A DNA stretch of 64,000 nucleotides from an uncultured Alphaproteobacteria bacterium (GTDB lineage: Bacteria; Pseudomonadota; Alphaproteobacteria; Caulobacterales; Caulobacteraceae). The notes beneath the pieces were generated by a model. It saw nothing but the letters and a program-made list of their open reading frames with translations, had not been told where the DNA came from and made no database searches. The stretch spans positions 1 to 64,000 of the forward strand of contig CAIVVM010000029.1 of the NCBI GenBank assembly GCA_903909375.1, in the 5' to 3' direction. Positions 1 to 64,000 of this stretch are shown one piece after another (the first letter of the stretch is position 1; each line of letters begins with the position of its first letter). Position numbers and translations under genes: made by a program.

Positions 1-1
1 C

Positions 2-136
2 CAGATCGCCGCCGCCGTCGTCGCCTTCAACAACACCCCGCGACAATGCCTGGACTTCCGCACCCCGGTTGAGGTCTTCTCCAAGCACCTGTTGCACTTC
101 AAACGAGAATCCACCTCCCGGCATTCGCCGGGATGA
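2..136 (+). pseudogene. IS30-family transposase, C-terminal end (cut by window edge)
   Basis: The frame open from base 2 to the TGA at 134-136 encodes a tail with the pattern FNNTPRQCLDFRTPVEVF, typical of the end of IS30-family integrase-core transposases (the N-R-P-R-x-x-L-x-x-x-T-P-x-E block). The upstream part lies outside the window, so it may be an intact insertion sequence or a remnant. A 6-bp hairpin (CCCGGC/GCCGGG, 117-132) sits at the very end of the reading frame. The acetyltransferase gene starts its 3' end only about 20 bases further on, so the element would have inserted just downstream of that gene. Confidence 0.7.
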
Positions 137-154
137 GCGGTGTAGAGTACGACC

Positions 155-598
155 CTAAAGCTCCAGCCGCATGGCGCAGCGATCCTTCAGGCCGAAGGCA
201 GCTTCCTTCGCCAGCGCCTTGCGGATGCTGTCGGGCGCATCATTGGGGTCCCATTCGATAAACCCGAGGCTGGCGTAGAACGGCGCATTCCAGGGAATGG
301 CGCGGAAGGTTGTCAGGCTGAGGCGCGCGAAGCCCCGGGCCCGCGCATGGTCTATGGCATGGGCCAGCAGCCGACGGCCGATGCCGTGCCCCTGATGCTC
401 CCGAAGCACGTCGAGCTCATCGATATGCAGACGCTCGTCATGGGCCAGCGCCGCCAGGAAGGCGCAGGGACGGCCGGCGACGTCGACCACCCAGAGCGTT
501 CCTCCCAGCAGGTGAGGCCGGTAGGCCTCCGGGGGCGCGAAGTCGGAAAACAGCGATGCCGGGACATCCTGCCCCTGGAAGGCCGAGGCAGCGGACAA
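155..598 (-). CDS. GNAT-family N-acetyltransferase
   Basis: This predicts an acetyl-CoA-dependent N-acetyltransferase of unknown substrate. The acetyl-CoA loop is visible as HQGHGIGRRLL (Q/R-x-x-G-x-G/A), followed by the usual beta5-alpha4 segment ending in NAPFYASLGF. The annotated start is a TTG at 598. Homology-like sequence continues upstream in the same frame (IDIRPACEADLAEF, a typical GNAT N-terminus) to the sseA stop codon at 656-658 without any ATG, GTG or TTG. The true start may therefore be an ATA/ATC near 650, or the start codon may have been lost. It lies downstream of cysK-sseA on the same strand, so co-transcription is likely. Confidence 0.8.
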   Translation of the reverse strand: MSAASAFQGQDVPASLFSDFAPPEAYRPHLLGGTLWVVDVAGRPCAFLAALAHDERLHIDELDVLREHQGHGIGRRLLAHAIDHARARGFARLSLTTFRAIPWNAPFYASLGFIEWDPNDAPDSIRKALAKEAAFGLKDRCAMRLEL

Positions 599-655
599 TT
601 CGATCCTCGGAAATTCGGCCAGGTCGGCCTCGCAGGCTGGACGGATGTCTATGGA

Positions 656-1492
656 TCAGGCTCCGGTGACGACGACGGTATCGGGGTGTCCGCCCCATTC
701 CGTCCACGATCCGTCATAGATGGCCACGTCCGGACGACCTAGGCGGGCCAAGGCCAGCGCGAGCACGGCGGCGGTCACGCCGGAGCCGCAGGTGGTGATG
801 ATGGGGCGGTTCAGGTCCACATGGGCGAACACCGCCTGGAGCTCGGTCACCGGCTTCAGGGTTCCATCAGCCGCAACCACCTCGTTGAACGGCACGTTCA
901 GGGCGCCCGGCATATGCCCGGATCGCAGGCTGGCGCGGGGTTCCGGCGCCTCGCCGCGGAAGCGCGCGGAGGAGCGGGCGTCCACGACCTGCGCCGCGCC
1001 GTCGGCCAGAACCTTCGTGACATCCTGTCGATCTGCGACCAACGCCGGATTCACCTTCGAGATCACATTCGCTGCGGCGGGCGCGGGCTCATCCGTCTCG
1101 ATGACCCGCCCTTCGGCGCGCCAGACCTTGAGCCCGCCGTCCAGCACGAAGACGTTCGGATATCCCATGGTCCGCAACGTCCACCATACACGTGGCGCCG
1201 AGTAGATGCCGTGGGCGTCGTAGACCACGATGGTTGCGTCCGGCGTCAGTCCCAGCGCCCCGGCCGCGCGACTGAACGCCTCGGCGGTCGGCAGCATATG
1301 CGGCAGGTCCGTGGTGGTGTCGGCAATGGCGTTGATGTCAAAGAAGACGGCCCCGGGAATATGGCCGGCCTCGTAGCTGTCGCGACCATGGCCGGGCTGA
1401 CCCACCAGGGGCAGGGTCGCGTCCACGATCCGCAGATCAGGATCACCCAACCGTGCCGCCAGCCATGCGGTGGAAACGACGGGATCGGTCAT
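656..1492 (-). CDS. sseA: 3-mercaptopyruvate / thiosulfate sulfurtransferase
   Basis: A two-rhodanese-domain enzyme that transfers sulfur from 3-mercaptopyruvate (or thiosulfate) to thiol acceptors or cyanide. The N-terminal inactive rhodanese domain is followed by a catalytic one with the loop CGSGVTA, whose Cys (about residue 235) carries the persulfide. The CGSG(V/I)T form is typical of mercaptopyruvate sulfurtransferases. Length (278 aa) fits the family. ATG 1492 is preferred because it overlaps the cysK stop as ATGA; a TTG at 1501 is an alternative. Coupling to cysK places it in cysteine/sulfur metabolism. Confidence 0.9.
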   Translation of the reverse strand: MTDPVVSTAWLAARLGDPDLRIVDATLPLVGQPGHGRDSYEAGHIPGAVFFDINAIADTTTDLPHMLPTAEAFSRAAGALGLTPDATIVVYDAHGIYSAPRVWWTLRTMGYPNVFVLDGGLKVWRAEGRVIETDEPAPAAANVISKVNPALVADRQDVTKVLADGAAQVVDARSSARFRGEAPEPRASLRSGHMPGALNVPFNEVVAADGTLKPVTELQAVFAHVDLNRPIITTCGSGVTAAVLALALARLGRPDVAIYDGSWTEWGGHPDTVVVTGA

Positions 1493-2490
1493 TCGAGCCA
1501 ACCCGGCACAGGCAATCCCTTTTCGCGCAGGAACGGCGGATTGAAGATTTTCGATTGGTAGCGCTGTCCGTGATCACACAGGATGGTTACGATGGTGTGG
1601 CCAGGGCCCAGGTCCCGGGCCATCCGGATCGCGCCGGCCACATTGATGCCGGTGGAGCCGCCCATCACCAGGCCTTCAAACTCCATAAGATCGAAGATCG
1701 TCACCAACATCTCCTCGTCGGAGATCCGGTAGGCGTGGTCGACCTTGAGACCCTCGAGGTTTGCCGTGATCCGGCCCTGGCCGATGCCTTCGCTGATCGA
1801 GCCGCCCTCCGAGGCAAGGGCGCCATCGGTGTAGTAGGCGTACAGCGCCGCGCCGTGGGGGTCAGCCAGCCCGATCTTGACGTCCGGGTTCCGGGCCCGC
1901 AGCGCCTGCGCCACGCCGGCCAGAGTGCCGCCGGAGCCCACGGCGCAGATGAAGCCGTCGACCTTGCCGTCGGTCTGCCGCCAGATCTCCGGGCCGGTGC
2001 TCTCGACGTGAGCCTCCCGGTTGGCGACGTTGTCGAACTGATTGGCCCAGACGGCGCCGGCCGCCTCCTTTGCATCAAGTTCCGCTGCCAGACGCCCGGA
2101 ATACTTCACATAATTCATCTCGCTGGAGTAGGGCGCCGCATCCACCTCCACCAGATCGGCGCCGAACAGCCGTATCGCGTCCTTCTTCTCCTGGCTCTGG
2201 GTGCGCGGGATCACGATGGTGCATGTGTACCCGAGGGCCTTGCCCACCATGGCCAGGCCAATGCCGGTATTGCCGGCGGTGCCCTCGACGATGCGCCCAC
2301 CCGGCCTCAACAGCCCCTTGCGTTCGGCATCCCGCACAATGTGCAGGGCGGCACGGTCCTTCACCGATTGCCCGGGGTTCATGAACTCGGCCTTGGCGAG
2401 AATTTCGCAGCCTGTCAGCTCGCTGGCGCGCCGAAGGCGCAGCAGCGGCGTGTTGCCGATCAGGTCCAGAATGCTTCGGGCGACGTCCAT
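1489..2490 (-). CDS. cysK: Cysteine synthase (O-acetylserine sulfhydrylase), PLP-dependent
   Basis: This makes cysteine from O-acetylserine and sulfide with pyridoxal phosphate. It starts with the family hallmark IGNTPLLRL; the PLP lysine is in NPGQSVKDRA (Lys44) and the substrate/phosphate loop is GTAGNTG. Other expected blocks are the GSGGTLAG phosphate-binding loop and a C-terminal GGSTGIN. At 333 aa it is slightly longer than enterobacterial CysK, as in the alphaproteobacterial branch. It overlaps sseA by an ATGA junction, so the two are translationally coupled. A cystathionine-beta-synthase-like role is possible but less likely without a CBS domain. Confidence 0.9.
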   Translation of the reverse strand: MDVARSILDLIGNTPLLRLRRASELTGCEILAKAEFMNPGQSVKDRAALHIVRDAERKGLLRPGGRIVEGTAGNTGIGLAMVGKALGYTCTIVIPRTQSQEKKDAIRLFGADLVEVDAAPYSSEMNYVKYSGRLAAELDAKEAAGAVWANQFDNVANREAHVESTGPEIWRQTDGKVDGFICAVGSGGTLAGVAQALRARNPDVKIGLADPHGAALYAYYTDGALASEGGSISEGIGQGRITANLEGLKVDHAYRISDEEMLVTIFDLMEFEGLVMGGSTGINVAGAIRMARDLGPGHTIVTILCDHGQRYQSKIFNPPFLREKGLPVPGWLE

Positions 2491-2534
2491 GGCGTCAATC
2501 TAGCCACCCGCACCCACGGCGAACAGGGGTCAGG

Positions 2535-3746
2535 TCAGGCTTTGACCAGACTGAGTTGCACAACGTCGGTTCGTTCGGTCCGGAAACCGGCTTCGGAATA
2601 GCTGAGGTAGAAGCGCCAGAGCTTCCGGAACCGCTCATCGAAGCCCAGATGGGTGATGTCGTCCCAGGCCGCCTCAAACCGGCGCGCCCATTCGGCCAGG
2701 GTATCGGCATAGCAGACCCCGAATCGCGAGATCGGGCCCCAGGTCAGACCCGCCTTGTCGGTGGCCGCCTTCAAACGCTCCTCGGAAGGCAGCATGCCGC
2801 CAGGGAAAATATACTTCTGGATGAAATCCGGCGTGCGCTTGTAGTGGTCGAACAGTTCGTCGCGGATGGTGATGATCTGAAGTCCTGCCTGGCCGCCGGG
2901 CTTCAGGCTGTTGCGGACCTTGTCGAAATAGGTTGGCCAGTATCGCTCGCCCACAGCCTCGAACATCTCGATGGAGGCGACGCGGTCGAAGGACCCCTGG
3001 ACATCGCGATAATCGACAAGTTGGATATTGGCCTTCTCGTTCAGGCCTTCCTTGAAGATCCGCTCCTTGGCGAACTTGTACTGGGCTTCCGAAATGGTGA
3101 TGGCGGTTACATTCGCGCCGACGTCGCGGGCGGCGAACTCGGCAAAACCGCCCCAGCCGCAGCCGATTTCGAGAACATCGTGGCCGGGGCGCAGATCCAT
3201 GGTCTGGGCCAGGGTCCGGTACTTGCGCGCCTGGGCTTCCGGCAGGGGCTCGCCTGGCCGTTCAAACCGGGCCGCTGAATAGGTCATCGAGGTGTCCAGC
3301 CAGCGGGAATAGAAGGCGTTACCCAGGTCATAGTGGGCGTGAATGTTGCGCTTCGATCCGCCCCGGCTGTTCGACTTCAGAGCGTGGCCGATCAGGTTCA
3401 CGGCGGTCATGAAGGGATTGCCAAACGACACGCCCTCAAACCGCGCGAAATTCGCCGCCAGCACCTCCAGGGCGCGCGAGAGATCGGGGGTATCCCACTC
3501 GCCGGCCATGTAGCCTTCGCCAAAGCCGATCGTTCCCGTGGCCAGAACTCTGTTGATGAAGCGATAGTCGCGAACGACAAGTCGTGCCTCTGCGCCGGGC
3601 GTATCGCCCTCCAGCCGGATCTCGCGGCCATCCGGCAGCACGAGGGTCAGATTTCCGATGCACCAGTTCTGCATCATCACACGGGCTGCGAACCGAAACG
3701 TCGCTGGCGCGCCGCTTAGGTCCACTGTCGGTGAGCCCACGCTCAT
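2535..3746 (-). CDS. cfa: Cyclopropane-fatty-acyl-phospholipid synthase family
   Basis: An SAM-dependent enzyme that adds a methylene bridge across double bonds of membrane phospholipid acyl chains, usually on entry into stationary phase or under stress. The SAM site is the VLEIGCGWGGFAEFA block, followed by AITISEAQYKFA; the C-terminal half carries the FPGGMLPS block typical of the CFA synthase group. Length (403 aa) fits. ATG 3746 follows a GGGAGAG Shine-Dalgarno sequence; a GTG two codons upstream is possible. It is transcribed divergently from kdsA, with 167 bases between the starts. Confidence 0.88.
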   Translation of the reverse strand: MSVGSPTVDLSGAPATFRFAARVMMQNWCIGNLTLVLPDGREIRLEGDTPGAEARLVVRDYRFINRVLATGTIGFGEGYMAGEWDTPDLSRALEVLAANFARFEGVSFGNPFMTAVNLIGHALKSNSRGGSKRNIHAHYDLGNAFYSRWLDTSMTYSAARFERPGEPLPEAQARKYRTLAQTMDLRPGHDVLEIGCGWGGFAEFAARDVGANVTAITISEAQYKFAKERIFKEGLNEKANIQLVDYRDVQGSFDRVASIEMFEAVGERYWPTYFDKVRNSLKPGGQAGLQIITIRDELFDHYKRTPDFIQKYIFPGGMLPSEERLKAATDKAGLTWGPISRFGVCYADTLAEWARRFEAAWDDITHLGFDERFRKLWRFYLSYSEAGFRTERTDVVQLSLVKA

Positions 3747-3913
3747 ACACACTCTCCCAGCCGCATGCGCAGGATAGCACTTCAGGCGGTTCGCCTATCG
3801 GCTGCCCCAAGTGTACGGTCAAGACCCTCGCTGGGACGCGTCGCACATGTGAATAGGCTTGAGAACGGTCGCGGGGCGCCTCAAACAGCGGCACGCTCGC
3901 TCCGGGGAAGACC

Positions 3914-4768
3914 ATGGCCACCCTAACTCTCAAGCGCTGGGACCTGTCGATTGGCGATGGCCACCCGTTGGTGGTGATCGCCGGCCTGAATGTTCTTGAG
4001 GACGCCGATCTGGCAATGCAGGTCGGGCGCGAACTCAGGACAATCTGTTCGGACCTGGCGCTTCCCTTCGTGTTCAAGGCCAGTTTCGACAAGGCCAACC
4101 GCTCGTCGATCCAGAGCTATCGCGGCCCGGGCCTCGAGGTGGGGCTGAATATGCTGGCGCGGGTGAAGGCCGAGCTTGATGTTCCCATCTGCACCGATCT
4201 GCACGAGATCGACCAGGCCGGGCCGGTGGCCAGCGTCGCCGATCTGGTTCAGATCCCGGCCTTTCTGTGCCGCCAGACCGATCTGGTGGTCGCGACCGCG
4301 CGCGCGACTGCGGCGGCCGGTGGCCTGCTGCATGTGAAGAAGGGGCAGTTCCTGGCGCCCCGTGACGCCCGCAGCATCGTCGACAAGATCCGCGAGGCCG
4401 TGCCTGGCGAACACACCATCCTGTGCGAGCGTGGGGTGTCCTTCGGCTACAACAATCTGGTGGTCGACATGCTGGGTATCGCGCAGATGAAGGACCTCGG
4501 TGTGCCGGTGACCATCGACGCCACCCATGCGGTCCAACTGCCCGGCGCCGACCCACGCGGCAATGCTGCAACCACCGGCGGGCGTCGTGAGGGTGTGCCG
4601 GTGATCGCCCGCGCTGCCGTGGCGGCCGGCGCCAACGGCGTGTTCCTGGAGTTCCATCCCGATCCCGACAGGGCGCTGTGCGATGGCCCCAGCGCACTGC
4701 CCCTGACGGCGGCTGCCGGACTGCTGCGACAGCTCAAGGCGGTCCACGAAGCCGTCCACGCCGCTTGA
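3914..4768 (+). CDS. kdsA: 3-deoxy-D-manno-octulosonate 8-phosphate synthase
   Basis: Condenses phosphoenolpyruvate with arabinose 5-phosphate to make Kdo-8-phosphate for the LPS inner core. Class I DAHP-synthase fold with the expected blocks DLHEI, KKGQFLAP, ERGVSFGYNNLVVDM and DATHAVQLPG. The residue that separates metal-dependent (Cys) from metal-independent (Asn) enzymes is Asn26 in AGLNVLED, so this is predicted to be metal-independent like the E. coli enzyme. It heads an LPS-core run kdsA-hldE-hldD on the same strand, with 33 bases to hldE. Confidence 0.95.
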   Translation: MATLTLKRWDLSIGDGHPLVVIAGLNVLEDADLAMQVGRELRTICSDLALPFVFKASFDKANRSSIQSYRGPGLEVGLNMLARVKAELDVPICTDLHEIDQAGPVASVADLVQIPAFLCRQTDLVVATARATAAAGGLLHVKKGQFLAPRDARSIVDKIREAVPGEHTILCERGVSFGYNNLVVDMLGIAQMKDLGVPVTIDATHAVQLPGADPRGNAATTGGRREGVPVIARAAVAAGANGVFLEFHPDPDRALCDGPSALPLTAAAGLLRQLKAVHEAVHAA

Positions 4769-4801
4769 CCGGTCGGGCCAGTCAACGCACAGGCTAAGCG
4801 C

Positions 4802-6280
4802 ATGGATCTGGCCGCCCTCCAGCACCTCCTCAGCGAGGTCCCCGGCAAGCGTGTCGCCTGCATTGGCGACCTGATGATCGATCGCTTCGTCTATGGCGGG
4901 GTCAACCGGGTGTCTCCCGAGGCGCCGATCCCGGTGCTGGCCCGCACCCACGAGCTCAAGATGCTGGGCGGCGCCGGCAATGTGGCGCGCAATGTGGCCG
5001 CACTGGGCGGCGCCGTCGCCCTGGTGGGACTCGTGGGCGCCGACGCAGAGGCCCACGAAGCCTCGCGCCTCGTCGAGCAGGAGAGCCCGTGCATCGAAGG
5101 CTATCTGGTCACTGACGCAGATCGCCCCACCACGCTGAAGACCCGGTTCGTGTCCGGCGGTCAGCAACTCCTCCGCGTCGATCTGGAGGAAAGCCGGCCC
5201 GTCATCGGCGAGGTGGAGCAACGACTGATCCGCACCCTGCGCGACGCTGCCCGGGGCGCCGGCGTGATCCTGGTCTCGGACTACGGCAAGGGCGTGGTCA
5301 CAGATGCGGTAGTGGCCGCCGCCCGCGAGGTCGCCGCAGAGACGGGGGCGAAGCTGATTGTGGACTCAAAGGCCCGCTCCTTCGCGCGGTACGGCGATGT
5401 CGACCTGGTGAAACCCAATGCCGCGGAACTGGGTTACGCCACCGAAATGCCCACCGAGACCGACGCCGAGCTGGAAGCCGCCATTGCCCGTGCCCTGGAC
5501 CTCTGGGCGACCCGGGGCGTCCTGGTCACGCGCGCGGCCAAGGGCGTGTCCCTCGGCCTGCGCGGCCAGCCCGTGCGCCACTTCCGGACCACGCCAAGGG
5601 AGGTGTTCGACGCCTCGGGCGCCGGCGATACGGCGCTTGCCGCCATCGGGCTGGCCCTGGCCGCCGGCGCGGAGATCGAGGACGCCATCGGCCTGGCTCA
5701 ACTGGCGTCGGGCGTGGCCGTCAGCAAGGCCGGGACAGCCACCGTCTCGCCGGACGAACTGGTCGACGCCGTGCTCTCGGCCCACACAGCCCAGGTTGAA
5801 GGCAAGGTCGCCACGATCCGCAAGATGACCGAGGTTGTCGCCCGCTGGCGCGCCCAGGGCCTCCGGATCGGTTTCACGAACGGCTGCTTCGACATCCTTC
5901 ACAAGGGACACGTGGCCTATCTGGCCCAGGCGCGGACCTGGTGTGACCGGCTGATCGTCGGCGTGAACTCCGACGCCTCGGTGCGCGCGCTGAAGGGGGA
6001 GGGGCGGCCCGTCAATGATTTGGAATCCCGCGCCCTGGTCCTGGCCGGGCTGCGCAGCGTGGACCTGGTGGCGCCGTTCGAGGACCTGACGCCCATCAAG
6101 CTGATCGAGGCCGCGCGCCCGGACGTGCTGATCAAGGGCGCTGACTATGCTGAAAGCGACGTGGTCGGCGGCGATCTGGTCAAGGCCTGGGGCGGCGAGG
6201 TGCGGCTGGCCGCCATCGTGGAAGGCTATTCCACCACGGCCGCCATCGCGCGGGCCACGAAACCGGGAGACAGCGCTTGA
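4802..6280 (+). CDS. hldE: Bifunctional heptose 7-phosphate kinase / heptose 1-phosphate adenylyltransferase
   Basis: Carries out two steps towards ADP-heptose for the LPS core. Residues about 1-320 form a PfkB-type kinase domain (DRFVYGGVNRVSPEAPIPVL near the start, catalytic DASGAGDTALA loop). Residues about 345-490 form the nucleotidyltransferase domain with GCFDILHKGHV (from residue 361, the H-x-G-H motif) and a C-terminal substrate block. The two-domain length of 492 aa is usual for proteobacterial HldE. The stop overlaps the TTG start of hldD. Confidence 0.95.
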   Translation: MDLAALQHLLSEVPGKRVACIGDLMIDRFVYGGVNRVSPEAPIPVLARTHELKMLGGAGNVARNVAALGGAVALVGLVGADAEAHEASRLVEQESPCIEGYLVTDADRPTTLKTRFVSGGQQLLRVDLEESRPVIGEVEQRLIRTLRDAARGAGVILVSDYGKGVVTDAVVAAAREVAAETGAKLIVDSKARSFARYGDVDLVKPNAAELGYATEMPTETDAELEAAIARALDLWATRGVLVTRAAKGVSLGLRGQPVRHFRTTPREVFDASGAGDTALAAIGLALAAGAEIEDAIGLAQLASGVAVSKAGTATVSPDELVDAVLSAHTAQVEGKVATIRKMTEVVARWRAQGLRIGFTNGCFDILHKGHVAYLAQARTWCDRLIVGVNSDASVRALKGEGRPVNDLESRALVLAGLRSVDLVAPFEDLTPIKLIEAARPDVLIKGADYAESDVVGGDLVKAWGGEVRLAAIVEGYSTTAAIARATKPGDSA

Positions 6281-7278
6281 GCCGCAAATTGATCTTTGTG
6301 ACGGGCGGAGCCGGGTTCATCGGCTCCAACATCGTCGCCAGGCTGGCGCAGGATCGTGACCTCGATGTCGTGGTCTGTGATCGCCTGCGCGAAGCTGATC
6401 TGGGCAAGTGGCGCAACATCGCCAAGCATCCGATCGGCGATTTCGTCGCGCCGGACCAGATGTTCGAATGGCTGGAGAAACGGTGGCGCGAGGTCGAACT
6501 GGTGGTCCACATGGCGGCCGTCTCGTCCACCACGGAGCCGGACGCCGACAAGATCATCCACTCCAATTTCACCCTCAGCCGGGACCTGTTTCGCTGGTGC
6601 GCCGATCACCAGCGCCGGTTCGTCTACGCCTCCTCCGCGGCGACCTATGGCGCCGGCGAGCACGGGTTCGACGACGACAACAGCTATGAGGCGCTGGCCC
6701 GGCTGCAGCCGCTAAACACCTACGGCTGGTCCAAGGCGCTGTTCGATCTGTTCGCCGCGCGCCAGGCGTCGCGCGACTACGCCCCACCGCAGTGGGTGGG
6801 CCTGAAGTTCTTCAACGTCTACGGCCCGAACGAAGACCACAAACACGCCATGCGGTCAGTGGCCTCGCAGATCTGGCCCAAGGTGAGCGAGGGGCATACG
6901 GTCCAGCTGTTCCAGAGCTATCGTGCGGATGTGCCGCACGGCGGCCAGCAGCGTGACTTCGTCTATATCCGGGATGTGGCTGATGTGGTGCGCTGGCTGC
7001 TGGAGAACCCGGATGTCAGCGGAATCTACAACCTGGGTTCGGGCAAGGCCCGCAGCTTCGAGGAGATGGCGCGGGAGGTCTTCAAGGCGGCCGGCAAGGC
7101 GCCCCTGATCGAGTACACCCCCATGCCGTCAATGATCCGCGACAAGTATCAGTACTTCACGGAGGCACGGATGGAGCGGCTGGCCCAGGCGGGCTATTCC
7201 CCCGGCCTGACCTCGCTTGAGGACGGCATCAGTGACTATGTCGGGCGCTATCTCAGCCAGCCGGATCGTTATCGCTGA
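6277..7278 (+). CDS. hldD: ADP-L-glycero-D-manno-heptose 6-epimerase
   Basis: Last step of ADP-L-heptose synthesis. An extended SDR-fold protein with the Rossmann motif GGAGFIGSN near the N-terminus and the catalytic Y-x-x-x-K in TYGWSKALFD; FFNVYGPNE and the HGGQQRDFVYI block are typical of HldD. The start is TTG 6277, forming TTGA with the hldE stop, so its translation is probably coupled. It completes the kdsA-hldE-hldD set. Length (333 aa) is normal. Confidence 0.93.
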   Translation: MSRKLIFVTGGAGFIGSNIVARLAQDRDLDVVVCDRLREADLGKWRNIAKHPIGDFVAPDQMFEWLEKRWREVELVVHMAAVSSTTEPDADKIIHSNFTLSRDLFRWCADHQRRFVYASSAATYGAGEHGFDDDNSYEALARLQPLNTYGWSKALFDLFAARQASRDYAPPQWVGLKFFNVYGPNEDHKHAMRSVASQIWPKVSEGHTVQLFQSYRADVPHGGQQRDFVYIRDVADVVRWLLENPDVSGIYNLGSGKARSFEEMAREVFKAAGKAPLIEYTPMPSMIRDKYQYFTEARMERLAQAGYSPGLTSLEDGISDYVGRYLSQPDRYR

Positions 7279-7280
7279 CC

Positions 7281-8387
7281 ATGGAGAGCCCCGCTCCACG
7301 CCGCCGGGGATGGCTGTTGCAAGGAGCCCTGGGGTTCCTGGCGCTGCTGGCGGCGGCGGTCTTCGTATTCTGGGGCGATCTGGTCTCGACGGTGCTGGAC
7401 CCGAAGGTGCCTTTCCAGACCTACAACCCGCCGCCGCAGCCTGACTACGCCCTGGCAAGCGCATGGTATCTTCGCCCGGGGTCGGTATCGACCCGGCAGG
7501 CCGATATCTTCTTTGTGGCGCCGACAACCTATGACGGCGGTCGGAACTGGAACGCCCGGATCGATCACCCCGCAGCGGCGGCGCAGTTTCGCGAGGTGAT
7601 GGCGCCCAACTATGTGGGGCCGTTCGTCGGCGTCGGTCGGGTTTTCGCCCCGCGCTACCGGCAAGCCAGCCTCTACAGCCTCACAACCCTGCGCGAGGAC
7701 GCGAGAGAGGCGCGCCAGTTCGCCTATGCCGATGTGCGCCGGGCGTTCCGCGACTATCTTGGCCGGGACAACGGCGGTCGGCCGTTTTTCATCGTGGGCG
7801 TGGAGCAGGGTGGCGCCCTTGCCATGCGGTTGCTCTCCGAGGAGTTCGCCAACGATCCCCGGCTGGAGACCCGACTGGTTGCGGCCTATCTGATCGAGAC
7901 CCTCGTGCCTGCGGAGAACCCGCCGCTGCTGCCCTGCGTCGAACGAAACGAGGCGGGCTGCCTTGCGGCCTGGGCGAGTGTGCGTGAGGGCGATTTCGAG
8001 GCGTCCGAACATTTGCGGGACCGGGCCCTGGTGTGGAATACCCAGGGGGAACTCGTGAACCTGAGCCCGCGCCCGGCCATGTGTTTCAACCCCCTGCTGG
8101 GCGCTGTGAGCGATCTGCCGGCGCCGGCGCGGCTGCATCTCGGCGCGGCAAACGCCACCGGGCTGGAGTGGGGCGCACGCCCCGCCTTCATGATGCGCAA
8201 GGTTTCTGCCCAATGCAGGAATGGCGTGCTTGTCGTGAGCCGACCCAGGTCCGCAGACCTGCAGCAACGCGGCAGCTGGGCGGATCGCCGGAAGGTTCCG
8301 GGGTTCAATCTGTTCTATGCGGATCTCGATGCTGACTCGAAGGCTCGCCTTGCAGCCTGGAATGCCCGACAACAGGGCCAACAATAG
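7281..8387 (+). CDS. DUF3089 domain protein, membrane-anchored alpha/beta-hydrolase-like
   Basis: One N-terminal membrane segment (about residues 12-32) is followed by an extracytoplasmic domain of the DUF3089 type (alpha/beta-hydrolase-like): the run DYALASAWYLRPGS..QADIFFVAPTTYDGG is the hallmark, with FIVGVEQGGALA at the position of a nucleophile elbow. The elbow reads V-E-Q-G-G rather than G-x-S-x-G, so hydrolase activity is uncertain. It starts 2 bases after hldD and may share its transcript. The function is not known. Confidence 0.8.
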   Translation: MESPAPRRRGWLLQGALGFLALLAAAVFVFWGDLVSTVLDPKVPFQTYNPPPQPDYALASAWYLRPGSVSTRQADIFFVAPTTYDGGRNWNARIDHPAAAAQFREVMAPNYVGPFVGVGRVFAPRYRQASLYSLTTLREDAREARQFAYADVRRAFRDYLGRDNGGRPFFIVGVEQGGALAMRLLSEEFANDPRLETRLVAAYLIETLVPAENPPLLPCVERNEAGCLAAWASVREGDFEASEHLRDRALVWNTQGELVNLSPRPAMCFNPLLGAVSDLPAPARLHLGAANATGLEWGARPAFMMRKVSAQCRNGVLVVSRPRSADLQQRGSWADRRKVPGFNLFYADLDADSKARLAAWNARQQGQQ

Positions 8388-8406
8388 ACCGACAGGGAAA
8401 GACGCC

Positions 8407-9402
8407 ATGACCAACCGCCAGATCGTGCTGGATCGTCTGCCGCAGGGCGACAAGCTGGCTCCGGACCATTTTGCCCTGAAGGTGGCGGATCGCCCCGTGG
8501 CGGGCGATGGCAAGGTGCTGCTCAAGACCCGTTACATCTCGCTGGACGCCGCCAATCGCGCCTGGATGCAGGGTGCGACATACCGCTCCGCGCTGAACTC
8601 CGGCCAGGTGATGGCGGGAGGTGGTCTTTCGGAGGTGCTGGTGTCTCACGTGCCGCACCTGAAGGCCGGCGATCTGGTCTTCGCCGATGCGGGTTGGCAG
8701 GAGTACGCGGTCATGCCCGGCAAAAACCTCTCCGCGCTGCCGGCGCTCAAGCCCGAGACCCACCTGCTCAGCGTCTATGGCATTGCGGGCCTCACGGCCT
8801 ACTTCGGGCTACTGGAGTGCGGACAGCCTAAGGCCGGCGAGACCGTGGTTGTGTCGGCCGCCGCCGGGTCAGTCGGCTCGATCGTGGGCCAGATCGCGAA
8901 GATCAAGGGGTGCCGGGTGGTCGGTATCGCCGGGGGCGAGGAAAAGGGCCGGTGGCTGACCGAGGAGCTCGGGTTCGACGCGGCGGTGGACTACAAATCC
9001 CCGGAATTCAAACGTCAGCTGCGCGCCGCGGTCCCCGATGGCATCGACGTCTATTTCGACAATACCGGCGGCGACGTGTTCGAGGCCTGCCTCTTCGCCA
9101 TGAAGAATTTTGGCCGTATCGCGTGCTGTGGTGCGCTTTCGCAGTACGACGGCGCGCCGCCGCCGCATGGCCCGCGCGGGATACCGGGGCTGATCGTGAC
9201 CAAGCGACTGAACCTGCGAGGTTTCGTCGTCATGGATTTCGACGACAAGCGCGAGGCCGCGCTTGCCGATCTCCAGGCCTGGGTGGCCGATGGGCGCCTC
9301 AAGGTTCAGGAAGACATCCTCGAAGGCCTCGAGAGCCTTCCTGCAGCCCTGATCGGTCTGCTGGCCGGTGAGAACCGCGGCAAGCGCATGGTGAGGGTCT
9401 AG
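8407..9402 (+). CDS. NADP-dependent MDR-family oxidoreductase (alkenal/prostaglandin-reductase-like)
   Basis: Zinc-free medium-chain reductase of the leukotriene B4 dehydrogenase/CurA type, expected to reduce alpha,beta-unsaturated carbonyls with NADPH. The cofactor-binding run SAAAGSVGSIVGQIAK is clear, with GGEEKGRWL following beta2, and FDNTGGDVFE and GRIACCGALSQYD are typical of the group. ATG 8407 after GGGAAAGACGCC is the best start; the frame is open upstream but overlaps the DUF3089 gene. The next gene begins directly after its TAG. Confidence 0.88.
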   Translation: MTNRQIVLDRLPQGDKLAPDHFALKVADRPVAGDGKVLLKTRYISLDAANRAWMQGATYRSALNSGQVMAGGGLSEVLVSHVPHLKAGDLVFADAGWQEYAVMPGKNLSALPALKPETHLLSVYGIAGLTAYFGLLECGQPKAGETVVVSAAAGSVGSIVGQIAKIKGCRVVGIAGGEEKGRWLTEELGFDAAVDYKSPEFKRQLRAAVPDGIDVYFDNTGGDVFEACLFAMKNFGRIACCGALSQYDGAPPPHGPRGIPGLIVTKRLNLRGFVVMDFDDKREAALADLQAWVADGRLKVQEDILEGLESLPAALIGLLAGENRGKRMVRV

Positions 9403-10488
9403 ATGTCCGTCTTCAGCCCGACCTACCAAGTTGCCCGCCATAAGTTTCGTGATGCGACGGCGGGCGCAGGCGGCGCCCTGTCAAGCTACACGCACCCCGA
9501 GCGAGGTCCCGACGGCGGTGAGCTGACGACGGATGTGGCGTGGTTTGGTCCAGCTGACGCGCAGGCGGTGCTTGTTCTGGTGTCAGCGACGCACGGGGTC
9601 GAGGGCCATTGCGGCTCGGGCGCACAGATTGACTGGATACGTAGGGGCGAGGCGGCCCGTCTGGCGCCTGGCGTCGCCGCCCTGGTGGTTCACGGGCTGA
9701 ATCCCTACGGCTTCGCCTGGAGCCGTCGTGTCACCCACGAGAATGTCGATCTGAATCGCAACTTCATCGACTTCTCCGCGCCGCTCCCTGCCAATCCGGA
9801 GTACGACCGGCTCGCCGAGGCTGTCACGCCGACATCCTGGTCGGCGGAGGCCCAGGCCGCCTCACGTGCCACCATCCTGGCCTATGCGCGCGAAAACGGG
9901 TTTCCAGCCATGGTGCAGGCCTTGAGCGGGGGCCAATACGCTCATCCGGACGGTATATTCTACGGTGGCCGGTCCGAGACCTGGTCACGTCGGACCCTCC
10001 AGGCCATTTTCCGCGAGCGGCTTTCCGCAGCCTCCGACATCGGGATCATTGACTACCACACGGGCCTGGGTCCGGTCGGCTATGCGGAGCAGATTGTCAG
10101 CGCCGGGCCTGAGACAGAGGCTTACCGTCGCGCCGCCGCCTGGCACGGGGCGGCCGCCGCCAGCATTGACGGGGGTGATTCGGTTTCGGCCAAGCTGGCC
10201 GGCGACTGGCTGGGCGCCATTCCGGGGTTTCTGTCGCATGCCTGCGTCACGGGCATTGCGCTGGAATATGGCACCGTCGACACCACCAAGGTGATGGATG
10301 CCCTGCGCGCCGACAACTGGCTGCACGCGCGTGGCGACCCGCTGGGTCCCGACGCCGCCGGGATCAAGGCGCAGATTCGCGCCGCCTTCTACGTTGATGA
10401 TGACCTTTGGCGCGGCATGGTGCTGGGCCAGTCGTTGATCGCAGCGCGGCAGGCTGCGGCCGGACTGAAGCGCGCGATCAAGGCGTAG
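9403..10488 (+). CDS. DUF2817 family M14-like metallopeptidase
   Basis: Carboxypeptidase-like zinc enzyme fold. Zinc-ligand candidates are visible in SATHGVEGHCGSG (H..E) and in IDYHTGLG, with ENVDLNRNF matching the N-x-D-L-N-R-N block of succinylglutamate-desuccinylase/M14 relatives, and ALEYGT near the C-terminus. No signal peptide is seen, so it is probably cytoplasmic. The ATG follows the preceding TAG with no gap. The substrate is unknown. Confidence 0.8.
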   Translation: MSVFSPTYQVARHKFRDATAGAGGALSSYTHPERGPDGGELTTDVAWFGPADAQAVLVLVSATHGVEGHCGSGAQIDWIRRGEAARLAPGVAALVVHGLNPYGFAWSRRVTHENVDLNRNFIDFSAPLPANPEYDRLAEAVTPTSWSAEAQAASRATILAYARENGFPAMVQALSGGQYAHPDGIFYGGRSETWSRRTLQAIFRERLSAASDIGIIDYHTGLGPVGYAEQIVSAGPETEAYRRAAAWHGAAAASIDGGDSVSAKLAGDWLGAIPGFLSHACVTGIALEYGTVDTTKVMDALRADNWLHARGDPLGPDAAGIKAQIRAAFYVDDDLWRGMVLGQSLIAARQAAAGLKRAIKA

Positions 10489-10490
10489 CG

Positions 10491-12566
10491 CTAACCCGCG
10501 TCCCTCAATCCGGCTCCGGCCTTCCAGTCAAAGAGTTCCTGCAGGATCCTCAGCGCGAGCCCGCGTTGGCTGGTCAGATCCGGATCGCGGGCGATGATCA
10601 GTCGCGCGTCATCGCCGGCCACGGCGATCAGGTCCCGATGGGCAAAGGCGTCAACGAAGACGTAGTCGGGCAGGCCGGACTGGCGAAGGCCCAGCGCATC
10701 GCCGCCGCCGCGCAGTTCGAGATCCCGCTCCGCAATCAGGAACCCGTCGTCCGTGCGGCGCAGGATGTCGAGGCGTTGCTGCGCGGTTTCTGACAGGGGG
10801 GGATCATACAGCAACACGCAGGCGCTCTCGCGAGCGCCGCGCCCCACGCGGCCCCTGAGCTGATGCAGTTGCGCCAGGCCGAAGCGCTCCGCCTGCTCGA
10901 TCACCATGATCGTGGCGTTCGGTACATTGACGCCGACTTCCACGACCGTGGTCGCCACCAGCACCGACAGCTTCCCATCGGCGAAGTCGGCCATCACGGC
11001 GTCTTTCTCGGCAGCCGGCATCTTGCCGTGGACCAGGCCGACGCCGGCGCCGATCACCTCGCGGAGCGCGATCACCCGCATTTCGGCTGCCGCCAGATCA
11101 CTGAGCTCGGACTCCGAAACCAGCGGACAGATCCAGAAGGCCTGCGCGCCACCTGCGGCGGCGTCCTTCAGGCGCGTAACGACCTCTTCCAGCCGGTTCA
11201 TCGGCGCGGCCCGTGTGGCGACCGGCGTGCGGCCGGGCGGTTTTTCCTCGATACGGCTGACGTCGAGGTCGCCGTACATGGTCAGTTCCAGGGTCCGCGG
11301 AATCGGTGTGGCGGACATCGCGATGACGTGGACGCTCTCGCCCTTCGCCTGCAGTCGTTGCCGCTCCGCCACCCCGAAGCGGTGCTGTTCGTCAATCACC
11401 GCCATCTGCAGGTTCTGGAAGACCACGTCGTCCTGGAACAGCGCGTGTGTGCCCACCGCCACCTTGATCGATCCGGTGGCGAGCCCCCTCAGCTTTTCGG
11501 CGCGGGCGGCGCCCTTGTCGCGGCCGGTCAGCAGGATCACCCCGATGCCGTGCGCCGTCAGCGGGCCGGAAATTGTTTCAAAGTGTTGACGGGCCAGGAT
11601 TTCGGTGGGCGCCATCAGGGCGTTCTGGGCGCCGGAGTGCGCCACATCGGCCATGGCGCACATGGCCACTACCGTCTTGCCCGATCCGACGTCGCCCTGA
11701 ACCAGTCGACTCATGCGCTCGCCGGCGATCAGATCGTTCCTGATTTCGCGCAGCGCGCGGTCCTGTGCGGCGGTGAAGCGGAACGGCAGTCCGGCGCGAA
11801 TCCGGTCGCCCAGATCCCCCATCGCAATCCGCGCCGCGGGCTCCCGCCGCCTCGCCGCCTTGCGCTGGGCCATGGCCAGTTGATGCGCCAGCAACTCATC
11901 ATAGGCCAGACGTCGACGATGGCGGCTGAGCGGGGACAGGTCTGCTTCGTTCTGTGGGGCGTGCAGGCGCTCCAGCGCCTCCCGCCAGGTCGGAAACTGC
12001 TCCCGCGCCAGCCATGCCGGGTCCTGCCACTCAGGCAACTCGGGCGCACGGGACTGGGCCTCCACGACGAACCCGCGCACCCGGCGTGGCGGCAGGCCCT
12101 CGGTAGCCGGGTAGATCGGCTCGACCTGCGGAATGTCTCCGGCCTTTTCCGGCGCCACCATGTAGTCCGGATGCACCATCTGCAGGCCATATTGGGAAAG
12201 CTCGACCTTCCCCGAGACGATCCGGCGCGCATTCACCGGGTGACGTTGCTCGAGCTGGCCGCCGTAGGCGCCGAAGAACACCAGGCTCATGAACCCGGTC
12301 TGGTCGAACACCCTTATGCGGGTAGGGCGGGCGGCGGATCGGGAAACCTGGAGGGACTCCACCACCACCTCAAAGGTCATTACCTCGCCGTCCAGCGCCG
12401 CCGCGATCACCGAAGGCGTCCGCCGGACCACGGAATGCGGCTGCAGCCACAGAACATCGCGCACCAGCGGGCCGGCCAGGCGTTCCAGCAACGGCGCCAC
12501 GCGCGGACCCACGCCTTTCAGGGACGTGACCGACGAGAACAACGGGAAAAGAATCTCAGGCCGCAT
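10491..12566 (-). CDS. recG: ATP-dependent DNA helicase RecG
   Basis: Remodels stalled replication forks and Holliday junctions. The N-terminal wedge/OB domain (about residues 30-230) precedes the helicase: Walker A in QGDVGSGKTVVA, DEQH box in IDEQHRFGV, motif III SATPIPRT, and the C-terminal RGRVGRG block. ATG 12566 gives the canonical MRPEILFPLF..L.GVGP start; an in-frame TTG further upstream is not needed. It is divergent from sdhE and converges on the DUF2817 gene with 2 bases between the stops. Confidence 0.95.
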   Translation of the reverse strand: MRPEILFPLFSSVTSLKGVGPRVAPLLERLAGPLVRDVLWLQPHSVVRRTPSVIAAALDGEVMTFEVVVESLQVSRSAARPTRIRVFDQTGFMSLVFFGAYGGQLEQRHPVNARRIVSGKVELSQYGLQMVHPDYMVAPEKAGDIPQVEPIYPATEGLPPRRVRGFVVEAQSRAPELPEWQDPAWLAREQFPTWREALERLHAPQNEADLSPLSRHRRRLAYDELLAHQLAMAQRKAARRREPAARIAMGDLGDRIRAGLPFRFTAAQDRALREIRNDLIAGERMSRLVQGDVGSGKTVVAMCAMADVAHSGAQNALMAPTEILARQHFETISGPLTAHGIGVILLTGRDKGAARAEKLRGLATGSIKVAVGTHALFQDDVVFQNLQMAVIDEQHRFGVAERQRLQAKGESVHVIAMSATPIPRTLELTMYGDLDVSRIEEKPPGRTPVATRAAPMNRLEEVVTRLKDAAAGGAQAFWICPLVSESELSDLAAAEMRVIALREVIGAGVGLVHGKMPAAEKDAVMADFADGKLSVLVATTVVEVGVNVPNATIMVIEQAERFGLAQLHQLRGRVGRGARESACVLLYDPPLSETAQQRLDILRRTDDGFLIAERDLELRGGGDALGLRQSGLPDYVFVDAFAHRDLIAVAGDDARLIIARDPDLTSQRGLALRILQELFDWKAGAGLRDAG

Positions 12567-12625
12567 GATTGGACGATAGTCGACTGGCGCACAGGCTCGC
12601 GCCGCTCTATATCCGCCAGCTCTCG

Positions 12626-12907
12626 ATGAGCAGCAACGAAGCACGCCACAAGAAGTTGAAACTCCGCGCCTGGCGCCGGGGTTTCCGGGAAGCGGATCTC
12701 ATCCTGGGGCCGTTCGCGGATCTGCACGTCTCGTCGCTCAGCGCCGCGGACCTTGACCTGTTCGAGGTGCTGCTGGATCAGCCGGATCACGATCTCTACG
12801 GCTGGATCCTGGAGCGCATGCCCACGCCCGCCGCCTTCGACGGTCCCCTGATGGATCGGCTGAAGGCCTATCGAGACATTGCGCACAAGGCGATCGGGAA
12901 TGGCTGA
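12626..12907 (+). CDS. sdhE: Succinate dehydrogenase assembly factor SdhE
   Basis: Small protein (93 aa) that promotes covalent FAD attachment to SdhA. The hallmark R-G-x-x-E is present in AWRRGFREADLILG, and LDLFEVLLDQPDHDLYGWI matches the helical core. ATG 12626 is chosen because the family starts just before the basic RHKKLKLRAWRRG segment; an in-frame ATG at 12569 would add 19 unrelated residues. The recG-sdhE-mfd order, with recG divergent, is common in alphaproteobacteria. The stop overlaps the mfd start by 8 bases. Confidence 0.92.
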   Translation: MSSNEARHKKLKLRAWRRGFREADLILGPFADLHVSSLSAADLDLFEVLLDQPDHDLYGWILERMPTPAAFDGPLMDRLKAYRDIAHKAIGNG

Positions 12908-15900
12908 CGGGAACCGGCCCGCCAGTCAGGCCCAGCTCAGACGCGTCGCCGATGATCCGGGCGGTCTGGACCTCGTCGGCGCACCCGAGGGCTTCGACGC
13001 CCTGGTGCTGGCTGATCTGGTGCGGGCGAGGGGCGGGCTAAGCGTATTTGTGGCGCGCGACGCCGGGCGGCTGTCGGCCTTCGTGGACGCCTTCCAGTTC
13101 TTCGGGCAGGGAATCGAAATCCTGACCCTGCCGGCCTGGGATTGCCTGCCATATGACCGCGTCGGGCCGTCGGCGGGTGTGTCGGCCCAGCGGATGGCTA
13201 CGCTGTCCCGGCTGGCCGAGGGATTGGACGCCAAGCCGCGACTTCTGGTGACAACGGTCCCGGCGATGATCCAGCGGGTTCCGCCCCTGGAGGCCGTAAA
13301 GCGGGCCAGCTATTCCGCGCGCGGCGGCAACACCGTCGAGATCGCCGATCTTGAGGCCTACTTCTCGGTCAACGGCTACAGCCGGGCCTCCACCGTCTCG
13401 GAGAAGGGCGAGTTCGCCATCCGGGGCGGCGTGATCGATGTATTCCCGCCCGGGGCGGACGAGCCGGTACGTCTTGACCTGTTTGGCGACACCCTGGAAT
13501 CCATCCGCGCCTTTGATCCCGAGACCCAGCGTTCAACGAAGCAGTTGAAGGAAGTGTCGCTGAAGCCGGTTAGCGAGGCCCTGCTCGATAAGGACAGCAT
13601 CAGCCGCTTACGGACCGGCTATCTGGAAACCTTCGGCGCGCCTGGCGGCGACCCGCTCTACGACACCGTCTCCGCCGGCGGGCGCCGCGCGGGCATGGAG
13701 CACTATCTGCCGCTGTTCTATCCGGGCCTGGCGACGGTGTTCGACTATCTGCCGGCCAATACCGCCATCACCCTGGATCACCTGGCCCGCGAAGCCCGCG
13801 AAGAGCGACTTGCGATGATCCGGGACGCCTTTGATGCGCGCGCCAATGTCGAGCGCAAGGGCCATTACCATCCCCTCGAGCCTGCCCGGCTCTATCTGGA
13901 AGACACCGAATGGGCCCAGGCCCTGGCGGTGCGCGCGACCCGCCGGTTTTCCTCATTCAACGAGGCCGGGGGCGAGGCCGTCATCGACATGGGCGCTCGC
14001 GCCGGCCGCAACTTCTCCGCCGAGCGCAAGCTGGACAGCGTCAATCTCTTTGAAGCCACGGTGGATCACGCCAGGACGTTGTCGGCTGGCGGAAAGCGCG
14101 TGCTCTTCGCCTCATGGTCGGACGGATCGTCGGACCGGCTGATGCACATGCTGGCCGACCATGGCCTGAAGACCCTGCCGCTGGCGCCCTACTGGGACGC
14201 CGCCCGCGCCGCCGATCCCAAGACGCCTCAGCGGGTCGTTCTGCCCCTGGACTACGGCTTCGAGACCGACACGCTGGCGGTGATCTCCGAGACCGATATC
14301 CTCGGCGACCGGCTTGCCCGACCGCGCAAGCGCCGCCGCGCCGCGAATTTCCTGGCGGAGGCCTCGGCCCTCACGCCGGGGGATCTGGTCGTCCACATCG
14401 ACCACGGGATTGCACGCTACGTGGGCTTGAAGACCCTGGATGTGCAGGGCGCGCCACACGACACCCTGGAACTCCAGTACGGCGGTGACGCCAAGCTTTA
14501 TCTGCCTGTCGAGAACATCGACCTGCTGACCCGTTACGGCGCTGAGGGGGAGGGCGTGCAGCTCGACCGGCTGGGCGGTGCGGCCTGGCAGGCCCGGAAG
14601 GCCAAGGCAAAGGAACGTCTGCGCGAGATGGCCGACGGCCTGATCCGTATCGCCGCCGAGCGCGCCACGCGCATCACCGATCCCGTGGAGCCGCCCAGCG
14701 GCCTGTTCGACGAGTTCTGCGCCCGTTTCCCTTACGAGGAGACCGACGACCAATTGTCCGCCATCGGCGATGTGCTTGAGGATCTGGGCGCCGGCAAGCC
14801 GATGGATCGCCTGATCTGCGGCGACGTCGGGTTCGGCAAGACCGAGGTGGCGCTCCGTGCCGCCTTTGTCGTGGCCATGAGCGGCCAGCAGGTCGCCGTA
14901 GTCGCGCCGACCACCCTGCTGGCGCGCCAGCACTTCAAGACCTTCTCGGAGCGGTTCCAGGGCTGGCCCGTAAAGGTCTGCCGCCTGTCACGGCTCGTGC
15001 CCACCAAGGAAGCCAACGAGGCGCGCGAAGGCCTGGCCAAGGGCGAAATCGAGATCGTCATCGGCACCCACGCGGTGCTGTCCAAGCAGGTCAGCTTCGC
15101 CAACCTGGGACTGGTGATCGTCGACGAGGAGCAACACTTCGGGGTCAAGCACAAGGAGAAGCTCAAGCAGCTTCGCGCCGATGTGCACATGCTGACCCTC
15201 ACGGCCACACCGATCCCGCGCACCCTCCAGATGTCGCTGAGCGGTATCCGTGAGATGTCGATCATCGCGACGCCACCGGTGGACCGCCTTGCGGTGCGCA
15301 CCTACATCACACCCTGGGACCCCGTGGTCCTGCGCGAAGCCCTGCTGCGCGAAAAGTATCGCGGCGGGCAGGCCTATTTTGTCGCGCCGCGGATCAGCGA
15401 TCTGCCCGATCTCGAACGGTTCATTCGCGAGCAGGTTCCCGAGGTCAAGTTCGTGGTGGGGCATGGCCAGATGGCGCCGACCCAGCTCGAAGACGTGATG
15501 AGCGCCTTCTACGAAGGTCAATACGATGTCCTGCTCTCCACGACGATTGTGGAAAGCGGCCTGGATATCCCCACCGCCAACACTCTGATCATCCATCGCG
15601 CCGATATGTTCGGCCTGGCCCAGCTCTACCAGTTGCGAGGCCGGGTGGGCCGGTCCAAGGCGCGCGCCTATGCCTACATGACCACGCCGGCCGAGAAGCA
15701 GATCACGCTTTCGGCCGAGCGGCGCTTGAAGGTGCTTCAGTCGCTGGACAGTCTGGGCGCCGGGTTCCAGCTGGCGAGCCACGATCTGGACATCCGGGGC
15801 GGCGGCAACCTGCTGGGCGAGGAGCAGTCGGGCCACATCCGCGAGATCGGCGTGGAACTCTATCAGCAGATGCTGGAGGACGCCGTCAACGAACTGCGCG

Positions 15901-16382
15901 CCCGGGTTGGCGCGGAAGAGGTGGCTGATCGAGGCTGGTCGCCGCAGATCAATACCGGCGCCGCGGTGCTTATCCCGGAGGACTATGTTCCGGACCTCAA
16001 CGTGCGCCTTTCACTTTATCGTCGTCTTTCCGATGCCGAGAAGTCTGCCGATCGTGAGGCCCTGGCGGCCGAACTCATCGACCGTTTCGGACCGTTGCCG
16101 CCGGAAGCCGGCCAGCTGCTCAAGGTCGTGGCGATCAAGGGTCTGTGCCGCGAGGCCAATGTTTCCAAGATCGATGTCGGGCCGAAGGGCGCGGTCGTCA
16201 CCTTCCGCAACGACGACTTCAAGAACCCGGCCGGTCTGGTGGGCTTCATCGCCAGGAACCAGGTGGCCTGGCGGATTCGTCCGGACAACAAGGTGGTGGT
16301 CAAGGGCGATTGGGAAACCCCCAGGCAGCGCCTGGATGCGGCCGAACGGGTGCTGAGCGAACTGGCGAAGCTGGCGGCCTGA
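12900..16382 (+). CDS. mfd: Transcription-repair coupling factor Mfd
   Basis: Removes RNA polymerase stalled at lesions and recruits UvrA. Domains in order: UvrB-homology region (about 20-350), RNA-polymerase-interacting CarD-like domain (about 490-580, PGDLVVHIDHGIARYVG), RecG-like translocase (Walker A GDVGFGKTEVA, DEEQ box VDEEQHFGV, TATPIPRT, RGRVGRS) and the C-terminal TRCF domain. At 1160 aa it is full length. ATG 12900 is preferred over an upstream in-frame ATG at 12879 because it leaves only the short overlap with sdhE. Confidence 0.96.
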   Translation: MADGNRPASQAQLRRVADDPGGLDLVGAPEGFDALVLADLVRARGGLSVFVARDAGRLSAFVDAFQFFGQGIEILTLPAWDCLPYDRVGPSAGVSAQRMATLSRLAEGLDAKPRLLVTTVPAMIQRVPPLEAVKRASYSARGGNTVEIADLEAYFSVNGYSRASTVSEKGEFAIRGGVIDVFPPGADEPVRLDLFGDTLESIRAFDPETQRSTKQLKEVSLKPVSEALLDKDSISRLRTGYLETFGAPGGDPLYDTVSAGGRRAGMEHYLPLFYPGLATVFDYLPANTAITLDHLAREAREERLAMIRDAFDARANVERKGHYHPLEPARLYLEDTEWAQALAVRATRRFSSFNEAGGEAVIDMGARAGRNFSAERKLDSVNLFEATVDHARTLSAGGKRVLFASWSDGSSDRLMHMLADHGLKTLPLAPYWDAARAADPKTPQRVVLPLDYGFETDTLAVISETDILGDRLARPRKRRRAANFLAEASALTPGDLVVHIDHGIARYVGLKTLDVQGAPHDTLELQYGGDAKLYLPVENIDLLTRYGAEGEGVQLDRLGGAAWQARKAKAKERLREMADGLIRIAAERATRITDPVEPPSGLFDEFCARFPYEETDDQLSAIGDVLEDLGAGKPMDRLICGDVGFGKTEVALRAAFVVAMSGQQVAVVAPTTLLARQHFKTFSERFQGWPVKVCRLSRLVPTKEANEAREGLAKGEIEIVIGTHAVLSKQVSFANLGLVIVDEEQHFGVKHKEKLKQLRADVHMLTLTATPIPRTLQMSLSGIREMSIIATPPVDRLAVRTYITPWDPVVLREALLREKYRGGQAYFVAPRISDLPDLERFIREQVPEVKFVVGHGQMAPTQLEDVMSAFYEGQYDVLLSTTIVESGLDIPTANTLIIHRADMFGLAQLYQLRGRVGRSKARAYAYMTTPAEKQITLSAERRLKVLQSLDSLGAGFQLASHDLDIRGGGNLLGEEQSGHIREIGVELYQQMLEDAVNELRARVGAEEVADRGWSPQINTGAAVLIPEDYVPDLNVRLSLYRRLSDAEKSADREALAAELIDRFGPLPPEAGQLLKVVAIKGLCREANVSKIDVGPKGAVVTFRNDDFKNPAGLVGFIARNQVAWRIRPDNKVVVKGDWETPRQRLDAAERVLSELAKLAA

Positions 16383-16458
16383 CGGGCGCCGTAACGTCAA
16401 GGGTGATCCGGCCGCGGTTCGGGTCTAACGTCGGTCATCACCATCTCCGGAGCCCGCC

Positions 16459-17271
16459 ATGCCCACCGATCGCAAAGCTATCTTCATCACCGGTGCGGCC
16501 AGCGGCATCGGCCTGGCAGCCGCCAAACGATTTGCCGCCGAAGGCTGGCTGGTCGGGCTGTCTGACATCGACGGCCCCGGCCTCAAGACGGCGCTGGCGG
16601 CCATCGGCGGCGACAACGCCGGTTTCACCGTCCTCCACGATGTCCGGAAGGAAGACGAGTGGGAACGCGCACTCGACGCCTTCATGGAGGCCAGCGGCGG
16701 GCGGCTGGATGTGCTGCTCAACAACGCCGGCATCGCCCGTTACGGCTGGTTCACCGAGCAGGGTCGCGCTGATTTCGACGATCAGATCGACATCAACCTG
16801 CGCGGCGTGATCCTCGGCGCCTACCTCGGTCACGAGCGCCTCAAGAATACGCCGGGATCACGCCTTATCAACATCGCTTCCCTGGCGTCACTCTCCGGAT
16901 CCCCGAGGCTGGCCGTCTACTCCGCTACCAAGTTCGCCGTGCGCGGGCTCTCGGAAGCCCTGGACATCGAGTTCATGCGCTCCGGCGTCCGGGTCTCCTG
17001 CGTTGAGCCCACGGTGATCGAGACACCCCTGCTGGACAAGGCCTCCGCGCCGGGTGGCCCCAACTTCCGTGAAGCCATAACCCAGGGAATGGGCGGCGGC
17101 CTTCCGGTGGAACAGGCCGCCGAGGTGATCTGGCGCGCGGCCCACGATGACGCGCTCCATTACCCCGTCGGCGAAGCGCCCGAGGCGATGCTTCAGGAAA
17201 TCCTGCCCCGCATCGAGGAAACCCGGACGCGTTGGGCCGAAATGTTCAAGGCGGGCCTGGTCACCAACTGA
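16459..17271 (+). CDS. SDR-family NAD(P)-dependent oxidoreductase
   Basis: Classical short-chain dehydrogenase: cofactor motif TGAASGIG near residue 10, NNAG at about residue 92, catalytic Ser in NIASLASLSGS and Y-x-x-x-K in VYSATKFAV. The C-terminal part with VEPTVIETPLLDK is the usual substrate-loop region. Substrate unknown. It stands alone after mfd with its own leader of about 75 bases. Confidence 0.87.
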   Translation: MPTDRKAIFITGAASGIGLAAAKRFAAEGWLVGLSDIDGPGLKTALAAIGGDNAGFTVLHDVRKEDEWERALDAFMEASGGRLDVLLNNAGIARYGWFTEQGRADFDDQIDINLRGVILGAYLGHERLKNTPGSRLINIASLASLSGSPRLAVYSATKFAVRGLSEALDIEFMRSGVRVSCVEPTVIETPLLDKASAPGGPNFREAITQGMGGGLPVEQAAEVIWRAAHDDALHYPVGEAPEAMLQEILPRIEETRTRWAEMFKAGLVTN

Positions 17272-17448
17272 CAGCGGCCCGGCAGAGCCAGCCCGTTTCA
17301 GATGAACTCAACTGGATTCGTTAAACAGGCTGTTTGTCTAAAATTCAGCGCGCAACAGTTCGGTCGGTTCAGACGATTTTCATCGCAGCAGTGCAACAAG
17401 GGCCGCAATCCAGGCGGGGTCAGGCTCTGCCAACCTTGAGGACCTCGC

Positions 17449-17838
17449 ATGCGCGCACTTCTGATGACACTGATCGGGGCCGCGGGACTGATGTCCGCAA
17501 CCCCACCGGCCTACGCCCAGACCGTCGCCGACAAGGCCGACGCGCGCTGTGTGATCGCTCTGACGTTCGCCGGCCGGGATCCGAAGGACGCCCCCAAGGC
17601 GCAACAGGGCATATTCTGTTTCCTCGGCAAGATGGAAGGCCGTGGGTCGACGCCAAGGCTTGAGGGGTTGATGCTGTCGGAAAGCAAGACCCTCAACACC
17701 GGACCTCTGGTGCAAGCCGAACTCACCCGGTGCGGTGGCGAGCTGACCCGCCGGGCAACAGCCCTGGGTGCAATGTTCCAACGACTTCAGGCCACCCGTC
17801 CTGCCGCGCCAGCGGTTGCGGCGCCTCAGCCCAAGTAA
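17449..17838 (+). CDS. Small secreted protein, function unknown
   Basis: A 129-aa protein with a clear signal peptide (about residues 1-24, ending PPAYAQ), so it is periplasmic or secreted. The mature part is helical, with cysteines in DARCVIAL, GIFCFLG and TRCGGEL that could form disulfides, and a Pro/Ala-rich tail. I do not recognise a family. The leader carries an AAACAG-G-CTGTTT palindrome (17323-17335). It converges on the popA-like gene, with 4 bases between the stops. Confidence 0.7.
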   Translation: MRALLMTLIGAAGLMSATPPAYAQTVADKADARCVIALTFAGRDPKDAPKAQQGIFCFLGKMEGRGSTPRLEGLMLSESKTLNTGPLVQAELTRCGGELTRRATALGAMFQRLQATRPAAPAVAAPQPK

Positions 17839-17842
17839 GCGG

Positions 17843-19174
17843 TCAACCGGTCTTGAGGGGTTGCGCCATGGCCGCAGCCTGCTCCAGCGCGCGCCCCACA
17901 CCCTCGGGCGAAGAAACCTCTGCCACCCCGAGCTCGAAGTCGATGACAAAGGGAGTCGCACCTTGCCCGGCTTCAAATGCGGTGCAGCCAATTACAGCGG
18001 CGATGCGTTCGCCGGCCGCACGGGCGGATTGCAAGCTGGTGGCCGGTAGCGCCAGGGCGAACACCTCCGGCGCCAGGCGACCGGCCGTGTCCTCGACGCG
18101 GACAAGGCGGCCAATCATGGACCCGATCTGAGGGATAGCCCGAGCCACCCAGCCACCGGCTCGCGGCGCCTGCAGATCAGGTCTTTCGGAGACCTTCAGC
18201 ATACAAACACTGAGCGCACGGTTCCTCGCCTCGCTGCTGCGGGCCAACCGCATAAGATGGCTGGCGAACAGGTCACGCGTAAACAATCCTGTGGCGGCAT
18301 CCATCAGCCCGGAAGTGCGAGCGCGCTCAAGTGCCGCCCTCACGGTCTTTTGTCGACGAAACGCCCGGGCCAGTTCCACGACGCGCAAGGCGGTTGCTGT
18401 TTCTGGCGTTTCCGGCGACGCGACATCAGAGATCCCGCGGTGATAGGCCTCCGAGGCAGTGACCACCGAGTGCGCCTTGATGTAGAGAAGCGCTGGCGTG
18501 TGGTAGAGTCGGGTGTTGCGACGGAGTCCGGCGGCGATGGACAGGGCTTCGTGCGGGTTCTCTCCGGCCCACAGAACCACCGCGTCAAACGGCTTCTCGT
18601 GCAGATAGTCAAACGCGGTGAAAGCGGTAAAGGCGCCTACTACCTCCGCACCATTCCGGGTCAGTGCATTTGACAGGGCCAGAAACTGCGGAGCGGGCTC
18701 GCCAATAGCCAGGACACGATAGGGGGAGGCGTCGATCTCCGGGGTCTCAAGGTTGTGGCCACGTTCCGCAAATGTCTCGAAGCGGACGTCAAACTCCTCC
18801 TCGGCGACGGCAGTGCGGACTAGCGATTCCAGTCGCATCACAGCTTGAGCCGGGTCGATCGGCCCGCTGAGAACAAGGTCGTAACCTCGATCCTTCTGAA
18901 AGGGATCCGGCGCGCTCATGGCCAGAATTGGAAGCTTGCGAGGCGCGCATGCAGTCCGCAGTCGTGTTGCCAGGCCGATCGCCTCGTCACCAAGGCCTGC
19001 GAGGTCCACGATTGCCGCCTCTATCTGAAGATCGGCCAGTGCGGAGGCCGCAGCTGCTTCGTGGCGCGCCGTGATCGTGCGCCAGCCCAGCCGGTCAAGA
19101 CCCTCGGCCAGGGCGCCAGCCAGAGTATCGTCGCGCGCGACGATCAGAACCCGGGCATTGATCCCTACCGTCAT
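17843..19174 (-). CDS. popA: PopA-like response regulator with degenerate GGDEF domain (c-di-GMP effector)
   Basis: Two receiver-like domains (about 1-120 and 150-275) are followed by a GGDEF-type domain (about 290-443). Aligned with PleD, the active-site loop GGEEF is replaced by APEVF, so no cyclase activity is expected. The inhibitory-site motif R-x-x-D is kept as RVED exactly five residues before it, so c-di-GMP binding is expected. This receiver-receiver-degenerate GGDEF architecture with an intact I-site is the signature of Caulobacter PopA, which helps direct CtrA to ClpXP during the cell cycle. Function is inferred by architecture. Confidence 0.78.
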   Translation of the reverse strand: MTVGINARVLIVARDDTLAGALAEGLDRLGWRTITARHEAAAASALADLQIEAAIVDLAGLGDEAIGLATRLRTACAPRKLPILAMSAPDPFQKDRGYDLVLSGPIDPAQAVMRLESLVRTAVAEEEFDVRFETFAERGHNLETPEIDASPYRVLAIGEPAPQFLALSNALTRNGAEVVGAFTAFTAFDYLHEKPFDAVVLWAGENPHEALSIAAGLRRNTRLYHTPALLYIKAHSVVTASEAYHRGISDVASPETPETATALRVVELARAFRRQKTVRAALERARTSGLMDAATGLFTRDLFASHLMRLARSSEARNRALSVCMLKVSERPDLQAPRAGGWVARAIPQIGSMIGRLVRVEDTAGRLAPEVFALALPATSLQSARAAGERIAAVIGCTAFEAGQGATPFVIDFELGVAEVSSPEGVGRALEQAAAMAQPLKTG

Positions 19175-19290
19175 CTCTCCATCCCATAGCGGCCAGATGG
19201 CTCCACAGTTGAGGAATCATTGGAGGCCGGAATCAGTCACTCATAGCGTATCCCTGGTTGCGGGAGCATTTCATTGTGAAGGAGTGGACA

Positions 19291-20058
19291 GTGTCGGGCG
19301 GAGTTCTATCAGGAAGTGTGGCCGTGGTGACCGGAGCCAGTGGCGGACTAGGCGGGCACTTTGTGCAACTCCTCGCCGACCATGGCGCTGCGGTCGCCCT
19401 TACCGCGCGGCGCGTTGACAAGATCCAGGCGCAGGCAGCCGCACTTGCCAAAACTGGCGTTCGGGCCATCGCCGTGCGGTTGGACGTGGCAGACGCGTCC
19501 TCAATCGGCCCCGTCCTTGATCAGATCCAGGGTGAACTCGGCCCGATGAATATCCTCGTGAACAATGCCGGCGTAGGAGGCGAAGGCCTGGCACTGGATG
19601 TTTCCATCGAAGACTTTGATGTCGCATTCGCTGTCAACGCGCGGGGAACTTTCTTCGCGGCCAGGGAGGCGGCGCGGCGCATGATTGCAGCCGGTATCGA
19701 GGGGCGGATTCTGAACATCGCTTCCATTGCTAGTCACACTGTGCTGCCCGGGCTCTCGGCCTATTGCGGCTCGAAAGCCGCGATGGCGATGCTGACCCGC
19801 AGCCTTGCGCGCGAGTGGGCGAGGCGAGGGATCGCGGTCAACGCGCTCTGCCCTGGCTATATCGAGACCGCCATCAACGACACATGGTGGCCGACAGAGG
19901 GTGGGCAGCGCCAGCTCAAGGGCTTTCCACGCCGCCGCCTGATGGACGCCTCTGATCTCGACGCGGCGTTCATGATGCTGGTGGGCCCAGCGGCGAGGGC
20001 CATGACGGGCAGCATAGTTACTGTCGACGACGGGCAGTCATTGCCTGGCGGCGGCTAG
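19291..20058 (+). CDS. SDR-family oxidoreductase
   Basis: Classical SDR: VTGASGGLGGHF cofactor loop, NNAG, catalytic Ser in IASIASHTV and Y-x-x-x-K in AYCGSKAAM, then the ALCPGYIET segment typical of FabG-like 3-oxoacyl/3-hydroxyacyl dehydrogenases. GTG 19291 is chosen because AAGGAG lies 6 bases upstream; an in-frame TTG at 19258 is the alternative. The next gene is a CoA-transferase/racemase in the same direction, so the pair may act on acyl-CoA or branched-chain intermediates. Confidence 0.87.
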   Translation: MSGGVLSGSVAVVTGASGGLGGHFVQLLADHGAAVALTARRVDKIQAQAAALAKTGVRAIAVRLDVADASSIGPVLDQIQGELGPMNILVNNAGVGGEGLALDVSIEDFDVAFAVNARGTFFAAREAARRMIAAGIEGRILNIASIASHTVLPGLSAYCGSKAAMAMLTRSLAREWARRGIAVNALCPGYIETAINDTWWPTEGGQRQLKGFPRRRLMDASDLDAAFMMLVGPAARAMTGSIVTVDDGQSLPGGG

Positions 20059-20115
20059 GCCTTGGCTGACCAAAGGGCAGGGCGCCTAGACCAAATGAGG
20101 ATTTCGGAGGACATC

Positions 20116-21228
20116 ATGCGCCAGGGCCCGCTTACCGGTTTGAAAATTGTCGAGTTCGCTGGCATCGGCCCCGGTCCATTTTGCGGTATGCTGCTGTCGG
20201 ACCTTGGCGCCGATGTGGTGCGGGTTGATCGCAAAGGCGGACGAGGTGGCGCTCCAACTGACATCACCGCACGCGGTCGCCGCTCGGTGGCTCTGGATCT
20301 GAAGACGCCAGAGGCGGTTGAGGCGTGCCTGAAGCTAATGGCCTCGGCAGACGGGATCATCGAAGGGTTCCGGCCCGGCGTGATGGAACGCCTCGGCCTT
20401 GGTCCGGACGTGGCGCTCAAGCGTAACCCGCGACTGGTCTATGGTCGTATGACGGGCTGGGGCCAGACCGGTCCATATGCCAATGCGGCCGGTCACGACA
20501 TGAACTATATCGCCATCACAGGTGCGCTGCACGCCATCGGCACCAAGGACAAGCCGGTTCCGCCTTTGAACCTGGTCGGCGATTTCGGCGGCGGCGCCCT
20601 GTATCTTGCCTTTGGCCTGATGGCCGGGATCATCCATGCGCGGGAAACCGGCAAGGGTCAGGTCATTGATTGCGCCATGAGCGACGGATCGGCCTCCTTG
20701 ATGGCCATGTTCTACGGCATGAAGGCGTCCGGCATCTGGCAGGAAGAGCGTCGCGCCAATCTGCTTGATGGCGGGGCTCACTTCTACGACACCTACCAAT
20801 GCTCTGACGGGAAGTGGGTCTCAATCGGCTCGATCGAACCGCAGTTCTACGCACTCATGTTAGAGAAGACCGGCATCACCGATCCCGATTTCCAGCGACA
20901 GATGGATCGATCGATCTGGCCCGATCTGCGCGAGAAACTTGCCGCCGTATTCGCCACAAAGAGTCAGGCGGAGTGGACGACCATCATGGCGGCGACGGAT
21001 GTCTGTTTTGCGCCGGTGCTGGATCTGGACGAAGCGCCGAATCATCCGCACAACGCCGCGCGCCAGACCTTCGTGCAGCTGGGAGGGGTCACCCAGCCCG
21101 CGCCTGCGCCACGCTTTTCAGAGACCCCCGGCGTGATTCAGGGGCCGCCGCCCGCTATCGGCGCGCACAACACCGAAGCCCTGGCGGACTGGGGCTTTAC
21201 GGAGGCCGAGATCGCTGCACTCGCCTGA
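20116..21228 (+). CDS. CaiB/BaiF-family protein, alpha-methylacyl-CoA racemase-like
   Basis: Class III CoA-transferase fold. The region [17 protein letters not shown] carries the Asp expected in alpha-methylacyl-CoA racemases, and the N-terminal [24 protein letters not shown] is typical of the family. A racemase that makes 2-methylacyl-CoA esters fit for beta-oxidation is the best guess; a CoA-transferase is possible. ATG 20116 follows GGAGG by 5 bases; ATG 20098 is an alternative. It probably shares a transcript with the preceding SDR gene. Confidence 0.85.
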
Positions 21229-21368
21229 AGCCGCGCTGGTCGCGCGCCTGACGCGCGTGTTCAGCCCCGGTTCAGCGACGAATGCCTAGATCTTTCATCG
21301 GATCGGACGTCGTATTCTCCCGTCCCTCGAAGCGGCGGCCGGTCCGGATGGACGCAAACCCCCATCGG

Positions 21369-21402
21369 CGGCGCGCCACCTACTAACCCGGGGGGCGCGC
21401 CG
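21369..21402 (+). terminator. Possible rho-independent terminator after the racemase gene
   Basis: A perfect 9-bp GC-only stem (CGGCGCGCC / GGCGCGCCG) with a 16-base loop is followed by TTATGGTT, a weak T-rich tail. It lies 140 bases after the racemase stop and 50 bases before the YihY gene. The rest of the 223-base gap shows nothing I can name. Confidence 0.45.
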
Positions 21403-21451
21403 TTATGGTTGGCGCAGGTCATGAACCGGCCTGAGTCGAGTCCCTGTCCCG

Positions 21452-22381
21452 ATGAACACCCATAACTCCGCGCCTGGCTCGTGGCGCCTTTTTGTCCCGG
21501 AGGGTCTGCGCAACGTCATGCTGGTACTGGGCCGGACGCTGTCGCGGATGTGGGGGCGGGATGTCATGCTCTACACCGGCGGCGTTTCCTTTTTCATCAT
21601 GCTGGCGATCTTCCCGGCGATCGCCATCGCCATGGGCCTCTACAGCCTCCTGTCCGATCCCGCCCGGGTAGCTGAGCAGGGTGAGGCCTTGGCGCGGGTG
21701 ATGCCCGACGCGGCGCGCTTGATCCTTCAGAGTGAGATGGTCCGGTTGTCCCAGGCTCCGGGTGGAAGTATTTCGATCCAGAGCGGGGTGGCGTTGGTGG
21801 TGGGCGCCTATGCTTCTCATCGCGGGTTCAAGGCCCTGCTGGCTGGCCTCTCATTCATTCACGACGAGGAACGGCAGCGCGGGTTCCTGAGCTTCAATCT
21901 CCTGGCGCTGATCGTCCTTGTGGCCGCTATGGCGGCGTTAGGCGTGCTGTCGACCGTCTTCTTCGCGTTCAGGATTCTGGGGGAAACGTTTGAACTGAGG
22001 CCGCTCAGAGGCGCGCTCTGGCTCTACAGCGAGTGGACCTGGGCGAGCACGGGCATGACGGCGGGCATGACCCTCATCTATCGTTGGGCGATGTCGCGCG
22101 ACCCTGTCGACTGGTGGGCCTCGGTACTCGGAGGCGCGGCGGCGGCTGGCCTCTGCATCTTTGCGTCCTGGGGGCTGGGTTTCTATGTGGAACAGATCGC
22201 CGAACTCGGCGCGACCTACGGTTCTGTCGCCACGGTCGTCATTTTCCTGATCTGGCTGTCCTGGAACGTGAATGCTCTGTTCTTTGGCGGCGCACTGGCG
22301 ACGGAGGTCGAACTGGCCTTGAGGCGCCGCCGGGTTCCGCTGGCGTCCGAGCGTGAGCTCATTCGCTCGGACGGGGCGTGA
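21452..22381 (+). CDS. YihY/BrkB-family inner-membrane protein
   Basis: Predicted six-helix membrane protein of the YihY/virulence factor BrkB family (309 aa, normal). The family signature is seen in the first helix region YTGGVSFFIMLAIFPAIAI and in the last part, LGATYGSVATVVIFLIWLSWNVNALFFGGALATEVE. The function of the family is unsettled; it is often misnamed ribonuclease BN. The 3' end overlaps the convergent tusA gene by 23 bases. Confidence 0.88.
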   Translation: MNTHNSAPGSWRLFVPEGLRNVMLVLGRTLSRMWGRDVMLYTGGVSFFIMLAIFPAIAIAMGLYSLLSDPARVAEQGEALARVMPDAARLILQSEMVRLSQAPGGSISIQSGVALVVGAYASHRGFKALLAGLSFIHDEERQRGFLSFNLLALIVLVAAMAALGVLSTVFFAFRILGETFELRPLRGALWLYSEWTWASTGMTAGMTLIYRWAMSRDPVDWWASVLGGAAAAGLCIFASWGLGFYVEQIAELGATYGSVATVVIFLIWLSWNVNALFFGGALATEVELALRRRRVPLASERELIRSDGA

Positions 22382-22598
22382 CCAGGAAGCTCAGCGTTCC
22401 GCCGTCATCAGACTGTTCCACAACTGTGGCGCCTACCTCTGCAGCGAAGTGCGGCACGTCGATCCGTGCGAGGGGATCGTCCGCGAGGAGCCGGATACGG
22501 GCGCCAGCAGGCGCTGCGGCCAAGGCGCGCCTGAGTCTCAATGTGGGCACGGGGCAGTGGTGCCCCCGCGCATCGACCAGGATTTCCGCCGCCGCCAT
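22359..22598 (-). CDS. TusA-family sulfur carrier protein
   Basis: 79-aa SirA/TusA-fold protein with the conserved C-P-x-P (HHCPVP, Cys15) that carries sulfur as a persulfide, followed by the usual PTLRLRRAL helix and a DDPLA..D block. TusA relatives relay sulfur for tRNA 2-thiolation or other sulfur-transfer pathways; which one applies here is not shown. ATG 22598 is preferred over GTG 22613. It overlaps the 3' end of the convergent YihY gene. Confidence 0.85.
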   Translation of the reverse strand: MAAAEILVDARGHHCPVPTLRLRRALAAAPAGARIRLLADDPLARIDVPHFAAEVGATVVEQSDDGGTLSFLVTPRPSE

Positions 22599-22744
22599 CC
22601 CCGTCACATACACCGGCGCCTGCGGTCCGGCCAGAGCCTGACCGCTTCAGATAGACTCATCCGTTACAGACAAACAGGCGGGTTTATCCGTACATCCGGG
22701 GTGTAATCTGTTATTCGACTTATGCGAGCATTGATTAAAAAGTT

Positions 22745-24301
22745 CTACTTTGAGAGGTGCAAGGCCGCGATCTGTCCGGCGATGCTCTGGAAGACCTGGG
22801 TCAGCGTAGAGGAGTTGCTGACGTCGTAGAAGTAGTCCGCTCCGGTCGCACAGGTCTGCAGAAGCTCGCTGGTGCCCTCATCGACCTCCACGCGGATCGT
22901 GTAGATCTCGATGTCCCTGGCTTTCATGTTTGTGCAGATCTTGGCCAGTCGGGAATCCAGGGCGTCGGTGCGCTCTGCGTTCGAGGCGCCCTGCTGGAGC
23001 GGCGTGTCGTTCGCTTTCAGGACGCGCCCCTGCCAGATGTAGCCGGCGCCGGCGTAGGTGCCGTCGTTGGGCGTGTCGCGCTGGCTCAGGGTGTTCGCAC
23101 CGTCGGTCATCAGCACGATGATCTTCTTGTGCTTGGGGGTGCCGTAGGCGACCCCGTCGCTGAACGGCGCGAATGGCGTGAGGGTGTTCCAGCCCCACGA
23201 CATCCCGATCGGAATATTGGTGTTGCCATCAGCGTTCAGGTTGTCGATTGCGGAGCGCAGCGCGGAGAAATCTGTGGTCAGGCGCATCAGTTTTTGAAGG
23301 CCGCATCCGCGGTTGGGGCCAAAGTTTGTCGATAGGCCACTTCTCGATGTGTACTTGGTGACCGATCCCTGCCGCACCCTCCAGTTGTTGCTGCTCGTGC
23401 CGTCTGAAAGATAATTGTTCTGATAGTTGTCACCATAGCCGTTGGTCCTGCTGTCAGGCTCGTCCACGGCGAAATAGGGGGTGTACAGGGTTGCGCCCGT
23501 GGTCGGCGGGGTATCCTGCACATCGTAAGGGGCCTCGCGCATCTCCACACATCCGCGCCAGCTGGTTCCAATCGTATTGAAAAGGGTGAAGCGATTGGCG
23601 AACTGGGTGCCGGTTGCGGTGGTGAAGATCTGATTGTTGATCGGCGCCGTGCCCGCCTGATCCATCCAGACGGCGTTACGATAGGCGGTCCCGTCGATAC
23701 GAACCGTGCTGGAGAACGGTACGAGGGAGATCTTGATCGGATTGGGGATCACGCTCTTGGAGGCGACCTCTTCCATCTTGGTCACGAATTCCTTGGCGGC
23801 GTCCTTGAGGTCCGAAAGCTTGCTGCCTTCGTTCATGGAGCCCGTGTTGTCGAGCACCAGGGCGATCTCGACTTCCATGTCGGCGCGAACGACCTCGGAA
23901 GTCGCGGCGACGGTCATGTTTCCACCGGTCAGCAGACCGGCGACGAACGGCCGCACCTGAACGGCCGCGTTTGCGATGACCTTTCCATTGTCGCCGATGC
24001 GAAACGAGGATGACGACACCGTGAAGTCTTCGGTGAGCTTCAGGTTCTGGGCGAGGTAGCGGTTGCCCGCCGTGGTCATCTGGGCGTCGGTGGTGGAGTT
24101 GGTTCTTGCGGCGCCGAGCGCTGCCGCATCCAACGCGTCCTGAAGCTGGGACTTGGCGCTGGTCGCACGCGCCAGGTCCACAGCGCCCAGGCTGGCCACG
24201 CAGATCGGGGCCATGCTTATGGCGGCGACGATGGCGACGTTGCCTCGCCTGTCATTGAGCAGCCGCCGCGCTACCGTGGATACAGACCTGTTCATGCGCA
24301 T
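22745..24301 (-). CDS. tadG: TadG-like pilus-assembly protein with von Willebrand A domain
   Basis: The N-terminus has the TadE/G signature: a short basic segment, RRGNVAIVAAISMAPI and a single membrane helix (about residues 20-42), then DAAALGAARTNS. From about residue 145 a vWA domain begins with LVLDNTGSMNEGSKL (MIDAS D-x-T-G-S) and runs to the C-terminus, with VLMTDGAN as a second MIDAS block. Such proteins belong to Tad/Flp pilus loci. It faces two TadE-like genes across a 141-base region with a large inverted repeat. Confidence 0.85.
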   Translation of the reverse strand: MRMNRSVSTVARRLLNDRRGNVAIVAAISMAPICVASLGAVDLARATSAKSQLQDALDAAALGAARTNSTTDAQMTTAGNRYLAQNLKLTEDFTVSSSSFRIGDNGKVIANAAVQVRPFVAGLLTGGNMTVAATSEVVRADMEVEIALVLDNTGSMNEGSKLSDLKDAAKEFVTKMEEVASKSVIPNPIKISLVPFSSTVRIDGTAYRNAVWMDQAGTAPINNQIFTTATGTQFANRFTLFNTIGTSWRGCVEMREAPYDVQDTPPTTGATLYTPYFAVDEPDSRTNGYGDNYQNNYLSDGTSSNNWRVRQGSVTKYTSRSGLSTNFGPNRGCGLQKLMRLTTDFSALRSAIDNLNADGNTNIPIGMSWGWNTLTPFAPFSDGVAYGTPKHKKIIVLMTDGANTLSQRDTPNDGTYAGAGYIWQGRVLKANDTPLQQGASNAERTDALDSRLAKICTNMKARDIEIYTIRVEVDEGTSELLQTCATGADYFYDVSNSSTLTQVFQSIAGQIAALHLSK

Positions 24302-24328
24302 TATCCTGACGGAAACAACGTTACTGAA

Positions 24329-24368
24329 CGGGATAATATTGAAAGAGAGGTAATCTCTGGTTATCCCG
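24329..24368. promoter_or_regulatory. Nested inverted repeat in the divergent tadG/tadE promoter region
   Basis: An outer 8-bp perfect inverted repeat (CGGGATAA 24329-24336, TTATCCCG 24361-24368) encloses an inner one (AGAGA 24344-24348, TCTCT 24354-24358). It lies close to the tadG start and about 75 bases before the tadE start, in an AT-rich stretch unlike the rest of the window. It could be an operator for both genes or a hairpin in the tadE leader. Confidence 0.5.
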
Positions 24369-24442
24369 AATTGTTAATGCGTATTTACTGTATTTTAGAG
24401 TCAATTAACTCTTTGTTTATTCAGGACCCGCAAGCTGTCGCA

Positions 24443-24958
24443 ATGGATCACACCAGATCTCACAAGAGCGGTCAGGGCTTCCTGCGGGACAGGAGCGGTG
24501 CAACCGCGATCGAGTTCGCCTTTGTCGCTCCGGTGTTGTTCCTTTCCCTGTTCTCGATCATCGAGGTCGGCATGCTGGGCATGATGAGCAGTGGCCTGGA
24601 CAACGCCGTGTTCGAAACCTCACGAATGATCCGCACCGGACGCGGTGATGCTCCCGCCAGCGCGGCAGCCTTTGAGGAACAGGTTTGCGAGAAGCTGGGC
24701 GGCAACGTGACCAATTGCCGGGATCGACTGACCATCAGCGTCCAGCGGTTCGACCGTTTTGCGGACGCCAACGCGGTGGTCGCCGCAGCGCCTGCGGGCC
24801 AGTTCAACAAGGGCGCCGCAGAGGACATCATCATCGTGAAGGCCAACTACGTCTGGCCATTGATGACCCCCTTCATCGCCACGGCTTACGAGCGGAATGG
24901 CCCTCTGAGCGTCACCCTGGGTTCGCGGGTCACCTTCAAGAACGAGCCCTTCGCATGA
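24443..24958 (+). CDS. TadE-family pseudopilin
   Basis: 171-aa protein with the TadE signature: a basic leader followed by RSGATAIEFAFVAPVLFLSLFSIIEVG, in which the Glu at position +5 after the processing site and one membrane helix are conserved. The rest is periplasmic. ATG 24443 gives the usual short leader; an ATG 72 bases upstream would add an unlikely extension. The stop overlaps the next start (ATGATG), so the two TadE-like genes are coupled. Confidence 0.85.
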   Translation: MDHTRSHKSGQGFLRDRSGATAIEFAFVAPVLFLSLFSIIEVGMLGMMSSGLDNAVFETSRMIRTGRGDAPASAAAFEEQVCEKLGGNVTNCRDRLTISVQRFDRFADANAVVAAAPAGQFNKGAAEDIIIVKANYVWPLMTPFIATAYERNGPLSVTLGSRVTFKNEPFA

Positions 24959-25476
24959 TGGCTTTCCTCAAACGCACGATCAGCGACCGCAAGGGCGCTG
25001 CAGCCCTCGAGTTCGCGTTGATCTTCCCGGTGCTGTTCATCCTGCACATCGCCGCGGTGGAGGCTTTGGGCGCCTACCAGGCCCAGCGCAAGGTGTCACA
25101 CATTGCGGCCGCCATTGCCGATATCACCGCGCAGAACCGGACCGTCACCACGGCGGAGCTCGACGATGTTCTGAAGGCCAGCGTGTCCATGATCTACCCC
25201 TATCCCAACGCCAGCGTTCAGCAGCGGGTCTCGAGCCTGAGCGCCAACGGGTCGGGATCAGTGTCGACCGACTGGACGGTTAAGAAGGACTTCAGTTCGG
25301 CGGATGGCCCCAGTGTGCCGTCGGGATATCTCTCGGCCAACGAGAGCGTGATCGTCACCGACGTTGTCTATGATTATCGGCCGACCTTTGGTCTGTTCAT
25401 GCCCGAGACCATCCGGTTCACCCGCCACGCCTATGTGCGGCCTCGCCTGTCAGTGAAGGTCGAAAAGATCTCGTAG
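24955..25476 (+). CDS. TadE/TadF-like pseudopilin
   Basis: 173-aa protein: basic leader, RKGAAALEFALIFPVLFILHIAAVEALG with the conserved Glu and one membrane helix, then a periplasmic domain. It starts inside the stop of the preceding TadE gene. Together with tadG opposite, it forms a minor-pseudopilin set without the ATPase, secretin or prepilin peptidase, which must lie elsewhere. Confidence 0.83.
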   Translation: MMAFLKRTISDRKGAAALEFALIFPVLFILHIAAVEALGAYQAQRKVSHIAAAIADITAQNRTVTTAELDDVLKASVSMIYPYPNASVQQRVSSLSANGSGSVSTDWTVKKDFSSADGPSVPSGYLSANESVIVTDVVYDYRPTFGLFMPETIRFTRHAYVRPRLSVKVEKIS

Positions 25477-25491
25477 CGCGGCTTGGCTGGT

Positions 25492-26097
25492 TCAGATCGA
25501 CCCGACAGGCTCCGACAACAGTGCGTCGAAGATAACCGTCACACGATCAACGAAAACATCCCGCTCGCGGCCCACCAGCGCTTCGCCCCGGATCAGTCGC
25601 TCGACCAGAAAGCCGATATAGCTGGCCGCGAGCACGCGCGCGCGGGCATCCGCATCAGCACCGCCCAGCCAGGATCGGATAGGCTCCAGAAACCGGTCCT
25701 GGACCAGAACATTGAGCAGTGGCGCCGTATTCGGGGAGGTGGCGGCGCGCAGCAGAAACTGGAACCGGTGGGTCCGGTCCTCATCCGCATGCGGGCTGCC
25801 CGCAAGCATGTTCGCCATGTCCCGGGCGAAAGTAGCGCGATCCCATGTTCGCAGGGCGTCGGACAGGAATGATGCTCTCAACGCCTCGACGAACAGCGCT
25901 TCCTTGCCGCCAAAATAGCGTTTGACCAATGCCACATCGACCCCGGCGTCGCGGGCGATGTCACGCAGGATCGCGCAGTCGTAGCCCAACACAGCAAAGT
26001 GCGACTTCGCCGCCTCGAGAATAGCTGCACGCGTGGCTTCCGCATTGCGCTTGCGGGGAGCAGCCAAGGGGCGGGGAGGGGCCGTAATGTCGCTCAT
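25492..26097 (-). CDS. TetR-family transcriptional regulator
   Basis: 201-aa repressor. The N-terminal helix-turn-helix spans about residues 18-65 (TRAAILEAAKSHFAVLGYD..., then VALVKRYFGGKEALF), followed by a C-terminal ligand/dimer domain. It is divergent from the CYP153-like P450 gene. The 182-base space holds an 18-bp perfect palindrome, so this protein probably represses the P450 and itself. The ligand is unknown; an alkane or fatty-acid derivative is a guess from the neighbour. Confidence 0.85.
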   Translation of the reverse strand: MSDITAPPRPLAAPRKRNAEATRAAILEAAKSHFAVLGYDCAILRDIARDAGVDVALVKRYFGGKEALFVEALRASFLSDALRTWDRATFARDMANMLAGSPHADEDRTHRFQFLLRAATSPNTAPLLNVLVQDRFLEPIRSWLGGADADARARVLAASYIGFLVERLIRGEALVGRERDVFVDRVTVIFDALLSEPVGSI

Positions 26098-26169
26098 GGC
26101 AGTCGGTCTACACGAAGCCGTTGAAAAGATCAGGCACGACGGTTCGCCCCGAAGTCAATAGGCGTTGAC

Positions 26170-26187
26170 ATGTCCGGATCCGGACAT
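26170..26187. promoter_or_regulatory. 18-bp palindromic operator, probable TetR site
   Basis: ATGTCCGGATCCGGACAT is a perfect palindrome of 18 bases. It begins on the last base of TTGACA (26165-26170), a good -35 hexamer for the P450 gene, and lies 72 bases before the tetR start. Position and symmetry fit a site where the TetR protein blocks the P450 promoter. Confidence 0.7.
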
Positions 26188-26279
26188 CAACCTGCCGCCA
26201 TAATCACCGATACTTCTGTCCTCGCCCGGATGCCCGGGCGGCGGAGGTCTCGGCCAGATGTGAACCGGGGAATGACGCC

Positions 26280-27566
26280 ATGAACATCGCCGTGAAGGTC
26301 AATGCTGCTGACGCTGCCGAGGAGGCTGCGGCAACGCCGCTCGAGAAGCTGAACCCGGCGCGGGTGGATCGCTTCTCCAACGATACGATCTGGCCGGTGT
26401 TTGAGCGGCTGCGCCGGGAGGATCCCGTCCATTTCACGCCCGAGAGTGAATATGGACCCTACTGGTCGGTGACGAAGTGGAACGACATCATGGCGGTCGA
26501 CACCGACCACGAGGCCTTTTCTTCGGCGGAAGGCATAGGCCTGGCCAACCTCGAGGCCATCAAGGAGCAGGAAAAGATCATGGGTGAGCGCCGGCGCGGC
26601 AACGCCGGCTTCATCACCATGGATGAGCCAGATCACAGCGTGGCCCGCAAGGCTGTCAGCCCGACACTGGCCCCCAGCAACCTCCACGCCATGTCGCCCC
26701 AGGTGCGCGAGCGCGCCGGCCAGATCCTCGACAGCCTGCCCATCGGCAAGGAATTCGACTGGGTCGATCTGGTCTCCAAGGAGCTGACGGCCATGACGCT
26801 GGCCACACTGTTCGACTTCCCGTTCGAACAGCGCCGCAAGTTGCCCTGGTGGTCGGACATGATCATGAACATGCCGGGTCACGGACCGGTGGAAAGCTGG
26901 GAGCAGAAGGGTGCGGCGATGATGGAATGCTTCGGCGCGTTCCATGAACTGTGGAACCAGCGGGTCAACGCCGAGCCCGGCAATGATCTGATTTCAATGC
27001 TGGCTCACAATCCAGCCACCCGGAACATGCCGATGGAGACGTATCAGGGCAATGTTGTGCTGCTGATCGTCGGCGGCAATGACACCACGCGCAACACCAT
27101 CTCGGGCAGCGTCTTCGCGCTGAACAAGAACCCTGACCAGTACGCCAAGCTGCGCGCCAACCCGGATCTGATCCTGCCGATGATCTCGGAAACCATCCGC
27201 TGGCAGACCCCGCTGGCCCACATGAGCCGGGTGGCGACCCGCGACGTGGAACTGGGCGGCAAGACCATCAAAAAGGGCGAACGGGTGGTCATGTGGTACA
27301 TCTCCGGCAACCGCGACGAGACGATGATCGACAATCCCAACGCCTTCATCATCGACCGTGAGCGCCCCCGTCAGCACATGTCGTTCGGCTTCGGCATTCA
27401 CCGCTGCGTTGGCAATCGGGTGGCCGAGATGCAGCTCACCATCATCTGGGAAGAGATCCTGAAGCGGTTCCCGGAGATCAAGGTTGTAGGCGACCCCGTG
27501 CTGAACTGGTCGGCCTTCGTCCACGGATACGAAAGCCTGCCGGTAATCATTCCCTACCGGAACTAA
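26280..27566 (+). CDS. Cytochrome P450, CYP153-like (terminal alkane/fatty-acid hydroxylase)
   Basis: 428-aa P450 with the haem loop FGFGIHRCVGNRVAEMQ (Cys376 as thiolate ligand), the I-helix GGNDTTRN and the ERR-triad region ETIRWQTP. The combination MSFGFGIHRCVGNRVAEMQL is typical of CYP153, which hydroxylates the terminal carbon of medium-chain alkanes or related chains; Caulobacter is known to carry a CYP153. No ferredoxin or ferredoxin reductase gene is adjacent, so electrons must come from partners elsewhere. Probably controlled by the divergent TetR gene. Confidence 0.88.
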   Translation: MNIAVKVNAADAAEEAAATPLEKLNPARVDRFSNDTIWPVFERLRREDPVHFTPESEYGPYWSVTKWNDIMAVDTDHEAFSSAEGIGLANLEAIKEQEKIMGERRRGNAGFITMDEPDHSVARKAVSPTLAPSNLHAMSPQVRERAGQILDSLPIGKEFDWVDLVSKELTAMTLATLFDFPFEQRRKLPWWSDMIMNMPGHGPVESWEQKGAAMMECFGAFHELWNQRVNAEPGNDLISMLAHNPATRNMPMETYQGNVVLLIVGGNDTTRNTISGSVFALNKNPDQYAKLRANPDLILPMISETIRWQTPLAHMSRVATRDVELGGKTIKKGERVVMWYISGNRDETMIDNPNAFIIDRERPRQHMSFGFGIHRCVGNRVAEMQLTIIWEEILKRFPEIKVVGDPVLNWSAFVHGYESLPVIIPYRN

Positions 27567-27762
27567 CTGGATTACGGGCCAGTTCCGGGCCGGCGCGTCC
27601 CGGATCTCGACATGGGGCTCTTGACGGCTCCCCCGGAAATGTTGCTGCTGGGGCCGTGAGACCAGATTCAGTCAGTATCATGCGCGTGTTGAAGGTTGAC
27701 CCACCGGCCGGCGGCTTCAGTCTGGCTGGTCCAGGCGCCAGCGTTTCGGCATCGCTTCGGGG

Positions 27763-29454
27763 ATGACTGACCGCCCTGCAAATGACGACGGCTTCAACCG
27801 TTCCGCCGGGCGGCAACTGCTGCTGATCGCCGTTGTTTCCGTGATCGGCATTGTGCTGCTGATGCTTGGGCTTTCGTGGGCGTCCGGTCTCGCCGGCGGA
27901 ACCCGGGTCAGCAAGGGGATCGATGCGGCGACCGGAACGGTGACCCTGGCCCTGGCCGATGAGCCTCCCCAGCTCGACAGTACCCGAAGCACTGATACGA
28001 TCAGCAGCATGGTCCTTGGCCACGTCACCGAGGGCCTCATCAGAAACGGGGAGGGCGGCGAGCTCACCCCCGGCGTGGCCGAACGCTGGAAAATCACCGA
28101 CACCAGCGCGACGTTCTGGCTGCGTGCAGATGCCCGCTGGAGCGACGGCAAGCCGGTCACAGCCCATGACTTCGTGTTCGCCTGGCGCAAGGCTGTCGAT
28201 CCGAAAACCGCCAGCGAGTATGCGACGATCCTCTTCGCGATCAAGAACGCCGAAGCGATCAACAAGGGCCGTGCGCCGATCTCCAGCCTGGGTGTGCAGG
28301 CCCTGGGCGATAATGTCCTGCGCGTCGAGCTGGTGCGGCCTGTGCCCTATTTCGCAAAGCTGATGGTCTTCAGCACCTTCAGGCCGATACGCGAGGACTT
28401 TTTCAACGCCACGGCGGGTCGCTACGGCGCCGACGCGGACATGCTGCTCTACAACGGCCCCTTCACGATCACGCGCTGGGTCCATGGCGCCCAGCTGCGC
28501 ATGGAGAAAAACCCCTACTATTGGGACAAGGATCGCGTGAAGGTGAAGGTCCTCGACTTTGCCTACTTCAGCAGCGACCCCAACGCCCTGATCAATCTCT
28601 ACAAGGATGGAAAGATCGCGGTCGCGGGTCTCAATCAGGAAAACCTGAACGAGGCGCTGGTGAAGCGCTGGCCGATAAATCGCTTCCAGCGCGGGGCGGT
28701 CTTCTACATGGAATTCAACCATCGCAAGGACCGTCCCACGACCAACCTGCATCTGCGCCGGGCGATCCAGCTGGTGATCGATCCGGATGAGGTGGTCTAC
28801 CGGGTGATCAAGCTGCCCGGAAACCTGCCCGGGCGGTCTCTGTTCCCTGTCTGGCTCGATGGAAATCAGGGCAAGTTCCGGGAGGAGTATCCGGCAACGC
28901 AGGTCCTTCCGAATGCGGTCGAGGCGCGACGCCAGCTGGCCCTGGCCAAGAAGGAACTGGGGCTGGAGACCTTGCCGCCCCTGACCTTGCTATCGGATGA
29001 CGGCGCCCTGGGCGATAAGATGACCGAATACTTCCAGGAGACGTTGCGCCGGGAACTGGGCCTGACCATCCGCATCGACAAACAGATCTTCAAGCAACGC
29101 CTCGCCAAAATGAGCGCCGGAGATTTTGATCTGGTGCTGGGGGGCTGGAACCCGGACTACCCGGATCCTCTCACCTTCGCCGACCTGTTCGCCTCCTGGA
29201 ATTCCAACAACCGGGGCCGATACAACAATCCGAGACTGGATCAACTGGTCGCCGTCGCCCAGACGTCCACAGACGTCCAGACCCGGATGGATACGTTTGG
29301 CGAAATCCAGCGCATTTTGATCGAGGATCCGCCGATGGTTCCGATCTATGAGCCCGGTGTGGTCTACGTGGTGGACCCTCGCCTGCAGGGCGTGGTCCGG
29401 CGCGTGGCGGGCTTCGACCCCGACTACACCAACGTCAGCATTGTCGGGAAGTAG
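27763..29454 (+). CDS. oppA: Peptide ABC transporter, substrate-binding protein (OppA-like)
   Basis: 563-aa SBP_bac_5 protein that would bring oligopeptides or similar solutes to the OppBCDF complex. It is anchored by an N-terminal membrane helix (about residues 18-42) with no lipobox Cys. Family blocks include LADEPPQLDSTRSTD, GLIRNGEGGELTPGVAERW and ARWSDGKPVTAHDFVFAW, and the C-terminal GGWNPDYPDPLTF. First gene of a five-gene operon; the 196-base gap before it probably holds the promoter. Confidence 0.9.
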   Translation: MTDRPANDDGFNRSAGRQLLLIAVVSVIGIVLLMLGLSWASGLAGGTRVSKGIDAATGTVTLALADEPPQLDSTRSTDTISSMVLGHVTEGLIRNGEGGELTPGVAERWKITDTSATFWLRADARWSDGKPVTAHDFVFAWRKAVDPKTASEYATILFAIKNAEAINKGRAPISSLGVQALGDNVLRVELVRPVPYFAKLMVFSTFRPIREDFFNATAGRYGADADMLLYNGPFTITRWVHGAQLRMEKNPYYWDKDRVKVKVLDFAYFSSDPNALINLYKDGKIAVAGLNQENLNEALVKRWPINRFQRGAVFYMEFNHRKDRPTTNLHLRRAIQLVIDPDEVVYRVIKLPGNLPGRSLFPVWLDGNQGKFREEYPATQVLPNAVEARRQLALAKKELGLETLPPLTLLSDDGALGDKMTEYFQETLRRELGLTIRIDKQIFKQRLAKMSAGDFDLVLGGWNPDYPDPLTFADLFASWNSNNRGRYNNPRLDQLVAVAQTSTDVQTRMDTFGEIQRILIEDPPMVPIYEPGVVYVVDPRLQGVVRRVAGFDPDYTNVSIVGK

Positions 29455-29462
29455 ACCGGGAC

Positions 29463-30395
29463 ATGTGGCGATACACCATCAAGAGGCTGATCCAGGGCGT
29501 TGTAACCGTGTGGTTCATCGCGACCGCGACGTTCCTGGCCATGCATGCGGTGCCCGGCGATCCGATGAGCGGCGACAGGGCCGTAACCCCGGAAATCCGC
29601 AAGAACCTGGAGGCCAAGTACGGGCTGGATAAGCCGCTGGCCCAACAGTACGTCATCTACCTGGGAAACCTGGCCAGAGGGGACTTCGGGATTTCGTTCA
29701 CCCAGCAGAACCGCGAGGTGAATGACATTATCCGTGAGCACTTCCCGGTGTCTGCAACGCTCGGAATCCTGGCCATCGTCTTCGCATCGCTCGGCGGCAT
29801 CCTGTGGGGCGCGCTGACCGCGCTCTATCGCAACAAGCTGCCCGACATCCTGATCATGTTCTTCGTCATCCTGGGCATCTCGGTGCCAAGTTTTGTGTTC
29901 GCCGCGCTGGGGCAACTGGCGCTGGTCAAGTTGAACGATTTCCTCGGATTTTCCCTGTTGCCTGTGGCCGGCTGGGGCACGGTCTCGCACATGCTGGTCC
30001 CGTCTCTGGTGCTCGGCCTCGGGACCATGGCCTACCTTACCCGCCTGATGCGCAGCTCCATGCTGGAGATCATCAATTCCGACTATCTGCGGACCGCCAA
30101 GGCCAAGGGATTGCCGGCCACGCGGATCTTCACCCGGCACCAGCTGCGCAATGCGATCCTTCCGGTGGTCACCGTTCTGGGCCCCTCGATCGCGGGGATC
30201 ACGACCGGCAGCTTCGTCGTGGAGTCGGTTTTTGCGATCCCGGGGCTGGGGCGATACTTCGTCCAGGCCGTGCAGCAGCTGGACTACACGGTGATCATGG
30301 GGACGACGGTGTTCTTCGGTTCGTTTCTCGTGCTGATGGTGATCCTTGTGGATCTCCTCTACGGGTTCATCGATCCCCGGGTCAGGTTGGAGTAG
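29463..30395 (+). CDS. oppB: Peptide ABC transporter permease (OppB-like)
   Basis: 310-aa permease with six predicted helices. The N-terminal ATATFLAMHAVPGDP and the EAA-loop region (SDYLRTAKAKGLPATRIFTRHQLRNAILP) are typical of OppB/DppB. It follows oppA by 8 bases and is followed by the oppC-like gene after 3 bases. Confidence 0.92.
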   Translation: MWRYTIKRLIQGVVTVWFIATATFLAMHAVPGDPMSGDRAVTPEIRKNLEAKYGLDKPLAQQYVIYLGNLARGDFGISFTQQNREVNDIIREHFPVSATLGILAIVFASLGGILWGALTALYRNKLPDILIMFFVILGISVPSFVFAALGQLALVKLNDFLGFSLLPVAGWGTVSHMLVPSLVLGLGTMAYLTRLMRSSMLEIINSDYLRTAKAKGLPATRIFTRHQLRNAILPVVTVLGPSIAGITTGSFVVESVFAIPGLGRYFVQAVQQLDYTVIMGTTVFFGSFLVLMVILVDLLYGFIDPRVRLE

Positions 30396-30398
30396 CCG

Positions 30399-31784
30399 GT
30401 GGTGTCCTCAAACCCGCAGACCGAGCCTGGACTCGACGATTTCGCCCCACTGGCGGTCGAACAGCGTCGCCAGCAATTGTCCCGTCCGTCCCTGTCCTAC
30501 TGGCAGGACGCCTGGATCAGGCTGAAGGCAAACCGTCGCGCCATCGTGTCGCTCTACATCGTGATCGCCCTGTTGCTGTTCACACTTCTGGGCCCCCTGG
30601 TCTGGCGCGTGGATCCGTCGGCGCAGGACCTCGATCAGGTCAGCCGCGCACCGGGCGCCGAGCGCATGGTTACGTTGGCGGCGCCCTACCGGCCATGGAA
30701 TGGCGAAACCGTGCTTCCGGGGAGCAGGGACCTTCGTCTCGCCTATCCAGCCAATACACAGGCCGTGCGGATGATCTGGGACCCGGTCCCCGGTGCCAGC
30801 GCCTATCGGATCTACCGTGATATCGTTCCGGCCCTGGCCGGTGAGCCCCTCGGGCTGCCGATCGCGCAGACCCTCACCGGGACGGAGACGCGATACGAAG
30901 ACCGGCTCGACCTGCGCGCCGAAACCTATTTCTACACCGTGGTCGCGCTGGATGCGGCCGGCGCCGAGATGGGGTCGCGTCAGGCGCTGTCGGTCACGCC
31001 GGTCGCGGTCATTACTGTCGCGGAGGCCAGGTCGCGAGGCCTGGCGCCGCCATCCGAACCCTTGAATGTGGGCGACAAGGTCCGCTTCAAACTTCACCCG
31101 CTGGGAACCGACTACCTCGGCCGCGACATGCTTGCGCGGTTGATGCACGGCGCGCGGGTGTCCCTGTTCATCGGGATTGTCGCGCCCCTGCTGTTTGTGT
31201 CCTTTGGCGTCGCCTACGGCAGTATGGCGGGCTTCCTCGGGGGCCGCGTCGACCAGATCATGATGCGGTTCGCGGACTTTGTGATCGCCCTGCCGTTCCT
31301 GCTGTTCATGATCCTGTTCAAGATCGCCTTCGGGATCGGTCCGGGGCAAAGCGGCATCCTGCCGATGATTGTGGCGCTGGTCATGCTCTCCTGGCCCGGC
31401 ACGGCGCGACTGGTGCGCGGACAGATCCTGCAGGTCCGTGAGGAGGGCTACGTCAGCGCCGCACGCCTGCTGGGGGCCCGGACCAACTATCTTGTGATGC
31501 GTCACATGATCCCCAACACCCTGGGCGTCATCCTGGTGACCCTCACCTTCGCCGTGCCCAGCGCGATCTTCACCGAGGCCTTCCTGTCGTTCATCGGGAT
31601 GGGCGTGGCGCCGCCGACACCCTCCTGGGGCGGGATGAGCAACGAGGGCATCAAGTCGATGCTGATACATCCGCACGAGCTGTTGTTCCCCGCCATCCTG
31701 ATCAGCATCACCGTTCTGGCGTTCAACCTGCTGGGAGATGGCCTGCGCGACGCGCTCGACGCCAAGATGAGGTCCCGCGAATGA
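30399..31784 (+). CDS. oppC: Peptide ABC transporter permease (OppC-like) with inserted FN3-like domain
   Basis: 461 aa, about 150 longer than usual OppC. After the first helix (about residues 48-69), the periplasmic loop is extended by a fibronectin-III-like domain at about residues 113-201: MIWDPVPGASAYRIYRD, a Y-E-D turn, then TYFYTVVALDAAG. From residue 235 normal OppC resumes (HPLGTDYLGRDMLARLMHGAR, then the EAA loop GYVSAARLLGARTNYL). Starts at GTG 30399 or 30402; the 3' end overlaps oppD. The insert may touch the anchored OppA. Confidence 0.9.
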   Translation: MVSSNPQTEPGLDDFAPLAVEQRRQQLSRPSLSYWQDAWIRLKANRRAIVSLYIVIALLLFTLLGPLVWRVDPSAQDLDQVSRAPGAERMVTLAAPYRPWNGETVLPGSRDLRLAYPANTQAVRMIWDPVPGASAYRIYRDIVPALAGEPLGLPIAQTLTGTETRYEDRLDLRAETYFYTVVALDAAGAEMGSRQALSVTPVAVITVAEARSRGLAPPSEPLNVGDKVRFKLHPLGTDYLGRDMLARLMHGARVSLFIGIVAPLLFVSFGVAYGSMAGFLGGRVDQIMMRFADFVIALPFLLFMILFKIAFGIGPGQSGILPMIVALVMLSWPGTARLVRGQILQVREEGYVSAARLLGARTNYLVMRHMIPNTLGVILVTLTFAVPSAIFTEAFLSFIGMGVAPPTPSWGGMSNEGIKSMLIHPHELLFPAILISITVLAFNLLGDGLRDALDAKMRSRE

Positions 31785-32860
31785 CGGTTGTTCAGACACA
31801 GGACGTCGGGGAGGGCTCGCCGCTGCTGGAAGTGGACGATCTGCGGGTCGAGTTCGATACCTATGGCGGATCGGTCAAGGCGGTCCGGGGGGTCAGTTTC
31901 TCGGTGGCGGCGGGCAAGACCCTGGCGATCGTGGGCGAGTCCGGCTGCGGCAAGTCCGTCACCGTCCAGAGCCTCATGGGGCTCACCCCCATGCCGCCCG
32001 GGCGGATTACCTCGGGCAGGGCGCGCCTGAGGGGCGTGGACATCCTGGGCCGCAAGGAAATCGACGGACGGGAGATCCGGGGCCGCGAGATCGGCATGAT
32101 CTTCCAGGATCCGATGACGTCGCTGAACCCGACCATGACCATCGGCCGCCAGATTGCCGAAACCCTTGAAGTGCATCGCGGCTGGAGCCGCAAGCGGGCG
32201 CTGGACCGCGCCGTCGAACTTCTGGACATGGTGCGCATTCCGGAGGCGACGCAACGCGCCAACCAGTATCCGTTCGAGTTTTCCGGCGGCATGCTGCAGC
32301 GGGCCATGATCGCCATGGCGATCGCCTGTGAGCCCGCGATCCTGATCGCCGACGAACCCACGACAGCCCTCGATGTCACGATACAGGCGCAGGTTCTCGA
32401 CCTGCTGTCCGATCTGCAGCGGGATAGCGGCACCGCCATCATCCTGATCACCCACGACCTTGGCGTTGTGGCGCGGATGGCCGACGACGTGGTGGTGATG
32501 TACGCGGGGCAGGTGGCCGAGCGGGGCAGCGTCGAGGACGTATTCTATCGGTCCGCGCACCCCTACATGCTGGGTCTGCGAGCGGCCATGCCCAGCAGTA
32601 CGTCGGATCGTGCGCACCGATTGCTGCCCATCGAAGGCAGCCCGCCAGACCTGTTCTCGCCGCCGACCGGTTGCGCCTACGCGGCGCGTTGTCCCCACGC
32701 CATGCGAATCTGCAGCACCCGCGACCCCGCGCCTTCCGATCTGGGGAACGGACATCTGGCCCGTTGCTGGCTCCACAGCGAAAATGCGCCCCGCGTAGAG
32801 GCTCTCGACTATGGCGCGGGCAGGCCGGCTTCTGGCTTAACCTCGGGATTGCCGGCATGA
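31781..32860 (+). CDS. oppD: Peptide ABC transporter ATPase (OppD-like)
   Basis: ABC ATPase: Walker A GESGCGKS, signature FSGGMLQRAMIA, Walker B ILIADEPTTALD, H-loop THDLGVVA, and the C-terminal oligopeptide-transport domain with Cys-rich PTGCAYAARCPHAMRICSTRDP, which in this family can hold an iron-sulfur cluster. The start overlaps oppC by ATGA and the stop overlaps oppF by ATGA, so the three are translationally coupled. Confidence 0.93.
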   Translation: MTVVQTQDVGEGSPLLEVDDLRVEFDTYGGSVKAVRGVSFSVAAGKTLAIVGESGCGKSVTVQSLMGLTPMPPGRITSGRARLRGVDILGRKEIDGREIRGREIGMIFQDPMTSLNPTMTIGRQIAETLEVHRGWSRKRALDRAVELLDMVRIPEATQRANQYPFEFSGGMLQRAMIAMAIACEPAILIADEPTTALDVTIQAQVLDLLSDLQRDSGTAIILITHDLGVVARMADDVVVMYAGQVAERGSVEDVFYRSAHPYMLGLRAAMPSSTSDRAHRLLPIEGSPPDLFSPPTGCAYAARCPHAMRICSTRDPAPSDLGNGHLARCWLHSENAPRVEALDYGAGRPASGLTSGLPA

Positions 32861-33831
32861 GCGACGCTCCCCCATTGGTGGTCGCTGACCAGCTGACCAA
32901 GTATTTTCCGCTTCCAGGGGGGCGCAAGGTCCACGCGGTGGATCAGGTCACGCTGACCATTCACGAAAAGGAGGTCGTCGGCCTGGTTGGCGAGTCCGGC
33001 TCGGGCAAGTCAACCCTGGGCAAGACGCTTGTCGGCCTGCACGCACGGACCTCGGGGACTGCAAGCTATCGCGGCGAGACCCTGCCGCAGCGCTATCAGC
33101 CGGAAGACTTCCGCCGCTGGGCGAAGAAGACGCAGATGATCTTCCAGGACCCCTATTCCTCGCTCAATCCGCGCATGACCGTGGGCGAGATCGTGGGCGA
33201 GGGGCTGAAGCTCCACAGCACCTATTCAGCCACGGAAATCCGGGACCGGGCAGGGGAATGGCTTAGGCGGGTCGGGCTCGAACCCGATCACATGTCGCGA
33301 TATCCGCATGAGTTTTCGGGGGGACAGCGCCAGCGCATCGGGATCGCCCGCGCGCTGATCCTCGAACCCGAGTTCGTGGTGTGCGACGAGCCCATTTCGG
33401 CGCTGGATGTGTCCGTCCAGGCCCAGGTGGTGAACCTGCTGGACGAGCTGAAAGCCTCAATGGGGCTGACGCTGCTGTTCATCGCCCACGACCTGTCGAT
33501 GGTCCGCTATGTCAGCGATCGCATGGCCGTGATGTATCTGGGCGTGCTGGTCGAGATCGGCCCGGCGTCGGACGTGTTTTTCAGTCCGAAACACCCCTAC
33601 ACGCAGATCCTTGTCGCCTCCAATCCGGAGCCGGATCCGCTGCGGGAGCGCCACCGCCGGTCGGAGACGATCGCCGGTGAGATCCCCTCGCCGGTGGATG
33701 TCCCGGCGGGCTGCCGCTTCGCCGGTCGCTGCCCGAAGGCGATGGACATCTGCCGTAGCGAGACCCCGCGGTTGCTGCCAGTCGCCGACACGCCGGGCAG
33801 GCAGGTCGCCTGCCATCTGTTCACGACCTGA
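32857..33831 (+). CDS. oppF: Peptide ABC transporter ATPase (OppF-like)
   Basis: 324-aa ABC ATPase: Walker A GESGSGKS, signature FSGGQRQRIGIA, Walker B FVVCDEPISALDVS, H-loop AHDLSMVR, and the C-terminal oligo_HPY region with PAGCRFAGRCPKAMDICRSETPR. ATG 32857 overlaps the oppD stop; the longer open frame upstream is inside oppD and is not used. Last gene of the operon. Confidence 0.93.
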   Translation: MSDAPPLVVADQLTKYFPLPGGRKVHAVDQVTLTIHEKEVVGLVGESGSGKSTLGKTLVGLHARTSGTASYRGETLPQRYQPEDFRRWAKKTQMIFQDPYSSLNPRMTVGEIVGEGLKLHSTYSATEIRDRAGEWLRRVGLEPDHMSRYPHEFSGGQRQRIGIARALILEPEFVVCDEPISALDVSVQAQVVNLLDELKASMGLTLLFIAHDLSMVRYVSDRMAVMYLGVLVEIGPASDVFFSPKHPYTQILVASNPEPDPLRERHRRSETIAGEIPSPVDVPAGCRFAGRCPKAMDICRSETPRLLPVADTPGRQVACHLFTT

Positions 33832-33876
33832 GCGTCGGTTGCTTCGCCGTCTTTCTGGAGTTTACCCGACAGATCT

Positions 33877-33899
33877 CCGGGCGGCGTTATTCAGCCCGG
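33877..33899. terminator. Possible bidirectional terminator between oppF and the TonB receptor
   Basis: A short 6-bp stem (CCGGGC / GCCCGG, 11-base loop) lies in the 79-base space between the convergent oppF and receptor genes. There is no strong T-run, so the call is weak. Confidence 0.3.
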
Positions 33900-33910
33900 T
33901 CCGATTGGCC

Positions 33911-36241
33911 CTAGTACCGATAGGTGAGTTCGATGCCGTAGGTCCGTGGTTCGGCGTAGTACCCGCTGTAGCCGCGAGCACCCGCCGTGCCGCCGGTGCT
34001 GACCAGTGTCGTCGCCGGCGTCGCCGAGATGAATTGGAAGTAATGTTCATCGGTAATGTTTCGCGCCCAGAGGTTTATCGCCCAGCGCCCATCAACCGGT
34101 TTCAGGCCGATGCCGCCGTTGAGCAACGTCACGGCCTTCTGTTCGGTGTTGGGATCCAGGGCGGCGTCGTAGATCATCGAGCTTGTATGTTGGACCTCCA
34201 GTCGGAAATCCATCGTCAGAGTGTCGGAGATCGGCCTGGCATAGTTCGCCGCCACACTCGCCTTGAATTCCGGCGACCTATCAGGCGTGAGGCCATTGAA
34301 GTTGCAGGTTCCTGGCGCTGATCCGTTGGAAACCTTGCCTGAATAGCAGGGACCGTTCGCATAATCCGTGTAGTCGGCCGACAGGTAGGTGACGCCCCCG
34401 TTCAGGCGCAGGTGCTCGCCCAGAACGGCGACAAAATCGCCCTCAACACCCTTGGTCCTGCGTTCGCCGGCGTTGCCGGTGATGAAACCGCTTCGTGTAA
34501 CCGGGTTGAGGATTGAAGACTGGAAGTTCTTCAACACGATATCGAAGGCCGTCACGTTAAGGCGCAGCCGGCGATCGAAGAGCTCGGACTTGATGCCTAC
34601 CGCGTAGTCAGTGGACGATTCAGAGTCGAACTCCACAGGTACCCCGACCGGGGTCAAGCGGGCATTGAAACCCCCTGATTTCCAGCCGCTCGAGGCCGTG
34701 GCGAAAACCATCACGTCGGGCGTGACCTTGTACTGGGTGCTCAGAAGCCAGGTGAACTTTTGCTCAGTGCGGGAAACGGGTCCGACAGGGTTCGGACCGA
34801 AGGCCGCGCGGAAGGCCGCGTTAGCCCCCGGCAGGTTAATGTGGAAGATGGCGCCGTCCTTATGTTCCCACACGTAGCGGCCGCCAGCCTGAATTTTCCA
34901 GGCATCCGTCAACTTGAACCAGACCGTGCCGAAAACGGCTTCGCTTTCGGTGTTCAGTTTGACGTTCGTAACTTCCGTGTCGCCGGCCTTGAACCGGGTC
35001 GGCCCGCCCGCCGCAGCCGGCAGCGGCAACAATCGATTGGCATCCGGACCGATCGTCACCGTCGAATTGAAGTCATAGGTTTGGCGATAGGCGTAAAGTC
35101 CCGCGATGTATTCCAGCCGACGGCCCGTCGGTGAGGCCAGCCGCAGCTCCTGGCTCCAGGAGTTGATGATCCCCCGCTCGGCAAGGATCAGGATTTTCTG
35201 AGGCAACGCCGCGTTGGCGTAGGGATTTCCGCCACCCTTGTTGTAGTCACCTGCGGTTATCGTCGTCAGCGTGTAGCCGTCACCGAACGCGTAGTTTCCG
35301 GTCAGACTGGAGCCGTATGCTATCGCCTTGTCGTTCGTCACATCCTGGGTCTGAACGACGAAGTCGCGGTTTCCGTAGTTCTGAAAAGTATATCCCAGCG
35401 CCGCCGTCGCCGCGAGGTAACCTGGCGTCGCCACCCCGGTCGGTCCCGCCGCGTCGATGATATCGGAGACCCCGCCGTTGGCGGACACGTTGGAATAGTA
35501 GGTCGCCAGGTCGAGCTTGAAGGCGTCAGAAGGCTTCCAGACCGTGCGGAGCCGTCCACCTGCGCCAGCGAAGTCATTGACGTGCTTACCGGTGGCCAGG
35601 TTGTAGGCGAAGCCACTTCGATCGCGGGCCCAGAACGAGGCGCGCGAGGCCACATTGGTCATCAGCGCCCCGCCCAAATAGCCCTTCACAGAGGTCTGAT
35701 CGTAGTTCCCGTAGCCTGCGGTCAACATGGCTTCCAGATCGGCCTGCGGCTCGCGCGTGACGATGTTGATCGCACCCAGCGGCGTGTTGCGGCCATAGAG
35801 TGTCCCCTGTGGGCCACTCAGGACCTCAACGGACTGGATATCGGTCAGATCGCCAAGCAGCGCGCTCGAGCCTGGAACATAGGCTCCGTCGATGAACACA
35901 CCGACGCTCGATTCGATGCCAGGGTTGTTCCCCGACTGGCCGATCCCGCGCAGCGAGATCGTCGTATTCCGCACGTTGTTCGAGGTGCTGAACTGCAGGC
36001 TTGGCACGACGGTCGTTAGCTGAGCGAAGTTGAGTATGTGCGCCTTTTCGATCTCCGCTCCACTGATCGCTGTGATGGAAAGCGGCACATCCTGGACATT
36101 TTCAGCCCGCTTCTGGGCAGTCACGATAAGTTCGTCGAGTTGGGTTGAGGGGTCCTGCGCCTGAACAGCTTGGGCCGATCCCAAGCTAGCGGCGGCGATG
36201 CCGCAGAGCAGGACGAGTTTCCGACTGGACCGTGATGTCAT
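33911..36241 (-). CDS. TonB-dependent outer-membrane receptor
   Basis: 776-aa receptor with signal peptide (about 1-30, ending VQAQ), a TonB-box-like DELIVTAQKR, plug domain (about 50-160, with VGVFIDGAYVPGS and GPQGTLYGRNT) and a 22-strand barrel ending in an aromatic Y-R-Y. The plug style is that of the large receptor class of Caulobacterales/Sphingomonadales that imports carbohydrates, sterols or hydrophobic carbon sources. Divergent from a TetR gene next to acyl-CoA genes, so a lipid-like substrate is possible. ATG 36241 gives the correct signal peptide; a start 30 bases upstream is less likely. Confidence 0.9.
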   Translation of the reverse strand: MTSRSSRKLVLLCGIAAASLGSAQAVQAQDPSTQLDELIVTAQKRAENVQDVPLSITAISGAEIEKAHILNFAQLTTVVPSLQFSTSNNVRNTTISLRGIGQSGNNPGIESSVGVFIDGAYVPGSSALLGDLTDIQSVEVLSGPQGTLYGRNTPLGAINIVTREPQADLEAMLTAGYGNYDQTSVKGYLGGALMTNVASRASFWARDRSGFAYNLATGKHVNDFAGAGGRLRTVWKPSDAFKLDLATYYSNVSANGGVSDIIDAAGPTGVATPGYLAATAALGYTFQNYGNRDFVVQTQDVTNDKAIAYGSSLTGNYAFGDGYTLTTITAGDYNKGGGNPYANAALPQKILILAERGIINSWSQELRLASPTGRRLEYIAGLYAYRQTYDFNSTVTIGPDANRLLPLPAAAGGPTRFKAGDTEVTNVKLNTESEAVFGTVWFKLTDAWKIQAGGRYVWEHKDGAIFHINLPGANAAFRAAFGPNPVGPVSRTEQKFTWLLSTQYKVTPDVMVFATASSGWKSGGFNARLTPVGVPVEFDSESSTDYAVGIKSELFDRRLRLNVTAFDIVLKNFQSSILNPVTRSGFITGNAGERRTKGVEGDFVAVLGEHLRLNGGVTYLSADYTDYANGPCYSGKVSNGSAPGTCNFNGLTPDRSPEFKASVAANYARPISDTLTMDFRLEVQHTSSMIYDAALDPNTEQKAVTLLNGGIGLKPVDGRWAINLWARNITDEHYFQFISATPATTLVSTGGTAGARGYSGYYAEPRTYGIELTYRY

Positions 36242-36354
36242 GGCTGCCTCCCCAGGCGCAGGCTCCGGCATGTTGCCTTATTCGAACCGGAGCTATTGTT
36301 CGCATTAAGACCGCAGAGCCTGCTTGCGGTCAAGCGGGTTGGATGGGGCTGAGT

Positions 36355-37023
36355 TCACTTAGAGTTCGAAGGTAGACCAAGCGTGGTCGTCGCCATTCGG
36401 GTCAGGGACTTCAGGATGAATGCCTGATCGAATTCCTCATTGATCTTCCAATGAAGGAGCCTGTGCACAAGCATGCCCTCGACCGCCCGCAGGCAGAAGA
36501 CACATCGCTCATCCAGTTCCGGATCGCCGGCTTCTGGAACCTTCTTCCGGATGAAGTCCGCAAGACGCAAACCGGCCTGACGCGTTGCGGCGCGAAGCTC
36601 CGGCCAGTAGGCCGCTGCCTCGCCAGCCAGGCTTCGCTGGTAAAGGGCGCGGAAGAACCCGGAATTGCGTGTCAGGACCCGCGACGTGCCCTCGATATAG
36701 GTCTCGATCAATTCCGCCGGCGTCGCATCGTGCCAACGTTGCAGATCGAAGAAGCGGTCTATGTTAGCGCTTCCCCGCCGGGCGAAACGGATCTGCAACG
36801 CGGCAAACAGGGCCTCCTTGTCGCGGAATCGCCCGTAGAAGGTCCCGATCGAATAGCCTGCCGCCGCAGCGATGTCCGTGACGTGCGCCTTGTCATAGCC
36901 CTTGCTGGCGAACACGGCGTCGCCTGCCCGCAAGAGACGCTCCTGCGCGAGGCGACTCCGCGCCTGGAACGCCGGGTACACGCCGTCCAGTTCATTGAGA
37001 TATGAGTGATCGGTATCCATCAT
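36355..37023 (-). CDS. TetR-family transcriptional regulator
   Basis: 222 aa. The helix-turn-helix is at about residues 22-70 (ASKGYDKAHVTDIAAAAGYSIGTFYGRFRDKEALF), followed by a helical sensing domain with TSRVLTRNSGFFRALYQRS. It lies between the TonB receptor (same strand, downstream) and the divergent acyl-CoA ligase gene, and probably controls both. A palindrome in the ligase promoter region is a candidate site. Confidence 0.85.
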   Translation of the reverse strand: MMDTDHSYLNELDGVYPAFQARSRLAQERLLRAGDAVFASKGYDKAHVTDIAAAAGYSIGTFYGRFRDKEALFAALQIRFARRGSANIDRFFDLQRWHDATPAELIETYIEGTSRVLTRNSGFFRALYQRSLAGEAAAYWPELRAATRQAGLRLADFIRKKVPEAGDPELDERCVFCLRAVEGMLVHRLLHWKINEEFDQAFILKSLTRMATTTLGLPSNSK

Positions 37024-37130
37024 GGCTTTCAGGGAGCAATCGCAAACGCGAGTTCATGTAAAGGGCTGCGATGGCAGAGCCATAAGGCTATCCCGCACCG
37101 CAACACCAATTGACAGGGTTCGCACAATCC

Positions 37131-37142
37131 CGTTCATGAACG
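37131..37142. promoter_or_regulatory. 12-bp palindrome in the ligase promoter, candidate TetR operator
   Basis: CGTTCATGAACG is a perfect palindrome. It starts 15 bases after TTGACA (37110-37115), so it would cover a -10 region for the ligase gene. A related half site (GTTCATG) occurs about 80 bases upstream, nearer the tetR gene. Confidence 0.45.
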
Positions 37143-37188
37143 AGAACAATGGTTCCGGATAGAGGCGCCGTTCAGCAAGGTGCGTGTG

Positions 37189-38697
37189 ATGGACGAGATG
37201 ATCTCATACGGCGCAAAGCTGAAGCAGTTGGCCAATGCCACACCTGGGTCGCCTGCGGTGACCTGCCAGGGCGTGAGCCTGACCTATTCCGAGCTTCACC
37301 GGCGTACCAACCGCCTGGCGCGGGGCCTGGCGCTCAGGGGCGTCTCCCAAGGCGATCTGGTGACAGTCGGGCTACCGAACGGCCTTGATTTCGTATCGGC
37401 CTGCTGGGCGATCTGGAAGTTGGGTGCGACCCCGCAGCCCGTTTCCTTCCGTCTGCCTGCAACAGAACTGGCGGCGATCATCGAACTTGCAAATCCCGCT
37501 CTGGTCATCGCCGAAGGCGACGCGGCCGGGGTGCGGCCATCGTCCAGCATTGCTGAACTAGCGGCGTTGTCGGGCGATGAAGGCGACCTGCCCGACGTTA
37601 TAGCGCCCACCGCGAGGGGCGTGGCGTCGGGAGGCTCCACTGGTCGCCCGAAACTGATCCTGTCTGGCGGACCTGGCGTGACGAAAGCCGCAATGCTGGA
37701 GCTCAGCTTCTGGCGCATGCGACAAGGCGGCGTCTCGATCCTTCCCGCGCCGCTCTACCATACCGCCGGCTTCGCGATGATGCTCGACGCCATAAACATT
37801 GGAGCCCACCTGGTCATCCTGCCCCGTTTCGATCCTGAGGGGGTGTTGGTCGCAATCCAGACCTATCGCGCGGACTGGATCTTCCTGGTGCCGACCATGA
37901 TGACCCGCATCTGGCGACTGCCCGACGCGATGCGAACTGCGTTCGACCTCTCCTCGCTCAAGACGCTCTGGCATCTGGCCGCGCCTTGTCCGCCGTGGCT
38001 CAAGGAGGCCTTCATCGAATGGGTTGGACCCGATGCGGTGATGGAGCGGTATGGCGGCGCGGAATCCCAGGCCATCAGCGAGATTTCCGGCCGCGAATGG
38101 CTGGAGCGAAGAGGTTCGGTTGGCCGGGTAATCGTGGGCGAGATGATCGCTGTTGGGGAGGACGGACAGGCGCTTCCGGCAGGCGAGGTGGGCGAGGTCT
38201 ATCTGCGCCGACCCCAAGGCTCACCTGAAACCTATCGCTATGTAGGCGCCGTGGCCAAGACCCTGCCGGGCGGCTGGGAGAGCCTTGGCGACATGGGTTG
38301 GTTCGACGCCGACGGCTATCTCTATCTGGCCGACCGGAGAACGGACATGATCCTCGTCGGGGGCGCCAACGTCTATCCTGCCGAGGTGGAGGCGGCGCTG
38401 GAAGAATATCCGGCGGTTCAATCCTGCGCGGTCGTCGGACTGCCCGACGACGATCTGGGAAACCGGATCCATGCCATCGTCAACGTCAGGACCCCCGTAA
38501 CGTTTGATCAGCTGGCGGCGCATCTCGCGGAGAGGCTGGTCGGCTACAAGCTGCCGCGATCGTTCGAGTTCGTCGATGAGCCGATCCGCGACGACGCCGG
38601 CAAGGTGCGGCGCACAGCCCTGCGCGACGAACGCATCGCCCGCATGAAAGCAGACGCATCCCTCAGCGGGGCGCGGGTTGGCGGAATGGGAGAATGA
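37189..38697 (+). CDS. AMP-forming acyl-CoA ligase
   Basis: ANL-superfamily enzyme that activates a carboxylic acid through an acyl-adenylate to its CoA ester. Motifs: P-loop GGSTGRPKLI, A5 region ERYGGAESQ, hinge DRRTDMILVGGANVYPAEVE and the C-terminal catalytic Lys in DDAGKVRRTAL. The chain is about 500 aa, in the range of medium/long-chain or bile-acid-type ligases. ATG 37189 is chosen with AAGG upstream; GTG 37180 is possible. Its stop overlaps the acyl-CoA dehydrogenase start (ATGA). Confidence 0.88.
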   Translation: MDEMISYGAKLKQLANATPGSPAVTCQGVSLTYSELHRRTNRLARGLALRGVSQGDLVTVGLPNGLDFVSACWAIWKLGATPQPVSFRLPATELAAIIELANPALVIAEGDAAGVRPSSSIAELAALSGDEGDLPDVIAPTARGVASGGSTGRPKLILSGGPGVTKAAMLELSFWRMRQGGVSILPAPLYHTAGFAMMLDAINIGAHLVILPRFDPEGVLVAIQTYRADWIFLVPTMMTRIWRLPDAMRTAFDLSSLKTLWHLAAPCPPWLKEAFIEWVGPDAVMERYGGAESQAISEISGREWLERRGSVGRVIVGEMIAVGEDGQALPAGEVGEVYLRRPQGSPETYRYVGAVAKTLPGGWESLGDMGWFDADGYLYLADRRTDMILVGGANVYPAEVEAALEEYPAVQSCAVVGLPDDDLGNRIHAIVNVRTPVTFDQLAAHLAERLVGYKLPRSFEFVDEPIRDDAGKVRRTALRDERIARMKADASLSGARVGGMGE

Positions 38698-39914
38698 GCA
38701 TGGTCGATGGGCCTGAACTGGAAGCCTTCCGTCTGGAAGCTCGCGTCTGGCTCGAAGCCAACCTGCCACCTTCCATTCGGGACAATCCTGGTCAGGTGGC
38801 GGCGGCTATGGTCGACGGCGCGCCGCAGCCCAATGAGGTGATCGTCTGGCGCCAACGCATGGGGGCGCGGGGATGGGGCGTCCCAACCTGGCCGCGCCGC
38901 TATGGTGGCGCTGGACTGACGGGTAGCGAAGCCAGGGTGCTGAAGGAAGAGATGGCCCGGATCGCCGCCCCCAATCCCGTGGGCGGCCTTGGCGTTATGA
39001 TGTTCGGTCCAACACTCCTGGAATACGGCAGCCCGGAGCAACTCGAACGCCACATTCCCCCAATCGCCCGAGGCGAGTTGCGCTGGTGTCAGGGGTTCAG
39101 CGAACCCGGCGCTGGATCCGATCTGGCCTCGCTGCAGATGGCAGCTGTGGACGAGGGCGACAACTTTCGAGTCACGGGCCAGAAGGTGTGGACGACAGGT
39201 GCGCAGTATGCGGACTGGTGCTTCTGCCTGGTGCGGACTGACCGGGGGCCACGCAAGCACGACGGCATCAGCTTCCTGATGATCGACATGGCATCACCGG
39301 GGGTCGAGGTGCGACCGATTGTGCTGATCAGTGGCGAATCTCCGTTCTGCGAGACGTTCTTCACGGATGTCATGGTGCCAAAGGCGAATCTCGTTGGGCC
39401 CAGGGGAGGCGGCTGGCAGGTGGCCAAGCGGCTGTTGCAACACGAGCGGCAGAACACGAGTGTGGGGTCCAGCCCGATCGGCTTGGCCTCCACAGCGGAT
39501 ATCGGCGCCCTGGCGCGAAGCCAGGTCGGCGTCGACAGCGCCGGTCGACTGGCGGACCTCGACCTGCGCCATCGACTTGCAGTGCACCAGATGGAGGCCC
39601 GGACCTTCGGCCTCACTCACGCCCGCGCCGAGGCTGAAGCTCGCGCCAATTCCGGGCCGTCGAACACGGCGTCCATCCTCAAGAACGCCGGCGCCAAGGT
39701 GAGGGCCGACCGGGCCGAACTCATGATTGAGCTAATGGGCCACGAGGGGCTCTTCTGGTGCGAGGAAACCCGGGGCTGGCTCCGCGGCAAGGCCGGCGCC
39801 ATCGCCGGCGGCTCTGCCGAGATTCAGAACAACATCATCGCCAAGCGCATCCTGGGCCTTCCCGATGCGGCGGAAACGCAAGGCGCCCAGGGAGGCGGTG
39901 ATGGCAGTGGGTGA
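38694..39914 (+). CDS. Acyl-CoA dehydrogenase family protein
   Basis: 406-aa FAD enzyme expected to desaturate an acyl-CoA thioester. Family motifs: CQGFSEPGAGSDLASLQ, KVWTTGAQYADWCFCLVRT and the C-terminal AGGSAEIQNNIIAKRILGLP. It is coupled to the CoA ligase, so the pair probably starts breakdown of one acid (a fatty-acid or steroid side-chain type). The large N-terminal insertion typical of FadE is absent. Confidence 0.9.
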   Translation: MSMVDGPELEAFRLEARVWLEANLPPSIRDNPGQVAAAMVDGAPQPNEVIVWRQRMGARGWGVPTWPRRYGGAGLTGSEARVLKEEMARIAAPNPVGGLGVMMFGPTLLEYGSPEQLERHIPPIARGELRWCQGFSEPGAGSDLASLQMAAVDEGDNFRVTGQKVWTTGAQYADWCFCLVRTDRGPRKHDGISFLMIDMASPGVEVRPIVLISGESPFCETFFTDVMVPKANLVGPRGGGWQVAKRLLQHERQNTSVGSSPIGLASTADIGALARSQVGVDSAGRLADLDLRHRLAVHQMEARTFGLTHARAEAEARANSGPSNTASILKNAGAKVRADRAELMIELMGHEGLFWCEETRGWLRGKAGAIAGGSAEIQNNIIAKRILGLPDAAETQGAQGGGDGSG

Positions 39915-40037
39915 GAGCCTTCTGGCGAACCCTCTTTCGGCAATTTTCGTATTGTTGCACACGTCTATTTCAACGGATTGAGGACAAGCGGCCTGAGCTC
40001 CGGCGCGGGCAGTTGCGACAAAACAAGCGCTGAATAG

Positions 40038-40628
40038 TCAAAGCTCCTCGCCGATGGCATCCGCGATCGTGCTTTGTGCCCGAAGGTTTGCGAGGATGCG
40101 CTTGTGCCTCCGCGCCGCGCGCATGCTCCATCCACACGCTATTACGAAGGTGGCCGCCGCGATCCAGATGACGGCCGGATGGCTCTGAAAGCCAACATTG
40201 GGCAGCACGCCAATGCTTCCAAGGCCAAGCCCGGTGACAAGGCCCAGCGGCCCGCCCACATAACCCAGTCTCGCAAGCAACAGGCTGGTTTGGGAACGCC
40301 GCTGCACGAACGAGCGGTAGGCCTCGACCGTCTCCGCCTGCATATGCCAAAGCTTTCGCCGGAGGTGCATCGTGATCGCGGGCCACGCCAAAGCGAAGAC
40401 TGACAACCCGACAAAGACGGCCTGCACGACACCCTCCGCGCGCGCTGCCCAAAAGATGAAAACGCCGCTCGCAGCCAACGAGCCGAGCGCTTCAAGCCAT
40501 GCATCCCGCCGCAACGCCAACCGTTCTTGTCGCACCTGCGCCCTCAACTGGCTGATCGAATGGTCGCCCCCCGGGGCAGCCCGCCAGGCCGCACGCATCG
40601 CCTCCAGCTGGTCGTCCAGGTCCATCAT
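40038..40628 (-). CDS. Membrane protein encoded with an ECF sigma factor (possible anti-sigma)
   Basis: 196 aa. The cytoplasmic N-terminus is followed by four predicted membrane helices in two hairpins: about residues 46-64 and 68-84, then about 122-142 and 150-168. The ATG overlaps the sigma-factor stop (ATGA), the usual place for an anti-sigma factor. No zinc-binding H-x-x-x-C-x-x-C or DUF1109 pattern is visible. Its function as a sigma partner is inferred from position only. Confidence 0.7.
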   Translation of the reverse strand: MMDLDDQLEAMRAAWRAAPGGDHSISQLRAQVRQERLALRRDAWLEALGSLAASGVFIFWAARAEGVVQAVFVGLSVFALAWPAITMHLRRKLWHMQAETVEAYRSFVQRRSQTSLLLARLGYVGGPLGLVTGLGLGSIGVLPNVGFQSHPAVIWIAAATFVIACGWSMRAARRHKRILANLRAQSTIADAIGEEL

Positions 40629-41116
40629 TCTGTATCCATTACCTTGCGCAGCATCTCGCGCAGCCGCGTGATGCGCGTGAAGACCGCCCCTTCACTGATG
40701 CCAAGGGTCTCCGCTATCTCGCGGGCCGAGAAATCATCGAGATAGAGGGTTGCGACTTGCCGCATGCCATGCGGCAGCCCGGACACGGCAACCTGCAGCC
40801 GCCTGCCGAGATCGGCGCGAACGACCGCGTCGTCAGCTGTCTGGGCCTTGTCCAGAACCGTGTCCGAGAGTTCGTCGTACTTCGGCGCGCGACTGGCCCT
40901 TCGAACATGGCTCACACAAACGTTGTGCGTCACCCGCGCCACGAATGTTCGCAAGGAGGACTCCCGACGCCAGGATGGCGCTGCTCGCCAGAGCGCGAGC
41001 GCCACCTCCTGCCTCAGTTCCTCCCGGCATGCCGGATTGCTCTCCGTTCCAGCGATAATCCGGTCAATCAACGCTGCATGCTGGTTAAGCGCCTGGTCGA
41101 AGATGTCCGATCCCAC
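40625..41116 (-). CDS. ECF-type RNA polymerase sigma factor
   Basis: 163 aa with region 2 (about 10-80, including WRRESSLRTFVARVTHNVCVSHVRR) and region 4 (about 105-160, LPHGMRQVATLYLDDFSAREIAETLGISEGAVFTRITR). This is the domain set of extracytoplasmic-function sigma factors. It is coupled to a four-helix membrane protein that may hold it inactive. The signal is unknown. Confidence 0.88.
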   Translation of the reverse strand: MGSDIFDQALNQHAALIDRIIAGTESNPACREELRQEVALALWRAAPSWRRESSLRTFVARVTHNVCVSHVRRASRAPKYDELSDTVLDKAQTADDAVVRADLGRRLQVAVSGLPHGMRQVATLYLDDFSAREIAETLGISEGAVFTRITRLREMLRKVMDTE

Positions 41117-41122
41117 CCGATG

Positions 41123-41701
41123 TCACGCTATTGGCATGGACAACGGTTCGGGGCGCGCGATGTCGGCGCGCAGGAAGGCTGCCGCCAAGCGAAGAGAGAG
41201 CCACCAGATCGGCAGGAACAGGAGGAAGATCAATGCCCAGTAGGCGAGAGGACCCTGTACGAACGTAAAAATGGCCGACGCGACCGGTGTCAGGAAATCT
41301 GGCAGACCGAAGCTGATCAAGCTGTTGTTGAAGGATACGATAGCCTTGAGGAGGAGCATTCCGGGCGCCAGGGCAAGATAGTGGAATGCAGACTTTGGCA
41401 CATTCCGCTCCGAGAAGGGATTCAGGTAGATCCAGTTGAACATCGCCCGTTCAGGACGGGATATAAAGAGCTGGTCGATGCGGAGGCGATTGCGCCACGC
41501 CCAGATCAGCATGAAGCTGGTAAATGCAAGCATGGCGGCATTCACCAGAAGGAATTGCGCGATCTTGAGATCACCTTCGCTGGTTGCCACTGTGTGGTTG
41601 AATTCGCTCGCGCCCGCCGCTATACCCAGGATCGTGGATGCGAAGTCGGCGCCGGTCAGCGCGATGAATCCAGCGATGTAAGCCCAAACCCATTTTTTCA
41701 T
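41123..41701 (-). CDS. Integral membrane protein, function unknown
   Basis: 192 aa with about four predicted membrane helices (residues about 5-27, 52-72, 108-128 and 150-172). The N-terminal ALTGADFASTILGIAAG..EFNH resembles DUF5658-type membrane proteins, but I am not sure. ATG 41701 is fixed by an excellent AGGAGG Shine-Dalgarno sequence; the longer open frame upstream lies in remnant DNA. It precedes the sigma-factor gene by 6 bases on the same strand, so all three genes may be one transcript. Confidence 0.7.
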   Translation of the reverse strand: MKKWVWAYIAGFIALTGADFASTILGIAAGASEFNHTVATSEGDLKIAQFLLVNAAMLAFTSFMLIWAWRNRLRIDQLFISRPERAMFNWIYLNPFSERNVPKSAFHYLALAPGMLLLKAIVSFNNSLISFGLPDFLTPVASAIFTFVQGPLAYWALIFLLFLPIWWLSLRLAAAFLRADIARPEPLSMPIA

Positions 41702-41787
41702 CGGAACCTCCTGCAGAAGCCCCAATAGTCGTTGCCCGCGGGAAAACCTTACATGGCGCCGGGGTGCTGTCCTGCTCAACCTCATGC

Positions 41788-41903
41788 TAGATGGCACGCA
41801 GTACGTAGCTGAAAACCCATGCGGCACGGCTGGCGGCGCGGACATCCAGCCACAGGCCGCCGCCATCGCCGGTCCACATATTGGGGCCGACAGGCGCCAA
41901 CCG
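41788..41903 (-). pseudogene. Tyrosine-recombinase (phage-type integrase) N-terminal remnant
   Basis: On the minus strand a short frame reads GDGGGLWLDVRAASRAAWVF followed by SYVLRAI and a TAG at 41788-41790. This matches the DUF4102 N-terminal domain of P4-like integrases (D-G-G-G-L-x-L-x-V..G/A-x-x-x-W-x-F-x-Y). Nothing of the catalytic domain follows. The whole 379-base stretch 41702-42080 has no intact gene and looks like decayed mobile DNA. Confidence 0.5.
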
Positions 41904-42080
41904 CTCCCGGCCACTATACGCGCCAAAACCACCTATCACTTTGATTTTGTTTGATTTGGCTTCCCGAAGAAACCGGCGCCGCCAGCCGTCAGCAGGCGTT
42001 TTGGCGGTGGAAGGGAGCCTGATGGCGAACCCTCGCTAGGCCGCTCAACCTCAAGACCTACGCCGAAGCCGAGCCCGGCC

Positions 42081-42413
42081 TTAGGCACCCAATTCCTCGT
42101 GAGAAAGCGGTTCAGCATTCAGTTCATCACGCAGCAGGCGCCAGGTCGAAAGCGCTTGATCCATAATCGACACGAACCGACCAGAATGGTTTCGCTCGAT
42201 CAGGTGCGCTAGCTTGTGCGCGACAATGTACTCGAGGCATGGAAGTGGCTTCGTGATCAGTTCAAGATTGATCCAGATCCGCTGCGCCTGACTGTTGCAC
42301 GCCCCCCATTTTGTTTTCATCTTGTTGATGCCCCAGGTGGGTACCGGGACGCCGATCACCTTAGCCCATTTTCCGACGATAGGGCCGAGGCGGGTTTGAA
42401 GCTCGCCGCGTTG
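42081..42413 (-). pseudogene. YgjP/SprT-like metallopeptidase remnant (5' truncated, active site mutated)
   Basis: The frame from after the TAG at 42414-42416 down to 42081 matches the C-terminal half of YgjP (DUF45) peptidases: KMKTKWGACN, RIWINLELITKPLPCLEYIV and FVSIMDQALSTWRL. The zinc motif H-E-L-x-H reads HKLAH, so the catalytic Glu is replaced by Lys, and the N-terminal half (about 120 residues) is missing. Both defects point to a non-functional relic, next to an integrase remnant. Confidence 0.75.
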
Positions 42414-42466
42414 CTAGCGAGTGAAGACACCTTACCTGTCAGCGGAACGGGGGGCAGAGACAGGGA

Positions 42467-42496
42467 AACCGCGGCGGCGTCAGGCATGCCGCGGTT
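42467..42496. terminator. Hairpin after the membrane-protein gene, probable terminator
   Basis: Perfect 9-bp stem AACCGCGGC / GCCGCGGTT with a 12-base loop, 30 bases beyond the stop of the minus-strand gene at 42526. On the minus strand it is followed by TTTCCC, a weak T-run. It would end the amidohydrolase operon transcript. Confidence 0.5.
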
Positions 42497-42525
42497 CTAG
42501 CATGTTCCCCTTCCGTTTCGAGGGG

Positions 42526-42990
42526 TCAGTCCGGGGTCGGCTCCGCCGGCAAGGGTGCGCGCAAACCATAGTGCAGGGAAACCAGGATCCCGATCGCACA
42601 CGTGAGGTTAAGCAGCACATTTCCGTAAATGCCATGAACGATGGAAAATGTCGTATCGATCACGAACCATGTCCCGATTGAGATGCGGATCAGCGACCAG
42701 TTCGACGCCGCCGGACCGTTGGGAGAAATCCGCGCTAACCGGTGGATCAGCACCATCCACCCCAGCATCATGGCGCCCAGAACCCCGTGAGCGAAACGGA
42801 TGTACCTGTGGGCTTCATCGGAGAATGGCTCAGGCGGCTGGAGAGCGCCATAGTAGACGAGATAGAAGAATTTCTCGCCGATCGAGGGGGCTAGCAACAG
42901 GAGTAGTCCCATTCCTGTCAGTCCCGCCAGCGTCGCCTGCAGCAAGACCTCCCAGGGCCTGGAAAGCGTCCGGTCAGATGAAACACGCAT
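42526..42990 (-). CDS. Four-helix membrane protein, function unknown
   Basis: 154 aa with four predicted membrane helices (about 14-35, 58-80, 88-108 and 115-136). His residues in helices (RFAHGVLGAMMLGW, FSIVHGIYGN) are notable, but no known haem or quinone motif is certain. ATG 42990 is chosen because AAGGA lies about 8 bases upstream; ATG 42999 is an alternative. It is the last gene after the amidohydrolase and metallo-hydrolase genes. Confidence 0.65.
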   Translation of the reverse strand: MRVSSDRTLSRPWEVLLQATLAGLTGMGLLLLLAPSIGEKFFYLVYYGALQPPEPFSDEAHRYIRFAHGVLGAMMLGWMVLIHRLARISPNGPAASNWSLIRISIGTWFVIDTTFSIVHGIYGNVLLNLTCAIGILVSLHYGLRAPLPAEPTPD

Positions 42991-43007
42991 GGAGGTCATC
43001 CTTTTGC

Positions 43008-44027
43008 TCAGAAACGATGGGTTTGGCCAACTGAGAGCGGCGTGACCCGATCTCCAAATCGTTGCGCCAGCGCAGTGATGGCGCGCCAACCGGTACAATG
43101 GCCAGGTATGATGCGCTCCAGCGAGAAGTTGGCCAGGTCCTCCACCGTGCGATCAATGATCTGCTCGTTCGGCTGTCCGGAGAGATGCAGTCCCCCCATC
43201 ACTGCGTACAGAGGTATATCCGGAAAGACCGTCCTGGCGTGCCGAAGGACGTTGACGACACCCGCGTGCGAGCATGCGGAGAACACAATCACGCCCTTGT
43301 CTCGCACCTTTACCGCGAGCCAGCGCTCATCCAGGATCAACGGGTCGTCGGTCCATTCCGATGACTTCGGTCGCATGGCGACGTGCCCCGGAAGTCCCAC
43401 TTCGTACTCGGTCAGGCGTGGGATTTCGCCACTGAGGTAAGCGTATCCGTCAGCCAGGACCCTCGCGGTCTCTTCGATGATCAGCTTGGCCCCCAACCCC
43501 CGAAGCCGTTCGGGCGAGGGAGGGGAGCGGAAGGGTACAACCCTGTCCGGCGCCGTTCGCATCCCGCGCCGGACGAACATCGAATGGTTCGCGTGAAACT
43601 CGGTGACCTTGGCGGTGGATTGCCGCCTCTGCTGCGTGAAGGGCTCGGTCAGTCCCCCAGCGTGATCCCAGTGCCCGTGTGACAGCACGACCGCGTCGAA
43701 CTGCGTCAGGTCGTAAGCCAGAATCCGCGCATTGCGCCTCAGGCTCTCGCAATCCGGACCGGCGTCGAACATCACGCGCCTTGTTTCGCCATTGGCCTGG
43801 ATGTCGAGCGCCAGGGATAATCCCCAGTTCGCACAACAGAGGCATGTCCCGGTAAGCCCAAACCGAGGCCGCCTGCGGAGGGCGTTGCCGAGGTGCGAGG
43901 TCACCATCGAACCGGAACTCGAGGTGAGATCGGTCGTGTTGTCGAGCAAAACATGGACGTCGAGGGAGTCGCATTCCACGACGGCCAGGGTCGGGGATGT
44001 CTCGCGCCTACCCATGCTTGTGGTCAT
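43008..44027 (-). CDS. MBL-fold metallo-hydrolase
   Basis: 339-aa metallo-beta-lactamase-fold protein with the metal motif SHGHWDHAGG (H-x-H-x-D-H) near the middle, a preceding MFDAGPDCESLRRN loop and a late SACSHAGVVNVLRH block. This arrangement matches the group that includes dihydropterin-type phosphate synthases (COG1237); the real substrate is unknown. ATG 44027 overlaps the end of the amidohydrolase gene by 20 bases, so they are co-transcribed. Confidence 0.82.
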   Translation of the reverse strand: MTTSMGRRETSPTLAVVECDSLDVHVLLDNTTDLTSSSGSMVTSHLGNALRRRPRFGLTGTCLCCANWGLSLALDIQANGETRRVMFDAGPDCESLRRNARILAYDLTQFDAVVLSHGHWDHAGGLTEPFTQQRRQSTAKVTEFHANHSMFVRRGMRTAPDRVVPFRSPPSPERLRGLGAKLIIEETARVLADGYAYLSGEIPRLTEYEVGLPGHVAMRPKSSEWTDDPLILDERWLAVKVRDKGVIVFSACSHAGVVNVLRHARTVFPDIPLYAVMGGLHLSGQPNEQIIDRTVEDLANFSLERIIPGHCTGWRAITALAQRFGDRVTPLSVGQTHRF

Positions 44028-45219
44028 GCGATCCGGCGAAGACGCAGGTCTCATCCCCGGCCTGTTGCTCGAAGGACCTATCGCCCATCCGTTCGCGCAG
44101 AGACATCGCAACCCCCTGCCCGATATCGACCTCCGTCAGGTCAACAAGGACGCCGTTGCCCAGGACATGAGAAGGCGAAGACAGGCGCGAAAGATCCGAA
44201 CGCGGGTCGGTCTCCCACAACACCATGTCGGCCGGCGCCCCTTCCTCGACGCCGGGAAGGCCTAGGGCCTTACGCCCGACGGTGGTCGCCGACCGCAGCG
44301 CTTGGTCTATGCTCAAGCCATGTCGCACCATGGCGTCAATCTCCAGGTCAATTCGGCCATGCGGAAGTTCGTCGGATCCGACCAATACCGGCACGCCCAA
44401 GGCGATCGCCGTCTCAAGGGCGTCCTGCGTCCGTCGGGAGTAGGCCTCCCGGACTGCGCCCGGCAGGCCCTTTGTCTCAGCAGCCTTCAGGAAACCTTCA
44501 ACGGTGGCGATCGTCGGACACCATTGGGTTCCGTGCGTCGCCATTGCGCGCACTACGTCTGGCGTTATGTTTGACCCATGCTCAATTGAGTCGACGCCGG
44601 TCGCCACGATCTCAGAGACATTTGATCCCGTGCTGTGGGCGAGAACGCGAACACCCGCCTTGTGGGCCGCCTCTACGACATTGCGGACAATCTCGAGGGG
44701 ATAGGTCAACGGCGCCTCGAAGAGGTCCATCGCCGGACCCGGAAAGTCAGCGATGATCTTGAACCACTTAAGGCCATGCGCCGCCACTTCCTCGAAGCGC
44801 GCGAGAAGCTCATCCGGAGCTGTTGACTTGCCGACATCAACCCCGGGGAAGAAGCGACCTTCGGGTACGTGCATCCAGCCGCTCCGCAGGATGATGGGCA
44901 TCGGCGGGAGCTCAACGTCGGTGAGGTTGAGTTGCTGCACGTAACCGGCGTCTCGCAAGGCTGTCACGCCCGAGCGGAGATGGCGCTGGGCATTATGAAG
45001 AACGAGCTCCGGACTGTGGGGTTTCAGCCCGGTGTTGGCGAAATCGAGAGACAGATGGACATGTCCATCAATAAGGCCGGGAGCCATGAAGGCACAGGGT
45101 AATGAGACGGCGTCTGGCGCAGGGGTGAATGTTAAGCGGCCATTCACGATCCACAGGTCGGTCTGCTGCCGCCCTTCCGGCAACAGAGTGGCTCTCAGAT
45201 GGTAGTTTATCGGCTTCAT
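44008..45219 (-). CDS. Amidohydrolase-family protein (imidazolonepropionase-like)
   Basis: 403-aa metal-dependent hydrolase of the HutI-like amidohydrolase group. Metal ligands are visible as H-x-H in LIDGHVHLSL, later His residues in VRVLAHSTG and IEHGS, and the Asp in LVGSDELPHG. ATG 45219 gives a natural start before a beta-sandwich N-terminus; open frame upstream is not needed. It heads a three-gene operon and is divergent from an AraC regulator. Confidence 0.83.
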   Translation of the reverse strand: MKPINYHLRATLLPEGRQQTDLWIVNGRLTFTPAPDAVSLPCAFMAPGLIDGHVHLSLDFANTGLKPHSPELVLHNAQRHLRSGVTALRDAGYVQQLNLTDVELPPMPIILRSGWMHVPEGRFFPGVDVGKSTAPDELLARFEEVAAHGLKWFKIIADFPGPAMDLFEAPLTYPLEIVRNVVEAAHKAGVRVLAHSTGSNVSEIVATGVDSIEHGSNITPDVVRAMATHGTQWCPTIATVEGFLKAAETKGLPGAVREAYSRRTQDALETAIALGVPVLVGSDELPHGRIDLEIDAMVRHGLSIDQALRSATTVGRKALGLPGVEEGAPADMVLWETDPRSDLSRLSSPSHVLGNGVLVDLTEVDIGQGVAMSLRERMGDRSFEQQAGDETCVFAGSHDHKHG

Positions 45220-45341
45220 GGTGTTGTGCACCCGGGTTCGAGACGTCCAGATCCAAGTCGCGTTCGCTCTATGGCGAGTATCTCGTGTCCCAGGTCCGCC
45301 CGGCCAGTGGACAACCCGCCAGATTCTGGTCATTTCAGGCC

Positions 45342-46400
45342 ATGACCTTGCCCGCGTCGGCCCTTCCCATGCCGAGTTCCTATTCCGCACTCGTCCTGCG
45401 GGAGTGGGGGGCGTCGCCAGAGGTAAGAGAGGCGCTGGGCGCGGGCGGTCGCGATCCGGACTCCCCCGTCAACGACGTCCGTCAGCAGGCCGCTCAGCTC
45501 AGCAAGCTGGCGTCTGTCCTTCCACCCGGCTGGGGGCTGAAGCTGGGGGTGCTCTTCGACTCAGCCGCTCACGGACCGCTCGGCGTAGGCGTCCAGAGCG
45601 CAGCGACGCTCTCAGACGCGCTGGATTTGATCGCCAGTTATGGCCACGTGCGGACGCCATTCATTCGGTTCGCGATCTGTCGTACTTCTTCGCGGGTCAC
45701 ACTGAGTTTCATCGACACGGGAATACTGGATGAGGCTTGTATCCTGCCCATCCATGAGGCCACGTTGGTCGGAATTCAAACTACGCTTCGGAATTTTATT
45801 GGACCGAGTTCCAGATCCATATCCATAGAGACATCCTTTCCGGCTCCGGATTACGCCGATAGATATCCCGAATTCCTGATGGGCGAGCTTCATTTTTCCC
45901 GCAGAGAGACATCACTATCATTCGATCCCTGGATGCTGAGCACGAGATCCCCCTTAGCGGACCCGGAGCTCTTCCAACTCGCCAGGGGTCAACTGCAGCG
46001 CCTGGCGCACGCCATCGACACGGAAGGCGCATTGGTCGCGCAAGTACGGCAGCGCCTGGCGGCGGCGGACGAGACGCCCGCTCTGCGCGAAATGGCGCGC
46101 GCCTTGCGCATCTCAAGCCGAACGCTGGTGCGGCGACTTGGCGAGGTGGGCGCAAGCTATCGGAGTTTGGTCGACGATGCCCGCCGCGCTAGGGCCGAAA
46201 TACTCCTGAAGGCAGGGGCGCTCACGGCCGAGGAGATCGGTTACCGCCTCGGCTACTGTGACAGCGCCAATTTTGGTCGTTCCTGTAGGCGCTGGTTCGG
46301 CTGTTCAGGCGGCGAGTACCGGCGAAGGCTTCAGTCCGGAAGACTTTCGACTGAGACGACGCGTGGGCCTCGGCGACGCCCCTCCGATCCCGCCGTCTGA
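45342..46400 (+). CDS. AraC-family transcriptional regulator
   Basis: 352 aa with an N-terminal Arabinose_bd-type sensing domain (about 25-215: SYSALVLREWG..., LGVGVQSAATLSDALDLIASYG) and a C-terminal double helix-turn-helix (about 250-345: REMARALRISSRTLVRRLGEVGASY, then LGYCDSANFGRSCRRWFG). This is the OruR/ArgR-like AraC subgroup. It is divergent from the amidohydrolase operon across 122 bases and is its likely activator. ATG 45342 is preferred; ATG 45369 is possible. Confidence 0.85.
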   Translation: MTLPASALPMPSSYSALVLREWGASPEVREALGAGGRDPDSPVNDVRQQAAQLSKLASVLPPGWGLKLGVLFDSAAHGPLGVGVQSAATLSDALDLIASYGHVRTPFIRFAICRTSSRVTLSFIDTGILDEACILPIHEATLVGIQTTLRNFIGPSSRSISIETSFPAPDYADRYPEFLMGELHFSRRETSLSFDPWMLSTRSPLADPELFQLARGQLQRLAHAIDTEGALVAQVRQRLAAADETPALREMARALRISSRTLVRRLGEVGASYRSLVDDARRARAEILLKAGALTAEEIGYRLGYCDSANFGRSCRRWFGCSGGEYRRRLQSGRLSTETTRGPRRRPSDPAV

Positions 46401-46551
46401 TCGGTCGAGTGCGGCTCCGCCACAGGTGGCCTTCTGGGGGCTTTGCGCCCCTGCGGTGGCCCTGTTCCGGGTTCGCGACAGGAGGCTGGCGGTGCTGGCA
46501 GTCGTGCGGCAACGGGTCTCCAGCAAACTCAACCCATGTTTGTCCCCGACA

Positions 46552-46887
46552 GATGGCGTTGAAGAGCGGGAACAGCGCGCAACGCTCCACGTCTATCGCC
46601 TTGAGTGCCGGCGGGTCGCCGTGGGTGCGCTGGTATCGGTTGTAGAGCTCGGGCAGGAGCTTGCGGTGCTCGGCGGCGTCGACATAGGCCGTGGCGCGGA
46701 CGGAGCCCGGCTTCATCACCACATGCGAGGCCATGGGCAGGAAGCCCCAGACCCGGCCGCCGACCGGGACCTCCGGGCAGCGGGACTCGACGACCGTGCC
46801 GAACCCCCAGACCGGAATGATCCCCCATTCGCCCTCGGCCGGGAAGAACTTCCAGTAGCCGATCATGTCGCCGGAAACGCCACAGGA
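46552..46887 (-). pseudogene. DUF2855-family protein, internal fragment
   Basis: The minus-strand frame reads GVSGDMIGYWKFFPAEGEWG, IPVWGFGTVVESRCPEV, GFLPMASHVVMKPG and DAAEHRKLLPELYNRYQRT, the N-terminal third of DUF2855 proteins (normally about 350 aa). A TAG at 46894-46896 closes it upstream and, after about residue 105, the frame runs into unrelated sequence, so both ends are lost. The flanking spaces 46401-46551 and 46888-46950 hold nothing I recognise. Confidence 0.7.
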
Positions 46888-46950
46888 TCGCGCCTAAGGC
46901 ACGTCGGAGGAATTCCAAGTGTAGCCGGTCATTGACGCAATGACGTCGGC

Positions 46951-48405
46951 TCAGAGTGGGGCACGCTCGCTATCACCTCGCTCGCGCAAGACCTCCAAGT
47001 TGCGCTCGTGGGCGGCCCGGTCGATCCGGAACCAGGCCATGACGATCAGGCTCAGCGCCAGCGGCAGGAAGAAGGCTGGCGCGTAGACCAAGGCCAGGTC
47101 GCCAAGCACCTCCTCGCTGACGCCCTCACGCTTCGCGTCCTTCGGAAAGGAGACCAAGGCCAGGATCAGACCTGTGACGAAGATGCCGACGCCGGAGACC
47201 ATTTTCTTGAAGAAGTTATCCGCCGCCAGCAGCAGTCCCTCTGAACGGCGGCCGGTGCGTACCTCGGCATCCTCGACAATATCCATGATCAGGGCGGTGT
47301 TCAGCACATTGCCTGCGATCAGCAACACCTGGACCACGATCGTCTCGACCATGATCATCGCGAACACAGCCGGATGGCCATTGCCCGGGATCACGTCGAA
47401 CAGGCGCAGGAAGACCGGGATCAGGCTGATGGCCGCGCCAGCCCCAAAGAGACCGATCATCGCCCACTTTTTGCCGAACCGGTCCGCCAGGGCCGGGGCG
47501 ATCGCCACGCCGGCAAGAGTGCCGGGGACGCTGACTAAGGTGAGGAGTGATATCTGCGCCTGACTGAATTCCCAGAAGTAGAGGTAGAAATAGATCTCTA
47601 GCGCCTGGCGCACCCCGATCCCGACGGCCAGGAGCATGCCGGCCACCGCCGCGACGCAGAAGGCGTGGTTCTTTAGCGTCGCTGCCATCTCGCCGATCTG
47701 GGAGCGCAGGGGGGCTTTGCAGGCTGGCTCCTGGCGCAGCCACGGAATGAACCTGTGGGTGCCGGCCGTGGAGACCAGGATGAGGGTCAGGATCAGCAGG
47801 CTGGCCGTGGCCGAGAACGCCAGATAGCCGTCGCGGCCAGCGACGCCGCCCTGGCCGTCCGCCGTCTCGCGCAGGAAATATTGGAACCCAGCAAGCGTCA
47901 TCGCGAACCCGGTGACCACCCCGATGCCCGTCCGCAGGCTGACCAGGGTGGTTCGCTCGCGGTAATCGTCGGTGAGTTCCGGCGCCAGGGCCGAGGAGGG
48001 AAGCTCGAAGAAGGTGTCGAACAGGCGCATCGTCATGAGGCAGGCCAGCACATAGGCGAAGAGCTGTGAGTGATCGAGCCCGGACGGCGGGTTCCACAAC
48101 AGGAAGAAGGCGCCGGCGGTCGGCAGGGCGGAGAGGTACATGAAGGGGTGCCGCCGCCCCCAGCGCGACCGGAACCGGTCGGAGATCTGGCCCACGACCG
48201 GGTCCACGATCGCATCGAAGATCAGGGCGATCATGATCGCCGTCGAGACAAGTTCCGGCGGAAGGCCCAGCGCCTGATTGTAGAAGATGAGCAGGAAGGT
48301 GGAGAGGGCCCGCGACTTGATCGCGCTGGCCCCTGATCCCAGCGCGTAAAGCAGCTTCGTGCCCCAGTCGAAAACCGGTCGTCCCTTCGGGCTGGCTGAA
48401 CGCAC
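46951..48405 (-). CDS. GPH-type (MelB-like) MFS cation symporter
   Basis: 484-aa transporter with about 12 helices of the glycoside-pentoside-hexuronide:cation symporter group (MFS_2). The first cytoplasmic loop reads FDAIVDPVVGQISDRFRSRWGRRHPF, the family signature. GTG 48405 is chosen because GGGGAAGAG lies 6 bases upstream; GTG 48423 is the alternative. It follows the TonB receptor by about 40 bases, so the two would take one substrate across the outer and inner membranes. Confidence 0.87.
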   Translation of the reverse strand: MRSASPKGRPVFDWGTKLLYALGSGASAIKSRALSTFLLIFYNQALGLPPELVSTAIMIALIFDAIVDPVVGQISDRFRSRWGRRHPFMYLSALPTAGAFFLLWNPPSGLDHSQLFAYVLACLMTMRLFDTFFELPSSALAPELTDDYRERTTLVSLRTGIGVVTGFAMTLAGFQYFLRETADGQGGVAGRDGYLAFSATASLLILTLILVSTAGTHRFIPWLRQEPACKAPLRSQIGEMAATLKNHAFCVAAVAGMLLAVGIGVRQALEIYFYLYFWEFSQAQISLLTLVSVPGTLAGVAIAPALADRFGKKWAMIGLFGAGAAISLIPVFLRLFDVIPGNGHPAVFAMIMVETIVVQVLLIAGNVLNTALIMDIVEDAEVRTGRRSEGLLLAADNFFKKMVSGVGIFVTGLILALVSFPKDAKREGVSEEVLGDLALVYAPAFFLPLALSLIVMAWFRIDRAAHERNLEVLRERGDSERAPL

Positions 48406-48443
48406 CTCGATCTCTTCCCCCACGGTCCGCGCCGCAGCCTGCT

Positions 48444-51389
48444 TCAGTATCTCTTTGTCAGGGCGATCTTCACGACCCGGCCGGTCGCCGACGCCGTGAA
48501 CGGGTCGTAGTTCAGGCTGAGCCGCGCGAAGGGCGGCCGGGTGTTGAAGACGTTCGACACCGTCAACGCTACCCGCGACTCCCAGGGCAGTTCCGTGCGG
48601 TAGGTGAGGTCGTGGGTGATGAAGGTCTTGACGGTGCGGCCGGCTGTCACTGTGAAGAGCTGGTTCAGCTCGTCGCGATAGATGAGCGGGTCGAAGGTGT
48701 TGGGACGCAGGTCGTCCATCTCGCCCAGGTAGTTGATCGTCCAACGCAGGCTGGCGCGCTCGGTCTGGTACTCGGCGTAGACCGAGCCCTTCCATTCCGG
48801 CACGGGATAGATGTTGGTCTGGAAATTCAGCGCGCCGGCGCCGTCGAAGGCGGGCGCCACCACGATGCCCTCGACTGAAGTGGCCTCGACCTTGAACTTG
48901 TTCACATGGCTCGCGTTGACGCCCAGCGCCACGCTGCCGCCCAGCACGTCGCGGAACAAATATTCGGCGCCGAAGTCGATGCCGCTGATCTCCTGGGCCG
49001 CCCCGTTGGCGTTCTTGACCCGCAGTCGGCTGATGGTGGCCGCGCTGCATGCCCCGGTGAAGGTGAAGCGGGCGACCAGGGCGGCGAGCGCGGGATTGGC
49101 GCAGTTGTTGGCGCCGGCCGCTCCGTTGGGGAACACCGCCGAGACGATCCCGCCCACCGGCTCGGTGGCGATCGGGTTGTCGAAGTCGAAGCGCCAGAAA
49201 TCGACCGTACCCCTAAGGTTTCCGGGGGTCAGGATCACACCCACCGAATAGGTCTTGGCGGTCTCGGGCGTGAGGGCGGGATCGCCCTGGATGTCCAGCG
49301 CCCGGAACGAGCCCAGGATGCTGGTCAGCGAACTCAGCGTGTTGGCGTTGCGCTGGGTGAGCGGCGGGGCGCGGAAGGTCGAGCTGGCCGAGCCCCGGAA
49401 GGCCAGCCAGTCCAATGCTCTGAACCGGACCGCGACCTTGGGATCGAAGGTCGACCCGGTCTGGCCGTCATAGTCCTCGTAACGCGCCGCCAACTGCACC
49501 TGCAGCCGGTCGCTGACGGGAAGCTGCAATTCCCCGAACACGGCGCTGACACTGCTCTTGATATCCTGCGGCGTGCTGGACGGCGTGAAGGCGAACACGC
49601 CGATGCGGGTGTTGCCGGTACAGTTGGTGACGCCGAAATCCAGCGTGTTGACGCAAGGATTGACGAGGCTGTTGCGCAGGTCGTTGAAGCCGGTGCGGTA
49701 GCTGTTGCGCCGGTACTGGCCGCCCAGCGCCCAGGCGACCGGTCCGCCAGCCAGGTCGATGCCGGTCTTGCCGTCCAGCACCAGGTCGGCGACGAAGGTG
49801 GTGGCCAGGAGACTGGCCGAGCCCTCCTTGAAGAACCAGTCGGTGACTTCCCGGCTGTTGGCGACCGCCGGGTTGAAGCCCGGATTGACGACGCCGGTCG
49901 TCGGGTTGCCGGCGATCGAGTTCGAGAACGGGTTGTAGTAGAGGCAGCCGTTCTGGCCCGGCGTGTTCGCGCCGCGATTGCAGCTGGGGCCGCCCAGGCC
50001 GCGCAGGGCAAGCTGATAGCGGTTGATGAGGGTGTCGTAGGCGGTGTTGTAGACGTCGTCCTCGCCGTAGGTGACGGCGAGGTTCCAGCCCATGCCCCCG
50101 TCGAACAGTCGGCCCTTGAGGTCGGCCGACAGCCGGAACAGCTCGTACTCGCGCACACCTGTCGACCCCCCACCCTCGAACAGCGGGTTGCCGCCCAGGC
50201 CGTAGGGCCGGTTCAACGCCAGGCGCACGCCGCCGGCGGGGACGGCGCCCAGGCCGTTGGCGGCGTAATATGAGATCAGGCCGGGATGCGTGGCCGGGAC
50301 GAAATAGGCGCCGGCCTGGGTCGGGTTGGCCTGGGCCTCGGCCGTGGGCACGCCCAGCGCCGGGAAGGACGGCGCCGTCGCAAATTCCGGGACCTCGGTC
50401 CGGCCCCACAGGCCCTCCAGGTGCAGGGTCGTATCGCCGCCCAGCTCGAAATTGGCCTCGCCGTAGACCTGGTAGTGCTCTTCCTTCTCGATCAGGTTGT
50501 CGAAGGGCGTGGCCTGGGCCAGGCAGGCCGGGGTGGTGGCGTTGGCGAAGCCGGCGAAGCCGCCCAGCAGCGTGCAGGCCACGTCGCGCCGTGGCTGGCC
50601 GTTCGGAGCGCCGTTGGCGCCCAGGGGCACGAAGATCGAGGGATTGTTGATCGGGTTAAAACCGCCCTCGGGGTTTTCCGCGTAGGTCTTGATCGCCCAG
50701 CTGCGGTCGCGCACCGAGAGTTCGGACCGGTGTTGCCAGCCCGCCGTCAGCAGCACGTTCATCCGTTCGCCGACCCAGCCGTAGGCGGCCGAAGCGCCGT
50801 AGGCGCCGTTGGAGCCCTCGATGAAGCCGTAGTCGGCGTTCAGCTCCAGGCCCTCGAAGTTGCGGCGGGTGATGAAGTTCACCACCCCGGCGATGGCGTC
50901 CGAGCCGTAGGTCGCCGCGGCGCCGTCCTTCAGCACCTCCAGCCGTCCGATGGCGGCGACCGGCATCATGTTGGTGTCAACGATCCCCGTGCCGCTCTGG
51001 CCAGCCGGGTTGATCGGCATCCGACGGCCGTTGAGCAGGACCAGGGTGCGCTGCGGACCAAGGCCGCGCAGGTTGACGCTGCCGGTGCCCTCGGCGGCGT
51101 TGGCGCGGCTGTCGAACTGGTTGGTTTCGCCGAAGGTCCCGCTGCTGGCGGGCAAGGTCTTGAGGAGATCGACGAGCGAGGGCGAACCGCGCTTCTGGAG
51201 ATCTTCCTGGGTGATCACATCGACGGGCAGGGCGTTGGTCTGCACGCCGCCGCCGATGAATGAGCCCGTGACCACGACCTCCTCAACGGTCGCGGCCCGC
51301 GCGTCGGACGCCTGGGCCGTGGCGCTACCCGCCATGCCGAGGGCCGCGAGCCCGAATGAAACGCCGCATAGCAGTGACCGTCTGCACAT
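48444..51389 (-). CDS. TonB-dependent outer-membrane receptor (large)
   Basis: 981 aa with signal peptide (about 1-26, ending ATAQA), TonB-box-like VEEVVVTGSFI, plug domain (about 40-165, with LVDLLKTLP, SVNLRGLGPQRTLVLLNGRRM and DGAAATYGSDAIAGVVNFIT) and a long barrel ending in the aromatic KRY. The LNGRR plug type is common in receptors for carbohydrates and other carbon sources in Caulobacterales. Its promoter shares a module with the ThDP-enzyme and selenoprotein promoters. Confidence 0.92.
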   Translation of the reverse strand: MCRRSLLCGVSFGLAALGMAGSATAQASDARAATVEEVVVTGSFIGGGVQTNALPVDVITQEDLQKRGSPSLVDLLKTLPASSGTFGETNQFDSRANAAEGTGSVNLRGLGPQRTLVLLNGRRMPINPAGQSGTGIVDTNMMPVAAIGRLEVLKDGAAATYGSDAIAGVVNFITRRNFEGLELNADYGFIEGSNGAYGASAAYGWVGERMNVLLTAGWQHRSELSVRDRSWAIKTYAENPEGGFNPINNPSIFVPLGANGAPNGQPRRDVACTLLGGFAGFANATTPACLAQATPFDNLIEKEEHYQVYGEANFELGGDTTLHLEGLWGRTEVPEFATAPSFPALGVPTAEAQANPTQAGAYFVPATHPGLISYYAANGLGAVPAGGVRLALNRPYGLGGNPLFEGGGSTGVREYELFRLSADLKGRLFDGGMGWNLAVTYGEDDVYNTAYDTLINRYQLALRGLGGPSCNRGANTPGQNGCLYYNPFSNSIAGNPTTGVVNPGFNPAVANSREVTDWFFKEGSASLLATTFVADLVLDGKTGIDLAGGPVAWALGGQYRRNSYRTGFNDLRNSLVNPCVNTLDFGVTNCTGNTRIGVFAFTPSSTPQDIKSSVSAVFGELQLPVSDRLQVQLAARYEDYDGQTGSTFDPKVAVRFRALDWLAFRGSASSTFRAPPLTQRNANTLSSLTSILGSFRALDIQGDPALTPETAKTYSVGVILTPGNLRGTVDFWRFDFDNPIATEPVGGIVSAVFPNGAAGANNCANPALAALVARFTFTGACSAATISRLRVKNANGAAQEISGIDFGAEYLFRDVLGGSVALGVNASHVNKFKVEATSVEGIVVAPAFDGAGALNFQTNIYPVPEWKGSVYAEYQTERASLRWTINYLGEMDDLRPNTFDPLIYRDELNQLFTVTAGRTVKTFITHDLTYRTELPWESRVALTVSNVFNTRPPFARLSLNYDPFTASATGRVVKIALTKRY

Positions 51390-51459
51390 CTGTCGCTTCC
51401 CCCATATGGCGGAGTCGCCACCGCTCGCAATACGCGAACCGCGACTCCTATTCTGCTCT

Positions 51460-51513
51460 TGCGCCCACCTTCCCGCCGCGCCATGAGAGTGTCAACTGCA
51501 GACAGTTTGCATA
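51460..51513 (-). promoter_or_regulatory. Shared promoter module, copy 1 (TonB receptor / symporter)
   Basis: On the minus strand: TATGCAAACTG, seven extra bases TCTGCAG, TTGACA (51495-51490), 18 bases, then AAGGTGGGCG. The same elements occur before the ThDP-enzyme and selenoprotein genes without the 7-base insert. TTGACA is a good -35; the AAGG block stands where a -10 would be but is not a normal -10, so it may be a regulator site instead. Confidence 0.65.
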
Positions 51514-51560
51514 GCCGCGTTGTGGCGGTATGCCTGTGCGGGTCACCCAGGGAGAAACGG

Positions 51561-52805
51561 ATGCTTGAAACCCGGATGTTGCGGACCGGCGGCCTGGCCG
51601 TCGCCCTGCTGGTGACGATGGCGGGCGAGGCGGGCGCGCAGACGCCGGCCACGGGCGGCGCCCCCGCCAGCCCCACGCGCTCCATCGCCGACCAGCCCCG
51701 CAATCCCGCCAACTGGTTCCGGATCGGGCGCGAGGCCGACCGCACCGACGTGTTCGTAAATTACGACCGGATCTGGCCGGTGGACCGGCTGTCTCCCTCA
51801 CCGAAGCCCCGGACCTATCCGCGCGATGTCCGGCCAATCGAGCCGATCGCCTACACATTCGAGGGGAAGGCTTCGACGGTCGGCGACTACATGACCCGCG
51901 CCAACGTCAACGGTCTGCTGGTGCTCAAGGACGGCAAGGTCCTGTACGAGGCCTATCGCAACGGCGTGGGGCCGGACTCCCAGCACTCCCTCTGGTCCGC
52001 ATCCAAGAGCTACACGGTCACCCTCCTCGGGATCGCGATCAAGGATGGGGTGATCCGGAGCCTGGACGACACCGTCGAGACCTATGCGCCGCAGTTCAAG
52101 GGCACGGCCTATGGACCGGTCTCGCTGCGCCATGTGGCGATGATGTCGTCGGGGGTGCAGTTCTTCCACGACAAGGGCACACCCAACCGCCTCGACATGT
52201 ATCGCCAGCTGCTGGGCGGAAAGGACCTGGATGTCTTCGCCGCCGAGTTGGGAAAGCGGGTCCCGCCGGGCACTGACTTCAACTACCTGGCCACCGACAC
52301 CCACGTCCTGTCGGCGGCGCTGCGCGGGGCCTATGGCAAGCGCTACGCCGACATCGTGCAGGAGAAGCTGTGGTCGCCGGCCGGCTTCACCGGCATGGCC
52401 AACTGGTCCAAGCACGCCGAGGGCGACGCCGGGGTGAACTTCGGCCACTGCTGCCTGCAGGTCCTGCTGCTGGACTTCGCCCACCTGGGCCAGCTCTATC
52501 TCGACGATCTCAAGCTGGATGGAAAGCCGATGACGCCCAAGGGTTGGGCCGACCTCGTCACACACCCCAGCGCCCCGTTCCAGGAGCCGGGCGCCACGGC
52601 GCGCGGCTACGCCATGCAGTTCTGGGTTCCCAACGCCTACAAGGACGAGGCCATGGCGCTGGGCGCGTTCGGCCAGATCCTGTGGGTCGACCGCAAGCGC
52701 AAGGTGGTGGTGGCTCAGATCGCGGCCAACCCGGACAAGACGCCGTCCGAGGCCGAGGAGAACGCCGTCTTCCGCGCGATCGTCACGGCGGCGACAAAGC
52801 GCTGA
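51561..52805 (+). CDS. Secreted serine hydrolase, beta-lactamase (class C)-related
   Basis: 414 aa with signal peptide (about 1-26, ending AGAQ). The nucleophile motif S-x-x-K is SASK in HSLWSASKSYTV. The second motif, usually Y-x-N, reads YLA (FNYLATDTH), a departure that may affect activity. Such proteins include esterases, D-aminopeptidases and amide hydrolases. ATG 51561 with GGGAGAAA upstream gives the signal peptide. It is divergent from the TonB receptor and may release its substrate outside the cell. Confidence 0.83.
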   Translation: MLETRMLRTGGLAVALLVTMAGEAGAQTPATGGAPASPTRSIADQPRNPANWFRIGREADRTDVFVNYDRIWPVDRLSPSPKPRTYPRDVRPIEPIAYTFEGKASTVGDYMTRANVNGLLVLKDGKVLYEAYRNGVGPDSQHSLWSASKSYTVTLLGIAIKDGVIRSLDDTVETYAPQFKGTAYGPVSLRHVAMMSSGVQFFHDKGTPNRLDMYRQLLGGKDLDVFAAELGKRVPPGTDFNYLATDTHVLSAALRGAYGKRYADIVQEKLWSPAGFTGMANWSKHAEGDAGVNFGHCCLQVLLLDFAHLGQLYLDDLKLDGKPMTPKGWADLVTHPSAPFQEPGATARGYAMQFWVPNAYKDEAMALGAFGQILWVDRKRKVVVAQIAANPDKTPSEAEENAVFRAIVTAATKR

Positions 52806-52809
52806 CCCC

Positions 52810-53754
52810 TTAGAGCGCGAGCACCGCCAGCAGCACGAACGCCAGGATCGCCACCGTCTCCATGGCGATCAGGGCCAGAGAGCGCACGCCCACCTTGAAC
52901 AAGTCGCCCAGCGAGGTCTTGACCCCGACGGCGGCGATGGCGGCTACCAGCAGGCCGCGCGAAAGCGTCCCTGCGCCCTCGGCCAGGGCGGCGGGCGGCA
53001 GGCCCGTCGAGTTGATCGCAACCAGGGCCGCGAAGCCCAGCAGGAAGCCGGGGGCCAGTGGCGTGCGCCGCCACCCCGGCCCCGACAGAGCGCTGGCGCG
53101 GAAGGCCAGCGAGACCACCACGATCACCGGCAGCAACAGGGCCACGCGGTACAGCTTCACGATGGTCGCGGTGTCGCCCACCGGCTGCGAGACGCTGTAG
53201 CCAGCCCCCACCACCTGGGCCACGTCATGTATCGTGGCGCCCAGCAGGATGCCGGTCTGCAACTCGGAGAGGCCGAGCGCCGTGGCCAGCACCGGGTAGA
53301 CCACCATCGCCAGGGTCGACAGCGCGGTGACGCCGACCACGGTCAGCAGAGTGTCGCGTTCGCGCGTCGGCGTTGGCGGCAGCACCGCGGCCAGCGCCAG
53401 GGCCGCCGAGGCCCCACAGATCGCCACCGAACCGCCCGTCAGCACGCCGAAGTCCGGCCGCAGGCGCAGGGCCCGCGACAGCAGCCACCCCGCCAGGATC
53501 GTGAAGATCACTCCGGCGGTGACCACCATCACCACCTCGCCGCCCAGGGACATCACCTGCTCGACCGTGATCCGCGCGCCCAGCAGAGCCACGCCCAGCC
53601 GCAACAGGTGGCGCGTCGAAACATCCAGGCCGGGTGTGAACCGCGGGTCCTGCCGGGCGAAGTTCATCGCCATGCCGAGCAGCAGCGCGAACAGCAAGAT
53701 CGGCGCGCGGTAGTGATCGGCCAGCCAGGCCGATGCCATCGCCACCAGCGCCAC
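52810..53754 (-). CDS. YeiH/UPF0324-family putative sulfate exporter
   Basis: 314 aa with about 9-10 predicted helices of the Cons_hypoth698 (YeiH) family; PILLFALLLGMAMNF, LLRLGVALLGARIT, GGSVAICGASAALA and ATIHDVAQVVGAGY are family landmarks. The annotated family role, sulfate export, fits a place among taurine-dioxygenase-type genes that could release sulfite or sulfate, but this is inference. The only start is GTG 53754; the frame is open 60 bases further with family-like residues but no start codon. Convergent with the serine hydrolase. Confidence 0.82.
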   Translation of the reverse strand: MALVAMASAWLADHYRAPILLFALLLGMAMNFARQDPRFTPGLDVSTRHLLRLGVALLGARITVEQVMSLGGEVVMVVTAGVIFTILAGWLLSRALRLRPDFGVLTGGSVAICGASAALALAAVLPPTPTRERDTLLTVVGVTALSTLAMVVYPVLATALGLSELQTGILLGATIHDVAQVVGAGYSVSQPVGDTATIVKLYRVALLLPVIVVVSLAFRASALSGPGWRRTPLAPGFLLGFAALVAINSTGLPPAALAEGAGTLSRGLLVAAIAAVGVKTSLGDLFKVGVRSLALIAMETVAILAFVLLAVLAL

Positions 53755-53890
53755 GATCGAGAGCCCGGGAGCCAGGCGTCGGACGATGGCGAGCGGGCCG
53801 CCCCGCAGGACCGGGGTCTACTCGACGGGTGGGACGCCCTCGAGGGAGTCCAGCGAAGAGGCGGCGTACTGCTCTTCCCGCAAAGCGCCC

Positions 53891-55429
53891 TCAGATCACG
53901 GCTTCGATTAGCACAGGCAGGTCGCCCTTCATCGCCTCGGAGAACAGCCGGTCGAACTCCGCGGCGTCGCCGGTTCGGTGGGCCGCGACACCCATGGACT
54001 GGGACAGCGCGACCCAGTCGATGGCCGGCTGGTCCAGCGTGAGCATACGTTTAGCCACCTCTCCCGGCGAGGTCACCCCGGTGCGGGCGAACTCGATGTT
54101 CAGGATGGTGTAGGCGCGGTTGGCGAAGATCACCGTCACCACGGGTGTCCGTTCCCGCGCCATCGTCCAAAGCGCCTGGCAGGTGTACATGCCTGCGCCG
54201 TCGCCGCTTAGGCAGATCACCCTGCGGTCGGGACAGGCTATGGCCGCACCCAGGGCCACCGGCATGCCCAGGCCGATGGCGCCTCCGGTATTGAACACCC
54301 AGTCGTGCGCGGCCGCATCGCGGGTGAGCGGGAAGGCGGGACCGCTGCCGGTCACGCCGTCGTCGACGACGATGGCGTCGGCCGGGAGGAGCCGGGCCAG
54401 CGACGCCGCGACCGTCATCGCCGACAGCGCGCCGGTCGGCGCGGGCGGAAGCTCCGCCTTGGCCTGGGGCGCCGGTTCCGGGGCCTCCAGGATGTCGGCC
54501 AGGGCCTTGAGAGAATCCGCGGTCGGATGGCCGGGCGCGGTCAGCGTCAGCCGCACGGCAGCCTCGGGCAGGCCTTCCGACGGTTTACCGGGATAGGCGA
54601 AGAAGGCCATCGGCGCCCGCGCCCCCGCCAGGACCGCGAGGTCGATGGCCGCGAGGTCCGCCGCCGCGGCTTCCGGAAAGTAGGGCGTGCGGTCCGGGGC
54701 GAAGACGCCGGCGCCGCGGCGCTGGCGGGCGGGCAAGGTCTCGGTCAGGATCCGCACCCCCAGGCCGGCCAGCCGGGCCGCGGCCCTCAGGCCCTCGTCC
54801 AGCAGGCCGTCGCCGCCGATGAAGATCGCGGGCGCCTTGGCCTGGCGCAGTCGCGCCGCGACACCGGCCAGCAGGTCCCGGCCGGGCGGCGGCGGAACCT
54901 CCGGCGCGGTGACGTCGGCCGGTCCCGGGGACTCGTCCCAGGCAGAGTCGGCGGGAAGGATCAGGGTGGCCTGGCCGGGAACCGGCCCCAGGCTGGCGGC
55001 CACGGCGGCCGAGGCCAGGCGCGGCGCGTCGGCGGCGGTCTGCGCCGTCCCCATCCACACCGAGTTCTCCGCCGCCAGGGGCTCGATGGCGGCGGCCAGC
55101 GGGGCGTCGAATTGGCGGTGGTAGGTGGCGTGGTCGCCGACCAGATTGAGGATCGGGGTCCGTGCGCGGCGGGCGTTGTGAAGGTTCGCGCCGCCGTTGA
55201 AGTAGCCGGGTCCCAGGTGCAGCAGGGTGAGCGCCGGACGGTCGGAGAAGCGGCCGTAGCCGTCCGCGGCGCCGGTGGCCACGCCCTCGAACAGGCACAG
55301 CACCGAGCGGATCCGCGGCTCGTGGTCCAGCGCGCCCACCAGGTGCATCTCGCTGGTGCCAGGGTTGGCGAAGCAGGCGCGCACGCCGCTGTCCGCCAAG
55401 GTCTGGATCATTGCCTGGGCCCCGTTCAT
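53891..55429 (-). CDS. Thiamine-diphosphate-dependent enzyme (acetolactate-synthase-like)
   Basis: 512-aa ThDP enzyme of the acetolactate synthase/benzoylformate decarboxylase superfamily. The catalytic Glu lies in LCLFEGVATGAADGYGR (about residue 49), and the ThDP/Mg motif is SGDGAGMYTCQALWTMARERTPVV..FANRAY (G-D-G...N). It is shorter than IlvB and lacks a regulatory subunit nearby, so a catabolic decarboxylase or lyase on a 2-oxo acid is more likely than branched-chain synthesis. Its promoter carries the shared module. Confidence 0.85.
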   Translation of the reverse strand: MNGAQAMIQTLADSGVRACFANPGTSEMHLVGALDHEPRIRSVLCLFEGVATGAADGYGRFSDRPALTLLHLGPGYFNGGANLHNARRARTPILNLVGDHATYHRQFDAPLAAAIEPLAAENSVWMGTAQTAADAPRLASAAVAASLGPVPGQATLILPADSAWDESPGPADVTAPEVPPPPGRDLLAGVAARLRQAKAPAIFIGGDGLLDEGLRAAARLAGLGVRILTETLPARQRRGAGVFAPDRTPYFPEAAAADLAAIDLAVLAGARAPMAFFAYPGKPSEGLPEAAVRLTLTAPGHPTADSLKALADILEAPEPAPQAKAELPPAPTGALSAMTVAASLARLLPADAIVVDDGVTGSGPAFPLTRDAAAHDWVFNTGGAIGLGMPVALGAAIACPDRRVICLSGDGAGMYTCQALWTMARERTPVVTVIFANRAYTILNIEFARTGVTSPGEVAKRMLTLDQPAIDWVALSQSMGVAAHRTGDAAEFDRLFSEAMKGDLPVLIEAVI

Positions 55430-55549
55430 GCGCGGGCTCCCATGCGGCGGCGCGCCGGACGGGCCGGTCGGAAACTGGCGATCATATTGCCTCCCATCAA
55501 CGCGCGATCATCCGGGCGCCGCACGGGTGCGGGGGCCAGGGTCGCGTTC

Positions 55550-55600
55550 TGAGGCCGACCCTTTCATTGCGTCCAAATTTCTGTCAACAGTTTACATAAA
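55550..55600 (-). promoter_or_regulatory. Shared promoter module, copy 2 (ThDP enzyme / TauD divergent region)
   Basis: On the minus strand: TATGTAAACTG, TTGACA (55587-55582), 18 bases, then AAGGGTCGGC. It faces the ThDP-enzyme gene but its upstream end lies only about 15 bases before the TauD start on the other strand. One bound regulator could therefore act on both genes. Confidence 0.65.
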
Positions 55601-55610
55601 GGAGGCGATC

Positions 55611-56684
55611 ATGAGCCAGACACCGCCGCTGTTCTCGGCCCGCTCGGCGTGGGGAAGGGACGACCTCGCGAACGATCCGACGTGGGTCTACGACCTGCCG
55701 CCCGAGGCCCTGTTGGAAATGGCCCGCGCCGCGGCTCGGCTCCCCGATGATCCCCAGGGCTGGCTAGAGGTGCGGCCGGAGGATATCGACGCGCCCCGGC
55801 TGAAGGCCCAGATCGCGGCGGTGGCCGACGAACTCGAAAGCGGCCGCGGCGTGGCCCTGGTCCGGAACATGCCGGTCCATCTGCCTCTCCCGGAGGTCTA
55901 CCGCCAGTACTGGATCCTGGCCGCGTTGATGGGTCGGCCGGTGCCGCACAACGGCAAGGGCGACGTGTTCGGGCAGGTCACCGACCTGGGTTCGAAGTAC
56001 GGCTCCGATCCGTTCGCGCGGGGCTATACATCCACCGACGAGATGGTGTTCCACAACGACGCCGGCGACGTGGCCGGCCTGCTTTGCATCCGCTCGGCCA
56101 AGGATGGCGGTGTCAGCAGCGTCGTCAGCACCATGGCGATGTACCGGGAAGCCGAGGCCACCGGCGACCCGGAGCTGCTGGCGGCGCTGCGGCGGGGCTT
56201 CCGGGCGGTGATCCGCGACGACGCCGGCTCGAACGCCAAGATGGGCAATACCGCCAGCCGCAGCGTGACCCAGCGCCGCTCGCCCGTCTATCGCGAGTGG
56301 GACGGACGGCTGTCCGGGGCGGTCAACCTGAAGAGCGTCGGCGTGGTGCCGCAGGTGACCGGCGAGCCGTTCGACGCAGGCGAGGCCAAGGCCTTCGAAT
56401 TCCTGTCGCGCACCTCGGAGCGGGACGACCTGAAGTACAGCTTCATGCTGGCGCCCGGCGAACTGCTGTTCATGCACAACCTCGTGGTCCTGCATAAGCG
56501 CTCGGCCTTCGTCGATCACCCGGAGCCCGGCCGCAAGCGGCTCTTGCTCCGGTTCTGGCTGGCTCTGTACAACGGTCGCGCGCTACCGTCGGAGATGGCG
56601 GGTCTGCGGCGGGGTTTCGCCGCGAACCCGGTCGTGAACGCGGTCACCGAGCGCGAGACGGAGCCGCAAGGAGGCGAGCGATAG
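55611..56684 (+). CDS. TauD/TfdA-family 2-oxoglutarate-dependent dioxygenase
   Basis: 357-aa non-haem iron enzyme. The facial triad is visible as H148-x-D150 in MVFHNDAGD and His295 in VVLHKRSAF, with a following RKRLLLRFW that supplies the 2-oxoglutarate Arg. It would oxidise a substrate with 2-oxoglutarate and O2, giving succinate and CO2. ATG 55611 follows GGAGG perfectly. The 3' end abuts a truncated selA relic, which suggests this gene reached its place by a rearrangement. Confidence 0.85.
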   Translation: MSQTPPLFSARSAWGRDDLANDPTWVYDLPPEALLEMARAAARLPDDPQGWLEVRPEDIDAPRLKAQIAAVADELESGRGVALVRNMPVHLPLPEVYRQYWILAALMGRPVPHNGKGDVFGQVTDLGSKYGSDPFARGYTSTDEMVFHNDAGDVAGLLCIRSAKDGGVSSVVSTMAMYREAEATGDPELLAALRRGFRAVIRDDAGSNAKMGNTASRSVTQRRSPVYREWDGRLSGAVNLKSVGVVPQVTGEPFDAGEAKAFEFLSRTSERDDLKYSFMLAPGELLFMHNLVVLHKRSAFVDHPEPGRKRLLLRFWLALYNGRALPSEMAGLRRGFAANPVVNAVTERETEPQGGER

Positions 56685-57025
56685 CGCGCCGGGACCCCCA
56701 GCAGGATGGCGGAAAGGATCCGCGCCGGCGGCTGCCGGCCGTCGGCGTGATCTGGGACGACCCCGGCACGCCCACACTCACCGAGCGATTCGGCCGCGAG
56801 GCCCTCGCTGGCGTGGTGCTGCTGGCGCCGGCGAGTTTGGCGGCCGGTGCGCCGGTGATCGTCTCGTGCGGCGAGATGGCCGAGCCCTTTGCCCGCAGGT
56901 TGCGGATCGGCAAGGTCAGCATGGTCGGTCGGATCGAGCGTGACCGCGTCCTTCTGGACCTGCGTACGATGGCCGATGCCGAACTCGGAACGCTTGCGAC
57001 AGCGATCCAGCAGGCCGGTGCATGA
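56685..57025 (+). pseudogene. selA: SelA (L-seryl-tRNA(Sec) selenium transferase) C-terminal remnant
   Basis: The frame in 56685-57025 ends with PFARRLRIGKVSMVGRIERD and VLLDLRTMADAELGTLATAI, the typical C-terminus of SelA (R-L-R..P-V-x-G-R-I-E-D-x-x-L-L-D-L-R). It overlaps the selB start by ATGA, exactly as intact selA genes do. About 350 N-terminal residues including the PLP lysine domain are missing; no start other than GTG 56747 is seen. The N-terminal half of what remains is not clearly SelA. Either a relic or a separate small protein. Confidence 0.6.
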
Positions 57026-58887
57026 GCCGCCGGCTTACCGTGGGCGTCATCGGCCATGTGGACCACGGCAAAACAGACCTGGTGCGCGCCCTGACCGGCA
57101 TGGAGACTGACCGCTTGGAAGAAGAGCGTCGGCGGGGGCTATCGATTGTCCTGGGTTTCGCTTGGTTGGAGGCGGAAGGCGCCACGCTCGATCTGATCGA
57201 TACGCCAGGACATGAGGCCTTCGTTCGCACCATGGTGCTGGGGGCGACGGGCTTCAATGCAGCCCTGTTGGTGGTGGCTGCCGACGAGGGGATCAAGCCG
57301 CAGACCCGCGAGCACCTCGCCATCGCCCGCATCTTTGGTTTGGCGCCGCGCATCGTGGTGGCGGTCAGCAAGATCGATCGCGTGCCACCGGTCGAGCGGG
57401 AGGCGCGGCTGGCGGTGCTTAGTGCTCAGTTGCGGGTGCTGATCGGCGCACCCGCGCACGTGATTGCAACATCTGTTCGGACGGGCGAGGGACTGGACCA
57501 CCTGCGCGCCCACTTGGCGGCCCTACCGCATTCACCCTTGGAGCGCGCGCCTAAGCCTGGCTTCTGGCTTCCTGTCGATCGGGCCTTCAACAAGCCCGGG
57601 TTCGGACTGGTGGTTACCGGCACACTGCACGGCGCGCCCATCCGGACAGGCGATCCGGTGGAGATCGCGCCTGGCCGCCTCCGAGGCCAGGTACGCCAGG
57701 TTCAGGTCCATGGCCGAGAAGTCGCGGTGGCCGAACCGGGCGGACGTGTTGCGTTGAACCTACGACGGATCGCGCTGTCGGACTTGCCGAAGGGGGCCTT
57801 GATCGCAGCGCCTGGCCTGGCCGCCGTGGCTGGCGGCCTTGACGTCCAACTGCGCATCGACCACGACGTGGGCGTGCGACTGAAGACCGGCGCGCGGGTT
57901 CGTCTCCTGACAGGCGGCGTCGATGTGGGCGCCAGCGCGCATCTACTGGATCAGGTCGCGGCCGAGCCCGGCCAATGCAGCTTCGTGAGGCTCCAGACCG
58001 ACCAGCCCATCGCCATGATCCCTGGCGCCCGGTTTGTCCTGCGCCGCCCGTCTCCCGCCGTCACCCTGGGCGGGGGCACTATCCTGGATGCGCTGGACGC
58101 CGCGAGCGCTCGAGTGCGACGGGGCGACCCAGTGATGCTCGACCGACTCACCGCCTTGGCAAAGAACGACCGAAAGGGCGCGGCGCGTATCGCCCTCGCA
58201 GCGGCCGGGTGCCAAGGCTGTTCCGCGGCGGAGATCGCCCGATGGGTGGGTGCGGACGCCGGCGGCGCAGACTTGAACGCCGTCAGGCTGCGCAACGGTC
58301 GGTGGGTCGGGCGAACTGCCCTAGCCGCGCTTGCCGCTCGGTTGGCGGACCAGGTGTCCGAACGGGGCAGGGCGGACCTTTCCGGCGCGTTCCCTCCGGC
58401 GCCACACGAAGCTATAGAGGCCGCCGCCGCCGCGTTGGTGGAACGCGGTGGCTTCCGGATCTCCGACGGGACGCTCCACTCCACGGATGCGTCCACCGAC
58501 CGGATGCTTCAGTCCGACATGGAGCAACAGTTCCGCGCCGCCGGTCTGGTCGCGCGACCTCTGGCGACGATTGTCGGTGAAGACCCCGCCCGTAAGGCCG
58601 CCGTGGGCCAGCTGCTGCGAGAGGGCCGCCTCGTGCGCCTGCGCCACGCCCAAAGCCGCCACGTGCTGCTGCTGCACGAGTCTGCGGTCGCCGATGCACG
58701 GGCCCGGCTGCGCGCTGCGTGGCTCGACGGTGGGGCCTTTACCGTAGCGGCCGTTCGCGACGCGCTGAACCTGACGCGCCGCGATACGCTGCCGCTGCTT
58801 GAACATTTCGACGCCGTGGGCGTCACCTTGCGGCGCGGAGATCTGCGCAAACTCAGGGAGACTCGTTCGATTTTAGGAGGCGATTGA
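57022..58887 (+). CDS. selB: Selenocysteine-specific elongation factor SelB
   Basis: Delivers Sec-tRNA(Sec) to UGA codons that carry a SECIS hairpin. GTPase motifs: GHVDHGKT (residues 11-18), DTPGHEAF and SKID; then EF-Tu-like domains 2/3 with DRAFNKPGFGLVVTGT and the C-terminal winged-helix repeats (about 370-620) that bind the SECIS. At 621 aa it is full length and intact. Its last four codons and stop lie inside the 5' end of the tRNA-Sec gene. A SECIS-bearing selenoprotein gene follows. Confidence 0.95.
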   Translation: MSRRLTVGVIGHVDHGKTDLVRALTGMETDRLEEERRRGLSIVLGFAWLEAEGATLDLIDTPGHEAFVRTMVLGATGFNAALLVVAADEGIKPQTREHLAIARIFGLAPRIVVAVSKIDRVPPVEREARLAVLSAQLRVLIGAPAHVIATSVRTGEGLDHLRAHLAALPHSPLERAPKPGFWLPVDRAFNKPGFGLVVTGTLHGAPIRTGDPVEIAPGRLRGQVRQVQVHGREVAVAEPGGRVALNLRRIALSDLPKGALIAAPGLAAVAGGLDVQLRIDHDVGVRLKTGARVRLLTGGVDVGASAHLLDQVAAEPGQCSFVRLQTDQPIAMIPGARFVLRRPSPAVTLGGGTILDALDAASARVRRGDPVMLDRLTALAKNDRKGAARIALAAAGCQGCSAAEIARWVGADAGGADLNAVRLRNGRWVGRTALAALAARLADQVSERGRADLSGAFPPAPHEAIEAAAAALVERGGFRISDGTLHSTDASTDRMLQSDMEQQFRAAGLVARPLATIVGEDPARKAAVGQLLREGRLVRLRHAQSRHVLLLHESAVADARARLRAAWLDGGAFTVAAVRDALNLTRRDTLPLLEHFDAVGVTLRRGDLRKLRETRSILGGD

Positions 58888-58966
58888 GGTCTGGTGGCCT
58901 CCCAGGTCTTCAAAACCTTGGGCTCGCATCGCGAGCGGTGGGTTCGATTCCCATCCGCCTCCGCCA
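58876..58966 (+). tRNA. selC: tRNA-Sec (anticodon TCA)
   Basis: 91 nt including an encoded CCA. The acceptor arm GGAGGCG pairs with CGCCTCC before discriminator G. The anticodon loop CTTCAAA gives anticodon TCA, flanked by AGGT/ACCT. The long variable arm GCTCGC-ATC-GCGAGC and the T arm GTGGG-TTCGATT-CCCAT are clear. Long variable arm, elongated acceptor/T stack and UCA anticodon identify selenocysteine tRNA. The first 12 nt overlap selB and contain its stop codon. Confidence 0.95.
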
Positions 58967-58975
58967 ATCTCTTAA

Positions 58976-59020
58976 GTGCAAACTGTTGACAATCGTTCGA
59001 TCGCCTTCGAAGGTGCGGGC
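58976..59020 (+). promoter_or_regulatory. Shared promoter module, copy 3 (selenoprotein operon)
   Basis: AGTGCAAACTG, TTGACA (58986-58991), 18 bases, then AAGGTGCGGGC, ending 20 bases before the selenoprotein ATG. It begins 10 bases after the tRNA-Sec end, so the operon has its own promoter. The layout matches the modules before the TonB receptor and ThDP-enzyme genes. Confidence 0.65.
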
Positions 59021-59040
59021 GTAGCGTAGGGAACCTCAAG

Positions 59041-60222
59041 ATGGTGCGGCTGGTCGACCTGCCGGAGTATGAGCGCGAGCACTTGCTCTCCAAAAACATG
59101 GAGCCGTTGGGGCCGACGCCCTGGGTGGACCTTGACCGGCCGCTATCCGAGCGGAAGGTCGCCCTGATCACCACGGCCGGCTTACATTTCCGCGACGACG
59201 AGGGCTTCGAGTTTGCCGACGCGAGCTACCGCGTGATCCCGGGCGACCTGGAGGGCGACGAGCTCGTCATGTCGCACTCCTCGGTCAACTTTGACCGCAC
59301 CGGCTTCCAGGACGACATCAACGTCGTCTTCCCCATCGACAGGTTCCGCGAACTCGCCGCGGAAGGCTTGGTGGGCAGCCTGGCGACCCAGCACTTCAGC
59401 TTCATGGGCGCCGGCCTGCAGCCGGCCATGTACGAGGCCAGCGTCCGCAAGCTGGCGGGGCTGCTCATCAAGGACGCCGTCGACACGGTGTTCCTAACCC
59501 CCGTCTGACCGAACTGTACTCGCGCCGTGAGCGCGATCGCCTACTTCCTCGAAAGCGAGGGCCTACAGACGACGGGGATCAGTCTCGTGCGCGAGAACAC
59601 CGAAGCGCTGCGGCCGCCACGATTCCTGTGGACGACGTTCCCTCTCGGAAGACCCATGGGAACGCCGGGCGACGCGCCGTTTCAGCGCCGCGTCATCCTG
59701 GCCGCCCTGGACCTGCTCAACCGCAAGTCCGGGCCGGTGCTCGAGGACTATCCCGAGGACGCGCCGACCGTAGAGATCGAAGACTATCCCGCCTGTCCGG
59801 TCAGCTTCGCGCGCCCGTCGGCCGATGTGTCCACCTGGGACGCCCGCCTGCGCAACGAGCTTCTGCAGATGAAGCCCTGGTACGATCTTTCGCGCCACCG
59901 CCGGGGGCGCACCACGGTAGGCGTCGCCAAGGCGCCGATCGACGAGTTGGCCCCACGCCTGGCCAAGCTGGTGGACCAGGGCTCGCTCGAAGGGCTCGAT
60001 TTCAAGCCGCTCAAGTACGCGCTCGAGGACCTTAAGGCCTACTATCGCGAGGCGCTGACCGCACAGCCTGGGACCTACGACTTCGCCGAGATCGAGCGGA
60101 CGCTGTGGGACGAAACCGAACTGGGGCGCGCCATGCGCGCGCTCGACGACCTTTTCGCCGCCGATCCGCGGCTGGCGCAGGCGCGGCGCATCATCGCCTC
60201 GCGCGCGGCAAGAAACGACTAG
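59041..60222 (+). CDS. Selenoprotein of the GrdB (glycine/sarcosine/betaine reductase B) family, in-frame UGA = Sec156
   Basis: One 393-residue protein, read through the TGA at 59506-59508. Before it: HSSVNFDRTGF, NVVFPIDRFRELA and VFLTPV; after it U-P-N-C-T-R-A-V, then SAIAYFLESEG, GISLVREN and GPVLEDYPEDAP. This is the layout of GrdB-family selenoproteins, with the redox pair U156-x-x-C159. The family's known members are subunits of anaerobic clostridial reductases; the stand-alone proteobacterial form is, to my knowledge, uncharacterised. A SECIS-like hairpin follows the UGA. First gene of an operon with a TauD-family gene and an MFS gene. Confidence 0.92.
59520..59536 (+). promoter_or_regulatory. 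SECIS-like hairpin for UGA recoding
   Basis: In the mRNA, UCGCGC-CGUGA-GCGCGA forms a perfect 6-bp stem with a five-base loop that contains G-U. It starts 11 nt after the UGA at 59506-59508. Short hairpins with G/U in the loop about this far behind the UGA are what bacterial SelB reads. No bulged U like that of the E. coli fdhF element is evident. Confidence 0.7.
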
Positions 60223-60233
60223 GGAGAACCACG

Positions 60234-61082
60234 ATGCAGATCGTTCCGCTTTCCGACCACATGGGCGCCGACATCTTGGATGTCGATCTGGCGCACCTGA
60301 ACGACGCCGATTTCGCGCGCATCTACCAGGCCTGGCTCGACCACCTGGTCCTGCGGTTTCGGGGGCAGACCCTCAGCGAGGACGACCTGCAGGCCTTCAG
60401 CCAGCGGTTCGGGCCGCTGGAGGAGATGCCGATGGGGCGCATGTCGGAGGAGATGCGCCGCAAGATCAAGAACCGCTACGTCACGGTGATCTCCAACATC
60501 AAGGTGGATGGTCGGCCGATCGGCGGGCTGGGCAACGCCGAGGCCAACTGGCATTCGGACATGAGCTATATCGACAATCCGCCCACCGCGAGCGTGCTGC
60601 TGAGCGTGGAGATCCCGCCGAAGGGCGGGGCGACCTACTTCTCCAATCAATACGCGGCCTATGACGCGCTGCCGGAGGCGCTGAAGCAGCACATCGCCGA
60701 CCTGACGATCAAGCATGACGCGGCCCACACCAGCGTCAGCGAACTGCGGCCGGGCTTCGAGGAGCCGCAGAGCCCGATCGATGCGCCCGGAGCGGTCCAC
60801 CCGATCGTTCGGACCCATGCTGAGACCGGCCGCAAGGCGCTCTACCTGGGGCGGCGCGAGTGGGCCTATGTGGTGGGCCTGCCCGTGGAGGAGAGCGAGC
60901 GGCTGCTCGACGAGCTGTGGTCCTACGCGGCGCGGCCGGAGTTCGTGTGGCGACAGGACTGGCGGGTGGGCGACGTGATCATCTGGGATAACCGCTGCTC
61001 GCTGCACCGGCGCGACGAGTTCGATCCCGCGCTGCGCCGGCTGCTGCGGCGCTGCCAGGTACTGGCGAAGGTGGCCGCGTGA
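60234..61082 (+). CDS. TauD/TfdA-family 2-oxoglutarate-dependent dioxygenase
   Basis: 282-aa enzyme of the TauD/TfdA type with H107-x-D109 in NWHSDMSY, the distal His258 in SLHRRDEF and an Arg-rich end for 2-oxoglutarate. Closer to classical TauD/TfdA in length and N-terminus (VPLSDHMGADI) than the first dioxygenase at 55.6 kb. It follows the selenoprotein gene by 11 bases with GGGAGAA before the ATG, and its stop overlaps the MFS start (GTGA). Confidence 0.9.
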   Translation: MQIVPLSDHMGADILDVDLAHLNDADFARIYQAWLDHLVLRFRGQTLSEDDLQAFSQRFGPLEEMPMGRMSEEMRRKIKNRYVTVISNIKVDGRPIGGLGNAEANWHSDMSYIDNPPTASVLLSVEIPPKGGATYFSNQYAAYDALPEALKQHIADLTIKHDAAHTSVSELRPGFEEPQSPIDAPGAVHPIVRTHAETGRKALYLGRREWAYVVGLPVEESERLLDELWSYAARPEFVWRQDWRVGDVIIWDNRCSLHRRDEFDPALRRLLRRCQVLAKVAA

Positions 61083-62386
61083 CCGCCCCGACGCCGACCG
61101 ACGCGGGGGTCCCCGATGCGCCGCGCGTCACCGATGGCGCGCGCCGCACCGCGCTGACCCTGCTGTTCTTCGCCTACGTCTTCAGCATTACCGACCGCCA
61201 GATCGTCTCGATCCTGTTCCAGCCGATCAAGGCGGAGTTCGGGCTTTCGGACACCCAGCTCGGCCTGCTGGGCGGGCTGGCATTCGGCGTCTTCTACGCC
61301 ACCCTGGGGATCCCCATCGCCCTGGTGGCCGACAAGGGGCGGCGGCGCGAGATCGTGGCCGGCTCGCTGGCCATCTTTTCCGCCATGACGGCGCTGTGCG
61401 GCATGGCGCAGTCGTTCTGGCAGCTGGTGCTGGCGCGGTTCGGCGTCGGGATCGGCGAGGCCGGGGTCAACCCTGCAAGCCACTCGATCATCGCTGACTA
61501 TTACCCGCCAGAGCGGCGCTCGACAGTGATGTCGGTGCTGGCCATGGGCGCCAACATGGGCATGCTGATCGGCCTGATCGTCGGCGGCTTCGTGAGCCAG
61601 GCTTACGGTTGGCGCGCGGCCTTCCTGGTGGTGGGCCTGCCTGGCGTGATCCTGGCGGTGCTGGTTCAACTATTCCTCAAGGAGCCGCCCCGGGGTCTGT
61701 CAGAGGGCCGCGTCGCCAAGAGCGAGGCGCCGCCGCTGGGCCAGTCGCTGGGCTACATGTGGCGCAACCGCGCGATGCGCCACCTGATCGCCGGCTCGAC
61801 GATCTGTGGCGTGGTGACCTATGGCCTGGGCCAGTGGCAGCCCACCTTCTTCATGCGGGTGCACGAGATGCCGGCCTCGCAGGTGGGGGTGACCCTGGGA
61901 CTGTTGTTCGGCGGCGTCGGCGGCGTTGGCGCCCTTTGCGGCGGATGGCTGACCGACCGGCTCCAGAACCGGCGCGCGGCCTGGGGCATGTGGATGATCG
62001 CGGCGGTCATGGTGGCGATGATCCCGCTGCACGTGCTGGCGTTCCGGGCCGAGTCAACCGTGGCCTCCTTGGCGCTGTTCCTGCTTCCGGTGTTCACCTC
62101 GGCCTTCTACCTCGGTCCGTCCCTGGCCCTGGTCCAAGGCCTGGCGCCCCTGCGCATGCGGTCGATCTCGGCCGCGGTGAAGATGCTCTGCATGAACCTG
62201 ATCGGGCTGGGAATCGGGCCGACGGTTGTGGGTGTCCTCAGCGACCTGTTCGAGCCGACCTACGGCCAGGATTCGCTGCGGATGGCGCTGATCGTCATGT
62301 CCCTGCTGCCGATCTGGGCCGCGGTTCACTTCTACATCTGCGGTCGCAACCTCGAGGCCGGACTGGCCAAGGCCCGGGAGGACTAG
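61079..62386 (+). CDS. MFS transporter
   Basis: 435-aa, 12-helix major-facilitator protein. The loop 2-3 motif is ALVADKGRRR, and the first-half blocks DRQIVSILFQPIKAEFGLSDTQLGLLGG and GIGEAGVNPASHSIIADYYPPERR are typical of the spinster-like/phthalate-permease branch common in Sphingomonadales and Caulobacterales. GTG 61079 overlaps the TauD stop, so it is coupled to the dioxygenase and selenoprotein. It probably imports the operon's substrate or exports a product. Confidence 0.88.
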   Translation: MTAPTPTDAGVPDAPRVTDGARRTALTLLFFAYVFSITDRQIVSILFQPIKAEFGLSDTQLGLLGGLAFGVFYATLGIPIALVADKGRRREIVAGSLAIFSAMTALCGMAQSFWQLVLARFGVGIGEAGVNPASHSIIADYYPPERRSTVMSVLAMGANMGMLIGLIVGGFVSQAYGWRAAFLVVGLPGVILAVLVQLFLKEPPRGLSEGRVAKSEAPPLGQSLGYMWRNRAMRHLIAGSTICGVVTYGLGQWQPTFFMRVHEMPASQVGVTLGLLFGGVGGVGALCGGWLTDRLQNRRAAWGMWMIAAVMVAMIPLHVLAFRAESTVASLALFLLPVFTSAFYLGPSLALVQGLAPLRMRSISAAVKMLCMNLIGLGIGPTVVGVLSDLFEPTYGQDSLRMALIVMSLLPIWAAVHFYICGRNLEAGLAKARED

Positions 62387-62523
62387 ATAGCGAGGCCGCC
62401 GGTCCTGGAATCGCTTGATCGCCGGGCGCCAAATCGCGCCTAATGCGCGACGGATAGGGAGGCCGGGTCATTCACGATTTCCTGGAATGGGCAAGGACGC
62501 TGCAGAAGGAGGCGGTGGGCGCG

Positions 62524-63261
62524 ATGGAGCCTACCGACGCGGTGGCCAATATCTCCTTGGCCGAGCAGGTGGCCGTCCGGCTGTCGCAAGCCATTCTGCG
62601 TGGAGAGTACCCGCCAGGCTCGCGCCTGCCGGAGCCAGAACTCGCCGCCAAATTCGGCGTGAGCCGGGGGCCGGTGCGCGAGGCCCTGTTTCATCTGGTG
62701 CGGGAAGGAATGGTCCAGTTCCGGCCCCGGCGCGGCGTGATCGTCCGCCAAGCCCGCGCCCGCGATGTGGTCGATCTCTATAATGTCCGCGGGGTCCTGT
62801 TCGGCTACGCCTGCCGATTAGCCGCACCAGCCATGGACACGGGCCGCATCGCGCGTTGCCGGGAGGGCGTGGCCCTTCTGCGGTCCATGGCGGGAGATGC
62901 AAGCAAGACTTCCCTGCAGTTCCTGGAAGTCCGGACCGCCATCGCCACCGTCATCGGCCTGGCTGTGGGCAACCGTGTCCTGCTCGACGAGATGGAGCGG
63001 CTCAACCGGCGCGCCCTGCTGCACTTCGCCGCCTTCGATCGGCTGGAGCGCCGGGCGGAGTCGGTGCGCATCTGGGAGGCCCTGCTGGACGCCTTCGCCG
63101 CCGGTGACGGCCTGGCCGCGGAGCAGGTGGCGATCCGGCAGGTAAGCGCCTCGCGAGATGAAATCCTTAGACTCGTCGAGGCGGCTGGCGAAACGGCCGA
63201 GACCGGGCGGGGCCAGTCCCGGTCCAAATCCGCTCCGCAGATTTCGGACAATGCGCCTTAG
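62524..63261 (+). CDS. GntR-family (FadR/FCD type) transcriptional regulator
   Basis: 245 aa: N-terminal GntR winged helix (about 10-78: PPGSRLPEPELAAKFGVSRGPVREALFHLVREGMVQFRPRRGV) and a helical FCD sensing domain (about 85-225). It is the only regulator in the cluster and the best candidate to bind the shared promoter module. ATG 62524 follows AGAAGGAGG; GTG 62515 is only 2 bases from it and less likely. No copy of the module is seen before this gene itself. Confidence 0.87.
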   Translation: MEPTDAVANISLAEQVAVRLSQAILRGEYPPGSRLPEPELAAKFGVSRGPVREALFHLVREGMVQFRPRRGVIVRQARARDVVDLYNVRGVLFGYACRLAAPAMDTGRIARCREGVALLRSMAGDASKTSLQFLEVRTAIATVIGLAVGNRVLLDEMERLNRRALLHFAAFDRLERRAESVRIWEALLDAFAAGDGLAAEQVAIRQVSASRDEILRLVEAAGETAETGRGQSRSKSAPQISDNAP

Positions 63262-63333
63262 GCGAGGATGACGCACGTCAGGCACAACGGGGGCCGACAC
63301 TCTCCCTGCGCGATCCGGTTGCCGCCCACGCGA

Positions 63334-64000
63334 TCACGCCCTCGACGTCTCCTGGCCAAAAGCTCGAGATGCCAGTGCGTAGAGCGCAGCCGGACAGGCA
63401 AAAATCGGTAGCAGGGCTAGCAGGGCGGCGCGGAGTGCGCTTGCCGGATCGCCGCCATGCAGGTCGCTCATGACTCCGACTGCGAGCGGGCCGAGGCCGG
63501 CGCCGATGAGGTTCGCCACGAACAGCGAGAAAGCCGATGCGAAGCCTCGCAGGTTGGCCGGGGCGATGGTCTGGATCATCGCGTAGGCGGGGCCGTAGGC
63601 CATGGAGGCACAGGCGGTCCCAAGGAACACCAGGCCCATGGCGACCCTGGCATCGGTGACCAGCAGTACGCCCAGCAGGGGCAGGAAAGCTGCCACGTAG
63701 GAGAGGCTGGCAAGCCTTAGCGCCCACCGAGCGTCGCGGCGCATAAGGCCCGTCGCGACGGTCCCTCCGACCAGCATCCCGCTGATCGCGCCAAGGCCAT
63801 AGCTGAGGCCGAACTGCACGCCGACCGCGGCGACCGGCATCGAGAAGGCGCGGGCGAAGTAGCTGGGCAACCACTGCAGCAGGCCGCTCATCGCAAACGC
63901 GCCGAGGGCAAACCCGCCCATCAACAGCTGGAAGGACCGGCGCTTCAGCAGGACGCCAGGTGCGCCTGCGGGAGGCCTGATGGACGCGGGCGCCTGCGTC
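63334..64000 (-). CDS. MFS transporter, C-terminal half (runs off the window)
   Basis: The minus-strand frame stays open to the window edge, so the N-terminal half lies beyond base 64000. The visible part starts in the central cytoplasmic loop (LLKRRSFQLLMGGFALGAF) and holds the second six-helix bundle, with FLGTACASMAYGPAYAMIQTIAPANLRGFASAFSLFVANLIGAG resembling the MFS of the preceding operon. It converges on the GntR gene. Confidence 0.82.
   Translation of the reverse strand, partial: TQAPASIRPPAGAPGVLLKRRSFQLLMGGFALGAFAMSGLLQWLPSYFARAFSMPVAAVGVQFGLSYGLGAISGMLVGGTVATGLMRRDARWALRLASLSYVAAFLPLLGVLLVTDARVAMGLVFLGTACASMAYGPAYAMIQTIAPANLRGFASAFSLFVANLIGAGLGPLAVGVMSDLHGGDPASALRAALLALLPIFACPAALYALASRAFGQETSRA

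What the first reader, a model, noticed from the sequence alone, without database searches (positions are those of the whole stretch)
59041..60222. UGA-interrupted GrdB-family selenoprotein in a probable aerobe
Two frames that look like separate genes (ending ..FLTPV at 59508, and starting at GTG 59527) are in the same phase across a single TGA. The combined product matches the GrdB family on both sides with the motif U-P-N-C. GrdB is known from anaerobic Stickland reductases; this copy has no GrdA, GrdC or GrdD neighbours and instead sits with O2-dependent dioxygenases. It may be a new type of selenium-dependent redox enzyme.
Basis: partly seen in the sequence, partly recalled or inferred. 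Interest (0 to 1): 0.92.

Follow-up and report, generated by a model that had tools for sequence, protein, structure and literature searches.

The report
PrdB-like selenoprotein with its own decoder
A bacterial gene that looks split by a stop codon really encodes one protein, in which that stop is read as selenocysteine; it belongs to a family best known from amino-acid-fermenting anaerobes but here sits in a bacterium whose genus lives in air, beside oxygen-using enzymes, and what it does there is unknown.

Summary
Of 38 long homologues found in Alphaproteobacteria, 35 have UGA and 3 have Cys at exactly this position (U/C-P-x-C). The three Cys genomes lack selA; 29 of 30 UGA genomes have it. 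Purifying selection acts on both sides of the UGA.

The closest known protein is D-proline reductase PrdB (39% identity over 202 residues, Sec at the same column), not GrdB. It is probably not a Stickland reductase: it scores far below the PrdB cut-off, carries a conserved extra C-terminal region of about 160 residues, and its genome lacks the pyruvoyl partner family PF09338, as do 32 relatives. The closest orthologues, Sec or Cys, keep a TauD-type dioxygenase gene, next door in four of five.

Such selenoproteins have been listed as "PrdB" in surface-ocean surveys since 2005, so this is a new member of a known kind whose aerobic role is unsolved. Substrate and reaction are inference only.

The parts
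59041..60222 (+). PrdB/GrdB-like selenoprotein gene, 393 codons, one in-frame UGA
59506..59508 (+). UGA codon decoded as Sec156 (motif U-P-N-C)
   Evidence: UGA in 35 and Cys codon in 3 of 38 homologues at this position; aligned with the Sec of clostridial PrdB
59520..59536 (+). SECIS-like hairpin: stem 59520-59525/59531-59536, loop 59526-59530 with the G-U at 59527-59528
   Evidence: CGU loop in 32 of 32 distinct UGA copies, absent from the 3 Cys copies; 91% paired against 56% in synonymous recodings
58876..58966 (+). tRNA-Sec gene (selC), anticodon UCA, overlapping the end of selB by 12 bases
   Evidence: (Rfam RF01852, 76.3 bits)
57022..58887 (+). selB, selenocysteine-specific elongation factor, 621 aa
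   Evidence: TIGR00475 259.9 bits, above the cut-off 242.25; Pfam SelB-wing_3
56747..57025 (+). remnant of selA: C-terminal piece (56885-57010), the rest of the gene missing
   Evidence: 61% identity over 46 aa to the full SelA encoded elsewhere in the genome; the same remnant is in the second Phenylobacterium genome
60234..61082 (+). TauD/TfdA-family Fe(II)/2-oxoglutarate dioxygenase, 282 aa, 11 bases after the selenoprotein gene
   Evidence: PF02668 E 5e-66; 61-68% identical genes at or near all three Cys orthologues
61079..62386 (+). major facilitator superfamily transporter overlapping the TauD stop codon
   Evidence: PF07690; 51% identical gene beside the Cys orthologue L085
62515..63261 (+). 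GntR/FCD-type regulator
   Evidence: PF00392, PF07729; 67% identical gene beside the Cys orthologue L084

Best explanation
The gene encodes one selenoprotein of the PrdB/GrdB superfamily, translated by decoding UGA 59506-59508 as selenocysteine. SelB and tRNA-Sec are encoded directly upstream; SelA and SelD come from elsewhere in the genome; a SECIS hairpin whose loop is 59526-59530 recruits SelB (well supported, about 0.97). Inferred (about 0.4): Sec156 is the nucleophile of a two-electron reductase. Its selenolate attacks a small electrophilic substrate or intermediate handled together with the TauD dioxygenase and the MFS transporter, breaking a bond between carbon and a heteroatom or between two heteroatoms. 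The invariant Cys159 resolves the selenium adduct as a Sec156-Cys159 selenenylsulfide, which a cellular dithiol (thioredoxin or glutathione) reduces again. With no pyruvoyl subunit, the enzyme cannot activate amines as Schiff bases the way glycine and proline reductases do, so the substrate must carry its own leaving group.
For: Sec decoding: same-site UGA or Cys in 38 homologues; SECIS conserved and absent from Cys copies; selB and tRNA-Sec adjacent; tRNA-Sec within 5 kb in 14 of 33 UGA loci with fetched flanks and 0 of 3 Cys loci; full selA and selD in the genome; selA in 29 of 30 UGA genomes and 0 of 3 Cys genomes; purifying selection on both sides. Mechanism: Sec156 or Cys, Pro157, Cys159 and Thr160 invariant in the alignment; PrdB has its Sec at the same column with Cys at +3; PF09338 absent from 33 genomes with the positive control ringing three times; TauD neighbour kept whether the residue is Sec or Cys.
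Against: No substrate, product, reductant or expression evidence. The TauD neighbour is conserved only in the closest clade; more distant UGA copies sit among varied catabolic genes, so the association may be recent. The predicted structure was too poor to use (mean pLDDT 43.6) and no relative was found in the PDB by sequence. The window's hairpin alone is only about one standard deviation more stable than shuffles. One UGA genome (G461) shows no selA.
Confidence: 0.6

Rival explanations
1. Same selenoprotein, but the Sec works as a plain thiol-disulfide or peroxide-type redox centre (UxxC like thioredoxin or glutaredoxin) protecting or recycling the neighbouring Fe(II) dioxygenase, with no carbon-heteroatom chemistry.
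For: UxxC/CxxC motif; Cys replaces Sec in three orthologues without loss of the dioxygenase neighbour; most UxxC selenoproteins are thiol oxidoreductases (PMC1088965).
Against: Homology over 200 residues is to PrdB/GrdB, reductive C-N cleaving enzymes, and not to thioredoxin-fold families.
Confidence: 0.3
2. It is a true Stickland D-proline or glycine reductase subunit used by the bacterium in oxygen-poor niches.
For: 39% identity to clostridial PrdB with aligned Sec.
Against: 122 bits against a PrdB cut-off of 300; no PF09338 pyruvoyl subunit in 33 genomes, with a working positive control; extra C-terminal region absent from PrdB; dioxygenase partner.
Confidence: 0.05
3. The UGA is a real stop: two separate genes, or a gene broken by mutation.
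For: Mechanical ORF calling gives two frames.
Against: Conserved UGA or Cys at the same site in 38 homologues, SECIS, dN/dS 0.03 and 0.055 on the two sides, selB and selC adjacent.
Confidence: 0.02

Closest known systems
D-proline reductase subunit PrdB (TIGR04483)
   Same: 39% identity over 202 residues, Sec at the same aligned position, UxxC motif
   Different: PrdB has about 240 residues; this has 393, with a conserved C-terminal region of about 160 residues; no PrdA partner; score 122 against a cut-off of 300
'Proline reductase PrdB' selenoproteins of the Sargasso Sea and GOS surveys (PMC1088965, PMC2398784)
   Same: PF07355 domain, UxxC, widespread in surface waters; a SAR116 alphaproteobacterium carries the long form (L017)
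   Different: Those surveys counted metagenome sequences; no length, operon, partner or aerobic function was reported in the passages read. Whether they are the same long form was not tested.
GrdB/GrdF/GrdH, glycine, sarcosine and betaine reductase selenoprotein B (PF07355)
   Same: PF07355 match above the gathering score, 32.9 against 22
   Different: Only the last third of the Pfam model matches; no GrdE-type partner in the genome, and no GrdA, C or D seen nearby (not searched genome-wide)
Short Cys paralogue in the same genome (C40, L002, N-C-P-V-C-H)
   Same: Same superfamily, PrdB model 90 bits
   Different: About 300 residues, Cys instead of Sec, a separate deep clade

Membership tests
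Bacterial selenoproteins | In-frame UGA aligned with Sec or Cys in homologues | tested here: met
   35 UGA and 3 Cys codons at one site; aligned with the PrdB UGA
Bacterial selenoproteins | SECIS hairpin just downstream of the UGA with G-U in the loop | tested here: met
   CGU loop in 32 of 32 distinct copies; pairing 0.91 against 0.56 recoded
Bacterial selenoproteins | selA, selB, selC and selD in the genome | tested here: met
Bacterial selenoproteins | Selenium present in the protein | not testable with these tools
   needs 75Se labelling or mass spectrometry
Pfam GRDB (PF07355) | Score above the gathering threshold | tested here: met
   32.9 bits against 22
D-proline reductase PrdB (TIGR04483 equivalog) | Score above the curated cut-off | tested here: not met
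   122.3 bits against 300
D-proline or glycine reductase complex | Pyruvoyl-type partner subunit (PF09338: PrdA, GrdE) | tested here: not met
   absent from 33 genomes including this one; positive control rang
D-proline or glycine reductase complex | Reductive cleavage of D-proline or glycine | not testable with these tools
   needs an enzyme assay

The most novel reading that the evidence does not exclude
A PrdB-derived selenoenzyme without a pyruvoyl partner that works in air as the reductive half of an oxygenase pathway, expressed from an operon that also carries its own SelB and tRNA-Sec. The same genome holds a second, diverged SelB and tRNA-Sec pair, so two Sec-decoding systems may serve different messages while sharing one SelA and SelD.
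Probability: 0.2. Interest if true: 0.8.

Novelty: new member of a known kind. Interest (0 to 1): 0.5.

Why it matters
PrdB-like UxxC selenoproteins are among the commonest in surface oceans, yet no function is reported for them outside anaerobic amino-acid fermentation in what I read. This locus gives a compact handle: a short operon with one dioxygenase, one transporter and one regulator, and natural Cys orthologues that keep the dioxygenase. Substrate-finding and Sec-versus-Cys comparisons are therefore directly feasible.

Tried and rejected
Two-gene or pseudogene reading: rejected by the conserved UGA/Cys site, SECIS and selection on both sides. Stickland reductase: rejected by score and by the missing pyruvoyl subunit; the first PF09338 search had no ringing control, so it was repeated with a Peptoclostridium record that did ring. 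PDB sequence searches found nothing. The C-terminal region matched no Pfam family even at E 5. Formate dehydrogenase as another client of the Sec machinery: not found. A single-sequence fold of the SECIS was weak evidence by itself; the comparison across homologues is what counts. The recurrent gene neighbours in distant relatives include selB, selA, a SelD fusion, CoA transferase, molybdenum hydroxylase and GST and gave no common substrate.

Full report
WHAT IS THERE. selB and the tRNA gene overlap by 12 bases, and the selenoprotein gene starts about 80 bases after the tRNA. Before selB lies a shortened selA: its C-terminal piece is 61% identical to the full SelA encoded on contig C24. A full selD is on contig C47. 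All components of Sec synthesis and decoding are therefore present.

IS THE UGA DECODED? Searches of Alphaproteobacteria gave 38 homologues of the same long type, counting the window. In 35 the aligned codon is TGA; in three it is TGT or TGC. The clostridial PrdB of Peptoclostridium acidaminophilum has its own UGA at the same column. Against the second Phenylobacterium genome, dN/dS is 0.031 before and 0.055 after the UGA, so the part behind the UGA is under purifying selection. Behind the UGA all 32 distinct UGA copies keep a hairpin whose loop holds C-G-U 18 to 20 bases after the UGA; the two innermost pairs never vary and the outer ones vary mostly in a compatible way, except one position that is G-G in 14 copies. 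In register 91% of cells are paired; 200 sets of synonymous recodings gave 56% on average with a maximum of 63%; the Cys copies give 61%. The two codons under the loop are GCC-GTN in 35 of 35 UGA copies and in none of the three Cys copies. The GTG that looked like a second start, at 59527, is this loop. Finally, selA is present in 29 of 30 genomes with the UGA form and in none of the three with the Cys form; the exception, G461, has its copy on a 6-kb contig. I take Sec decoding as established as far as sequence can establish it.

WHAT FAMILY? Pfam GRDB matches above its gathering score, but only before the UGA. The NCBIfam PrdB model matches residues 14-226, across the UGA, at E 2e-35, although at 122 bits it is far under the cut-off of 300 for true PrdB. 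The window protein is 39% identical to PrdB over 202 residues. It differs by a C-terminal region of about 160 residues, present in the whole long group and without any Pfam match. No PF09338 protein (the pyruvoyl subunits GrdE and PrdA) occurs in this genome or in 32 relatives, while the Peptoclostridium control record gives three matches. The protein is therefore a relative of PrdB, not a demonstrated proline or glycine reductase.

EVOLUTION. In a maximum-likelihood tree with the Sec column masked, the two Phenylobacterium Sec proteins are sister to the three Cys proteins (support 100/100 for the five) inside a long group otherwise entirely Sec; one change explains the long group. Loss of Sec in the Cys branch is the simpler reading, and L018 still carries GCCGCG where the UGA copies have GCCGTG, though the tree cannot by itself exclude regain.

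CONTEXT. The TauD gene follows after 11 bases and the transporter gene overlaps it. TauD genes 61-68% identical stand directly beside two of the three Cys orthologues and about 5 kb away in the third; a 51% identical transporter, a 67% identical GntR regulator and a 64% identical YeiH-type exporter recur singly. This small module survives replacement of Sec by Cys, which argues that the selenoprotein and the dioxygenase act in one pathway. In more distant relatives the gene often sits with selB, selA or a SelD fusion: 14 of 33 UGA loci with fetched flanks have a tRNA-Sec gene within 5 kb, against 0 of 3 Cys loci. The organism is a Phenylobacterium by kinship to the record CAMCXF010000090.1. 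That this genus is mainly aerobic is my own knowledge, not tested here.

HOW IT PROBABLY WORKS. Shown by sequence: Sec at residue 156, and Cys at +3 invariant. Inferred from PrdB and GrdB chemistry: the selenolate attacks the substrate and the cysteine resolves the adduct. In GrdB-related enzymes the substrate is polarised as a Schiff base on a carbonyl group, and a fluoroacetate-cleaving relative in Synergistota is proposed to use direct attack by Sec on carbon (PMC10838667). Without a pyruvoyl partner, only substrates with their own leaving group, or with a weak heteroatom bond, fit. Substrate, product and electron donor are unknown.

WHAT IS KNOWN. UxxC 'PrdB' selenoproteins were reported in the Sargasso Sea (42 genes) and the GOS survey (235 genes) (PMC1088965, PMC2398784), and a 2026 review still describes PrdB only as a proline reductase subunit (PMC13188914). 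Overlap of selC with selB in Alphaproteobacteria is also known (PMC8124441), and so are genomes with two tRNA-Sec genes or two Sec operons (PMC5330540). The gene is thus a new member of a known kind. What stands open is its function in aerobes and the second, diverged selB and selC pair in the same genome.

Noticed in passing
L080 (G000:C24:52500-72400), 5490-10711: A second Sec locus in the same genome: full selA, a selB only 38% identical to the window's, and a second tRNA-Sec gene. Which message it serves is unknown; no formate dehydrogenase of the TIGR01553 type was found.
   Followed up: partly
L080 5490-7076 (-): The gene after the second tRNA-Sec encodes 528 residues with a thioredoxin-like D-C-H-T-C start and no Pfam or NCBIfam match; relatives occur in 28 of 289 Alphaproteobacteria, one of them with an in-frame TGA.
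   Followed up: partly
window 52810-53754 (-) and L080 3762-4838 (-): YeiH-type putative sulfate exporters (PF03601), 76% identical, stand near both Sec loci, and another near the Cys orthologue L084.
   Followed up: no
window 59041-59505 against 59509-60219: Synonymous divergence from the sister genome falls from 0.37 before the UGA to 0.07 after it, which suggests recombination within the gene.
   Followed up: no
L041 (G232:C4): One homologue has a TAG besides the TGA inside the frame: a broken copy or a sequencing error.
   Followed up: no
G461:C98 (L046, contig of 5967 bases): The only UGA-type genome without a detectable selA; the gene is on a small contig that may not belong to that genome.
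   Followed up: no
window 21298-21401 (+): Match to the Caulobacter small RNA CC1840 (RF01521).
   Followed up: no
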